From positions 1 to 41,706 of the forward strand of contig JAFLCE010000030.1 of assembly GCA_017303655.1 (NCBI GenBank): a stretch of 41,706 bases of DNA, written 5' to 3'. The notes under the pieces are model-generated. The model made no database searches. It had not been told where the DNA came from and saw only the letters and a program-made list of their open reading frames with translations. Shown here one piece after another: positions 1-41,706 of the stretch (position 1 is its first letter; each line of letters starts with the position of its first letter). The position numbers were made by a program, and so were the translations under genes. This stretch comes from Anaerolineae bacterium. Lineage in GTDB: Bacteria > Chloroflexota > Anaerolineae > Anaerolineales > Villigracilaceae.

Positions 1-207
1 GAGGATGCTGGTGTCGCCTACTTTTGCGGCAGCGCGGTTCGTTTGCAGGTAGTTCGCATCTAACCAGCCGTAAAAGAGCAGCAAGACCACCGCGCCGAGG
101 ATGCCGAAAAAAGCATACAAGATCAGGCGGGTTTGCTGGCGTTCGCGCTCGAGGCGGGCGACATGCTTTTTGTGGACAGCGGGCTTCTTGCCCGTTTCAT
201 TGGTCAT
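1..207 (-). CDS. Membrane-anchored SurA/PrsA-like foldase, 5' part only
   Basis: Only the first 69 codons lie in the window; the gene runs off the left edge. The visible product has a short basic, hydrophilic N-terminus (MTNETGKKPAVHKKH), a run of Arg/Glu/Gln, one membrane segment at about residues 27-48, and then a stretch ending KVGDTSIL. That layout (basic tail, single anchor, then a V-(N/G)-G/D-x-x-I strand) is typical of exported parvulin-type peptidyl-prolyl isomerases of the SurA_N/PrsA type common in Chloroflexota. The catalytic domain is out of view, so the family call is an inference. It follows rpsR on the same strand, separated by a palindromic repeat. Confidence 0.6.
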   Translation of the reverse strand, partial: MTNETGKKPAVHKKHVARLERERQQTRLILYAFFGILGAVVLLLFYGWLDANYLQTNRAAAKVGDTSIL

Positions 208-222
208 GATGATTCTCCATTT

Positions 223-260
223 ATAGACCTGACAGGTTTTAAAAAACCTGTCAGGTCTAT
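223..260. repeat. Palindromic repeat, AGACCTGACAGGTT family, copy 1
   Basis: A perfect 18-bp inverted repeat (ATAGACCTGACAGGTTTT and its complement) with a 2-nt centre lies between the foldase gene and rpsR. Near-identical elements occur at 2888-2921 (34 bp) and, rearranged, inside a gene at 13851-13885, so this is a dispersed family and not only a local terminator. A hairpin here could still act on rpsR transcripts. Confidence 0.8.
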
Positions 261-326
261 ATATGTTTGGGAATAAAATTACGGGGCATGAGCGTGTTGC
301 CCATGCCCCGTACCTTGGTTCGATGT

Positions 327-620
327 TTAGTCGACGCCGCGATTGGCGAAGGGCAGCAGCGCAACGTGGCGCGCTTGTTTCACCGAAGCAGCAACGAGAC
401 GTTGGTGCTTGGCGCAGGCGCCGGTCTGGCGTCGCGGGCGCAGGTTGCCGTCTTCGGTCACGTACTTGCGAAGCAGGTCAACTTTTTTGTAATCGATGGT
501 CAGGGTCTTGTCGGCGCAGAACTGGCAGAACTTGGGTTTCGCAAAGAATTTGCGATCACCACGCTCGCCGCCGCCTTCGCCGCCTGAACGTTCAGGTCGT
601 TCGGGTCGTTCGTCACTCAT
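327..620 (-). CDS. rpsR: 30S ribosomal protein S18
   Basis: The 97-residue product binds S6 in the platform of the small ribosomal subunit. Residues about 24-97 match S18, with the KFCQFC motif, the [14 protein letters not shown] core, the [12 protein letters not shown] segment and the C-terminal LLPFANRG. The cysteines in CxxC and GAC suggest the zinc-binding (C+) form. The N-terminal 23 residues are Glu/Arg/Gly-rich and not conserved. A GGAG ribosome-binding site lies just before the start. It is the third gene of rpsF-ssb-rpsR, the usual bacterial order, but a 130-bp gap with a long inverted repeat separates it from ssb. Confidence 0.97.
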
Positions 621-663
621 GGGTTACTCCAAAGGTGCCTTCGTGCCGTAAAAGATGTTGAAC

Positions 664-728
664 ACGAAAGTCACGATGTACACAAAGGGGAGAAGTCACT
701 TGGTCTTACTGTCATTCGTGACTTTCGT
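664..728 (-). promoter_or_regulatory. Long-range hairpin between ssb and rpsR
   Basis: ACGAAAGTCACGA (664-676) is the exact reverse complement of TCGTGACTTTCGT (716-728), giving a 13-bp stem closing a 39-nt loop in the transcript between ssb and rpsR. There is no adjacent T-run, so it is not a plain intrinsic terminator. Protection from RNase or control of the S18:SSB ratio are possible roles. Confidence 0.45.
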
Positions 729-750
729 ATCCTTTATGTTAATGGTTTTA

Positions 751-1170
751 CTAAAACGGAAAATCCTCTTCCACCGCGCCGCTGGCGGCTTCGGCAGGGG
801 AACCTTCCGCATCGTGTGAATGGGTATTCGCTTCACGCCGGTCACCGAGCATCATCATTTCATTGGCAACGATCTCTACGCTGGTATGTTTAACACCTTC
901 TTTATCATCCCAGCGGCGGGTTTGCAGGCGACCTTCTACATACACCTGTTGTCCCTTAACGAGATACTGTTTGCAGATCTCCGCCAGCGTTCCCCACGCC
1001 ACCACATTAAACCATTCGGTCTCGTTGTGGCGCTCGCCGTCTGCACTGTTCCAGGTGCGGCTGACCGCCACCGTAAATGTGGTGACAGGCTTGCCGCTGG
1101 GGGTGTAGCGCATCTCAGGGTCTTTGCCTAAATGTCCAATGATCTGTACTTTGTTAAGTCCTCGGCTCAT
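751..1170 (-). CDS. ssb: Single-stranded DNA-binding protein
   Basis: SSB coats single-stranded DNA during replication, repair and recombination. The 139-residue product has the OB-fold from residue 4 to about 105 (NKVQIIGHLGKDPEMRYTPSG, then ETEWFNVVAWG and GQQVYVEGRLQTRRWDD). A short variable linker follows, then the acidic C-terminal tip EEDFPF that recruits partner proteins. Length and architecture are normal for a short bacterial SSB. An AGGAG site sits 6 nt before the ATG. It lies 36 bp downstream of rpsF, as in most bacteria. Confidence 0.97.
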   Translation of the reverse strand: MSRGLNKVQIIGHLGKDPEMRYTPSGKPVTTFTVAVSRTWNSADGERHNETEWFNVVAWGTLAEICKQYLVKGQQVYVEGRLQTRRWDDKEGVKHTSVEIVANEMMMLGDRREANTHSHDAEGSPAEAASGAVEEDFPF

Positions 1171-1206
1171 GGTTCACTCCTAAAAAAAGAATGCCGGGTA
1201 AATCGA

Positions 1207-1491
1207 TTATCCAATCACAGAAAGCATGTGTCGCATGATCGACTCTTGGTAACGCAAGTTGCGTTCCAGGTCAGCGGTAGCGGCGGGCTTGAGGGACACG
1301 TTCAACAGCACATATTGACCTTCGCGGTGCTTGTCGATCGAGTACGCCATACGGCGACGACCCCAGACCTCAGCTTTTTCAATGCTGCCGCCTGAATCAG
1401 TGATCCAACCCTTCACCTTGTCTATCACGCCATTTGTGGCGGTCTCATCCAAGTCGGGCTGAATGATGCACATCAATTCGTAATTACGCAT
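1207..1491 (-). CDS. rpsF: 30S ribosomal protein S6
   Basis: The 94-residue product is the S18 partner in the 30S platform. MRNYELMCIIQPDLDE, the VWGRRRMAYSIDKHREGQYVLL core and NLRYQESIMRHML are family hallmarks. The frame is open further upstream to 1605, but the ATG at 1491 is chosen because AAAGGAGG lies 7-9 nt before it and the S6 fold begins at that residue. The upstream extension would also encode across the folded leader. First gene of the rpsF-ssb-rpsR operon. Confidence 0.97.
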   Translation of the reverse strand: MRNYELMCIIQPDLDETATNGVIDKVKGWITDSGGSIEKAEVWGRRRMAYSIDKHREGQYVLLNVSLKPAATADLERNLRYQESIMRHMLSVIG

Positions 1492-1503
1492 GTGGGAAAA
1501 CCT

Positions 1504-1557
1504 CCTTTCCATGGGGTAGTTCCTGTTCAGGTCGTGGACCTGCCGGGAACGGAAAGG
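1504..1557 (-). promoter_or_regulatory. rpsF leader, probable S6:S18 autoregulatory RNA motif
   Basis: Read on the minus strand, the leader folds into nested stems: CCTTTCC with GGAAAGG, GTTCC with GGAAC, and a hairpin CAGGTC-CAC-GACCTG. A CCG-containing bulge lies on one side (minus 1546-1543) and AACA on the other. The outer stem overlaps the ribosome-binding site. Known S6:S18 leader motifs place a CCG bulge in such a hairpin so that the S6:S18 complex represses its own translation. The folding is by eye; the family assignment is from position and the CCG feature. Confidence 0.65.
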
Positions 1558-1659
1558 CACGTATATGAAAACGTACCATTTTGTTAGCGGGCAAAAGTTT
1601 ACCACAGGAACGGGATTCAGGGGATAAAAACCCGCGGCTCTTTCCCGTACTTGGGCTGG

Positions 1660-1808
1660 TTCTAACCATTAGCATCTTGTCACCCTGAGGGAACGCGTTC
1701 TCCGCGACCGAAGGGTCTCTTATTTGGGGCGTAGAGATCCTCACCGCACTGCATCCGCACTGCATCCGCACTGCGGTGCATGTGTCGCTATCGCTCAGGA
1801 TGACATCT
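1660..1808. repeat. REP-like intergenic repeat with an ACTGCATCCGC tandem
   Basis: This gene-free stretch between rpsF and the PHP gene begins with TGTCACCCTGAGGG and ends with its degenerate inverse CAGGATGACATCT. In the middle, GCACTGCATCC occurs in tandem (about 1746-1772) and runs into an inverted GCACTGCGGTGC. TCATCCTGAGCG/CGAAGGGTCTCT elements of this kind are dispersed in many bacterial genomes. No open reading frame of interest is present. Confidence 0.55.
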
Positions 1809-2870
1809 CTACCTCACATAAATCGGATTGCTATAGATCCACCCGCGCCGTTTGCCTAAATAGCTTCGATAGACTTCAATACGATAGACGCCCGGTTCGC
1901 TGGTGATGTGGGTGCAGGAGAGTTGGTTCTTCCAGCTTTGAATGGGCAGCCCATCTTTGAGCAAGATGATCTCTGCGGCGGAAGGCAGCTTGGTTTGTAG
2001 GGTCACGCCAAATTTGGCGGGGATCTCATCGCCCATGATGGCAGCGCCATCCCGTCCCTGTGCAGTGAAGCGGAAACCTTTGGTGGGGGCAGGTAAATCG
2101 TAGCCCACGAAGCAATGTCCAGCCGCGAAGGCTTTATAGATGAGAGAACGGTCAAGGGTCACATCACCAGTGAGCGGTTCAGAAAGAAGCGCATGCGTGT
2201 TCACGGTGCGGAAGTGAAACTCATACGGGAAGATTATGCGGTGGATGGGTCCCATGTGCATATCCAGTGCGTGGGCATCCGAGCCGCCAATGGCAACCAC
2301 TTTTTGTCCGGTGGCGAGTAACTCATCCCATTTTTTGAGTGTGTTTGGAATCGGCTGATGTGCTACAAAAGCAGGGAAGAAGGCATAGAACGCGCCATGT
2401 AATTTCGTCGGCACGACGGTTTTTAATTCACTAAGCGCATTCCACAATTCGATGCCGGTGTAGTTCTGCACGCTCCAATCTTCCCAAGAGATGTCAGTTT
2501 CGTTGAAAGCTTTGGCTTCGGGATCGTCAGGATGCGCGAGGAAGGCGAGCCCGCCGGTTTCACGGACTTGGTTAATGAGGTTTTGCGGATTCTCGGCGAA
2601 GGTAGCCATCTCACGGTTCGCGCCGAAGACCAACAGGTGATTCTTTTGCGGGTCGCGCGCCTGGTCGTGGACTTCCTCCCCGATCAGCATTAGGATTTTT
2701 TTGTTCTTTTCTTTGTAATAGCCTTCGAAGCCCTGCACGAGGATGTTGTGATCAGTGACAATGACGGCATCCACCCCGGCTTTGAGAGCGGCATTGGCAA
2801 TATCTTTGTGTAATCCGCTGCCGTCGGAGTAGCGGGTGTGCATGTGCAGGTTGACAATGGCTTCGTGCAT
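1809..2870 (-). CDS. PHP-domain metallohydrolase (CehA/McbA-like)
   Basis: The 353-residue product has a PHP domain in about residues 1-220, with the expected metal-binding motifs: HMH (residues 9-11) with a following D, TDHN (about 40-43), EEVH (about 65-68), AHPDDP (about 112-117) and GGSDAH (about 196-201). About 120 C-terminal residues look like a beta-rich accessory region ending in the YSNPIYV motif common to the CehA/McbA group. These enzymes hydrolyse phosphate or other ester bonds; the substrate cannot be told here. There is no signal peptide, so it is probably cytoplasmic. It is a single gene divergent from secG, and its upstream region holds a copy of the AGACCTG palindrome. Confidence 0.85.
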   Translation of the reverse strand: MHEAIVNLHMHTRYSDGSGLHKDIANAALKAGVDAVIVTDHNILVQGFEGYYKEKNKKILMLIGEEVHDQARDPQKNHLLVFGANREMATFAENPQNLINQVRETGGLAFLAHPDDPEAKAFNETDISWEDWSVQNYTGIELWNALSELKTVVPTKLHGAFYAFFPAFVAHQPIPNTLKKWDELLATGQKVVAIGGSDAHALDMHMGPIHRIIFPYEFHFRTVNTHALLSEPLTGDVTLDRSLIYKAFAAGHCFVGYDLPAPTKGFRFTAQGRDGAAIMGDEIPAKFGVTLQTKLPSAAEIILLKDGLPIQSWKNQLSCTHITSEPGVYRIEVYRSYLGKRRGWIYSNPIYVR

Positions 2871-2887
2871 TCAGTTCCTCTTGGAAT

Positions 2888-2921
2888 AGACCTGACAGGT
2901 TTCCGGAAACCTGTCAGGTCT
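2888..2921. repeat. Palindromic repeat, AGACCTGACAGGTT family, copy 2
   Basis: A perfect 34-bp palindrome with half-site AGACCTGACAGGTTTCC, just upstream of the PHP gene and before the secG promoter. The outer 14-15 bp match copy 1 at 223-260; only the centre (CCGG instead of a T/A run) differs. Confidence 0.85.
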
Positions 2922-2948
2922 TGGTGTGTGAGAAGATTTTAAGCTCGT

Positions 2949-2978
2949 TTGACGATTCACTTCACGAACAGGTATAAT
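2949..2978 (+). promoter_or_regulatory. Sigma-70-type promoter of secG
   Basis: TTGACG (2949-2954), an 18-bp spacer and TATAAT (2973-2978) form a near-consensus promoter about 30 nt before the secG ATG. An AGGAGG ribosome-binding site follows at 2995-3000. Confidence 0.8.
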
Positions 2979-3009
2979 TTGCCCGCTAAATTCTAGGAGG
3001 CACTTTCGC

Positions 3010-3231
3010 ATGACAAATATTTTAAGTATCGCTTTAATTATAACCTCAGTGGGTTTGATCCTCAGCGTCATCCTGCAGAGCAAGGGCGCGGGCTTGGGCG
3101 GCCTTACTGGCGCCGATACCGGCGGCGTGTTCACTGCCCGACGTGGTATTGAACGCGTACTCTTTTGGGTGACGATCGGGTTAAGTGTGGTCTTTTTCGG
3201 TCTCGTGATCACCATCCTCATCATTGGATAA
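3010..3231 (+). CDS. secG: Protein translocase subunit SecG
   Basis: SecG is the small third subunit of the SecYEG export channel. The 73-residue product has two membrane segments, about 3-22 and 49-72. Between them is the diagnostic cytoplasmic loop with LQSKGAGLGGL and a Gly-rich stretch leading to RRGIERVLFWVT. The length is typical. A strong promoter and AGGAGG precede it, and a terminator-like hairpin follows, so it is probably transcribed alone or only partly with the next gene. Confidence 0.95.
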   Translation: MTNILSIALIITSVGLILSVILQSKGAGLGGLTGADTGGVFTARRGIERVLFWVTIGLSVVFFGLVITILIIG

Positions 3232-3247
3232 TACGAAGCCCTCGTTT

Positions 3248-3306
3248 GAAAGGTCCGCCTGGTTGATTTGCCCGGATTCCGGGCGGGGCGGTCCTTTCTT
3301 TTTTCC
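3248..3306 (+). terminator. Intrinsic terminator after secG
   Basis: GAAAGGTCCGCC (3248-3259) pairs with GGCGGTCCTTTC (3287-3298) with one T-T mismatch; an inner hairpin CCCGG-ATT-CCGGG lies at 3271-3283, and a T-rich tract follows (TTTCTTTTTT). It ends only about 16 nt before the next start codon, which argues against the longer upstream reading of that gene. Confidence 0.8.
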
Positions 3307-3321
3307 CCACAACAAAACATT

Positions 3322-5010
3322 ATGAAAAGATTGCGTTGGCAGATTCTGGTGGTCGCGGTGACGTTGGTCATTGTCGCCTTGCTGCTGCTTAGCCAGCAAC
3401 CGGTGACGACGATCATCCTGCCTGAAGCGGCGCCTGGCGGTATTTATACCGAGGCACTCATTGGCTCGATGGGTCGGCTCAACCCGATGCTGGATTGGAA
3501 CAACCCGGCAGATCGAGATGTGAACCGCCTGCTGTTCAGCGGGCTGGTCAAGTTTGATTCGCGCGGCTTGCCTCAACCAGACCTGGTCGATTCTTGGGGT
3601 GTTTCAGCCGATGGGAAAGTGTATAACTTTTCCATACGCTCAAACGCGCTCTGGCATGATGGCACTCCCGTCACCAGTGACGATGTGATCTTCACCATTG
3701 AAATGATCAAGAGCTCCGGCTCTTTATTTCCGCAAGATATTAAAGACCTGTGGTCGCAGATCCTCGTGAAGCGGCTCGACGACAAGACTTTTCAATTCAC
3801 TTTACCCGAGCCTTTTTCTCCATTCCTGGATTACGTCACCTTTGGTATTCTGCCCAAGCATTTGCTCGAAACTATCCCGGCAGACCAACTCCCTTCAGCA
3901 GAATTCAACCTCAACCCGGTGGGAACCGGTCCGTATAAATTTGGCGAATTGTTGATCAGTGGTGGTCAGATTACGGGCGTGGTCTTGGTTGCTAACCAGG
4001 ATTACTTCCTCGGCGCACCGTTTGTGGAGCAGGTGGTCTTTCGTTACTTCCCTAATTCTGCTTCTGCCTTGGATGCGTATCGTCAAGGCGAAGTGCTGGG
4101 CATCAGTCAGTTAACTCAGGATGTGTTGGAATCTGCGTTGCAAGAGCCGGGTCTTTCTGTCTACACTAGCCGCTTGCCGCAGATGGGGTTGGTCTTCCTC
4201 AATTTGAATAATCCCACCGTCGGCTTTTTGCAGGATGCGAACGTGCGCCGCGCACTGATGTTAGGCTTGAACCGCACAGTGATCGTTTCACACATTCTCA
4301 AGGGTCAAGCCATCGTAGCGGATAGTCCCATTCTGCCGGGCTCATGGGCGTATTACGATGAGATCGAAAAATTCCCATATGACCCTGAAGCCGCCATTCA
4401 ACTTTTAAATAAAGAAGGCTATATCTTTACGGCGGGCAGTAGTGTCCGCTCGAAGGATGGTCAGCCTTTAACGTTTACCCTCGTTCACCCAGATAATGAG
4501 ATCCATACCCAGATCGCTCAGGCAATTCAATCAGACTGGGCGTTGATCGGTGTGCAGGTCAATTTGCAGTCGGTTCCGTATGACTCAATGGTGAATGATT
4601 ACCTCACCACTCGCAATTTTGAAGCCGCTCTGGGTGACCTAAGCACTTCACGTACACCCGACCCAGACCCCTATCTCTTCTGGCATCAAGCCGAAGCCAC
4701 TGGCGGACAGAATTATTCGCAGTGGGATAGCCGTACCGCCAGCGAATTCCTTGAGACCGCTCGTACCGCAGCGGATTTCAATGAACGTGCGCGCTTGTAT
4801 CGTAACTTTCAGGTCGTGTTCGCGAAAGAATTGCCGTCTCTTCCGTTGTATTACCCGGTCTATTCTTACGGTGTTGATGCCCAGGTACAGGGTGTACAGG
4901 TTGCGCCGATGTACGATATCAGTGACCGCCTTGCCCTTATCAACGAATGGTATCTAGTAACTCGCCGTACCCTCGAAGAGCAGCCCGAGGCAGTGCCTGC
5001 GGTTCCATAA
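3322..5010 (+). CDS. Extracellular solute-binding protein, family 5 (peptide type)
   Basis: The 562-residue product is a substrate-binding component of the DppA/OppA type. An N-terminal hydrophobic segment (about residues 8-23) acts as a membrane anchor or uncleaved signal; no lipobox cysteine is visible. The SBP_bac_5 body follows, with LFSGLVKFD, WHDGTPVTSDDVIFT, NPVGTGPYKF and the later peptide-binding lobe. The ATG at 3322 is chosen over 3268 because the extension is coded by the terminator hairpin. No Shine-Dalgarno sequence is evident. No permease or ATPase gene is next to it, so it must work with a transporter encoded elsewhere or serve another role. Confidence 0.88.
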   Translation: MKRLRWQILVVAVTLVIVALLLLSQQPVTTIILPEAAPGGIYTEALIGSMGRLNPMLDWNNPADRDVNRLLFSGLVKFDSRGLPQPDLVDSWGVSADGKVYNFSIRSNALWHDGTPVTSDDVIFTIEMIKSSGSLFPQDIKDLWSQILVKRLDDKTFQFTLPEPFSPFLDYVTFGILPKHLLETIPADQLPSAEFNLNPVGTGPYKFGELLISGGQITGVVLVANQDYFLGAPFVEQVVFRYFPNSASALDAYRQGEVLGISQLTQDVLESALQEPGLSVYTSRLPQMGLVFLNLNNPTVGFLQDANVRRALMLGLNRTVIVSHILKGQAIVADSPILPGSWAYYDEIEKFPYDPEAAIQLLNKEGYIFTAGSSVRSKDGQPLTFTLVHPDNEIHTQIAQAIQSDWALIGVQVNLQSVPYDSMVNDYLTTRNFEAALGDLSTSRTPDPDPYLFWHQAEATGGQNYSQWDSRTASEFLETARTAADFNERARLYRNFQVVFAKELPSLPLYYPVYSYGVDAQVQGVQVAPMYDISDRLALINEWYLVTRRTLEEQPEAVPAVP

Positions 5011-5045
5011 AAAACTTTCCCATCTCTACGATAAGGAGTTTCATC

Positions 5046-6416
5046 ATGTCTGTTTCTCAAAACGCAATTGCATACGTCCGTTCGAACCGTGAACGATTTT
5101 TGAACGAGTTGAAGGAGCTTGTTGCCATTCCTTCCATTTCCACCTTGGATGAAAATAAGTCAGATGTTCAACGCGCTGCCGAATGGGTTGCCGCGCAATT
5201 ACGCTCCATCGGCATGGACAGGGTTCAGATCATGCCGACAGCTTTGCATCCGGTCGTTTATGGCGAGTGGCTGGGAGCGGGCAAGTCTGCGCCGACGGTG
5301 ATGATCTACGGTCACTATGACGTACAACCCGTCGACCCGATCGAGCTTTGGTCGACTGACCCGTTCAAGTCTGAGGTGCGAGGCGATTATCTGTTCGGGC
5401 GTGGCGGCTCGGATATGAAGGGACAGGTGGTGGCATCCATCAAAGCAGTGGAAGCCATCATGAAGAGTGATGGGAAACTGCCGGTCAATGTCAAGTGGCT
5501 GGTGGAAGGCGAAGAAGAGATCGGCTCGGAACATCTCGGCGATTTCATCAAGGCGAACAAGAAACTGCTTGCCGCCGATTATTGTTTGAATCCTGATGCT
5601 GGCATGATCGCATCGGACAAGCCCACCATCACCACCGGCTTGCGCGGGCTTGCTTATTTTGAACTGCGAGTGTTCGGTCCGGATAAGGATCTGCATTCTG
5701 GTCTGTTTGGCGGAACCATTCACAACCCGGCGCAGGCGCTTGCTGAACTCATTGCTGGCATGCACGATAAAAACGGCAAGATCACCTTACCTGGCTTTTA
5801 TGACAAGGTCCGCAAGTTGAGCAAGAAAGAACACGAAGATTTCAAACGCCTGCCCGTTAAGGACAAGGACTTGATCAAAATGACCGGCGTGCCTGCCTTG
5901 TGGGGCGAACCGCAATTCATCCCTGCTGAGCGCACGGGTGCACGCCCAACCCTGGAAGTGAACGGCTTGCTTTCTGGTTTCACAGGTCAGGGCTCAAAGA
6001 CCGTTCTACCTGCTTGGGCAATGGCAAAGATTTCCTGTCGCCTCGTGCCCGACCAAAACCCTGAAGAGGTCGAGAAGCAGTTTCGGGCTTACCTCAAGAA
6101 GAATGCACCCAAGACCATCAAATGGGAATTGAAGAATCTGCACAATGCAGGCGCCGCGCTTACCGCAACGGATTCGGCTGGCGTGAAAGCACTGGCGCAA
6201 GCGCTTGAAACGGTTTGGGGCAAGCGTCCTTATTTCAAACGTGAAGGCGGCTCGATCGGTTCAGTGGTGCTGCTGCAAAAATACGTCGGCGCAGATTCGA
6301 TCCTCACCGGCTTTGGCTTGCCTGACGATAACGTCCACTCGCCGAATGAACGCATGCATTTGCCCACCTGGTATAAAGGCATCGAAGCGCTCACTCACTT
6401 TTTCTACAACTTCTAG
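5046..6416 (+). CDS. M20-family metallopeptidase (dipeptidase)
   Basis: The 456-residue cytoplasmic enzyme belongs to the two-zinc M20 peptidases, which cut short peptides or acyl-amino acids. The metal and catalytic motifs are visible: GHYDVQP (His and Asp), GRGGSDMKG (Asp), EGEEEIGSEH (general base Glu and Glu ligand), NPDAG and the late DDNVHSPNE (His). The lid domain is inserted around residues 200-310 with DLHSGLFGG. Length and motif order resemble the carnosinase-like branch. The start at 5046 has AAGGAG 7 nt upstream; an earlier in-frame ATG overlaps the previous gene. It lies 35 bp after the binding-protein gene, suggesting a peptide uptake and breakdown pair. Confidence 0.92.
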   Translation: MSVSQNAIAYVRSNRERFLNELKELVAIPSISTLDENKSDVQRAAEWVAAQLRSIGMDRVQIMPTALHPVVYGEWLGAGKSAPTVMIYGHYDVQPVDPIELWSTDPFKSEVRGDYLFGRGGSDMKGQVVASIKAVEAIMKSDGKLPVNVKWLVEGEEEIGSEHLGDFIKANKKLLAADYCLNPDAGMIASDKPTITTGLRGLAYFELRVFGPDKDLHSGLFGGTIHNPAQALAELIAGMHDKNGKITLPGFYDKVRKLSKKEHEDFKRLPVKDKDLIKMTGVPALWGEPQFIPAERTGARPTLEVNGLLSGFTGQGSKTVLPAWAMAKISCRLVPDQNPEEVEKQFRAYLKKNAPKTIKWELKNLHNAGAALTATDSAGVKALAQALETVWGKRPYFKREGGSIGSVVLLQKYVGADSILTGFGLPDDNVHSPNERMHLPTWYKGIEALTHFFYNF

Positions 6417-6425
6417 GTTTTGTAT

Positions 6426-6452
6426 GGGCGACCTTTATGGTCGCCCTTTTAT
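6426..6452 (+). terminator. Intrinsic terminator after the M20 gene
   Basis: GGGCGACC and GGTCGCCC form an 8-bp stem with a 5-nt loop, followed by TTTTAT. It separates the M20 peptidase from the DUF1385 gene, 20 nt before the latter's start. Confidence 0.75.
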
Positions 6453-6472
6453 AAGGAAAACGAAAACATATT

Positions 6473-7366
6473 ATGGAAGATCGAATTATCACCTACGGCG
6501 GACAAGCCGTGATTGAAGGCGTTATGATGCGCGGACAGAAAGCCTTTGCCGTTGCCATGCGCGCGCCAGACGGTAACATCGTCGTCCACACGGAGCCGCT
6601 TGCCAGCATCTATAGTTCAAAGATCACAAAGTTTCCTTTTCTACGCGGCGTCATTTTATTGTGGGATGCACTCGGGCTCGGCATGCGTGCCCTGACCTTA
6701 TCTGCGAACACTCAAACCGGCGAAGATGAAAAACTGGAAGGACCGGCTCTTTACCTGACTTTGGCTGTATCGCTCTCCTTTGGCATTGGTCTCTTCTTTT
6801 TGCTTCCCACCAGCGTAGGCGGCGGCGTGGAATACTGGCTCACCCAAAGCGGATTGAACTACGCTTACTGGTTCGGAAATCTGGCTGAGGGCGTATTCCA
6901 ACTATTGCTGTTGATCGGCTACATTTGGGCAATCGGTTTCATGCCGGATATCAAACGCGTTTTTCAATATCACGGTGCGGAACACAAGACGATCAACGCC
7001 TTCGAAGCGGGCGCGGAACTGACTCCTGAAAGTGTAGAAAAATTTCCCATCGAACATCCACGTTGCGGCACAGCCTTTTTGCTGACTCTCGTGCTGTTCT
7101 CGATCATCCTCTTCTCTCTGCTTGGACCACTGCCATTCTATTTGAGAATTATTTCGCGTATTTTGTTCATCCCAGTTTTGGCTGGCATTGCAGTGGAATA
7201 TATCCGCTGGACCGCGAATAACCTCAACAACCCTATTGTTAAATTACTCATCAAGCCAAATTTAGCGTTGCAGTTACTCACCACTCGTCCACCTGATCGC
7301 GAGATGTTAGCTGTTGCGATTGAATCTTTTCAGTCCATGCGCAAGGCTGAGGCAGAAGTCAAGTAA
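6473..7366 (+). CDS. DUF1385 family membrane protein
   Basis: The 297-residue product is recognised by its family signatures: YGGQAVIEGVMMRG at the N-terminus, YHGAEHKTINAFE in the middle and HPRCGTAFLL. About four or five hydrophobic segments (roughly residues 95-115, 138-158, 200-222 and 230-250) place it in the membrane. The biochemical function of DUF1385 is not established. In Firmicutes and Chloroflexota it is often near prfA/rpmE-type genes, but not here. A weak AAGGA lies 15 nt upstream of the start. Confidence 0.88.
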   Translation: MEDRIITYGGQAVIEGVMMRGQKAFAVAMRAPDGNIVVHTEPLASIYSSKITKFPFLRGVILLWDALGLGMRALTLSANTQTGEDEKLEGPALYLTLAVSLSFGIGLFFLLPTSVGGGVEYWLTQSGLNYAYWFGNLAEGVFQLLLLIGYIWAIGFMPDIKRVFQYHGAEHKTINAFEAGAELTPESVEKFPIEHPRCGTAFLLTLVLFSIILFSLLGPLPFYLRIISRILFIPVLAGIAVEYIRWTANNLNNPIVKLLIKPNLALQLLTTRPPDREMLAVAIESFQSMRKAEAEVK

Positions 7367-7382
7367 CTTTTTCCGAATTATT

Positions 7383-7420
7383 AAATAAAAAGAGACAGGC
7401 ATGCCTGTCTCTTTTTATTT
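7383..7420. terminator. Bidirectional-type terminator after the DUF1385 gene
   Basis: A 38-bp perfect palindrome with half AAATAAAAAGAGACAGGCA; the arms end in A and T runs, so it can end transcripts from either side. Confidence 0.85.
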
Positions 7421-7448
7421 AACTTGGTCCTTGGGCTGAATGTTTTAG

Positions 7449-7568
7449 CATGATTACTTCTGATTCTTAAACTGATATTGCAACGAATGCCTTGTTACGT
7501 TCGCAACTAATTTGCAACCTCGCGGCAACTTACCTGCAACGCGTAATCATGAAGCACGATTATAGAAT
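7449..7568 (+). promoter_or_regulatory. Operator with four GCAAC sites at 11-bp spacing
   Basis: GCAAC occurs at 7503, 7514, 7525 and 7536, exactly 11 bp apart, with a fifth at 7490 (13 bp away). The array is framed by the inverted repeat CATGATTAC (7449-7457) and GTAATCATG (7543-7551). A -10-like TAGAAT lies at 7563-7568, so the last site would sit near -35. Direct repeats at 11-bp spacing are typical of OmpR/PhoB-type activators. The rest of the 344-bp gap before 7711 holds a small GCCGA/TCGGC hairpin (7604-7616) and no gene. Confidence 0.55.
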
Positions 7569-7710
7569 GTAATTGGCTTTAAGCAGACCATCATTTATGC
7601 CATGCCGAAGATCGGCAGTCTGGAGGATATGCGACAACAACCTAACCCCTCAATGCTTTCAGACACATTTAGACCCTGTTATGTCCATAGAAAGAAAAAG
7701 GAGAACTATG

Positions 7711-8967
7711 ATGAAAGTTAAGAATTTGTTTCGCGTTGCAATGTTAATTGCAACCTTGGTCAGCGTGTTCGGCGCTGGCTCTCAAGCGTATGCGCAGGGA
7801 AGCTCCACCAACACCCTCGGCGCACAGATCATCATCCGCAGCACCACGTTTTGGGATGCAGTCTTCAACGGCAACGTGAACGCCAACCGCTATGAGCGTT
7901 GGGCGCTTCAGCTTGTCGAAGGGGAGAACTTCACCGTGTCGGTCATCACGACCTCCGGCACATTGACTCCCGATATCCATCTGTTGGATGCCAATGAGAA
8001 TGAGATCTCTGTGGTAAGTGGCTCGCTCTCAAGCGCTGTCCTTAACGCCAACCAGCCCGCAGGCGATTATTTCATTCAGATCCAGCCCAAATCTGGTGAA
8101 GGCACCTATTTGATGGAAATCACCCGCATCGAGCAGGTGGTTGAACCCACCGCTTCTGTGGTCTTGAACCCGGCTTCGGTTGAAGTGGGTGGCACCTCTA
8201 CGGGTACGTTAATGTTGACCAATATTCCTGAAGGCGGATACGCCAGCGCTGAATTCACTTGTACCTATAACCCGGCGTTGATCTCCATCAGCAATATCGC
8301 TGACTCTGGTCTCTTCGGCTCAGACCCCGCCGTTGCCATGAGTGGTCCTGCGGATGGTTCCTTCGTCTTCGCTGTGGCTGGTACCAACAGTCAACGCGCT
8401 ACCAGTGACGGCGCTGTCTTCACCTTCACCGTCACCGCTTTGGCTGCCGGAAATGCAGAGATCAATTGTGTGGCGCGCGTTTCCACTGGCGGCAGCCTCA
8501 CAACCATCGCCTCTGTCCCTGCAACGTTGGGCATCACCGAACCTGTTGTGTTGGACGGTTCTTTGGCGGGCACAGCTCTTGCCACCAAGACTGTCACCGT
8601 CACCCTGTATAACCAGGATACGACCGTTCAAGGCACTGCCACCCCGGATGCAAACGGAAATTTTTCCATCACGGCTCCGGCGGGCAGCTACACCGCTGTC
8701 GCTTCGGCGCCCGGGTTCCTCAGAGCCCAAGCCAGCCCGGTCCTCACCTCTGGTGCAACTACAACGTTGCAATCGGTCACCCTGCTCGCCGGTGATATTG
8801 ATGGCAATGACGTCATCGATCAATTTGATGCCCTCACCATCGGCATCAACTACAACCTCGCCGCCCCCGCCGCTGCTGACTTGAACAACGACGGAACGAT
8901 CAACGTTCTCGACCTTGAACTTCTCGCAGCAAACTACCGCCTGACGGGTCCCCTCGCCTGGCAATAA
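7711..8967 (+). CDS. Secreted cohesin and dockerin protein
   Basis: The 418-residue product has a signal peptide (about 1-28, cut after AYA) and a beta-sandwich resembling a pre-peptidase C-terminal domain (about 33-145). A cohesin domain follows (about 150-278; NIPEGGYASAEFTCTYNP is the typical strand 3-4 region). Next come a carboxypeptidase-regulatory/Cna-B-like fold (about 282-355) and a type I dockerin (about 361-415). The dockerin has two calcium loops, DIDGNDVIDQFD and DLNNDGTINVLD. Two cohesin cysteines (FTC, INC) may form a disulfide. AAGGAG lies 7 nt before the ATG at 7711; an ATG at 7708 is also possible. It shares its C-terminal half with the M23 protein two genes on. Confidence 0.82.
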   Translation: MKVKNLFRVAMLIATLVSVFGAGSQAYAQGSSTNTLGAQIIIRSTTFWDAVFNGNVNANRYERWALQLVEGENFTVSVITTSGTLTPDIHLLDANENEISVVSGSLSSAVLNANQPAGDYFIQIQPKSGEGTYLMEITRIEQVVEPTASVVLNPASVEVGGTSTGTLMLTNIPEGGYASAEFTCTYNPALISISNIADSGLFGSDPAVAMSGPADGSFVFAVAGTNSQRATSDGAVFTFTVTALAAGNAEINCVARVSTGGSLTTIASVPATLGITEPVVLDGSLAGTALATKTVTVTLYNQDTTVQGTATPDANGNFSITAPAGSYTAVASAPGFLRAQASPVLTSGATTTLQSVTLLAGDIDGNDVIDQFDALTIGINYNLAAPAAADLNNDGTINVLDLELLAANYRLTGPLAWQ

Positions 8968-8985
8968 ACCAACCTGGCAATGCAA

Positions 8986-9014
8986 GGACGCGCCGACTCA
9001 CCCTCGGCGCGTCC
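8986..9014 (+). promoter_or_regulatory. GC-rich hairpin between the first and second cohesin genes
   Basis: GGACGCGCCGA (8986-8996) and TCGGCGCGTCC (9004-9014) form a perfect 11-bp stem with a 7-nt loop. No T-run follows, so it more likely protects mRNA ends or sets the ratio of the flanking products than ends transcription outright. Confidence 0.6.
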
Positions 9015-9030
9015 ACCTTCGGAGTTCACA

Positions 9031-9714
9031 ATGAAAAAACTTGCTTTGACCCTCATCGCACTTATCTACTTATTTGTTGCCATGCCTGTACAGGCACAGG
9101 CAGCGGAATCCATTTGGATCACCGCCAGTACCGCCAGCTTCAAAACGGGCGAAACCGTTATTGTTACCGTAAACGGTCTTTCTGCCGCGCCCATTCAAGG
9201 GCTTACTTTTCAAATTACATTTGATCCGGCTTGTCTTAAGCCGGTCAATGCTGCCAGCCCCATTCCGGGGTTGAACGGACTTCCCCTCCCGCAAATTACT
9301 GGTCTTGTTGATGCATCATTCGCAAGCACTACACCTCAGGTTGCCAACGGTGTGTTGGCAGAGGTGCGTTTTACCACGCTTGGCGCCTGCCAAACCAATG
9401 TAACCCTGCAAAGTGCTGCCTTGGTCATCAAGAATGAATCTGGTTTTGCGGCACCCTTGCCCGGTGTATCTCTCGGCGAAAAAACGATTGCAGTAGCGAT
9501 TAGTGCGGAACAAGGCTCCGCACAGGATCTGCCCCTGTTGGGCACCCCGCTCCCGCTTGGGGTTGAGCCGGTTTCTACATCCTCAACTTCTCTTCCCACT
9601 GGAACCTTGATCGTGCTCGTTGTCATCGGCATTCTGCTCGTGATCGGCATCATTGTTTTGATCCGCATTCTCAAAGGGGATGGGTCGACATCCACCCCGG
9701 CTCGAAAAGGGTAA
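9031..9714 (+). CDS. Cohesin-domain protein with C-terminal membrane anchor
   Basis: The 227-residue product has a signal peptide (about 1-25, cut near AQA) and a single cohesin-like domain (about 28-160; LTFQITFDPACLKPVN matches the conserved cohesin strand pattern). A Ser/Thr/Pro linker leads to one membrane segment (about 191-213) and a short basic tail ending PARKG. There is no sortase motif, so the anchor is the membrane helix itself. The ATG at 9031 has GGAG 6 nt upstream; the earlier in-frame start at 8980 would encode the hairpin. By analogy with cellulosomes it could hold dockerin-bearing proteins on the cell. The partner choice is inferred from the neighbours. Confidence 0.75.
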   Translation: MKKLALTLIALIYLFVAMPVQAQAAESIWITASTASFKTGETVIVTVNGLSAAPIQGLTFQITFDPACLKPVNAASPIPGLNGLPLPQITGLVDASFASTTPQVANGVLAEVRFTTLGACQTNVTLQSAALVIKNESGFAAPLPGVSLGEKTIAVAISAEQGSAQDLPLLGTPLPLGVEPVSTSSTSLPTGTLIVLVVIGILLVIGIIVLIRILKGDGSTSTPARKG

Positions 9715-9747
9715 AAGGCAGCCTGCCAGCCTTAGAAGGAACCCGCT

Positions 9748-12375
9748 ATGAAAATTAAGACACATGTTCGAATTATGTTGTTAGCTGCGATCCTGCTCTC
9801 TGCAATTCCGGCGAATGTTTTTGCTTCCACTACGCCGCCTGTGGACATGTTCCAATTGCCTTGGGAGCAGGGGAAGGCATGGGTTTCTTACGATGGGCTT
9901 GATAATGGCTGGAGGCGACCAAGCTCCAGCCCGCATAATTACAATATGGGCGGCGCCATCGATTTTGCCCCGCGTGTGAAAATGACAGTGGGCGAAGATA
10001 CCTCGAACGACTGGGTGACTGCAGCTGCGGCTGGAACGGTGACTCAGGTCGGTTCTTGTTTTATTAAGATCGATCATGGCAATGGTTGGCTCACTGAGTA
10101 TTGGCACCTCGATAAAATTCAGGTGACGGCTGGTAGCAAGGTCAGCCGCAATCAAAAGCTGGCGGTCATTCACAATAACAAGACTCAGCAAGTCTGTCTC
10201 GGGAATGAATTTCCCGGACCGCATTTGCATTTTGTGTTTCGCCCTAAAGTCTTGGATACTCGTTTTGCCGGGTGGACGGTGAATTACAACGCATTCACGA
10301 ACAAGACGACCTATACCAAAAATGGTCAGACGGTGCCGATCCTGACACCTCTGATGAATATCCCGGACCTGCAAACTGTAACGCGTGGTTTGATCGATTG
10401 GAATATCAACTATGAGGGCAGTGTGGATGCCTATCGCCGTGAACGTTGGACGTTGATGTTGATCGAAGACGCCAAGTTCGAAGTGAACGTTAGCCCGAAT
10501 GCGATTGGGCTTGTGCCGGTCATTGTCTTATTGGATTCAAACGGTGCTGAGATCATGCGCGCCAATGGCACACTGAGCTCTACACAACCTGCTGGTTTCT
10601 ATTACATCGAGATCCAATCTGAAGCAGGGACGGGGTATTACAACCTGATTGCTACAAAACAAGAATCAGGCGGCGCAACAGTCACGCCTTCGCCGACTAT
10701 TACCGAAACTCCGCCCGCAACCGGAACACCAGACGGTTCTGAAACTCCAACTCCTACTGGCACATTGACGGGTTCTGAGACTCCGACTGCAACTGGAACT
10801 CTGGACGGTTCAGAAACCCCAACTGCAACCGGCACACTGACCGGCTCTGAAACACCGGATGGTTCTGAAACCCCAACTCCCACCGGCACTATAACGGTTT
10901 CAGAGACACCAACAGAAACACAGACACCACAATTTACAGATACGCCAACACAGACACTCACTGCCACGCCAACTCCGTTTGATGTGCCATCTGAAACGCC
11001 AACACCTAATTTTGCTGAGACCTCGATTGCAGGTACATCCATTGCTGGGACACAAACTGCGATAGCAGGTACTGAAATTGCAGGTACTCAAACCGCAATT
11101 GCAGGAACACAAACTGCCTTTGCAGGGACCTCCATTGTTGAGACACAGACCGCAATTGCTGGAACACAAACTGCCTTCGCAGGCACCTCTATTGCTGAAA
11201 CACAAACCGCAATCGCTGGTACTCAAACAGCTATTGATGCCACATCCATTGCTGGCACACAAACAGCGATTGCAGGTACTCAAACTGCGATCGACAGTAC
11301 TTCCATTGCCGGGACTCAAACTGCTATTTCGGGTACTCAAACGGCAATTATTGGCACAACTATTGCTGAGACACAAACCGCGATCGTTGCGACTCAAACT
11401 GCCATTAGTGGCACAGACATTGCGGGTACGCAAACCGCAATCTCAGGAACACAGACTGCAAACGTGCCGACATCCAGCCCGACCGTATCGGTTACACCAA
11501 CAATAACAACGGTGCCAACTCCCGTGGGTCCGTATGTGCTTGTGGATGTCATTCAACCGACACTGACATTTGATCAAACAAGCTTGGTGAACGTCAGCTT
11601 GAACAACGTCCCGGTCGAAGGCTACACCAGCACCGAATTCGTTTGTACCTACGACCCCGCCATTGTAGAAGTGAGCGGCATCCTCGCGGCGGAACTTTTC
11701 GGCTCAGACCCCGCCTCTGCCATAAGCGGTCCACAGAACGGACAGTTCATACTCGGCATTGCAGGCACAAACGGCAAGAAAGCCACCTCCAGTGGCACTG
11801 CCTTCACCTTCGCCGTACGCGGCTTGCAAATTGGGCAGACCACCGTCCAATGTACGGCTCGCGTTTCAGTGGGGCAGGGCAGTCTGGAAGCCATCGGCTA
11901 CATCCCAGATACGGTCACCGTGTTGGATGCGAATGTCTCTCCCACGCCTACCCCGGCAACCTCTTCGTTTGTGAGCGGACAAGTCCTTGCCAGCAAGCCC
12001 GTGACCATTCAACTCTTTGATGCAAGCAATGCCCTGCTCGTGTCACAAACCGTCAACCCGGATGGCACTTTCAACATTCAAATTTCCGGCGGCACCTACA
12101 CCATCGTCGCTTCGGCACAGGGCTATCTCAATGCCCAAGGGTTCATCACCCTCACCAACGGAGTCACGACCACCATGCAGACGGTCAGTTTGCCCGCCGG
12201 TGACATTGACGGGAACAGTGTCATTGACCAGTTCGATGCCCTGACCATTGGGATGAACTACAGCGCCTCGACTCCGACCGCAGCGGATCTCAACAACGAC
12301 GGTGTGATCAACGTCCTCGACCTTGAACTGCTGGCAGCCAACTATCGCAGATCGGGCGCTCTCGCCTGGCAGTAA
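9748..12375 (+). CDS. Secreted M23 peptidase with cohesin and dockerin
   Basis: The 875-residue product has a signal peptide (about 1-26) and an M23 peptidase domain (about 40-200) with H63...D72, YWH (H120) and HLH (H159, H161). The first His stands 9 residues before the Asp, as in LasA-type M23A, not the usual 4; C104 and C150 could pair. Then follow a pre-peptidase-type domain (about 211-305), Thr/Pro-rich ETPTPTGT repeats (about 312-416), a Thr/Ala/Gln 19-residue repeat (about 422-572), a cohesin (about 600-726), a Cna-B-like fold (about 740-815) and a dockerin (about 818-870; DIDGNSVIDQFD and DLNNDGVINVLD). M23 enzymes cut peptidoglycan cross-bridges or other peptides. A terminator follows. 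Confidence 0.85.
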   Translation: MKIKTHVRIMLLAAILLSAIPANVFASTTPPVDMFQLPWEQGKAWVSYDGLDNGWRRPSSSPHNYNMGGAIDFAPRVKMTVGEDTSNDWVTAAAAGTVTQVGSCFIKIDHGNGWLTEYWHLDKIQVTAGSKVSRNQKLAVIHNNKTQQVCLGNEFPGPHLHFVFRPKVLDTRFAGWTVNYNAFTNKTTYTKNGQTVPILTPLMNIPDLQTVTRGLIDWNINYEGSVDAYRRERWTLMLIEDAKFEVNVSPNAIGLVPVIVLLDSNGAEIMRANGTLSSTQPAGFYYIEIQSEAGTGYYNLIATKQESGGATVTPSPTITETPPATGTPDGSETPTPTGTLTGSETPTATGTLDGSETPTATGTLTGSETPDGSETPTPTGTITVSETPTETQTPQFTDTPTQTLTATPTPFDVPSETPTPNFAETSIAGTSIAGTQTAIAGTEIAGTQTAIAGTQTAFAGTSIVETQTAIAGTQTAFAGTSIAETQTAIAGTQTAIDATSIAGTQTAIAGTQTAIDSTSIAGTQTAISGTQTAIIGTTIAETQTAIVATQTAISGTDIAGTQTAISGTQTANVPTSSPTVSVTPTITTVPTPVGPYVLVDVIQPTLTFDQTSLVNVSLNNVPVEGYTSTEFVCTYDPAIVEVSGILAAELFGSDPASAISGPQNGQFILGIAGTNGKKATSSGTAFTFAVRGLQIGQTTVQCTARVSVGQGSLEAIGYIPDTVTVLDANVSPTPTPATSSFVSGQVLASKPVTIQLFDASNALLVSQTVNPDGTFNIQISGGTYTIVASAQGYLNAQGFITLTNGVTTTMQTVSLPAGDIDGNSVIDQFDALTIGMNYSASTPTAADLNNDGVINVLDLELLAANYRRSGALAWQ
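11011..11466 (+). repeat. In-gene tandem repeat, about 57-bp unit (AGTQTAI motif)
   Basis: The coding sequence repeats units of 5+7+7 residues (for example AGTSI, AETQTAI, AGTQTAF), about eight times with small changes. Codons vary between copies, so the protein pattern is better kept than the DNA, which points to selection on the protein. It is probably a flexible or glycosylated stalk. Confidence 0.8.
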
Positions 12376-12384
12376 ATTAGAATC

Positions 12385-12432
12385 AAAAGAGACCAACGTT
12401 TACAAACGTTGGTCTCTTTTATTTTTTCTTCA
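12385..12432 (+). terminator. Intrinsic terminator of the cohesin-dockerin locus
   Basis: AAAAGAGACCAACGTT (12385-12400) and its complement (12405-12420) form a 16-bp stem followed by ATTTTTTC. It marks the 3' end of the three-gene unit. Confidence 0.88.
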
Positions 12433-12455
12433 TCTTTGCCTGTTAGGATGAAACC

Positions 12456-13334
12456 ATGAAAAACAAAGCCTTTCGTTTTTTATGGTTACTCCCTGCTACT
12501 GTTTTGCTTGTTTTTGGGGCTTATTTTCTCTTCACACTTGGGCGTCCGGCTCCTATCCCGACAAAATATGAGTTGTACGATGGCATAACTTACCGTCGTG
12601 TCGTTAATTATCTGCCGCATGCTATGATCGCCCATGTCATCATCATTGATCGTAGAGAGGCAAACGTACGCTACCTCGTTACCCCGCCAGATGAAATTGA
12701 AGGCGGCTCTTTACAAGCGCGGACAACCTCTCAATTCCTCAACGAGTTTGGGGTACAGATCGCCATTAATGGCGATGGTTTCTTCCCGTGGCGGTCGCGC
12801 AGCCCTGTGGATTATTATCCGCATAGTGGTGACCCGGTCACGCCGCTTGGGTTCACTGCATCCGGTGGAACAGTATATGCCGACGGATTGCAGGATGAAG
12901 AACCTGAACCGACTTTATACATCAGTCGTCGTAATGAGCTGACCTTTAACCTGCCTCCGAACAAAATCTTTCACGCCCTTTCAGGCGACCGGATGTTGCT
13001 TCAAGGCGGTGAGATCACAGCTGGATTGGATGATTCCATTCTGCATCCACGCACGGCAATTGGTGTAAACCGCAATGGACGCTATGTAATTCTAGTTGTA
13101 GTGGATGGACGCCAGCCGTTTTATAGTGCGGGCGCAACCTATCAAGACCTTGCCGAACTACTTAAGGATTTCGACGTCTATTTTGCCATGGCGTTGGATG
13201 GTGGCGGTTCTTCGGCACTTGTAATTAAAGATAAATTTGGAAATACTCAAACTTTGAATTCGCCCATTGATAGCTACATTCCAGGGCGTGAGCGTCCCGT
13301 GGCAAATCACTTTGGCGTATACGTTGAACCTTAG
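12456..13334 (+). CDS. Phosphodiester glycosidase (NAGPA domain) protein
   Basis: The 292-residue product has one N-terminal membrane segment (about 8-28) and an extracytoplasmic NAGPA/DUF2233 domain (about 60-290). Family marks are AINGDGFF (Asn-Gly-Asp), LHPRTAIGVNRNGRYVILVV, the VDGRQP turn and ALDGGGSSALV, with the late RPVANHFGVY. The domain is named after the mammalian enzyme that uncovers mannose-6-phosphate; bacterial members act on surface glycans or phosphodiesters, and the substrate here is unknown. It lies 80 bp after the terminator of the cohesin locus on the same strand. Its stop codon overlaps that of the convergent nuclease gene by 3 nt. Confidence 0.88.
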   Translation: MKNKAFRFLWLLPATVLLVFGAYFLFTLGRPAPIPTKYELYDGITYRRVVNYLPHAMIAHVIIIDRREANVRYLVTPPDEIEGGSLQARTTSQFLNEFGVQIAINGDGFFPWRSRSPVDYYPHSGDPVTPLGFTASGGTVYADGLQDEEPEPTLYISRRNELTFNLPPNKIFHALSGDRMLLQGGEITAGLDDSILHPRTAIGVNRNGRYVILVVVDGRQPFYSAGATYQDLAELLKDFDVYFAMALDGGGSSALVIKDKFGNTQTLNSPIDSYIPGRERPVANHFGVYVEP

Positions 13335-14152
13335 AACTCGATCTCACCGATCTGTTCAAAATTAATATCGAATAATTCTTCGGCTTCGGTTTCGAGTTCG
13401 GCATCCAGCCCATCTCCGGCGCGGATGCCGCGGTTGCAATACGATCTATACGGGCAGTAAAGGCAGCGGTTGGTGTCCTCAGTTTTCGGGTAGGAAGAGG
13501 CGGATTTTATTTCCTCCGCATACCGAGTCAGCGCATCCCAATCCCGTTTGAATTGATCAGCTTGGTAGGGGAAATGTGCCGGGTCGTTGGGGAAGTCTGA
13601 GAACCAGTAGATCATCTCGATCTGTTCGGGAGCAATGGGTTTGCCGCCGTTGAGGAATGCTCCTGCCTGCACCAACAAGGCGCGATACACACGGGTTTGC
13701 AAACGGATGGCGAGGAACTCGCTTTTGGGGCGTTTGCGATAGGTCTTCCAATCGTAGATGTAGAATTTTTTTCCATCCATGGCGATCAGGTCGTATTTAG
13801 CGATGAGACGGAATGAGCCCAAAGGTGCAGATAAGGTTACTTCGGTTCTAAGACCTGCGAGGTCTTTGAGACCTGTCAGGTTTTTATTATTAATAAAATT
13901 GTCCCACCAGCGTTGCAGGTTATCTGTGTTCGCTGTTTTGGCAACTTGTTCTGCTGGGATGCCGATGAAATATTGTTGCACGAGCCGGTGGAAGTATTCG
14001 CCCTCGCGCTGGTGTTTCTCGTTCTCAAGCGCGGGTTCGGTTTCGATGGCGGGATACGCCAAGCGCTGCAAATAACGCAGCTCAAAGCGGCGCGGACAGT
14101 CGTTGTAGTCTTGCAAAGACGATTGGCTGAGTGAGGTCAGTTCGATGGGCAT
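13331..14152 (-). CDS. PD-(D/E)XK nuclease, RecB/Cas4-like with Fe-S cysteines
   Basis: The 273-residue product is a PDDEXK_1 family nuclease. Visible parts are SLSQSSLQDYNDCPRRFELRY, the GEYFHRLVQ helix with its conserved His, D121, the DWK core (D134, K136) and QTRVY. Four cysteines (C19, C230, C233, C239) match the iron-sulfur staple of AddB/RecB-type nucleases. Such proteins trim DNA ends in repair. No helicase partner is next to it. Residues about 90-101 (NLTGLKDLAGLR) are encoded by a copy of the dispersed AGACCTG palindrome, an in-frame insertion in the region before D121. The ribosome-binding site is weak. Confidence 0.87.
   Translation of the reverse strand: MPIELTSLSQSSLQDYNDCPRRFELRYLQRLAYPAIETEPALENEKHQREGEYFHRLVQQYFIGIPAEQVAKTANTDNLQRWWDNFINNKNLTGLKDLAGLRTEVTLSAPLGSFRLIAKYDLIAMDGKKFYIYDWKTYRKRPKSEFLAIRLQTRVYRALLVQAGAFLNGGKPIAPEQIEMIYWFSDFPNDPAHFPYQADQFKRDWDALTRYAEEIKSASSYPKTEDTNRCLYCPYRSYCNRGIRAGDGLDAELETEAEELFDINFEQIGEIEF
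13851..13885. repeat. Palindromic repeat, AGACCTG family, in frame inside the nuclease
   Basis: AGACCTGCGAGGTCT (13851-13865), 2 nt, then AGACCTGTCAGGTTT: two short palindromes in series. The second matches the half-sites at 223-260 and 2888-2921. The whole element adds about 12 codons to the nuclease without breaking the frame. Confidence 0.75.
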
Positions 14153-14160
14153 GTCTTATT

Positions 14161-14191
14161 TTGCCACAGAATTTAACGCCTATGCTATACT
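14161..14191 (+). promoter_or_regulatory. Extended -10 promoter of the NYN gene
   Basis: TTGCCA (14161-14166), 19 bp, then TGCTATACT (14183-14191) with the TG extension. It lies in the 105-bp gap between divergent genes. Confidence 0.6.
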
Positions 14192-14257
14192 TTCGGAAAA
14201 ATACGAGCATGGATAGGGATGCAAAGCCCTACCATACTCATGAAAATTTGGAGTTTT

Positions 14258-15379
14258 ATGGGACAGGAAACACAGGTAGCCGTTTTTATCGACTACGACA
14301 ATATTGAAATAAGCGTGGAAGAAGCCTTTGGCAAAGGCAGCGATGTGGATTGGAATCGCATCTTTAATTATGCGTCTCAGATCGGGCGCGTGGTTTTGCG
14401 CCGTGCCTACGCGGACTGGGCAGAAGCCGCCAGCAAGCAACGTCACTTGCTCAACATGGGTGTGGAGCTGATCCACGTCAACAGCAAGCGCGGCAAGAAT
14501 GCCGCCGATATTCGCATTGTGCTCGATGCGTTGGAATTGTTCTACAACGAGAAGGAATCTTTTTCGCATGTTCTGCTGGTTTCTGGCGATGGTGATTTCA
14601 CCGAGTTGGTGCATCGTTTGCGCACGCATGGCAAGACCGTTATTGGTTTGGGCGTCAGTGGCACGACAGCCGATTTCCTCGTCAGCGCCTGCGACAAGTT
14701 CGTGTATTATGACAAGTGGCAAGGTGTAAACAAGTTTAAAAAAGAGACGCCTTCGAATGGCGGGCAAAAGCAACCTGTCGCGAAGCAGAATAATCCACCT
14801 GTGCAAAAGCAGGAAAAACCCCAGCCGCAAAATCAGGAAAAGGCACAGCCACAAGAAAAACTTGCGCCAAAACCTGCTGTGCCGATCTCGCCTGAAAAAC
14901 GGTTGGAGCGTTATCTCAACATTCTGGTTGCGCACAAGATCCGCATGACGCCGAATACGAATCGTCCGTTAGTGATCTATAAGCTGTACGAGTTGGTTCA
15001 ATCAAGCAAGAGCATCACCTTCAATCAACTAAAGGAACGGGCGCAATCTTTATTCGCTTCTGCCACGCCGCAGATCGAACCGCAACTGGTGATGGACGCC
15101 GTGCATCAATTGTTCCATACCTATTGCTTTAATTTTGAAGAGACCGGTGATCGCATCCGTATTATGGATCGCCCGATGTACTTCCCTGAAGATGTGCGCG
15201 GAGCTTCAGACCTGCTCAACAAATGCGATGCGAAAATTCTGAGTATGATCGCAAGCGATTTGGGCGCTTCGGAAGAACTCGATAAGGAAGCCGCTGCCAA
15301 GATCCTATATGGCAGTGTGCGCAACCCCAAAGTGCTCGACCATATTCAAGAATTGCTCCATACAGAATCTCAGGTATAA
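14258..15379 (+). CDS. NYN-domain (LabA/DUF88-like) putative RNase
   Basis: The 373-residue product has an NYN domain in about residues 5-152. Its acidic residues are in place for a PIN-like metal site: FIDYDN (D12, D14), NAADIRIVLD (D84, D90) and SGDGDF (D111, D113). A Gln/Lys/Pro-rich linker (about 157-212) joins it to a helical C-terminal region (about 216-370), which may be an OST-HTH/LOTUS-type RNA-binding domain; that part is uncertain. Family members are RNA nucleases. The ATG at 14258 with GGAG 4 nt upstream is preferred to 14219 and 14240. The gene's last codons contain the promoter of the next leader. Confidence 0.85.
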   Translation: MGQETQVAVFIDYDNIEISVEEAFGKGSDVDWNRIFNYASQIGRVVLRRAYADWAEAASKQRHLLNMGVELIHVNSKRGKNAADIRIVLDALELFYNEKESFSHVLLVSGDGDFTELVHRLRTHGKTVIGLGVSGTTADFLVSACDKFVYYDKWQGVNKFKKETPSNGGQKQPVAKQNNPPVQKQEKPQPQNQEKAQPQEKLAPKPAVPISPEKRLERYLNILVAHKIRMTPNTNRPLVIYKLYELVQSSKSITFNQLKERAQSLFASATPQIEPQLVMDAVHQLFHTYCFNFEETGDRIRIMDRPMYFPEDVRGASDLLNKCDAKILSMIASDLGASEELDKEAAAKILYGSVRNPKVLDHIQELLHTESQV

Positions 15380-15380
15380 T
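15353..15380 (+). promoter_or_regulatory. Promoter of the ABC-F leader
   Basis: TTGCTC (15353-15358), 16 bp, then TATAAT (15375-15380), inside the end of the NYN gene. The transcript would start around 15387. Confidence 0.6.
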
Positions 15381-15387
15381 CGCGAAC

Positions 15388-15483
15388 ATGCTTTACATCA
15401 TCAGCATAGGCAAACCCCTCTTTGCAATGGCGATCAATGGCTTTGATATCGCCGTTCCTTATCGTATTGCGCCTGTACGCTGA
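15388..15483 (+). CDS. Possible 31-codon leader peptide
   Basis: A short frame starts with an ATG 7 nt after TATAAT, so it would be leaderless, and ends 17 nt before a strong terminator. Its product MLYIISIGKPLFAMAINGFD... matches nothing recognised. It stands where regulatory leader peptides of ABC-F resistance genes stand. Without comparison to relatives it may be chance. Confidence 0.3.
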   Translation: MLYIISIGKPLFAMAINGFDIAVPYRIAPVR

Positions 15484-15500
15484 AAGTTCTCGCTTTCACA

Positions 15501-15532
15501 CGCCGCAGGTGTCGCCTGCGGCGTTTTTGTTT
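15501..15532 (+). terminator. Intrinsic terminator in the ABC-F leader
   Basis: CGCCGCAGG (15501-15509), loop TGTCG, CCTGCGGCG (15515-15523), then TTTTTGTTT: a textbook hairpin, placed 86 nt before the ABC-F start. Confidence 0.9.
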
Positions 15533-15540
15533 AACAACAA

Positions 15541-15602
15541 CGTAGGGGCGACCCGCCCAGATTGATCAACTACCTTTAAAAAACTTGAAGGGTCGCCCTT
15601 AC
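15541..15602. repeat. Inverted repeat GTAGGGGCGACCC / GGGTCGCCCTTAC
   Basis: The two arms are nearly complementary and enclose about 36 nt. The GTAGGGGCGACCC type of sequence is found dispersed in many bacterial genomes. It lies directly before the ABC-F gene and overlaps an alternative TTG start at 15585. Confidence 0.6.
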
Positions 15603-15617
15603 AAAATCGGAACCACT

Positions 15618-17249
15618 ATGATCCAAATTCAACTCTCCAACATCACACTCGTCCTCGGTGCCAAACGCATCTTTGAAAATCTCAACTGGGAGATCCAGCG
15701 CGGACAACGCATCGGTCTGATCGGTGCGAATGGCGCGGGGAAATCCTCGCTGTTCAAACTCATTGAAAGCGAACATACCCCCGAATTGGGCGGAAGCATC
15801 ACCCGCGCTCGCCTCATCACAACGGGATACCTGCCTCAACAACCCGAGCTTGACCCAACACTGACAGCGCTTGCTGCCGCGATGGCGGGCAATCCGCGAG
15901 TGGGGGAGGTTCACGCTGAATTAGAAAAAGTAGAAGCCAGTTTGGGCGAACCTGAAGTTTATGGCAATGAAAAGAAATTACAGCGCGCACTTGAACAGCA
16001 GCATCAATTGATTGAGGAATATCACGCCCTCGGCGGCGACTCGTACCCAGAGCGGGTTAAGAGCATCCTGCTCGGGCTGGGACTCGCTCAAAGCGAATTG
16101 GACAAGCCTCTCTCCGTGTTGAGCGGCGGGCAGAAAAAACTGGTCGGGTTGGCGCGGCTGCTTCTCGTTAATCCGGATGTCTTGTTATTGGACGAACCGG
16201 ATAATCATCTCGACCTGCCCGGCAAAATGTATCTTGAAAAACTCATCCGCGAATATGATGGCACGGTGGTCATCATCTCGCATGACCGGTATTTGCTCGA
16301 TGCAGCAGTTTCGCATATCGCCGAACTGGAAGATGGGAAATTAACCGTCTTCACTGGCAACTATACAGATTTCATGATCGATAAAGAGGAACGTCTTGCA
16401 CGGCAGGAGGAGCTGTATCAGATCCAACAGCGCAGCCTTGCCCGCATGGAAGTGGCGATCAAACGCTATAGGTTGTGGGCGGAGTTCAATGATAAATTTG
16501 CGACCCGTATCCATGCCATGGAAGCGCGAATGGCGCGGGTGGATAAGATCGATAAACCGATATTAGATCGCCGTCGCATGGAATTGCGTTTGAACGGTTG
16601 GCGTGGCTCGAACAAGGTTTTGGAATTAGAGAATATTTCAAAATCATTTGGCGAGCGCAAAGTCTTTGCAAAGGTTAACGAGATCATTTGGCATGGTGAA
16701 CGTGTGGGGCTGATCGGTGCGAATGGGGCAGGCAAGTCTGTGATGCTGCGCATGATCCTCGGCGAAGCGACACCTGATACTGGTGAGATAAAGATCGGAC
16801 CGAGCATATCCATTGGTCATTACGCTCAAGAGCATGAGACGCTTGACTTCAACCAAACTGTCTTGAACGCTGTCCGCTATGCAGGCGAGATGAGCGAATC
16901 ACGAGCGACGGCATTCCTGTTGCGTTATTTATTCACGTACAAGCAAGTCTCGCAGAAAATTGGTGAACTCTCGGGTGGGGAACGAAGTCGATTGCAGTTG
17001 GCTTTGGTGGTTCTATCCGGCGCAAACTTCTTGCTGTTGGATGAACCCACTAATAACCTCGACATTGCTTCTTCAGAAGTCTTGGAGCAAGCTCTCGAAG
17101 ATTTCGAAGGGACGGTGCTGGTCATTTCGCACGACCGTTACTTTTTAGACCGAACGGTGCAGCGTCTATGGGTGCTTGAAGAAGGAGAAATGAAAGAATA
17201 TCTTGGTGGCTATAGCGATTATTTGGAGACGAAGAATAGAAAGCTCTAG
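15618..17249 (+). CDS. ABC-F family ATPase
   Basis: The 543-residue soluble protein has two ABC cassettes and no membrane segments. Walker A GANGAGKS occurs at about 36 and about 367; signatures are LSGGQKK and LSGGERS; Walker B motifs are LLLDEPDNHLD and LLLDEPTNNLD; switch motifs are VIISHDRYLL and VISHDRYFL. The linker between cassettes (about 235-325) is Arg/Glu-rich and helical, as in ABC-F factors that act at the ribosomal E site. These proteins aid translation or protect ribosomes from antibiotics; subtype cannot be set by eye. The ATG at 15618 is preferred to the TTG at 15585. The leader with terminator suggests attenuation control. Confidence 0.9.
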   Translation: MIQIQLSNITLVLGAKRIFENLNWEIQRGQRIGLIGANGAGKSSLFKLIESEHTPELGGSITRARLITTGYLPQQPELDPTLTALAAAMAGNPRVGEVHAELEKVEASLGEPEVYGNEKKLQRALEQQHQLIEEYHALGGDSYPERVKSILLGLGLAQSELDKPLSVLSGGQKKLVGLARLLLVNPDVLLLDEPDNHLDLPGKMYLEKLIREYDGTVVIISHDRYLLDAAVSHIAELEDGKLTVFTGNYTDFMIDKEERLARQEELYQIQQRSLARMEVAIKRYRLWAEFNDKFATRIHAMEARMARVDKIDKPILDRRRMELRLNGWRGSNKVLELENISKSFGERKVFAKVNEIIWHGERVGLIGANGAGKSVMLRMILGEATPDTGEIKIGPSISIGHYAQEHETLDFNQTVLNAVRYAGEMSESRATAFLLRYLFTYKQVSQKIGELSGGERSRLQLALVVLSGANFLLLDEPTNNLDIASSEVLEQALEDFEGTVLVISHDRYFLDRTVQRLWVLEEGEMKEYLGGYSDYLETKNRKL

Positions 17250-17250
17250 T

Positions 17251-17267
17251 TCAGAAGGCAGAAAGCA
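17251..17267 (+). repeat. Left end of an inverted repeat flanking the four-helix gene
   Basis: TTCAGAAGGCAGAAAGC here faces a similar sequence, inverted, at 17739-17760 (CAGAAGGCAGTTGGCAGAAA on the minus strand). Further degenerate GCAGAAGGC copies run to about 17315. Confidence 0.55.
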
Positions 17268-17319
17268 AAAGGCGATAGTGCAGAAGGCAGAAGGCGGTGG
17301 GCAGAAGACGGAAGGTAGA

Positions 17320-17706
17320 TTATTTTCTTGGCATGAATTTTTCGGGCATAGACATCATACTTCCGAGCATTTTGCCAACTTCTTCATAGCTTTTGACTAG
17401 CTCCCTATATTTTTCAGGAGAAAGATATTCGCAATCATGGGCAAAATCTAGCCAGACTTGAGTTTCTGTGGCTTCTCCATCTGCATTGGCAAGTTTGCTT
17501 ACGAACATTTTCGGGTATTGACGTTTTCGAAAACCTTCTGCAATATTGGCAGCTACACTTCAGGAAGATCGGCGAATTTGGTCTGTCAGCGAATACTTTT
17601 CCTCTTTTGGGAAAACCTTTGACTCATTGAAGATTTCCATTGCCAGTTTGTAGGCAAGCTGATAAACCTTTAAGTCACGATGACTTTTTAGTTCTTGATA
17701 TGCCAT
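17320..17706 (-). pseudogene. Four-helix bundle protein (23S rRNA IVP family), broken by a stop codon
   Basis: The full frame has 128 codons from the ATG at 17706, with AGGAGG 5-9 nt upstream, and reads as a complete S23/23S_rRNA_IVP family protein: HRDLKVYQLAYKLAMEIF, then RRSS-stop-SVAANIAEGF, then YLSPEKYRELVKSYEEVGKML. Codon 49 (17562-17560) is TGA where the family has Arg in RRSSRSVAANIAEG, consistent with a single CGA to TGA change. No frameshift is seen, so the lesion looks recent, or it is a sequencing error. Flanking inverted GCAGAAGGC repeats suggest a small mobile cassette inserted between the ABC-F and ABC-2 genes. Confidence 0.85.
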
Positions 17707-17738
17707 GCAGTCCTCCTCAAACTAAACAGTAAATCTAC

Positions 17739-17760
17739 TTTCTGCCAACTGCCTTCTGGG
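17739..17760 (-). repeat. Right end of an inverted repeat flanking the four-helix gene
   Basis: On the minus strand this reads CAGAAGGCAGTTGGCAGAAA, matching in inverse orientation the repeats at 17251-17315. It directly abuts the stop codon of the neighbouring ABC permease. Confidence 0.55.
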
Positions 17761-18960
17761 CTACTCATATCTAAATCTCATCACCCCAATCGTAAAGAAC
17801 ACACCAGCAAAGCCAAGCAGCACCGCCGACTCGAGCAGAATATCGGTCAGCCCGCCGCCGCGCAGGACGAGGTCGAGCAATCCCTGCATTGCCCAGGTGG
17901 TGGGAAGAATCTTTACGATAGTCTGAACTGCGGGAGGGAACAACTCCAGCGGATACCAACAACCGCCTAGTAACGCCATCACCATGCCCATCATAATACT
18001 TAGCCCGTTGGCTTGACCTTCACTTTTGATGAAGGTTCCCATCGCCGTGCCAATGGCTCCACCTGCCAGCGCCGCACAGGTGAGCAAGACAAAGAGCGCG
18101 ATCGGTGCCTGTCCCCATTGCAGATTAAGGACGAACATGCCGAACAGAATCAAAAGCGACATTTGAACCAGCGCCATCACAACCTGCCCTGTGATCGTAC
18201 CGAGGAGAAAGATAGCTTTGCTGGTAGGGGTGGTCAATAGGCGGCGTAGAGTCCCTTGTTGGCGTTCAAAGGCAAAGAGGGCAGAGATGCCAAACAATGG
18301 AATAAATACCCAAGTGACCAATTGTCCGGCAGATGTATTTGCCCGTGGGTCGTATTCCACATCGTCGGGGGTGGTGCCTTCGATCACGGTGATACGATCG
18401 GGCGTATCCGTTTGTAAGTCTTTCGCGAGGGTCAATGCCTCTTCAAAATAAGCTTGTTCCGCTTCTGCGGATTCAAAGGTTCCTCTGGCTTTTGCATCTT
18501 CCAAGGCTTTATTGGCGGCGTTGACCGAACTACTCACGCGCCGAATGGCAGTTTGAATGGCGCGTTGCGCAATGGATGCATCCATATCATTGGGCTGTTG
18601 GCGGAAATCTAATTCCGCTGTCCCATTTTGAATGGCGTCGAGGTCGAACCCTGCCGGAATGACCAATATCGCTGAAACGCGACGGGCACTGAATTCCTCT
18701 TCGGCGACTTCCAAAGTCATGGCTTCTGGAAAAACAGCCGTGGATTTCTCTAACTCGGCAATGATCTCTTGGGAGATGGCAGTATTGGCAAAGTCTACAA
18801 CGATGAGACGCACACGGTTATTGGTGGGGTTGCCTGATGGACTTCCTCCTGCGAGCAGGAAGGTAAAGACCAGCGGCAGAATAATGAAGAACAACAACTC
18901 CGCTGCACTTGAAAAGCGGATGACTGCATCCTTCCAAATAATGGCAAATATCTTTTTCAT
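17761..18960 (-). CDS. ABC-2 type transporter permease
   Basis: The 399-residue product has one N-terminal membrane segment (about 21-38), a large extracytoplasmic domain (about 45-215) and five or so C-terminal segments. The QQGTLRRLLTTPTSKAIFLLG coupling region and the GGCWYPLELFPPAVQ motif are typical of DrrB/YhgE-like ABC-2 exporters. The start at 18960 (MKKIF) is preferred over 18984 because a purine-rich GGGGAAGAG lies before it. It is the last gene of an ATPase-permease-permease set on the minus strand and probably forms a heterodimer with the upstream permease. Confidence 0.88.
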   Translation of the reverse strand: MKKIFAIIWKDAVIRFSSAAELLFFIILPLVFTFLLAGGSPSGNPTNNRVRLIVVDFANTAISQEIIAELEKSTAVFPEAMTLEVAEEEFSARRVSAILVIPAGFDLDAIQNGTAELDFRQQPNDMDASIAQRAIQTAIRRVSSSVNAANKALEDAKARGTFESAEAEQAYFEEALTLAKDLQTDTPDRITVIEGTTPDDVEYDPRANTSAGQLVTWVFIPLFGISALFAFERQQGTLRRLLTTPTSKAIFLLGTITGQVVMALVQMSLLILFGMFVLNLQWGQAPIALFVLLTCAALAGGAIGTAMGTFIKSEGQANGLSIMMGMVMALLGGCWYPLELFPPAVQTIVKILPTTWAMQGLLDLVLRGGGLTDILLESAVLLGFAGVFFTIGVMRFRYE

Positions 18961-19008
18961 TTTAATCTCTTCCCCCTCTCCCATTTTAGGAGAGGGCAGG
19001 GGTGAGTG

Positions 19009-20274
19009 TTATTTCTGCACCAGATTCTTTTTTCCAAATAGCAAGACAGAAGCCAGGAACAAGATTCCGCCCATCGTGAGCAGGGCAGTGATCGGCGTGG
19101 AGAGATTCGTTAATGTCCCTCCCAATGCCAGAGTGGTGAAACCATCCAATGCCCATGAATTCGGTGTGATGCGGCTCAAGGATTGTACGAAGGGATGCAT
19201 TTGCTCAAGGCTGACGAAACTGCCGCCGAGGATGCCGAAGATCAACATCATCGCAGTGCCGACATTGCTTACTTGGGCTGTGGTGCGAGCTAATGCCGTG
19301 ATGAGCATACCCCAACCGGTTGCGCCAAACACCGCCGCGAATGTCAGGAGGATTACACCAAACGGATCGCCCCATTTCAATTGAAAAAGCAAAGACGTTC
19401 CGCCGATGAGGATGAACATCTGCGCAGCACCGGTGAGCAAGATGCCAAAGACCTTGCCACCCAAGATCTGAGTTGAAGATGTGGGAGAGATCAGTAAACG
19501 CGGCAACGTGCCTTGTGATTTTTCAGCGAGAATGGAACGCCCGCCGTAACTGACCGTAAACATCAGGAACATCAATGCCATGCCCGGCGCAAGATAGGCA
19601 AGTACATCGAACTCTACTTTTTCGCCTTCGGCTGTCGATGCATTGAGTGTGATCGCAAGCTCTTCATCAAGGGAAGCATTGTTTCCCTGGATTGCCAATT
19701 CTTCACCCGCAGTTTGTGCTTCTTGTGGGGTGATGCGTCCGCTCATGAGCATTTGAATGATCGATGTCTGTGCGCTGACCGAACCTTCTTCCACGCGGCT
19801 CATGAATTCATCCACGATCGATTTGATAATGCCAGCACTGGTGGGACGTGATGGATTGGCATACATTTCGATCTTGATCACTTCGGGTTCAGCGTTGTCT
19901 GTAAAACTATCCTGTTGCGGGATGATGCTATCGGTAAACCCAGCCGGGATGATAATGGCAGCTGCGACTTCATCTTCATCCACAAGTAGACGCGCCGCCT
20001 CCGGACTCGTGCCGAGGCTTGGTTCGACCAATTCAGCTAGGTCTTCACTGGAGAAGATGTCCACCAACGCTTGCCCCAATTCGCCATCATCTTGATTGAC
20101 GATGACGACTGGAATATCTGAAATGCCGCTTGAACCGCTCCCGCTAAAGCGACCTGTCACCAGCCCCATGCCGAGCGTGAGCAGGAAGGGGGCCAGCAGC
20201 ATGAAGATCAGTGCCGCACGGTCGCGAAAGGCAAGCTTTATATCTTTGATGCCGATCAGGAATGTTTTGAGCAT
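19009..20274 (-). CDS. ABC-2 type transporter permease
   Basis: The 421-residue product has the same plan as its downstream neighbour: one N-terminal membrane segment (about 20-42), an extracytoplasmic domain (about 50-225) and five C-terminal segments from about 230. KSQGTLPRLLISPTSSTQILGGK and GGSFVSLEQMHPF mark the ABC-2 family. The sequences differ enough that the pair probably forms a heterodimer. It starts 4 nt after the ATPase stop, so the genes are co-transcribed. A CCCTCTCC/GGAGAGGG hairpin lies between the two permease genes. Exported substrate unknown: drugs, lipids or polymers are the usual ones. Confidence 0.88.
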   Translation of the reverse strand: MLKTFLIGIKDIKLAFRDRAALIFMLLAPFLLTLGMGLVTGRFSGSGSSGISDIPVVIVNQDDGELGQALVDIFSSEDLAELVEPSLGTSPEAARLLVDEDEVAAAIIIPAGFTDSIIPQQDSFTDNAEPEVIKIEMYANPSRPTSAGIIKSIVDEFMSRVEEGSVSAQTSIIQMLMSGRITPQEAQTAGEELAIQGNNASLDEELAITLNASTAEGEKVEFDVLAYLAPGMALMFLMFTVSYGGRSILAEKSQGTLPRLLISPTSSTQILGGKVFGILLTGAAQMFILIGGTSLLFQLKWGDPFGVILLTFAAVFGATGWGMLITALARTTAQVSNVGTAMMLIFGILGGSFVSLEQMHPFVQSLSRITPNSWALDGFTTLALGGTLTNLSTPITALLTMGGILFLASVLLFGKKNLVQK

Positions 20275-20278
20275 GATG

Positions 20279-21223
20279 TTAATCGCGCAAGGCGCGTCCT
20301 GTTAAGTGTAAAAACACCGCTTCCAGATTTGGCTCACGAATATCAATGGAGTTGATTTTGATGCCGCGTTCGTTGGCTTTGGTGACCACCTGAGCCAACA
20401 CATCTTTGGCAGATGGCGTGATGACAGAAATTTCATGATTTACGACGTTGGCTTCCAAAACCTCTTTGATCCCTTTGAGTGAATTGACCAATGCCTGTGG
20501 GTCTTCGTTCTCACTGATATGCAAGACGAGGGTTTCCGTCTCACCAACCTGTTGGGTCAATTCTTTCTGAGTGCCAATGGCGATTAACTCACCGTGGTCA
20601 ATGATGCCCACGCGGTTCGAGAGTTCTTCAGCTTCTTCCATGTAATGTGTGGTGTAAAGGACGGTCATGCCCTGCTGGTTGAGGTCTTTGACCGTATCTA
20701 AAATGGCACGGCGTGATTGTGGGTCAATGCCGACCGTTGGCTCGTCCATGAAGAGCAGCTTGGGTTTGTGGAGCAAGCCCACCCCAATGTTGACGCGGCG
20801 CTTCATCCCACCCGAATAGGTTTTGACACGATCCTTGGCTTTATCCACCAACCCGATCTGACCGAGCACTTCCTCCACGCGGTTTTTCAACGCTGTGCCG
20901 CTCAAGCCATACATCTGACCCCAGAAGGTCAGGTTCTCGCGAGCGGTCAGGTCTTCGTAGAGTGCCAGGTCTTGCGGGACGACACCGATGGCATTGCGCA
21001 CCGCCATTGGATCTTTCGTGACGGAATGTCCTGCAATGGTTGCATCTCCAGAAGTGGGGGCGTATAGCGTGGAGAGCATCGAGATGGTGGTCGTCTTGCC
21101 CGCACCATTGGGACCCAGCAAACTGAAGATTTCGCCCTCTTTAATATTGAACGAAATCCCTTTTACGGCTTGAAAATCTCCGTAATTTTTCGCAAGATTT
21201 TGAACGTCGAGAATGTTGGTCAT
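20279..21223 (-). CDS. ABC transporter ATP-binding protein
   Basis: The 314-residue product powers the ABC-2 permeases. It shows Walker A GPNGAGKTT (about 37-45), Q-loop VVPQDLALYEDLTARENL, signature YSGGMKRR, Walker B LLFMDEPTVGID and H-loop YTTHYMEEAEEL. The C-terminal 80 residues form the regulatory tail seen in DrrA/NodI-type ATPases, ending EPNLEAVFLHLTGRALRD, a common ending of this family. AGGAG lies 6-7 nt before the start. It is the first gene of the exporter set. Confidence 0.93.
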   Translation of the reverse strand: MTNILDVQNLAKNYGDFQAVKGISFNIKEGEIFSLLGPNGAGKTTTISMLSTLYAPTSGDATIAGHSVTKDPMAVRNAIGVVPQDLALYEDLTARENLTFWGQMYGLSGTALKNRVEEVLGQIGLVDKAKDRVKTYSGGMKRRVNIGVGLLHKPKLLFMDEPTVGIDPQSRRAILDTVKDLNQQGMTVLYTTHYMEEAEELSNRVGIIDHGELIAIGTQKELTQQVGETETLVLHISENEDPQALVNSLKGIKEVLEANVVNHEISVITPSAKDVLAQVVTKANERGIKINSIDIREPNLEAVFLHLTGRALRD

Positions 21224-21283
21224 AAGAACTCCTAGGTGGACTGGGAAGATATACGAGTGGATGGGGAAGCAGTTGCGGAAAAG

Positions 21284-21311
21284 CTAACAGCTATTAGCTA
21301 GTAGCTGTTAG
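21284..21311. terminator. Hairpin at the 3' end of the P1 peptidase gene
   Basis: CTAACAGCTA (21284-21293) and TAGCTGTTAG (21302-21311) form a 10-bp stem with an 8-nt loop. It overlaps the last codons of the peptidase and has no T-run, so it may be a weak terminator or processing site between the peptidase and exporter genes. Confidence 0.45.
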
Positions 21312-22373
21312 TCTTCCATACTTCTTCAGTAATTCCTTTACTTCGTCATGCGGCATTGCCTTGGCGGTGATCTCATGCCCGGTCATATCTTCGGCAGCGA
21401 CGAGCGCATTGATGATGGCTTCTTCAGTCGCATAGACTGTGGCACCGAAGATCGGGTCGAGTTGACCATTTGGCAATGCCTGGATTTGCCCAATTTTTTC
21501 GCCTTTGGCAGCTTCACTATTGGCGGTTGAAAATGCTACGAAGATGTCGCCAGAGCCATTCCCGCCCAGGGCGCCGGTACGCCCCATGCCTAAGGTGACT
21601 CGTTTTGCGACCCGCTTTAACTGATGTGGCAGCAGTGGCGCATCTGTTGCGACGATGACGATCAGCGAGCCCATTTCCTGCCGGAACGGATTTTCACCAC
21701 TTGTCACGGGGGCGTCATTCTTTAAATAATTCCCTATGGGCACACCGCCGACGGTTAATTGATACCTTCTACCAAAGTTGCATTGTGCCAGTACACCTAT
21801 CGTCCAACCGCCTAATTTTTCTGGCAATTTACGTGAGGCTGTGCCCGTGCCGCCTTTGAATTCATAGCACAACATGCCTGTACCGCCGCCTACATTGCCT
21901 TCTGCAATATATCCAGAAGTCGCTGAATTCAAGGCACTCATTACATGACGTTCCTTTACAAAAAAACCGTTCATATCATTCAGCCATGCATCCGCGGTCT
22001 CCGTCACCATCGGGCAGAACCAATGCTGAAGAAGTTTATGATATTCCACCTGCCATTTGATGATTGACTGATGAACCATGCCGACACTATGTGTGTTCGT
22101 AATCCCCACGGGTCCTTCTAACAAGCCGCCTTCTTCCACCCAGGCTGCGCCGGTCATCTCGCCATTGCCATTGAAAGAATGCAGTCCGGCAAAGACAGGG
22201 GCAGCATTATCCGCACCACGCGGGTGGATGATCGTCACACCGGTGCGGGCATCTTTGCCTTCGATGATAGTGGAATACCCAACGGTCACTCCGGGTACAT
22301 CGGTGATGGCGTTGAACTCGCCAGTCGTCCCTTCAAACGGAATCCCCAGGTCGCGCGCTCGTTGCTTCTTCAT
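21294..22373 (-). CDS. P1-family (S58) aminopeptidase
   Basis: The 359-residue product belongs to the DmpA/BapA family of N-terminal nucleophile peptidases, which cleave themselves and then remove N-terminal or beta-amino acids from small peptides. NAITDVPGVTVGYSTI, GPVGITNTHSVG, the GNVGGGTGMLCYEFKGG loop and GGNGSGDIF are diagnostic; S274 is the expected nucleophile after G273. No signal peptide is seen. Its start overlaps the stop of the upstream ATP-grasp gene by 4 nt (ATGA), which suggests translational coupling. Confidence 0.93.
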   Translation of the reverse strand: MKKQRARDLGIPFEGTTGEFNAITDVPGVTVGYSTIIEGKDARTGVTIIHPRGADNAAPVFAGLHSFNGNGEMTGAAWVEEGGLLEGPVGITNTHSVGMVHQSIIKWQVEYHKLLQHWFCPMVTETADAWLNDMNGFFVKERHVMSALNSATSGYIAEGNVGGGTGMLCYEFKGGTGTASRKLPEKLGGWTIGVLAQCNFGRRYQLTVGGVPIGNYLKNDAPVTSGENPFRQEMGSLIVIVATDAPLLPHQLKRVAKRVTLGMGRTGALGGNGSGDIFVAFSTANSEAAKGEKIGQIQALPNGQLDPIFGATVYATEEAIINALVAAEDMTGHEITAKAMPHDEVKELLKKYGRLTATS

Positions 22374-23251
22374 AGTTTCTCCTTGGCGATGTTTACGAGT
22401 TGTATTGCAATGCGTTCTATAATTTCATCAGGCACGCCGTCCAATGCCTGGCTTTGTACACGTGTGTCGATCTCATCGTTGACATAATCCACAACGATGA
22501 ATTCGTCAGCGAGGGCAATTTCTGTCGAGAACCAATCCAGCTTACAGATGGAAGCGATGCGGCTCGTTACATCCCGCAGCTTGCCCAGCTCAAACCGGGC
22601 TTCATCCTCCGCTGTGACCTTTTCGTAGATATGCGTTTCCGTATCCCACCAGCAGGGATGCGTTTCGCCATTGGCATAAAAGACGCGAAACCATGCGGGG
22701 GTATCGTTTATATATTGCGGTGTAATATGAGCCTGAACTAAATATTTCTGCTCAGGGAAATCCATGCGTGCCCTAAGGATTTCTTCCAGTGTATTCTTTC
22801 CAAGATGTACCCCTTCACCACCACCTTCATTCGAAGGCTTGACGACAAAATTATATCCAAGGGGCGCTAAATCTATGGAAGAAATGACAGGTTGTTCCAA
22901 GAACGGCGGCAGGAGAATCGTATAAGGCGTGTGCAGACCTGCATTGATAAGTTCGAGATGCATGGTTGCCTTATCTTCTGACCATGCCGAGACCTCTGCC
23001 GGGTTGATGCGCCGCGCGCCGAATTCCTTTGCCCAGCGTGGAATCGGGTCGAAGGTGGCTTCACCCTGTCCGCGATGTAATAGGGTCTTGAATGTGGTCA
23101 CGCCTTTATAAAGTGCTGTGACCGATTCTAGTAAATTATCTGGCTTGATCTGCCAGAGCGAAATGCCCTGTTCAATACAGGCTCTTTCCACCATCCCAAC
23201 GAAAGTATCATCATATTCCCAATACCAGGGCAGACAAAGGTCGTAAAGCAT
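22370..23251 (-). CDS. ATP-grasp ligase-like protein
   Basis: The 293-residue product has an ATP-grasp fold. The N-terminal part (about 1-95) is a small Rossmann-like domain; the central part has YNFVVKPSNEGGGEGVHL (nucleotide-binding loop), KYLVQAHI and the C-terminal metal-binding DYVNDEIDTRVQS. Such enzymes join a carboxylate to an amine by an acyl-phosphate. The substrates are unknown, but coupling to a P1 peptidase suggests peptide-like material. TATAAT lies 7 nt before the ATG (minus 23264-23259), so the transcript may be leaderless. Confidence 0.78.
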   Translation of the reverse strand: MLYDLCLPWYWEYDDTFVGMVERACIEQGISLWQIKPDNLLESVTALYKGVTTFKTLLHRGQGEATFDPIPRWAKEFGARRINPAEVSAWSEDKATMHLELINAGLHTPYTILLPPFLEQPVISSIDLAPLGYNFVVKPSNEGGGEGVHLGKNTLEEILRARMDFPEQKYLVQAHITPQYINDTPAWFRVFYANGETHPCWWDTETHIYEKVTAEDEARFELGKLRDVTSRIASICKLDWFSTEIALADEFIVVDYVNDEIDTRVQSQALDGVPDEIIERIAIQLVNIAKEKL

Positions 23252-23258
23252 GAGGGCG

Positions 23259-23264
23259 ATTATA
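23259..23264 (-). promoter_or_regulatory. -10 element of the ATP-grasp gene
   Basis: TATAAT on the minus strand, 7 nt from the ATG at 23251, predicts transcription beginning at or next to the start codon. No good -35 is visible. Confidence 0.5.
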
Positions 23265-23354
23265 GCCGAAGGTCAATTGGAGGAATGTCAGCAGGCTGTT
23301 ATTAAACTCTTAACTTTCCACTTTTGACCTGCCAGCTTTGACTCGATTAATCGC

Positions 23355-23363
23355 TGGTACAAT
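23355..23363 (+). promoter_or_regulatory. Extended -10 promoter of the FKBP gene
   Basis: TGGTACAAT with a TG extension lies 30 nt before the ATG; TTGACT is upstream at a short 14-bp spacing. An AAAGGA ribosome-binding site follows at 23381-23386. Confidence 0.55.
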
Positions 23364-23393
23364 GGGCGCAATTAAATTTTGAAAGGATACAGT

Positions 23394-23885
23394 ATGGCAC
23401 ACGATACAGTAAAAGATGGGTTGGTTGTTTCAATGGAATACAAACTAACCGTGGACGGAGAAGTATTGGACTCTTCCGATGATGGAGGTCCATTGCAGTT
23501 TTTGGCTGGCTATGGAAATATCATCCCCGGTTTGGAAAATGAAATGCTGGGCATGAAGATCGGCGACAGCAAGAACGTCACCGTACAGCCCGAAGATGGC
23601 TACGGCGAATTTGACGAAGAAGCCTATGCCGATGTTCCCCGCACCGAATTCCCTGCCGATATGGAATTGGAAGAAGGCATGGAATTACACGTCACCGATG
23701 AAGATGGCAACCATCAGGCGGCATACGTGGCAGAACATGACGACAAAACCGTCAAGCTGGATTTCAACCATCCGCTCGCCGGGGCAGTGCTTGAATTCTC
23801 TGTCAAAGTCGTTGCATTGCGTGAACCCACCTCAGAAGAACTTGACCATGGTCATGTCCATGAGGGTGATGGGCATCACCACTAA
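23394..23885 (+). CDS. SlyD-like FKBP peptidyl-prolyl isomerase
   Basis: The 163-residue cytoplasmic product is an FKBP-type prolyl isomerase of the SlyD branch. It has the first FKBP part (about 8-70; GPLQFLAGYGNIIPGLE), the inserted chaperone flap (about 75-128) and the closing strand (FNHPLAGAVLEFSVKV). The C-terminal tail is His-rich (HGHVHEGDGHHH, about 151-163) and should bind nickel or other metals, as in E. coli SlyD. The ATG at 23394 has AAAGGA 7 nt upstream; a TTG at 23379 is less likely. A shared terminator follows. Confidence 0.93.
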   Translation: MAHDTVKDGLVVSMEYKLTVDGEVLDSSDDGGPLQFLAGYGNIIPGLENEMLGMKIGDSKNVTVQPEDGYGEFDEEAYADVPRTEFPADMELEEGMELHVTDEDGNHQAAYVAEHDDKTVKLDFNHPLAGAVLEFSVKVVALREPTSEELDHGHVHEGDGHHH

Positions 23886-23900
23886 AAATACCTGAAATGA

Positions 23901-23937
23901 AAAGGCAACTCTCTATGCGGAGAGTTGCCTTTTTTTA
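23901..23937. terminator. Bidirectional terminator between the FKBP and DedA genes
   Basis: AAAGGCAACTCTC (23901-23913) and GAGAGTTGCCTTT (23920-23932) form a 13-bp stem with T-run on the plus side and A-run on the other. It ends the FKBP transcript and overlaps the DedA stop codon. Confidence 0.88.
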
Positions 23938-24506
23938 TTTTGCCAGGTGATCGCCTGCCTCGCGCCTGCGACGAAAACGATCACTCCCAGTACCAGCCCG
24001 CCGAAGTTGCTCACGAATTCGTTAACCAATTCCCACTGACTCCCGAAGAGGTAACCCAACCCACCATAGCCGAAGATCCAGATCACTTCTCCCATGACAT
24101 CATATAAAAGAAATTTTCGAAATGGGTAGCGAGTTGTCCCTGAAATCAAATTCACTGGTAATGCAATTGCTGTAATCAGAAAGCGCGAAAAGAAGATCGA
24201 GAGCGGACCCCACTTCTTAAATGATCGCTCAGCTTCCTGCCATTGAGAAGTTCCGCTAAAACGTTTGAGGACATAGCCACTTGAGTAATATCCCAGCGAA
24301 TAACTGAGACTATCGCCAATAATAACGCTGACAATGCTGATGAATGCAGCCGTATGCCAGGGCAGGTATCCCTGACGGGCAAAAGCTCCTGCAGCGATGA
24401 CCAGCAACGTACATGGAAGCGGCACGCCCAACCCGCCGATGAAGACGATGATTCCAAGTAGGGGAGCGCCATAGTTAATGACTTGTGTCAGTAAATAATC
24501 AGACAT
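23913..24506 (-). CDS. DedA-family membrane protein
   Basis: The 197-residue product is a DedA/SNARE-associated protein, a family implicated in flipping undecaprenyl phosphate or phospholipids across the membrane. Family signatures are GGLGVPLPCTLLVIAAGAFA, IIGDSLSYSLGYYSS, the FSRFL-TAIALPVNLISGTTRY segment with its conserved Arg, and GEVIWIFGYGGLGYLFG. About five hydrophobic segments are present. The ATG at 24506 is used; the upstream extension to 24581 overlaps the preceding gene and is Arg-rich. It follows a small membrane protein gene by 10 nt. Confidence 0.9.
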   Translation of the reverse strand: MSDYLLTQVINYGAPLLGIIVFIGGLGVPLPCTLLVIAAGAFARQGYLPWHTAAFISIVSVIIGDSLSYSLGYYSSGYVLKRFSGTSQWQEAERSFKKWGPLSIFFSRFLITAIALPVNLISGTTRYPFRKFLLYDVMGEVIWIFGYGGLGYLFGSQWELVNEFVSNFGGLVLGVIVFVAGARQAITWQNKKRQLSA

Positions 24507-24516
24507 GAAACCGCAC

Positions 24517-24945
24517 CTATGGTTCCTGTGGCGGCGCGGGTAGGTCTGGCAGGACAGGCGTCGGCGGAGGTTGATGCGCAAGAATGGTCGCTCTGACTGT
24601 TTCGATCACATAGCCATCTTGTTCTGCGTAAAACTCATCGTTCAATTGTTTGAGGCTTTTCTTGTGATTCTCTTTCCCGTTGATGCTTAACGCATCAAAG
24701 AGGATATCCGGCGGTACACCATAATTATGCGAGATAAATGGGATCGTCATCCAATCTTCAATATCGTTTACATCGGTTTGAAGTTCTTCCGCCATGGGCG
24801 GCGGGCGATGACCATCGAACTTTTTGAAGGCGCGTAAGGCACGCAAGCCAAAGAATAGAATCAACATCACCCCGAGAATACTCAGGGCGATGAAAAGAAT
24901 GCGTTGTTTGGAATTTCCCTGCGCAGACACTACTACTCCTGCCAC
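24517..24945 (-). CDS. Small single-pass membrane protein, unknown function
   Basis: The 142-residue product is not recognised as a named family. It has one membrane segment (about 15-36), then a soluble part with HNYGVPPDILFDALSI, which resembles the short helical motif (IxxxYGVPxDxLxxxL) in various bacterial membrane and redox proteins. The C-terminus is Pro-rich. The ATG start overlaps the end of obg by 13 nt; a GTG at 24930 with AGGAG 5 nt before it is a good alternative. It lies between obg and DedA on the same strand, so the three are probably co-transcribed. Confidence 0.72.
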   Translation of the reverse strand: MAGVVVSAQGNSKQRILFIALSILGVMLILFFGLRALRAFKKFDGHRPPPMAEELQTDVNDIEDWMTIPFISHNYGVPPDILFDALSINGKENHKKSLKQLNDEFYAEQDGYVIETVRATILAHQPPPTPVLPDLPAPPQEP

Positions 24946-26198
24946 TCCAGTTCGAAATCACCTACATACACTGTATGACCATCTACAACCCCGGCTTCGC
25001 GCAGAGCTTTATCCACACCGAGTTTTTCCATCATACGTTGGAAGCGCCGCACGGAGCCATAATGCTCCCAATAAGTCATCTTGGCAGCACGTTCGATCGC
25101 AACACCAGATACTCTCCACTTGTCGCCATCTTCGCGATGGATGCTGAATAGATTTGGATCCACGTCTGGTTTGTAGACGGGCAGCGGCTCTTCCTCAAGT
25201 TGTTCTTGTGGCAGTTCCTGTAGCAGTTTATACGCTGACACTAAAATGTCGCGCGTGTTAGTACGTGCCATAGCGGATGCTGTAACAAGCTCCACTTTTT
25301 TCTTTTTGAAACTGGCTTTCAGTTCCTTCAAACGGTCCTGTACATCGGGCTGGTCGATCTTGTTGATGACAACCACTTGAGGCTTTTTCCCAAGCTTGGT
25401 ATCAAATAATGAAAGCTCAGAGTTAATCTGGCTGTAGTCTGCCAGCGGATCTTCCGAGAGTCCATCGATCATATGAATGAGGACACGGGTGCGTTGAATA
25501 TGACGCAGAAAATCGTGCCCCAACCCGGCGCCTTCATGTGCGCCTTCGATCAACCCAGGGATGTCTGCCATGACAACGGTGGCTTCTTCGTCAATCTTGG
25601 CGACCCCAAGATTGGGCTCCAGCGTCGTGAAGGGATAATCGCCGATCTTGGGTTTGGCGTTCGTCAACACAGAGAGGAGGGTGGATTTCCCAGCGTTGGG
25701 CAAGCCGATGATGCCGATATCCGCTATCAGTTTTAGTTCGAGGCGCAGCATCTTCTCTTCATGCGGTTCGCCGCGTTCTGCCATGCGCGGTGCTTGATTG
25801 CGCGAAGTGGCGAAATGCTGGTTGCCGCGCCCGCCGCGCCCGCCTTTGCAAACAATGAGCTGTTGCCCGGGATCGGTGAGGTCGCCAAGTAGGTCGCCGG
25901 TTTCGGCGTCATAGATGACCGTCCCTGGCGGGACGGAGACAATGAGATCCTTGCCGCTCTTGCCAGACCTCTGAGAGCCACCGCCATTTGCGCCTTCGTC
26001 GGCAGGAAACGATTGGTTGGGTCGGAAGTGGGAAAGTGAGTTGAGCGTGGGCTTGACTTCAAAGATGACATCGCCACCCCTGCCGCCGTCACCGCCATCG
26101 GGACCGCCGCGAGGCTCATATTTTTCACGGCGGAAATGCACCATGCCGTCGCCGCCTTTGCCTGATCGTACGTGAATGTTGACTTGATCTATAAACAT
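24933..26198 (-). CDS. obgE: GTPase Obg/CgtA
   Basis: The 421-residue product is the ribosome-assembly GTPase Obg. The glycine-rich Obg fold (about 1-158; RSGKGGDGMVHFRREKYEPRGG) is followed by the G domain: GLPNAGKST (G1), YPFTTLEPN (G2), DIPGLIEGA (G3), NKID (G4) and SASAMAR-like G5. A C-terminal OCT domain follows (about 340-421; WRVSGVAIERAAKMTYWEHYGS). TATAAT (minus 26213-26208) lies only 9 nt before the ATG, giving a very short leader. It heads the obg-membrane protein-dedA group. Confidence 0.96.
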   Translation of the reverse strand: MFIDQVNIHVRSGKGGDGMVHFRREKYEPRGGPDGGDGGRGGDVIFEVKPTLNSLSHFRPNQSFPADEGANGGGSQRSGKSGKDLIVSVPPGTVIYDAETGDLLGDLTDPGQQLIVCKGGRGGRGNQHFATSRNQAPRMAERGEPHEEKMLRLELKLIADIGIIGLPNAGKSTLLSVLTNAKPKIGDYPFTTLEPNLGVAKIDEEATVVMADIPGLIEGAHEGAGLGHDFLRHIQRTRVLIHMIDGLSEDPLADYSQINSELSLFDTKLGKKPQVVVINKIDQPDVQDRLKELKASFKKKKVELVTASAMARTNTRDILVSAYKLLQELPQEQLEEEPLPVYKPDVDPNLFSIHREDGDKWRVSGVAIERAAKMTYWEHYGSVRRFQRMMEKLGVDKALREAGVVDGHTVYVGDFELEWQE

Positions 26199-26207
26199 AA
26201 CCCTTCC

Positions 26208-26213
26208 ATTATA
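26208..26213 (-). promoter_or_regulatory. -10 element of obg
   Basis: GGTATAAT on the minus strand places the start of transcription within about 3 nt of the ATG. GGAAGGG fills the gap and is purine-rich, but too close to be a normal ribosome-binding site if transcription starts after it. Confidence 0.5.
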
Positions 26214-26289
26214 CCGGGTGACTGGGCAGATTGCCTAAAAAGCACAATATTGCGGTTTTGCAGGTAGTTTACACTTTGGGAATCATGCC

Positions 26290-26318
26290 TTGACCGTTAT
26301 GAATCTGCCAGATAAACT
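26290..26318 (+). promoter_or_regulatory. Sigma-70-type promoter of the first diguanylate cyclase
   Basis: TTGACC (26290-26295), exactly 17 bp, TAAACT (26313-26318); the ATG is at 26349. Confidence 0.65.
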
Positions 26319-26348
26319 ATATTTTGGATGTTTTAAGGGACATTTACT

Positions 26349-28043
26349 ATGGAAGATCAGAACCAACTTTTAGGTACATTGGTTGCAGACTTAAGGGGCG
26401 TGATCATATTTTCGCTTGATTCCGAATATCGCTATACTGCGTTTACAAATACACATAAAATAGTGATGAAAACTATTTGGGGGACAGAAATACAACTCGG
26501 CGCAAGCATGTTGAGTTATATCCTACGGGAAGATGATCGCCTAAAAGCAAAGCGTAACTTTGACCGTGCCCTTGCCGGTGAGCTTTTTATTGCAGAAGAA
26601 GAATATGGCGACGAAAGCCAACATACCCGCACTTGGTGGGAAGATCGCTACTTTCCGGTGCATGGGTTAAATGGGGAGGTGAGCGGGGTAACGGTATTGG
26701 TCTTTGATATCACTCACTTGAAAAACATTGAACATGCTTTGCGCATAAGCGAGATCAACTATCGCTCCGTGATGGACCAGGCAGGTGATGGGATTTTCAT
26801 TGCCGATCAGAGCGGTCGTTATTTGGATGTTAACCTAGCTGGGTGTGCCATGCTGGGGTATGCCCGTGAAGAGATCCAACAATTGAATATTTCAGATCTG
26901 ATTGTTCCGAACCCAGAGAAGCCATTACGATTGGATGAAATAGTACAAGGCGTCTCAATGGTGACCGAATGTGAGATGTTCCACAAAGAAGGGCGTTTTA
27001 TCCCTGTGGAGATCAATGCCAAAATACTGGAAGATGGTCGCTTGTTGGGTATTGTGCGCGATGTCGCGGAACGGAAGCGGGAGGAAGCGCGCATCCGCTA
27101 TCTGGCTTTTGTGATGGATAAGATTTCAAGTGCTGTCATCATTACTGATGTGAATTTGCAAATAACTCATTGGAACAAAGGTGCAGAAGCCCTTTATGGC
27201 TGGAAGGAAGAGGAAGTAATTGGGCATTTGGTAGATGACATGTGCGGTACGCAATTCGCAGTGGGACAGCAACTGGAAGCCCAAAAGCTGCTGGTAGCTG
27301 ATAAAGTCTGGCAGGGGGAAATTATTCAGCAACATCGAAGCGGGCAGGCGATTTGGGTGTATGCCTCTGTGACCCTGCTGGAAGATGGGCATGGCAAGTT
27401 TATCGGTGCTGTCACCATCAACCACGATATGACTGAGCGCAAACAAGCTGAAGAGGAACTGCTCCGCACTAAAGAGTCGATCCTTGATATCAACCGTACG
27501 CTGCGGCGCGCATTTGAAAGAGAACAGCTTGCCTCTCGCACCGATAGTCTGACCGGAGCATTCAATCGGCGTTATTTTTTTGAATTATTGGAATATGAAT
27601 TCAGCGCTTCGCGAAGATATTCGCGCCCGTTAACTCTGGTCATGTTCGATATTGATCTATTCAAACAGATCAATGACACGTATGGGCATCTGACTGGGGA
27701 TACGGTATTGGAAAAAATTGTCAGCGTGGTGAAAAGCCAGTTACGTGAGACAGATGTCCTCTCACGGTATGGAGGCGATGAATTTGTCATCCTGCTCTCC
27801 AGCAGCAATGAGCAAGACGCGTTGACACTTCTCGAACGAATCCGTAATGAGCTTATCGCGTCACCATTTGAAGTCACTGGCACGAAGTTAGACCTGACGA
27901 TCAGCGTGGGGATTGCAAGCATGCACACTTCCATGGAGAAGTCAGATCAATTGGTATCGCTTGTAGACCAGGCTTTATATGCCGCAAAAAACGCCGGAAG
28001 AAACAGAGTCTTTGTTTATCCCGGTGAGACACAAGAACACTAA
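26349..28043 (+). CDS. PAS-PAS-PAS-GGDEF diguanylate cyclase
   Basis: The 564-residue soluble protein has three PAS domains (about 10-125, 130-245 and 255-370) and a C-terminal GGDEF domain (about 395-560) that makes cyclic di-GMP from GTP. DSLTGAFNRRYF opens the catalytic domain, and YGGDEF (GGDEF at about 475-479) is intact. RETD stands five residues before it and forms the inhibitory I-site. DITERKQ-type PAS ends (DVAERKREEAR, DMTERKQAEEEL) are present. No membrane segment or signal peptide, so it senses an internal cue. The coding region is preceded by a good promoter. Confidence 0.94.
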   Translation: MEDQNQLLGTLVADLRGVIIFSLDSEYRYTAFTNTHKIVMKTIWGTEIQLGASMLSYILREDDRLKAKRNFDRALAGELFIAEEEYGDESQHTRTWWEDRYFPVHGLNGEVSGVTVLVFDITHLKNIEHALRISEINYRSVMDQAGDGIFIADQSGRYLDVNLAGCAMLGYAREEIQQLNISDLIVPNPEKPLRLDEIVQGVSMVTECEMFHKEGRFIPVEINAKILEDGRLLGIVRDVAERKREEARIRYLAFVMDKISSAVIITDVNLQITHWNKGAEALYGWKEEEVIGHLVDDMCGTQFAVGQQLEAQKLLVADKVWQGEIIQQHRSGQAIWVYASVTLLEDGHGKFIGAVTINHDMTERKQAEEELLRTKESILDINRTLRRAFEREQLASRTDSLTGAFNRRYFFELLEYEFSASRRYSRPLTLVMFDIDLFKQINDTYGHLTGDTVLEKIVSVVKSQLRETDVLSRYGGDEFVILLSSSNEQDALTLLERIRNELIASPFEVTGTKLDLTISVGIASMHTSMEKSDQLVSLVDQALYAAKNAGRNRVFVYPGETQEH

Positions 28044-28352
28044 AAAATTATTATATAAATCAAAGGGGGCATTTCAATTTCTACGACTCACACCACAATA
28101 TAGATGATGATGGTCTCAGCCAGAGAAGGTAGGATAGGTGTGCGTGCGCTTCGCTCTGCGCTGCGTCCTGCCAGCCTACCCACGCCTTATGCCGCCCCGA
28201 TAAAGCCCTCCCAACACACAGCTGTGACGGCAGTCACTCCTTGCTATTTGTGTTACGAATTTCCTTGCGATTTCCTGTTTTTTATTGATGAATTTGTCAT
28301 GGTATTTTTATGATTGAAATCTGTATTGCGGGGATAATCGGAAACAGGTGTA
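28044..28352. other. Gene-free region with operator-like repeats
   Basis: The 309-bp gap between the cyclase and the receiver-kinase has a palindrome GTGACGGCAGTCAC (28224-28237) and two ATTTCCT sites at 28259 and 28270, 11 bp apart, a spacing used by OmpR-type regulators. GATAAT occurs near 28331. The GC-rich stretch 28110-28210 shows no codon pattern of a gene, although a 69-codon frame is open. Confidence 0.4.
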
Positions 28353-29510
28353 ATGATGACGAATAAACTAGACAAGTCTCTGGATACCCTCATATTGATC
28401 GTCGAAGACGAAGCTTCCATACGCATGGGGCTCTCTGCTGCCATGACTCGCCAAGGGTACCGCGTAATCACGGCTGAGAATGGCAGTGATGCCATCCTCA
28501 AAGCCAAAGAGAATCTGCCCGACCTCGTCATTTCAGACGTTATGATGCCAGTGCTGGATGGTTTTGAGATGAAGAAACAATTCAGCTCCGATCCGTTATT
28601 GGCATCTATTCCGCTTATATATCTAACAGCACGTACTACTGTGGATGATCGAGTCGCTGGCATTCGCGGCGGCGCGGACGATTACATTACCAAGCCATTT
28701 GAGATCGATGAATTGACAGCACGGGTCGACGCTGTTCTGCGGCGTGTGCATGGTGCTCAAAAATTGGGGCATGATGAAGCCATGCGCGGCGAGGGACATG
28801 ATATTGAAAAATTGCGCCGCGAACTCATGCAGAATTTTCATCATGAGATCCGTACACCATTAAGTAATGTGATGATGTTCCTTGAAATCGCCGCAAACCA
28901 CAAATTTGAAACCCCCGAAGAACAACGTGAATTTATTCGAATTGCCCGTTCCAGCGGTGACCGGCTGGAGGCAGTGATTTCAGATATCATCCTCTTGACC
29001 GATCTCGACCAGGGTGAGTTGAATTACATTCGCCAAACGGTGAATCCGGATGTGCATATCCTGCAACCGATCAAGCGCAGGCTGCCCCGTTATGAATATA
29101 AAACCTTAAATTTTGTGCCGATTTTTTCGATCGCCAATGAGATCAAAGCACCGCGTCATGAGTTGACTCAGGCTATTTTGCATTTGGTGGATAATGCCTT
29201 GAAATTCAGCCCTGAGCATGGCACAGTCATTTTGAAAATTAAGTCGACTGCAAATGGCGGGGCGGTCATTACGATTGAGGATCAGGGACCGGGCATTCCG
29301 ATGGCATATCGTGAAAAGGTGTTTGACCGCTATTTTCAGGTCAGCCAGGGTGCCACCCGCGATTATCAAGGCTTGGGACTGGGGTTAACAATTGCCCGGG
29401 CGGTTTTCCATTCGTTGGGCGGTGAGGTAACTATTTTAGATAGTGCGGCAGGTTGTTCGATTCAAGCCGTGCTGCCAGACCTCAAAGCGGATGATGTCGC
29501 ATATGGATGA
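28353..29510 (+). CDS. Hybrid protein: receiver domain followed by histidine kinase
   Basis: The 385-residue soluble protein starts with a receiver domain (about 10-130; phospho-acceptor D62, T92, K114). A histidine kinase core follows: the H-box NFHHEIRTPL (H164), the N-box DNALKF, the G1 box DQGPGIP, the F-box FDRYF and the G2 box GLGLGLTIA. Usual hybrid kinases carry the receiver at the C-terminus; here it comes first, so an upstream kinase may control this kinase's activity. The start could be the next ATG at 28356. Its end overlaps the next gene by about 20 nt, suggesting coupling. Confidence 0.92.
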   Translation: MMTNKLDKSLDTLILIVEDEASIRMGLSAAMTRQGYRVITAENGSDAILKAKENLPDLVISDVMMPVLDGFEMKKQFSSDPLLASIPLIYLTARTTVDDRVAGIRGGADDYITKPFEIDELTARVDAVLRRVHGAQKLGHDEAMRGEGHDIEKLRRELMQNFHHEIRTPLSNVMMFLEIAANHKFETPEEQREFIRIARSSGDRLEAVISDIILLTDLDQGELNYIRQTVNPDVHILQPIKRRLPRYEYKTLNFVPIFSIANEIKAPRHELTQAILHLVDNALKFSPEHGTVILKIKSTANGGAVITIEDQGPGIPMAYREKVFDRYFQVSQGATRDYQGLGLGLTIARAVFHSLGGEVTILDSAAGCSIQAVLPDLKADDVAYG

Positions 29511-31422
29511 GAAGTTGTTTCAAGGTGATGTTAACTTGCAATTGAATGCAGGCGGAACATGGAATGCTGATCTGGATTACCGGGCGCTATTTGAGCAGAC
29601 AGGCGACTGTGTCTTCATTATCAGCATGGATTTTCGCATCCTGACGGTTAACCCGCAGGCGAGTCGCTTGCTGGCCTATGCCGATGGCGACTTAGATGGG
29701 CGTAATCTGGATGATGTACTGGCAATGGGGGAGGCGGCGCGGCGTGAAATGCTTTTGGTGCGGCGCGTTAATGTTTTTGAGCATACTCTTCGCAAGAAAG
29801 ATGGTTCGCTTTTGCCGGTAGAGATCAGCGCTTCGGTAGTACATAACGCCGAGCAAAAACCAGCCTATATTCAATTGATCGCGCGCAATATTACTGAACG
29901 CAAACAGAATGAGCGTATGCTCAAGCGCAATATGCGTGCCCAGTCTATTATCGGTGAGGTGACGGCGGTATTGTTCCGCTCTTCGAACATTGAAGGACGC
30001 CTGCCAGAAGTACTTGAGTCGTTGGGATACGCGGTGGGTGTCTTCAGTTGTATGATCTTCGAGACCAAAAACTCAAGCCTGCGCATCAAGCATAAATGGG
30101 TAGACCCAACCGTCCCTGAGTTTGAGGCGGAGAAGGTCATCACTCCCTTTATGGATTCGTTGACCAAATTCCCAGACCGGGTGTTTTCCATTCCTGAAGT
30201 ACCAGAGAAAATCACGGGCACACCCAAGATTTCCATGCTGGCGGTTCCCATTCAAGGGGCGTTGGGGGTGTGGGGGTTCCTTGGGTTGTTCGACCGCGAA
30301 GATCGTCTTTCGTGGCTGCCGACTAGTTTTGATATTGTGCAAACGACAGCCAATCTGCTGGGGGCTGCTATTGAGCGCATGCATTATGAAGAGACCTTGC
30401 GGCTGAGCGAGCGGCGTAACCGCATCATTGTGGATGCGCTGCCAGACCTGCTTTTGCGGGTGGATCGCTCTGGACGAATTTTTGATTACACGGCAAATCC
30501 TGCGCATCCGCTTTATCTTGAGGCGGGGGCGGTGATCGGCGGCAGTTTGCATGAACTATGGAACAATGAAGTTGCAGAGAAACTGCTCCCGCGTATTCCG
30601 ACTGAGTCATTTTTTTCAACGCCAAGAACGGTTGAGAGTTTTAAACTGACCGGACAATCAAGTATTTTTGAGGCACGCCTTTTTCCTTTGAGCAAGTTGG
30701 AGGCGTTGATCCTTGTGCGGGATGTGACCGAGCAGGCGCGCTTGAGCCAAATGAAATCGGATTTTGTCAATTGGGCTTCGCATGAATTGCGGACTCCGCT
30801 CACTTCTGCCATTCTTATGGCTGAGTTACTGAAACAGGATTGCACTCCCGAAGAGGAAGAACAATATCTTGCCACCCTTTCGAATGAGTTGAACCGGCAA
30901 AAGAATTTGATCAACGAGTTGTTGATGGCAGGCAGGCTGGAGAATGGGTCACTGCGTGTGGAAATCGTTCCGTTGGAACTGATGCCGATCTTAAAGGATT
31001 CGATCTCTGCGGTGAAACCGATCGCAAAGAAGAGGGGCACCAAAATCGTAATTACACCTCCTGCCCAACCTTGCATTATTCTTGGGGATGTAAGTGCACT
31101 GCAGCAGGTTTTTATTAACCTGTTGAGCAATGCGGTAAAGTTTTCACCCGATGCTAGCGAAGTTGAAGTACGTGTTTCACGCATGGAAGATGAAACGCAT
31201 GTAGAGGTGGTTGATCATGGGGTGGGGATTCCGCCCGACGCGATGCCATATCTTTTTGAACGTTTCTATCGGGCGCGCAATGTGAATGCCTCCGAAATTC
31301 CCGGCAGCGGCATTGGTCTGTTCATTGTCAAATCCATTTTGCAGGAATTGGATGGGACGATTTCTGTCAGCAGTAAACTGAATGTGGGGACGATCTTTAC
31401 AGCAAGCCTAAGGAATGGCTAG
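29491..31422 (+). CDS. PAS-GAF-PAS sensor histidine kinase
   Basis: The 643-residue soluble protein has a PAS domain (about 28-150, ending RNITERKQNE), a GAF-like domain (about 165-310), a second PAS (about 320-420) and the kinase core. The H-box is WASHELRTPL (His at about 431), the N-box NLLSNAVKF, the G1 box DHGVGIP, the F-box LFERFYRA and the G2 box GSGIGLFIVK. The start is uncertain: ATGs at 29491, 29494 and 29503 all overlap the previous gene and none has a clear ribosome-binding site, so re-initiation is likely. It may pass phosphate to the receiver of the preceding protein. Its 3' end overlaps the convergent kinase gene by 26 nt. Confidence 0.92.
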   Translation: MMSHMDEKLFQGDVNLQLNAGGTWNADLDYRALFEQTGDCVFIISMDFRILTVNPQASRLLAYADGDLDGRNLDDVLAMGEAARREMLLVRRVNVFEHTLRKKDGSLLPVEISASVVHNAEQKPAYIQLIARNITERKQNERMLKRNMRAQSIIGEVTAVLFRSSNIEGRLPEVLESLGYAVGVFSCMIFETKNSSLRIKHKWVDPTVPEFEAEKVITPFMDSLTKFPDRVFSIPEVPEKITGTPKISMLAVPIQGALGVWGFLGLFDREDRLSWLPTSFDIVQTTANLLGAAIERMHYEETLRLSERRNRIIVDALPDLLLRVDRSGRIFDYTANPAHPLYLEAGAVIGGSLHELWNNEVAEKLLPRIPTESFFSTPRTVESFKLTGQSSIFEARLFPLSKLEALILVRDVTEQARLSQMKSDFVNWASHELRTPLTSAILMAELLKQDCTPEEEEQYLATLSNELNRQKNLINELLMAGRLENGSLRVEIVPLELMPILKDSISAVKPIAKKRGTKIVITPPAQPCIILGDVSALQQVFINLLSNAVKFSPDASEVEVRVSRMEDETHVEVVDHGVGIPPDAMPYLFERFYRARNVNASEIPGSGIGLFIVKSILQELDGTISVSSKLNVGTIFTASLRNG

Positions 31423-33391
31423 GCGGGCTTTGTTCTCCAAACCCGAGCTGGCTTGGGATCGTAAAACAAAAAGTTGACCCCTTTCCTGCGCCTTCTGATT
31501 CCACCCAGATATTCCCACCTTGTGTTTCAATAATTCGCTTGACGATGGCAAGCCCAACCCCAGTGCCTTCGCTATTGGGGTTAAGTTTGTTAAATAAACC
31601 AAAGATATTCTCTTGATATTTCGGTTCGATGCCCATACCGTTATCTTGTACGAAGATGACCGGTTCTTCATCGGCATCCCGAACCCCGATCTTGATCTCG
31701 GCGTTGGGTTGATCGCCCATGTACTTGACGGCATTATCGAATAGGTTTTCAAAGACTTCACGCAAGCGGATTGAGTCCGCGTAGATCGTGGGTAACCCGG
31801 GCATGATCTCTACCCGTACATTTCTTGCGCTCATGCGTGATTCGACCGTATTGAGCGCATCCTGAATCAATGCTTTTAGGTCGATCTTTTCGGGTGTTTG
31901 ACTGACCCGCCCAACACGGGACAGTTCAAGCAGGTCGGCGAGCAGGGCATCCATTTTATCGGCGGCGTTGCCAATGCGTTTGAAATCGGCTGCAACCCGA
32001 TCGGCGTGATTTTCTTTGATATCTTTTTCAAGCAAGCCCAGAAAGCCTTTAATGGTAACCAGAGGGCTGCGCAGGTCATGAGAGACTGTATAGGTAAACT
32101 GTTCCAGTTCTGAGTTTTTACTTTCCAGTTCTGAGATAAGTTTTTTGCGCTCAAGCAGTTCATGTTGAAGTTCATCCAGGAGTGCGGCTTTGTCTACGGC
32201 GAGCGCGGCTTGTCTGGCGATGTTTTCGACCAATTGGATCTGCTCTTGGGAGTAGGCATTGACCTTTCCACTTTGAACGGACAGCAAGCCGATGACCTTA
32301 TCTCTGGAGACGAGCGGGACCCCTAAAAAGGTGTGCAGCACCAGGGATTGATCGTTGACTGGGCGGTATACCTCTTGTGATGTTTCTGCCATTAGGTCGG
32401 GCAAGTAGAGGGTCTTATTTCTTAAGATCACTGCACCGCTCAGACCAGGGCTCTCCCTCAGTTTACGTGAAACTGCTTGAGAGGCAAGTCCTTTGTAAAA
32501 AAAGATGGGATAATTGATGATGTCAGTCTCTTCATGATAGATGCCGACATAAAAAGCATCTACGGGGAAGAGGTCGAATATTTCACTCTTTAGCATGAAC
32601 AGGGTTTCATAGAGGTCGCTGCCCATGGCAAGTGAATTGCTCAACTTGTGGAGCAAGCTGATCTCGTCGGCGCGGAGGCGATAAAGCTCAAGGCTGGCGT
32701 TCAACTCCTCGGTCCGTTCTGAGACGCGCTTTTCCAATTCCAGATTGAGCCGTTGAACCTCGCGTTCCGCGGTGATACGTTCATCCACTTCATGTTGGGC
32801 TCTGGCAAGGGCACGTTCCACCTGGTCGAGCGCGATACGGATCATGTATGCTGCAATTAAAAAGATGACGGAATTTAACAGCAAGGCTGAAAGATTTGTA
32901 ATGGGGCGGGTTTCATTGACAAGCAACCCCATGTTCGAAGCGAGTACGAAGGCGATGCCAGCGATGATGACCAGAATTGCAGTGACATAGCCTGCTTGTC
33001 TGCCGATGAATAAACCGGATCCGATGACTACTAACACGAGCAGGTTATATGCCAGCCCGCGTACTCCGGCGCCATCCCAGGCTACGCCAAGTAGAAAGAT
33101 GCCGAAAAAACCAAGCGTGAGATAAGCAGCCAGGCTGATTTGTCCGGCTTTAATGAGCCAGATGAGCGCCAGTGAAATACTCAGTGCGATGAGCGAATTT
33201 CGTAGAAAAACTCCCCAGGCATCTTCTTGGTTGATGAAAAAAAGAAAGGCACTGATACCCGCGAGTATGGCAAGAAAAAAGACGGCTCTTGTAAGAATGA
33301 TGAGAACATCGCTCTGTTCCAAAATATCAGTGAGTCTAAAGGTTTTGTTCTCTTTTGAAGGCATTTCAATCCTGAGTGCTTTTGATTTCAT
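31397..33391 (-). CDS. Membrane-bound GAF sensor histidine kinase
   Basis: The 664-residue product has about six N-terminal membrane segments (residues 28-190), a coiled coil (about 190-250), a GAF domain (about 255-405) and a kinase core. The H-box is YTVSHDLRSPLVTIKGFLGL (His about 437), the N-box NLFDNAVKY, the G1 box DNGMGIE and the G2 box GTGVGLAIVK. The SHDLRSPL type of H-box is common in phytochrome-like and GAF kinases. The start at 33391 is used; ATG 33364 is possible. The last eight codons are read from DNA that also codes for the end of the convergent kinase. Confidence 0.92.
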   Translation of the reverse strand: MKSKALRIEMPSKENKTFRLTDILEQSDVLIILTRAVFFLAILAGISAFLFFINQEDAWGVFLRNSLIALSISLALIWLIKAGQISLAAYLTLGFFGIFLLGVAWDGAGVRGLAYNLLVLVVIGSGLFIGRQAGYVTAILVIIAGIAFVLASNMGLLVNETRPITNLSALLLNSVIFLIAAYMIRIALDQVERALARAQHEVDERITAEREVQRLNLELEKRVSERTEELNASLELYRLRADEISLLHKLSNSLAMGSDLYETLFMLKSEIFDLFPVDAFYVGIYHEETDIINYPIFFYKGLASQAVSRKLRESPGLSGAVILRNKTLYLPDLMAETSQEVYRPVNDQSLVLHTFLGVPLVSRDKVIGLLSVQSGKVNAYSQEQIQLVENIARQAALAVDKAALLDELQHELLERKKLISELESKNSELEQFTYTVSHDLRSPLVTIKGFLGLLEKDIKENHADRVAADFKRIGNAADKMDALLADLLELSRVGRVSQTPEKIDLKALIQDALNTVESRMSARNVRVEIMPGLPTIYADSIRLREVFENLFDNAVKYMGDQPNAEIKIGVRDADEEPVIFVQDNGMGIEPKYQENIFGLFNKLNPNSEGTGVGLAIVKRIIETQGGNIWVESEGAGKGSTFCFTIPSQLGFGEQSPPSHSLGLL

Positions 33392-33439
33392 TCACAGCAA
33401 TAACTGGAATTGTCGTGTAGTATGAAAATTATTTTTGCA

Positions 33440-33448
33440 ATTATAGCA
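33440..33448 (-). promoter_or_regulatory. Extended -10 promoter of the membrane kinase
   Basis: On the minus strand TGCTATAAT lies about 50 nt before the ATG at 33391. The same 9-mer occurs before the genes starting at 34039 and 37239. Confidence 0.6.
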
Positions 33449-33589
33449 AGAATGAGAACTCAAAATCCCTTCTGGTTTCATTTCAGACCGAGCGATTTTG
33501 AATTGTCTATATCGATTTAATTCACTTTATAACAAGGGATTTATGTTTGAGGATTGTATCCGCCTGCATTTACAGATGGGTGGGCGATT

Positions 33590-33634
33590 GAATCAAAGAG
33601 CCGACTTACCATGAATAAGTCGGCTCTTTGATTC
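33590..33634. terminator. 19-bp perfect hairpin after the Tudor-like gene
   Basis: GAATCAAAGAGCCGACTTA and its exact complement enclose a 7-nt loop. It begins at the stop codon of the minus-strand Tudor-like gene. No long T-run follows on either side, but position and strength suit a terminator. Confidence 0.6.
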
Positions 33635-33956
33635 ACGCTTCTATATAGAAGCGGACACGATTTAGGGTACTCCACTCGCTGGATCCGTCACTAAATTCCA
33701 CTTCCAGCCGGTCACCATCCACACTTCGTATAGTGACGTCGTAGTACTGGTCGTCCTTTGCGGATTTACATTCCACCTCTTCATCTGCGGAGACGGCATA
33801 TTCTTCGAGATATTCTTCCTGCGTCCATTCTTCTTCGCCTGTGTCAAAACGGATGTAGATATCCTCTTCTGCAATGCTGATGATGGTGGCTGGGTAGAAA
33901 TAATCATCCTCATCCCAGTATGCAAATACACGGTCGCCTTCGCTCCAATATTCCAT
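33633..33956 (-). CDS. Small tandem Tudor/Agenet-like protein
   Basis: The 107-residue, highly acidic product has two similar halves: EGDRVFAYWDEDDYFYPATI...DIYIRFDTGEEEW (about 6-50) and VECKSAKDDQYYDVTI...LEVEFSDGSSEW (about 60-100). Each reads as a Tudor/Agenet-like barrel with the G-x-x-V...W/Y...Y-x-A-T-I...V-x-F-x-D-G pattern. Such domains bind methylated or charged peptide tails in eukaryotes; in bacteria their role is unclear. No signal peptide. AAAGGA precedes the ATG and a TGTTATAAT promoter lies about 33 nt upstream. Confidence 0.8.
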   Translation of the reverse strand: MEYWSEGDRVFAYWDEDDYFYPATIISIAEEDIYIRFDTGEEEWTQEEYLEEYAVSADEEVECKSAKDDQYYDVTIRSVDGDRLEVEFSDGSSEWSTLNRVRFYIEA

Positions 33957-33987
33957 TTTATGTCCTTTTCAAATTGAGTTCCTGTCA

Positions 33988-33996
33988 TTATAACAA
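33988..33996 (-). promoter_or_regulatory. Extended -10 promoter of the Tudor-like gene
   Basis: On the minus strand TGTTATAAT, in the 82-bp gap shared with the divergent YjbQ gene. Confidence 0.55.
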
Positions 33997-34020
33997 AGCA
34001 GACGAAGACTCTGCTGAGCC

Positions 34021-34029
34021 TGCTATAAT
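34021..34029 (+). promoter_or_regulatory. Extended -10 promoter of yjbQ
   Basis: TGCTATAAT ends 9 nt before the ATG at 34039 and 3 nt before a GTG at 34033, so the mRNA has almost no leader. No -35 consensus is seen. Confidence 0.6.
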
Positions 34030-34038
34030 TTTGTGACT

Positions 34039-34461
34039 ATGAACTGGTTCAAAACGACTCTCGAAATTTCCACGCCGGGTAAAGGGCTTCTAGACATCAC
34101 TTCGTCTATTCGCACGCAGTTGAAGGAGTGGGGTGTACGTGAGGGCATGTGCTTCCTGTTTTTACAGCATACCAGCGCCTCTCTGGTCATCAGCGAAAAC
34201 TGGGACCCAACCGCCCGCGCCGATTTGGAAACTTTCATGGAACGCCTCGTGCCCGAACGGGACAGTTGGTACACCCATGATCTGGAAGGACCCGACGACG
34301 CCACCTCTCACATCCGCTCGATGTTGACCGATACTAGCCTCACCATTCCTGTTGACGACGGCGATCTCTCGCTGGGAACCTGGCAGGGAATTTACATTTT
34401 CGAGCATCGCGCCCGCCCGCACAGACGGAAAGTGTTGATGCGAGTGTTATCGGTTGATTGA
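34039..34461 (+). CDS. YjbQ/UPF0047 family protein
   Basis: The 140-residue product matches the UPF0047 family, about 138 residues long. Conserved parts are LLDITSSIRTQLKEWGVREG, the FLQHTSASLVISENWDP motif, the DATSHIRSML helix and LGTWQGIYIFEHR near the end. A weak thiamine-phosphate synthase activity is reported for E. coli YjbQ, but the true role is not settled. The ATG at 34039 gives the family's usual N-terminus; a GTG lies 6 nt earlier. Confidence 0.92.
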   Translation: MNWFKTTLEISTPGKGLLDITSSIRTQLKEWGVREGMCFLFLQHTSASLVISENWDPTARADLETFMERLVPERDSWYTHDLEGPDDATSHIRSMLTDTSLTIPVDDGDLSLGTWQGIYIFEHRARPHRRKVLMRVLSVD

Positions 34462-34464
34462 CCT

Positions 34465-37239
34465 TTAGGTAGGACTCTCTTTCTGTATCTCTCCCCATAT
34501 CATCACTCTGTTCCTTCCATTTTGCTTGGAATGATAAAGTGCTTTATCTGCTTTGTGGATCAAATCTTCTGCCATCTCTGTATGACTGGGGTAGGTGGCA
34601 ATCCCTGCTGAGACTGTAATATTGATGTTCTTTGTTTCGTATTGAATATAGATTTGAGTACATTGAGTTCGAAACTGTTCGGCACGATCATACGCAGCTT
34701 GGGTATCTGTCCCTGGCAAGACCAACAGGAATTCTTCACCGCCATAACGGCAGGCGATATCTGAACCCCGGCTATTGTTCTTTAGAAGATCTGCAATGGC
34801 AATCAGGAATTTATCGCCGGTTTTGTGTCCATACGAGTCGTTGATATTCTTAAAATGGTCAACGTCCATCATAAGAAGGCTGATTGGGATGTTCTCACGC
34901 TCTGCACGTTTGAACTCGTGTGCGAGAAATTCGGCAAGATAGCGGCGGTTGTAAAGCCCTGTTAATGGATCAAGGATGGCTTGTTCCTGCAACTCATTGC
35001 GAAGCTGTTCGATTTTCTTTACATGGTTTTGCAATTGTTTGTTCGCCTGCATCAACAGGTGCTCATTTAATTTTCTTTCTGTAATATCTCGTGAGACGCC
35101 GTATACCTCCAAATGCGAGGTGTCTTCATTGAAACGGAAACTTGTAGTCGCTTCTGTCCATATCGTGGAACCGTCTTTGCAGGGTTGTTCCACTTCGTTA
35201 ATGTGAAATCCTATCTTGCCATCCAGATACTCCTGTACATAGGTTGGAAGCTTTTCTTGAAGTAATTGGAATGATTGCAGTGTTAGTGCTTCTGAAAGAT
35301 CTTGCTGAAGTACTTCGTCAACTGTATATCCCCGCAACCTTTCGACGGATGGACTTACGTATCGGAAACGCATCTTGTTGATATCGAGGATCCAGATCAC
35401 ATCTGAAATATTTTCCGCTAACAACCTGTAACGAATTTCACTAGCTTTCAAAGCCTGATCAGCCCGCTTGCGATCTGTCACATCATCGAATGTCGTATAC
35501 ACCTGGTAGGGTTCCTCTTCGCCGTTTTTGAATTGCGGGACGGCATGAACAATGATCCAACGGTAGTCGTTGATCTGTGGATTGAATACTCCCAGGACGA
35601 CATTTCGAACTTCCTGCCCGGTGCGCAACGCGATCATAGCTGGGTGTTCCTGCCCGGGTAGGTCACTGCCATCTTCGTATATGGTTCTCCAGCGTGGGTC
35701 CATAGAGGTGCGCCCTTGCATTTGGTCGCTGGTGAGCCCCAGAAGACGTTCGGCAGCGGGGTTTGCCAGTACGACTTCACCGATTTTGGATTGAAATACA
35801 ACTCCCTGCACCATAGTTTCAAATAGCAATCGGAAACGAGCTTCGCTATCGCGCAGACGTTCTTCTGCTTTCTTGCGTTCACTAATATCCTGCATGAAAG
35901 CGATGATATGAAGCGAGTCTTCGAAGTGGTAATAACTAAGTTTGATATCCACTGGAATTTCTCTGCCATCTTTATGTTTAGCAAGTAGGTTGATCCCAGT
36001 TCCAAGTTGACGAATAAAGGGTTTTTCGCTATATCCATTTCGGTGGGCAGCATGGAATTCTTGGAAACGATCTGGCAACAATTCGTCCACATTTTTTCCA
36101 ACAAGTTCATTAGTGGAGTATCCTATCAAACTGGATGCTTCCGTATTGGCGAAGTTAATCGTACCGTCCTGGTCAATGCCAAAGATCGAATACGGCGCTG
36201 AGCCAACCAATTGACGGATGCGCTCTTCACTGGCAAGCAAGGCTTCTCTTGCTTGCCTTTTTTCGTTGATGTTGCGCGAGACACCATAAATTTCGATATG
36301 CCCATTTTCAGGATTGATCTGAAAATTTGCTGTAACTTCAGTCCAGACTGTAGAGCCATCCTTGCAAGTCTGTTCCAGTTCGTCCACATAAAATGCCCGA
36401 TGCCCACTTTGAAAATCCTTTAATCGCGAAGCAATCGATTTTTGAACGTATTGGAAAGAAGCTGGCATCAGGGCGTTTTCCATGTTGCCTGCAATGACCT
36501 CTTCTGGCGTGTATCCTCTTAACCGCTCCACGGATGGACTGATGTAACGGGTGCGATTTTCAATAACATCATATATCCAGATCACATCCGATACATTTTC
36601 TGCCAATAGACGGTACATTTCCCTGCTTTGCTTTAGCGCTTCTTCCGTTTTATGCCTTTCTTCAAGCTCTACTTTCAATTGCGTATTTGTATAATTGAGA
36701 TGCTCTATCAAAAGATGAACAGCTCCATTGGAAATAATGATAATAATGATCAAAATGACATAGTCGAATAGTGTGGCATGTGAGTCGATTTTTGGATTGT
36801 ATAACCCATAAATATCCCCAAATGTCAGCCAAGTGATTCCTACAAGAGTTAATCCCGTTGCAAAGATCATACCGCGACGTTTTTGAGCCAGCCCTGCGAA
36901 CATGATCATGACGGGATAAACAATCAGTGCGTAGTCGTGAATCCCCTGTCCCAGAGTTGCGGCGATGGTGATAAACGTTATATAGATGCCAACCGTCGCC
37001 AGACTGCTTTCAGAAAGTTTTCCTTGGCGCAGAAGGACCATGGGAATGAGTTGTAGAATGCAGCCTGAGGTAATTAAAAGCCAAAGAGAGTAATCCCCCC
37101 ATACCAAATCCATAAATAGGATAAAGCCACTTCCCACCCAATAGATCAGGATAATGATCAGCAGGATTCGCGCCAGTCTCTTTTCTTCTTCCCTTTGATT
37201 ATTATGGCGTAACATCCACTTGTTCGGGGTATTCGACAT
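34465..37239 (-). CDS. Membrane-bound diguanylate cyclase with four PAS domains
   Basis: The 924-residue product has a hydrophobic N-terminal region with about six membrane segments (residues 22-185), then four PAS domains (about 205-335, 335-460, 465-590 and 590-715), a short coiled coil and a GGDEF domain (about 755-915). The catalytic motif is GGEEF (about 833-837) with an RGSD inhibitory I-site five residues before, so it should be active and feedback-controlled. PAS 1 and PAS 4 are near-copies (YRLLAENVSDVIWI and YRLLAENISDVIWI, both with SPSVERLRGYT), showing internal duplication. The stop codon is 3 nt from the convergent yjbQ stop. A TGCTATAAT promoter lies 53-61 nt upstream. Confidence 0.93.
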   Translation of the reverse strand: MSNTPNKWMLRHNNQREEEKRLARILLIIILIYWVGSGFILFMDLVWGDYSLWLLITSGCILQLIPMVLLRQGKLSESSLATVGIYITFITIAATLGQGIHDYALIVYPVMIMFAGLAQKRRGMIFATGLTLVGITWLTFGDIYGLYNPKIDSHATLFDYVILIIIIIISNGAVHLLIEHLNYTNTQLKVELEERHKTEEALKQSREMYRLLAENVSDVIWIYDVIENRTRYISPSVERLRGYTPEEVIAGNMENALMPASFQYVQKSIASRLKDFQSGHRAFYVDELEQTCKDGSTVWTEVTANFQINPENGHIEIYGVSRNINEKRQAREALLASEERIRQLVGSAPYSIFGIDQDGTINFANTEASSLIGYSTNELVGKNVDELLPDRFQEFHAAHRNGYSEKPFIRQLGTGINLLAKHKDGREIPVDIKLSYYHFEDSLHIIAFMQDISERKKAEERLRDSEARFRLLFETMVQGVVFQSKIGEVVLANPAAERLLGLTSDQMQGRTSMDPRWRTIYEDGSDLPGQEHPAMIALRTGQEVRNVVLGVFNPQINDYRWIIVHAVPQFKNGEEEPYQVYTTFDDVTDRKRADQALKASEIRYRLLAENISDVIWILDINKMRFRYVSPSVERLRGYTVDEVLQQDLSEALTLQSFQLLQEKLPTYVQEYLDGKIGFHINEVEQPCKDGSTIWTEATTSFRFNEDTSHLEVYGVSRDITERKLNEHLLMQANKQLQNHVKKIEQLRNELQEQAILDPLTGLYNRRYLAEFLAHEFKRAERENIPISLLMMDVDHFKNINDSYGHKTGDKFLIAIADLLKNNSRGSDIACRYGGEEFLLVLPGTDTQAAYDRAEQFRTQCTQIYIQYETKNINITVSAGIATYPSHTEMAEDLIHKADKALYHSKQNGRNRVMIWGEIQKESPT

Positions 37240-37291
37240 AAGATATGCCTATTGTGATAGATTTATTTTCTGACAAGATCATCCTTAGCCA

Positions 37292-37300
37292 ATTATAGCA
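37292..37300 (-). promoter_or_regulatory. Extended -10 promoter of the membrane cyclase
   Basis: On the minus strand TGCTATAAT, identical to the elements at 33440-33448 and 34021-34029. Confidence 0.6.
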
Positions 37301-37331
37301 AGAAAGCGCCTCAATATGCATGTGCTGCCCG

Positions 37332-37368
37332 TTAAATAAAAGTCGGTTTGCCTCTCGACAAACCGACT
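37332..37368 (-). terminator. Intrinsic terminator of the GTPase gene
   Basis: On the minus strand AGTCGGTTTG, an 8-nt loop, CAAACCGACT, then TTTTATTTAAC, just after the stop codon at 37375. Confidence 0.87.
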
Positions 37369-37374
37369 AATCTC

Positions 37375-38697
37375 TTATTTCTTCTTCCCAAACTTCTTCA
37401 TCAGCACATCTTTCAACGTAGGCACGCCGATCTCCTGCAATTCATACCTCACTCGCTGAGTCGGTTTCGTGATCTTCATCACGCGCGAAAGGTCGATGGG
37501 TGTACCGATAATGACCATATCGACATCGGATTTATTAATGGTCTCTTCGAGGTCTTTGGTCTGCGCATCGCCATATCCCATGGCTGGCAAAATCGGACCT
37601 GTCTTCGGGTACTTTAGGTATGTTGCTGCAATCGACTTCACTGCAAACGGACGTGGATCCACGATCTCTTTCGCGCCGAAGCGGCGGGCGGCGACGTAAC
37701 CAGCGCCATATGCCATCTCACCATGAGTGAGTGTCGGACCATCTTCCACGACCAGCACGCGCTTGCCAAAAATAGCATCAGGGTCATCCACGAAGAGGGG
37801 AGAGGCGGCTTCGATCTGCACAGCAGTCGGGTTTAATTTGCGGAGCGACTCACGAAGTTTGATGACATTCTCTGCATCGGCGGTATCCACTTTGTTGATG
37901 ACGAAACAATCTGCCATACGGACGTTGGTCTCGCCGGGATAGTATGTCGATTCGTGTCCGGTGCGATGCGGGTCTGCGACCACGATCTGATAATCGGGAA
38001 CATAGAACGGGAAGTCGTTATTGCCGCCGTCCCACAATACAATATCCGCTTCGGCTTCGGCTTTGCGGATGATCTTCTCGTAATCGACACCGGCATAAAT
38101 GATCACGCCGCTGTCAATGTGCGGCTCATATTCCTCGCGCTCTTCAATAGTACATTGATATTCGTCGAGGTCGTCATATGTTGCGTAGCGTTGTACTTCC
38201 TGCGCGACAAGATTTCCATATGGCATCGGGTGACGGATGGCGGCGACTTTGTAGCCCATCTCTTGCAAGACGGCTGCCACGCGCCTCGTGGTCTGACTTT
38301 TGCCTGATCCCGTCCGAACGGCACTGATCGATACGACCGGCTTCGTACTCTTGATCTGCGTGTTCTTCGTGCCCATAATGCGGAAGTCCGCACCGGCGGC
38401 ATTGACCATACTGGCTTTGTGCATCACATATTCATGCGGCACATCGCTGTATGAAAAGACAACTTGTTCCGCGCCATACTTTTTGATGAGGTCGAGCAGC
38501 TCTTCCTCGGCTCGGATGGGGATTCCGCTTGGGTACAGCGACCCAGCCAACTCTTTCGGGTAGACGCGTCCTTCAATGTCGGGGATTTGGGTGGCGGTAA
38601 AAGCTACAACTTCGTAATCCTTATTCCCTCTGAAAAATGTATTGAAGTTGTGAAAATCGCGCCCTGCGGCGCCCATGATGATGGTTTTGATCGGCAT
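37375..38697 (-). CDS. Cyclic 2,3-diphosphoglycerate synthase-like GTPase
   Basis: The 440-residue product begins IIMGAAGRDFHNFNTFFR, a Rossmann-type motif of this family. It continues with a P-loop SAVRTGSGKSQTTRR (about 125-139), VLWDGGNNDFPFY, NKVDTAD and VVEDGPTLTHGEMAYGAG. This matches the bacterial proteins annotated as cyclic 2,3-diphosphoglycerate synthase. The archaeal enzyme closes 2,3-bisphosphoglycerate into an osmolyte and heat protectant; in bacteria the activity is largely unproven. The ATG has AGGAG upstream (GGAGTTTCC). A terminator follows, so it is probably a single-gene unit. Confidence 0.85.
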   Translation of the reverse strand: MPIKTIIMGAAGRDFHNFNTFFRGNKDYEVVAFTATQIPDIEGRVYPKELAGSLYPSGIPIRAEEELLDLIKKYGAEQVVFSYSDVPHEYVMHKASMVNAAGADFRIMGTKNTQIKSTKPVVSISAVRTGSGKSQTTRRVAAVLQEMGYKVAAIRHPMPYGNLVAQEVQRYATYDDLDEYQCTIEEREEYEPHIDSGVIIYAGVDYEKIIRKAEAEADIVLWDGGNNDFPFYVPDYQIVVADPHRTGHESTYYPGETNVRMADCFVINKVDTADAENVIKLRESLRKLNPTAVQIEAASPLFVDDPDAIFGKRVLVVEDGPTLTHGEMAYGAGYVAARRFGAKEIVDPRPFAVKSIAATYLKYPKTGPILPAMGYGDAQTKDLEETINKSDVDMVIIGTPIDLSRVMKITKPTQRVRYELQEIGVPTLKDVLMKKFGKKK

Positions 38698-38870
38698 AGG
38701 AAACTCCTGTGCATGTCACGGTGAGGACAGTGTCCGGAAAATCTCGGCTTGGGATTTGAGACCTCCGTTTTTACCCACAATGACATTTACGATAGTTAAT
38801 ATCTAATCTACGTGAAATTCTCTCTGAGGTGAAGTAACGTTTAGCCTTATTTTGGCATGACACTTGCAGA

Positions 38871-38904
38871 TAAAAAAACAGGCTGAGCAAAATGCTCAGC
38901 CTGT
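38871..38904 (-). terminator. Intrinsic terminator of argS
   Basis: On the minus strand ACAGGCTGAGCA, loop TTT, TGCTCAGCCTGT and then TTTTTTA: a 12-bp stem with a clear T-run. The rest of the 255-bp gap before the GTPase start shows nothing else. Confidence 0.9.
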
Positions 38905-38952
38905 CTACACTTTCCACTTTCTTTCCCCTCTTTTCTTTCTTCTTTCTTTACT

Positions 38953-40755
38953 TCACATCACATCCGGCGACTGAATATCCAGCAATCTCAACGCATTGGA
39001 AATTGCCTGCTTTGCCGCCGCCACCAAACGCAGACGGGCGTTCTTCACTTTTTCATCTTCGGTTTGCAGCACCGGCACCGCATGATAGAAAGAATGGAAG
39101 GCATTCGCCAGATCGTAGGCATAGGTCGCCATGATGAGTGGACGATATTCCTCCGCCGCCTGCTGGACTTTCTGCGGGAACTGCGACATCTGCTCGATGA
39201 GCTCGATTTCTTGCTTTGTAAGTTCGTAGTCGAAGGTTGCATTCGTCACACTGCCAGCCTTCTTCAAAATGGAGTTGGCGCGAACATACGCATTCTGAAT
39301 ATATGGACCGGTGCGTCCATCGAACGAAAGCGCTTCATTGATGTCGAAGACGATATCTTTGTTATTGTCGACTGATAGTAAGGAGTAGACCAATGCCCCC
39401 ATGCCGATTTGTTGGGCGATCTTCTCGCGCTCTTCGGGCGCGATCTCCACGCTTTTCTCAGCATTGACCGAGAGCACACGCTTCACAGCTTCGTCGTAGA
39501 CTTCTTTAAAGAGAGTCACGCGTCCCTTGCGAGAAGACATCGCACCTTCGGGCAGGGTTACATACCCATACGAAAGGTGATAGCACTTCTCTGCTTGTTT
39601 GAAACCCCACATCTCTAATATTTTGAATGCCTGTTGGAAATGCAGGCTCTGGCGGAAGTCCACCACGTAGATCGAACGATCCACGTGATACTTCTCGAAT
39701 TTATCCTTTGCAAGCGCAAGGTCTTTGGTGAGGTAGAGCGATGTGCCATCATTGCGTAAAACAACCGCTGTGCGGTATTTATCTTTAGTGAGACCAAGCT
39801 TCTCATCGATCTTCACAATGACGGGTCCGCCCGTTGCACGCTCATCATCGGCGATCTTTCGTTCGATGAGTTCGTTGATGATCGCCTTCGAGGGCTCGTC
39901 CACTTCGCTTTCGTAGAACCAGACATCGATATTAACATCGAGCATGTCCAGAATATCGCGCAATTCTTCCAAACTCCATTCGCGGGTCACGCGCCAGAGT
40001 TCGCGCACGGTTTCGTCGCCTGCATCCCATTTGCGATACATCTCGCGGCGTTCGGCTTCGTAGGCTTCGCGCTGCGCCGTCTCTTCAGGAGTTTCATTCT
40101 CTTTCTTTTCAAGCAGGGCAGTGGCTTCGGCGTACAGTTTCAACATCCACTGTCCGCGCTCATGCACGCCTTCAGGTTCCTGCCCTTTGTACATCTTTTC
40201 GTAGATCCACATCACGGTGATGACACCCAAGCCCAAGTCACCGGGGTACGAGGCGCGGATGGTTTTAAATCCTGCAAACTCTACCAGCCTTGCCAGCACT
40301 TCACCCAAAATGGTATTGCGGGCATGTCCAATATGGAAAGAGTGATGCGTATTCGGCTGGGCATATTCAACCATCACCGTTTCCGATTTTGCCCCACCGC
40401 GCCCGAATTCCACGCCCTTGTTTAGAACTTCATCCACAACACGAAGTGCATAATCGGATGTCTTAAAGTAGACGTTGAGATAGCCTTTCACCGCTTCGAT
40501 GTGACTGATCCCGGGCACGCTTCCCAACTGCGCCTTGACCTGCTCGGCAATTTCTTGAGCCTTTTGCGGCACTGGAAGCTTGCTCCCTTTGCCGAGTTTC
40601 GCTTCATTGGCTGCGGTCTGAAAGAAGGATGTAGCAAAACCCCATTCACCCGAGAAGGGGATGGGTTGCCACTTTAATTCTGCAAGCGCAATATCATTGG
40701 CTTTGCAGAATGCTTTAACTTTTTCTTCGATGAGTTGCTGTTCTTTTTGAAACAT
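38953..40755 (-). CDS. argS: Arginine--tRNA ligase
   Basis: The 600-residue product is a class I tRNA synthetase that charges tRNA-Arg. Landmarks are the N-terminal Add1-type domain, VEYAQPNTHHSFHIGHARN (HIGH motif, about residue 137), the KMSKS-like GAMSSRKGRV (about 397) and the C-terminal anticodon-binding helical domain with DGRTGPYIQNAYVRANSIL. An in-frame TTG at 40803 would add 16 residues; the ATG at 40755 is chosen because the extension is not conserved in the family and no ribosome-binding site precedes the TTG. The start remains uncertain. Confidence 0.95.
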   Translation of the reverse strand: MFQKEQQLIEEKVKAFCKANDIALAELKWQPIPFSGEWGFATSFFQTAANEAKLGKGSKLPVPQKAQEIAEQVKAQLGSVPGISHIEAVKGYLNVYFKTSDYALRVVDEVLNKGVEFGRGGAKSETVMVEYAQPNTHHSFHIGHARNTILGEVLARLVEFAGFKTIRASYPGDLGLGVITVMWIYEKMYKGQEPEGVHERGQWMLKLYAEATALLEKKENETPEETAQREAYEAERREMYRKWDAGDETVRELWRVTREWSLEELRDILDMLDVNIDVWFYESEVDEPSKAIINELIERKIADDERATGGPVIVKIDEKLGLTKDKYRTAVVLRNDGTSLYLTKDLALAKDKFEKYHVDRSIYVVDFRQSLHFQQAFKILEMWGFKQAEKCYHLSYGYVTLPEGAMSSRKGRVTLFKEVYDEAVKRVLSVNAEKSVEIAPEEREKIAQQIGMGALVYSLLSVDNNKDIVFDINEALSFDGRTGPYIQNAYVRANSILKKAGSVTNATFDYELTKQEIELIEQMSQFPQKVQQAAEEYRPLIMATYAYDLANAFHSFYHAVPVLQTEDEKVKNARLRLVAAAKQAISNALRLLDIQSPDVM

Positions 40756-40827
40756 AGCGTAGCGATCCTGCGGATAAGTTTTCTCGATTATATCTACTTT
40801 CAATGCCGAAACGAAATGAATGTAGGT

Positions 40828-40950
40828 TGTGAATTTCTCAACGCCGAAGGCGTGGAATGATTATAGATTAATGGATTGTGTCGTTCCAACCCCGAAGGGG
40901 TGATATAGGTTTTGTTTGTTGCTAGAATCCTGTCATCCCTGCGGGATTAG
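40828..40950. repeat. Short CCGAAGG palindromes upstream of argS
   Basis: AACGCCGAAGGCGTGG and CAACCCCGAAGGGGTG are two small palindromes sharing the CCGAAGG core; a third, ATCCCTGCGGGAT, lies at about 40937. Similar elements are dispersed in many bacterial genomes. No gene is seen in the 177-bp gap. Confidence 0.5.
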
Positions 40951-41496
40951 ACTCTTAAAGGCGGTAGGTGGTAACTTCAGTCGTTCGATGACCTTTTCTG
41001 CACACTCTTCGGTCGTCAATTTGGAGGTATCTAATTCAAGGTCATATTTTGTGTATTTATGGATTACATCATATTGCAATCTAGCTTGCCCAAGGGTGCG
41101 GTCTTTGCGGTCTTTCTCGCGTTGTTCGAGCACGTCGAGTGGACAAGTCAAGCCGATGAGGTAGGCATTGATGTCAGCGAATAATGTAGCACATTCATCC
41201 ACCCAGGCTTTTTCGACGAAGACATGATCGGCGAGGATGTTATTTCCGCGCGAAGCGGCAGCGGCTATGGCGTGGTGCATGCCCGAGAACAGCGACCAGC
41301 CTACAGGTCCAGAATGAAGCGCTTTTCCGAGCACCTCATCCCAAAGCGGACGTTCAAGGTAACGGCTGGGGAGCATCCAAATGAATTTGTCGATGCCCAT
41401 ATCTAGATACGGTTCTGGCAGTTTCTTTTGCAAAAGTTTCAGCAGGGAAGTTTTGCCAGAGGATGAGGTGCCGTTGATGAAGATGACGGTTGCCAT
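40933..41496 (-). CDS. Chloramphenicol phosphotransferase-like P-loop kinase
   Basis: The 187-residue product has Walker A NGTSSSGKTS (about 8-17), the LPEPYLDMGIDKFIWMLP region that aligns with the substrate-binding LPEPWLAFGVDSLI segment of the Streptomyces chloramphenicol 3'-phosphotransferase, ILADHVFVE and the Arg-rich lid EQREKDRKDRTLGQARLQYD. Family members phosphorylate small hydroxylated compounds; most have unknown substrates, so resistance is not implied. It ends 178 nt before argS and lies 67 bp after rpsT. Confidence 0.85.
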   Translation of the reverse strand: MATVIFINGTSSSGKTSLLKLLQKKLPEPYLDMGIDKFIWMLPSRYLERPLWDEVLGKALHSGPVGWSLFSGMHHAIAAAASRGNNILADHVFVEKAWVDECATLFADINAYLIGLTCPLDVLEQREKDRKDRTLGQARLQYDVIHKYTKYDLELDTSKLTTEECAEKVIERLKLPPTAFKSLIPQG

Positions 41497-41519
41497 AAAG
41501 TACCCGTGATGGGTATAAC

Positions 41520-41544
41520 AAAAACGGGAGTCTTACGACTCCCG
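41520..41544 (-). terminator. Intrinsic terminator of rpsT
   Basis: On the minus strand CGGGAGTC, loop GTAA, GACTCCCG, then TTTTTGTTA, 19 nt after the rpsT stop. Confidence 0.88.
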
Positions 41545-41563
41545 CTCCGGCTTCGATGCAAAC

Positions 41564-41706
41564 TTACGCGCTTTTTTGGGTCAACGCGGCGAGAGCCTTC
41601 ATGAGACGGCTCTTGCGGCGCGCGACAGTGTTCTTGTGGAACACGCCTTTTTCCGCAGCCTTGTCCAAGGTGCTGATGGCGAGCAGGACAGCTTCCTTAG
41701 TTTCGG
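41564..41706 (-). CDS. rpsT: 30S ribosomal protein S20, 3' part only
   Basis: Only the last 46 codons are in the window; the 5' part lies beyond the right edge. The visible sequence has the S20 C-terminal signature TLDKAAEKGVFHKNTVARRK followed by SRLMKALAAL, which packs against 16S rRNA at the base of the small subunit. A terminator follows directly, so rpsT is probably a single-gene unit. Confidence 0.95.
   Translation of the reverse strand, partial: ETKEAVLLAISTLDKAAEKGVFHKNTVARRKSRLMKALAALTQKSA

Follow-up and report, generated by a model that had tools for sequence, protein, structure and literature searches.

A three-gene cohesin-dockerin locus of a Villigracilaceae bacterium and its possible assembly at the cell surface

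Three adjacent genes of an uncultured bacterium of the Villigracilaceae (Chloroflexota, Anaerolineae) encode three cohesins and two dockerins and may specify a small closed surface system, in which a chain of the gene 1 and gene 3 products would be built on a membrane anchor supplied by gene 2, a reading that we hold with about even confidence. The window, i.e., the whole stretch of 41,706 nucleotides analysed here, belongs to a draft genome of 172 contigs and 4,605,709 bases (completeness 93.55%). A scan of these 4.6 Mb returned no PF00963 or PF00404 match beyond the three cohesins and two dockerins, all of them lying within one 4.2 kb stretch, and no other protein of the genome carries a Pfam-detected dockerin.

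Excerpts of a 2017 paper describe cohesin and dockerin modules in non-cellulolytic genomes, with a function given as not known (PMC5244752), and a 2026 paper states that all cellulosome systems described so far come from Firmicutes (PMC12997984). With three cohesins and two dockerins in one cluster, the set is small enough for every pairing to be covered by a 3 x 2 binding matrix. Should chains form, they would represent a self-assembling surface polymer of minimal genetic content; the sludge genera described from the family are filamentous (PMC10746286).

Modules of the three proteins and their neighbourhood

All three genes lie on the forward strand, and their products start with putative signal peptides, assigned by eye, whose last residues are AYA, AQA, and VFA. 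Gene 1 (7708..8967, with an ATG at 7708 or 7711 as possible start) encodes a PPC-like beta domain (about 7822-8127), a cohesin (8158-8496), an X-like CarboxypepD_reg domain (about 8590-8784), and a dockerin (8788-8928), and terminates in AWQ. Gene 2 (9031..9714) encodes a cohesin (9133-9423) followed by a single C-terminal hydrophobic stretch (about 9580-9693) and a short tail of K/R residues, in agreement with the membrane cohesin that the original prediction had placed there. Gene 3 (9748..12375) is the longest and displays a LasA-like M23 peptidase (about 10006-10245), a PPC-like domain (about 10369-10659), a Thr-rich repeat linker (about 10660-11541), a cohesin (11587-11901), an X-like domain (about 12049-12183), and a dockerin (12196-12336).

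In the whole-genome scan, the cohesins of genes 1, 2, and 3 scored 35.6, 26.3, and 24.7 bits with PF00963 (cut-off 24.1) and the dockerins of genes 1 and 3 reached 27.8 and 29.5 bits with PF00404 (dockerin type I, cut-off 22.9), so all five modules predicted originally were recovered by the profile search, and the coordinates given for the locus proved correct. Some of these scores are marginal: hmmscan of the whole proteins gave 23.5 and 25.1 bits for the dockerins and did not list the gene 3 cohesin at E <= 0.1. This cohesin revealed 204.7 bits with a model of 39 trio cohesins, which includes the gene 3 cohesin itself, and it is supported by the gene 3 orthologue of locus L095, which lies above the PF00963 cut-off with 29.7 bits. 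The Cna-B-like fold formerly assigned to both secreted proteins corresponds in gene 1 to PF13620 (CarboxypepD_reg), which scored 37.1 bits against a cut-off of 32.3; in gene 3, PF13715 alone was seen with 19 bits, under its cut-off of 32.2. The PPC-like domains are called from home-made models and are weak in Pfam, the gene 1 copy scoring 14.4 bits with PF04151 against a cut-off of 25.9.

Modest scores in the window (cohesins 24.7-35.6 bits, dockerins 23.5-29.5 bits), together with trio dockerins of L095 that fall under the PF00404 cut-off (15.9 and 11.8 bits), would also be expected of surface proteins whose Ig-like domains and Ca-binding EF hands take no part in cohesin-dockerin binding. We give this the least credence of the explanations considered here, since the Ca loops of the dockerins are strict, with Asp at positions 1 and 12 of both loops and Asn at position 3 of loop 2 in all 39 trio dockerins, since the Coh-X-Doc profile runs in one continuous alignment to the end of CipA (3kcp, E 2e-9), and since the modules occur together in the same genomes and the dockerins of one locus resemble each other (see below). 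The gene 2 profile also matched cellulosomal cohesins (3l8q, E 2.4e-8; 5g5d, E 1.1e-7).

The M23 domain, foreseen as a passenger on the gene 3 protein, was clearly detected (51.1 bits, cut-off 28.7) and retains H63, D72, H120, H159, and H161, the Zn ligands and active-site His expected from LasA. The equivalent of H120, an active-site His, is replaced in 4 of 18 gene 3 relatives, a loss that is new here and suggests that for this domain wall binding may count more than cleavage.

Directly 3' of gene 3 lies a terminator-like hairpin (12385..12420, forward strand) with 16 pairs and a T tail, the other strand reading 17 pairs; the terminator scan found seven such sites in total against 6.5 in shuffles, which is no excess, and it is the long stem that carries the case for this one. 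Behind it follows, on the same strand, a gene for an N-terminal hydrophobic helix and a NAGPA phosphodiester glycosidase (12456..13334). Because the hairpin intervenes, its membership in the transcription unit of the trio is not favoured in the window, yet many relatives also have it nearby, upstream of gene 1 where seen, which is an association only. A DUF1385 membrane protein (6473..7366, forward strand) is the upstream neighbour, also in many relatives, and between it and gene 1 a palindrome with a T run (7387..7416) was noticed by eye, unflagged by the terminator scan. No promoter-like site was found in the scan of this region on the strand of the trio.

Conservation of the set and likeness of the dockerins

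Searching related genomes, as the original prediction had suggested, revealed that the trio is retained as a set. Among 21 named relatives, 16 show the order 1-2-3, in four a contig end interrupts the locus, and in one gene 2 lies at another place; in G031 and L055, gene 2 does not lie between genes 1 and 3 and a copy is present elsewhere in the genome. Pfam cohesins and dockerins were found together in 39 of 57 genus genomes, the remaining 18 holding neither and none just one, a co-occurrence that is partly built in because both modules sit on one trio polypeptide. Near-full gene 1 was present in one ORF in 20 of the 37 genus genomes searched (17 with a single match, three with two), and each of these 20 also showed a gene 2 match. 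No match for gene 1 was obtained by tblastn against a plasmid collection. Further sets of a Coh-Doc and a Coh-TM protein occur at L093 and L084, their dockerins lying under the Pfam cut-off.

New here is also that the genus has another type of locus, which repeats the plan of the trio with LysM and lipobox-bearing cohesins. In seven genomes with this type, all 17 cohesins that sit on scaffold or lipobox proteins next to the X-Doc gene favoured the gene 1/3 model over the gene 2 model, so cohesins of the gene 1/3 type are plausible dockerin partners.

The two dockerins of a locus are 79.8% identical, a value that none of the 20,000 shuffles reached, compared with 73.2% across loci; for the cohesin, X, and PPC pairs, the identity is 43-53%. 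This likeness, described here for the first time and far above that of the other domains, is what would be expected if both dockerins read one partner. The loci are related to one another, however, and only five of the 18 have the own partner in first rank. A small but significant within-locus excess was also seen for cohesin, X, and silent sites (shuffle p 0.001-0.005), so the dockerin effect may in part reflect shared composition or low-level exchange. Gene conversion as the source of the similar dockerins is not favoured because the silent-site excess is not special to them (cohesin 0.063, X 0.072, dockerin 0.084; p 0.001-0.004).

Distance correlations over 11 loci, controlled for a PDDEXK neighbour, singled out neither cohesin as dockerin partner: Doc1-Coh1 (0.43, p 0.008), Doc3-Coh3 (0.43, p 0.005), and Doc3-Coh1 (0.33, p 0.029) were matched by the M23 control (0.44, p 0.017, and 0.39, p 0.012) and by Doc3-X1 (0.58), and the remaining pairs gave -0.10 (Doc1-Coh3), 0.29 (Doc1-Coh2, p 0.13), and 0.00 (Doc3-Coh2).

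Possible assembly and the cytoplasmic side of the anchor

In the assembly that we propose, the gene 2 product would be exported and act as membrane anchor with its cohesin facing outside, and the gene 1 and gene 3 products would be secreted links, each offering a cohesin as socket and, on its X-Doc dyad, a dockerin as plug. Both dockerins would read one common partner and attach to the anchor, to the cohesin of the following link, or to both, giving a short Ca-dependent chain that grows outward; such head-to-tail polymerisation would be plausible. Gene 1 would contribute a plain link and gene 3 a link with M23 on a flexible spacer of ~295 residues, which could reach the peptidoglycan of the own cell or of a neighbour, and the whole may connect membrane and wall, present the M23 domain on a filament, or do both.

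Two cohesin classes are apparent, as comparing the profiles of gene 2 and genes 1/3 barely detects a likeness (17.7% probability, E 0.0014), with cross-scores of 0.4-10.6 bits among the values printed, and cellulosomes keep such classes apart by function. As a single dockerin type is most simply paired with a single partner class, both dockerins might bind the gene 2 cohesin only, which would mean anchoring without chains, the other cohesins serving as spacers or binding other ligands. We regard this as possible, though somewhat doubtful, as the Pfam-detected cohesins next to X-Doc in the LysM loci are nearer to the gene 1/3 class and gene 1/3 cohesins are conserved, with 57% identity between orthologues.

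Since cohesin and dockerin share one chain, they might instead clamp each other in cis, yielding closed monomers with gene 2 outside the assembly; genome G033, which retains gene 2 (a copy in which Pfam detects no cohesin) and in which no dockerin was found, would fit such an arrangement and counts against the proposed chain. Among 43 proteins, 36 have a Coh-X step of 12-28 residues and 42 have the X domain directly before the dockerin (coordinate step of 2), so folding back would be awkward, and gene 2 persists after relocation, all of which makes a clamp very unlikely to us. Intramolecular binding would be conceivable above all in L069-L072, where the Coh-X step extends over 91-351 residues.

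An extension follows the helix in 6 of 19 aligned gene 2 proteins, and an FHA domain was found there in all four relatives tested by Pfam (E 7e-10 to 3.5e-16), an observation new to this study. To our knowledge, these would be the first examples of a cohesin receptor that carries a signalling domain, and the open-licence papers searched include none that names cohesin and dockerin along with an FHA domain. These relatives raise the idea that the chain subunits attach to one another as well as to the wall, and that gene 2 mainly reports occupancy via its cytoplasmic side. The window copy, however, showed no FHA domain in the Pfam scan and has its short basic tail only, and no kinase is among the five genes next to two FHA loci that were tested, so sensing as the main role appears unlikely. 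Returning to the anchored chain, a combined version, in which secreted plug-and-socket units start on the transmembrane cohesin and a cytoplasmic FHA domain in part of the family senses assembly, wall contact, or filament integrity and feeds Thr-phosphorylation signalling, is put forward tentatively, as a rather improbable extension.

Comparison with known systems

On the features tested, the locus is no cellulosome: each protein has one cohesin, so a multi-cohesin scaffoldin is lacking among the three Pfam cohesins of the genome, the two Pfam dockerins sit on gene 1, with no enzyme seen, and on gene 3 with M23 rather than on a glycosidase, and scanning the three proteins with Pfam listed no CBM (E <= 0.1). 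The non-cellulosomal nature proposed at the outset is thereby supported. A GH48 scan of the genome gave zero matches, but so did its controls. The nearest known system, the C-terminal Coh9-X-DocII of CipA from the Clostridium thermocellum cellulosome (3kcp, 2b59), shares the Coh-X-Doc order with X joined straight to the dockerin. The trio differs in its single cohesin per protein, its M23 passenger, and the lack of a CBM and of any dockerin glycosidase found, and its anchor is a hydrophobic helix in place of SLH.

Monovalent adaptor scaffoldins, as presented in excerpts of PMC4959524, likewise relay binding through a protein with cohesin and dockerin, but in this genome the two proteins with a dockerin each have a cohesin too, and a major scaffoldin that they could adapt to is absent. 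For Archaeoglobus fulgidus, the excerpted PMC9705933 cites from others a strong and specific binding between the non-cellulosomal dockerin of ORF2375 and the cohesin of ORF2376; these modules resemble the trio in being non-cellulosomal and in their neighbouring ORF numbers, but they are archaeal, and an M23 or FHA partner goes unmentioned in those excerpts. ANME archaea, non-cellulolytic as well, have cohesin and dockerin proteins whose role is called unclear or unknown in PMC9012536 and PMC5244752; their sets are large, reaching five cohesins in a protein, and include ABC-transporter binding proteins, whereas the trio is a closed set of three genes. The mucinolysome of Limousia (PMC12997984, in excerpt), unlike the trio, has multi-cohesin scaffoldins and many glycosidases, but it is also a non-cellulose cohesin-dockerin complex with a wall-anchored cohesin and dockerin peptidases, and two of its scaffoldins are predicted to bind their own dockerin.

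Architecture of the cohesin/dockerin trio

Genes 1 (7708-8967), 2 (9031-9714), and 3 (9748-12375), with ends taken from an ORF scan and starts picked by eye, all lie on the forward strand and are separated by gaps of 63 and 33 bases. The protein of gene 1 consists of a signal peptide, a PPC-like domain, a cohesin, an X-like domain (X being CarboxypepD_reg-like), and a dockerin; that of gene 3 carries, after its signal peptide, an M23 domain, a PPC-like domain, a repeat linker of ~295 residues, a cohesin, an X-like domain, and a dockerin. These are the two proteins with a cohesin, a dockerin, and a fold between them of the original prediction, and gene 2, encoding a signal peptide, a cohesin, and a C-terminal helix, would supply the helix-held cohesin placed between them. 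Profile searches agreed: in the 4.6 Mb genome, PF00963 (cohesin) gave three matches and PF00404 (dockerin type I) two, all in the trio and all above cut-off. Whole-protein hmmscan concurred with this genome scan except for the gene-3 cohesin, which was absent from its list.

A 36-row Coh-X-Doc profile (22 rows from gene-1-type proteins, 14 from gene-3 tails) matched the Clostridium thermocellum scaffoldin CipA (PDB 3kcp) in a single stretch from cohesin through dockerin (E 2e-9), followed by the X-Doc modules 4wi0 and 4u3s. The gene 2 profile matched the cellulosomal cohesins 3l8q (E 2.4e-8) and 5g5d (E 1.1e-7), and the best PDB match of the gene-3 M23 domain was LasA (3it5; E 1.2e-18).

A terminator scan revealed a hairpin of 16 pairs with a T tail 3' of gene 3 (12385-12420, forward strand), and a palindrome with a T run was read in the sequence 5' of gene 1. 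The trio is operon-like by layout only, since terminator-like sites were not above chance (seven in the scan versus 6.5 in shuffles) and a scan of the region found no promoter-like site on its strand. Downstream lies a gene for a NAGPA-family protein with an N-terminal helix (12456-13334); in those relatives where it was observed, this gene is upstream of the trio, pointing to a local rearrangement in the window.

Occurrence and gene order in relatives

The named relatives are uncultured members of Anaerolineales and of further Chloroflexota groups; one of them carries the label Candidatus Villigracilaceae. By Pfam, 31 of 61 relatives have a cohesin, 31 a dockerin, and 30 both; the one with a cohesin only (G056) shows a weak dockerin beside it (12.8 bits), and the one with a dockerin only (G054) a weak adjacent cohesin (18.3 bits). 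The original prediction suggested looking for the same trio and other dockerin proteins in related genomes; among 57 genomes of the genus, cohesins and dockerins occur in the same 39 (lists compared by eye), a co-occurrence partly built in because most of these genomes have both modules on one trio-type ORF. This does not hold for seven (G006, G008, G019, G022, G035, G070, and G073), whose Pfam dockerin and Pfam cohesins are on separate genes. Pfam can overlook such dockerins, as with those of the trio at L095 (15.9 and 11.8 bits). The gene 2 profile was positive in 8 of 396 sampled genomes of the class, namely six of the genus, the family member G420 with two copies, and the borderline G320 (E 9.3e-7).

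Scored with home-made models at 21 named loci, the order 1-2-3 was found at 16 (L052, L054, L056-L060, L062-L067, L069, L070, and L072). In L054 and L059 the contig ends within gene 3, and L063 has an additional Coh-X-Doc gene between genes 1 and 2. Contig ends interrupt L053, L061, L068, and L071, and at L055 no gene 2 intervenes between genes 1 and 3; in G074, taken to be the L055 genome, gene 2 is on a different contig next to DUF1385 (L100). In G031 it lies 2.8 Mb off on the same contig, again next to DUF1385, with a 55-residue remnant at the trio, and in G017 it is reduced to a 36-residue piece. G033 retains gene 2, for which Pfam cohesin was not listed at E <= 1, and one 52-residue piece was found of genes 1 and 3.

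Six of 19 aligned gene 2 proteins extend beyond the helix. Pfam assigned FHA to all four extended proteins tested (L062, L067, L072, and L097), which Yop-YscD_cpl, related to FHA, also matches; in L069-L071 the FHA-type extension was assigned by alignment. Gene 2 of the window has no FHA.

The M23 peptidase proposed as cargo in the original prediction is present in gene 3, and YWHL is kept in 14 of 18 M23 domains; the other four (L063, L069, L070, and L072) have YQFL, losing one active-site His but retaining the remaining His and Asp positions expected of the family. A wall-directed passenger would seem more likely than an enzyme serving a nutrition complex. In 14 of 18 gene 3 proteins, a spacer of 115-390 residues comes ahead of the cohesin; in L069, L070, and L072 it is placed between cohesin and X instead (234-351 residues), and L063 has it at neither position. 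In the window, the Thr-rich repeat linker (10660-11541) shows 57/114-base periods, and its length varies strongly among orthologues.

Sister systems

A second locus type in the genus (L073-L078, L091, and L092), here called LysM-type, combines three kinds of protein: one with X-Doc, one with one or two cohesins and a LysM end, and one with a single cohesin and a putative lipobox-like motif. The LysM end was found by Pfam in two of seven genomes and by eye in the remaining ones; the motif was found in 7/7 by a loose pattern search using provisional protein starts. In G008 and G073, the X-Doc protein is large and includes LRR, plus a reprolysin-like match under cut-off. Besides its LysM-type locus, G073 carries L093 (2662-7580), a tandem pair of Coh...Doc proteins, with dockerins under cut-off (12.6-12.8 bits), beside two Coh-TM proteins. 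The plan of a membrane cohesin with dockerin-bearing partners thus recurs, the putative wall-facing domain being M23 in one system and LysM in another.

At L089 of G031 (1730-4711), a further protein has Spherulin4 and beta-helix domains, perhaps a passenger acting on glycans, ahead of a Coh-X-Doc tail recognised by home-made models; in Pfam the cohesin of this tail is under cut-off (22.2 bits) and the dockerin not listed. In another family, the LVIVD-repeat protein of L085 (2460-4892) ends in an X-Doc tail whose dockerin is slightly under cut-off, and its gene adjoins a weak cohesin gene.

Dockerin likeness, candidate partners, and comparison with cellulosomes

At 18 loci having both genes 1 and 3, themselves related to each other, the two dockerins of a locus share 79.8% identity, a value reached in 0 of 20,000 shuffles, compared with 76.3% among dockerin 1 orthologues, 73.4% among dockerin 3 orthologues, and 73.2% for cross-locus pairs; the own-locus partner ranked top in 5/18 loci. 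Within-locus and across-locus identities were 53.3% and 51.4% for cohesins (p 0.005), 52.9% and 50.3% for X (p 0.004), and 43.4% and 42.6% for PPC (13 loci; p 0.17). Copying confined to the dockerin is an unlikely cause of this likeness, because the within-locus excess at silent third positions is found in Coh (0.063), X (0.072), and Doc (0.084) alike (p 0.001-0.004). Selection for a common partner would fit, and both dockerins probably present one reading surface. At loop positions 10-11, 38/39 trio dockerins have Q-F or Q-L in the first Ca loop, and 39/39 carry L preceded by V, I, or L in the second. Unlike these, LysM-type dockerins have IL and IS there (by eye); G071 has both kinds in one genome.

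Profile comparison and model cross-scores separate gene 2 cohesins from those of genes 1 and 3. In LysM-type loci, 17/17 cohesins of scaffold or lipobox proteins are nearer the gene 1/3 class (15.1-30.1 versus 0.4-9.6 bits). This count excludes five N-terminal cohesin-like domains found on the X-Doc genes, which score weakly with either model, three falling closer to gene 1/3 and two to gene 2. As the 17 cohesins adjoin the X-Doc gene, gene 1/3-type cohesins are likely dockerin partners there; in the trio the same partnering may apply. Cohesins of other families (5/5 at L081, L084, and L085) are nearer gene 2, as are 3/4 at L093, and distance correlations singled out no cohesin as dockerin partner.

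The best reading would be a Ca-dependent assembly leading from the membrane outwards, each link having a plug (dockerin) and a socket (cohesin), and chain growth by such links is plausible. Among the literature matches listed, no title or opening of an abstract describes a cohesin-dockerin system in Anaerolineae; Peer et al. 2009, reportedly the main survey of non-cellulosomal cohesin/dockerin modules, is outside this coverage and may mention Chloroflexi. PMC4877987 reports no cohesin-dockerin system in six Anaerolineae genomes, and the literature covered also includes ten further papers (PMC9012536, PMC5244752, PMC9705933, PMC12484212, PMC4959524, PMC12997984, PMC10746286, PMC11653643, PMC5751763, PMC11238990). 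By the features tested, the trio is not a cellulosome, in line with the non-cellulosomal assembly foreseen; compared with one, it would work like the scaffoldin-anchor part.
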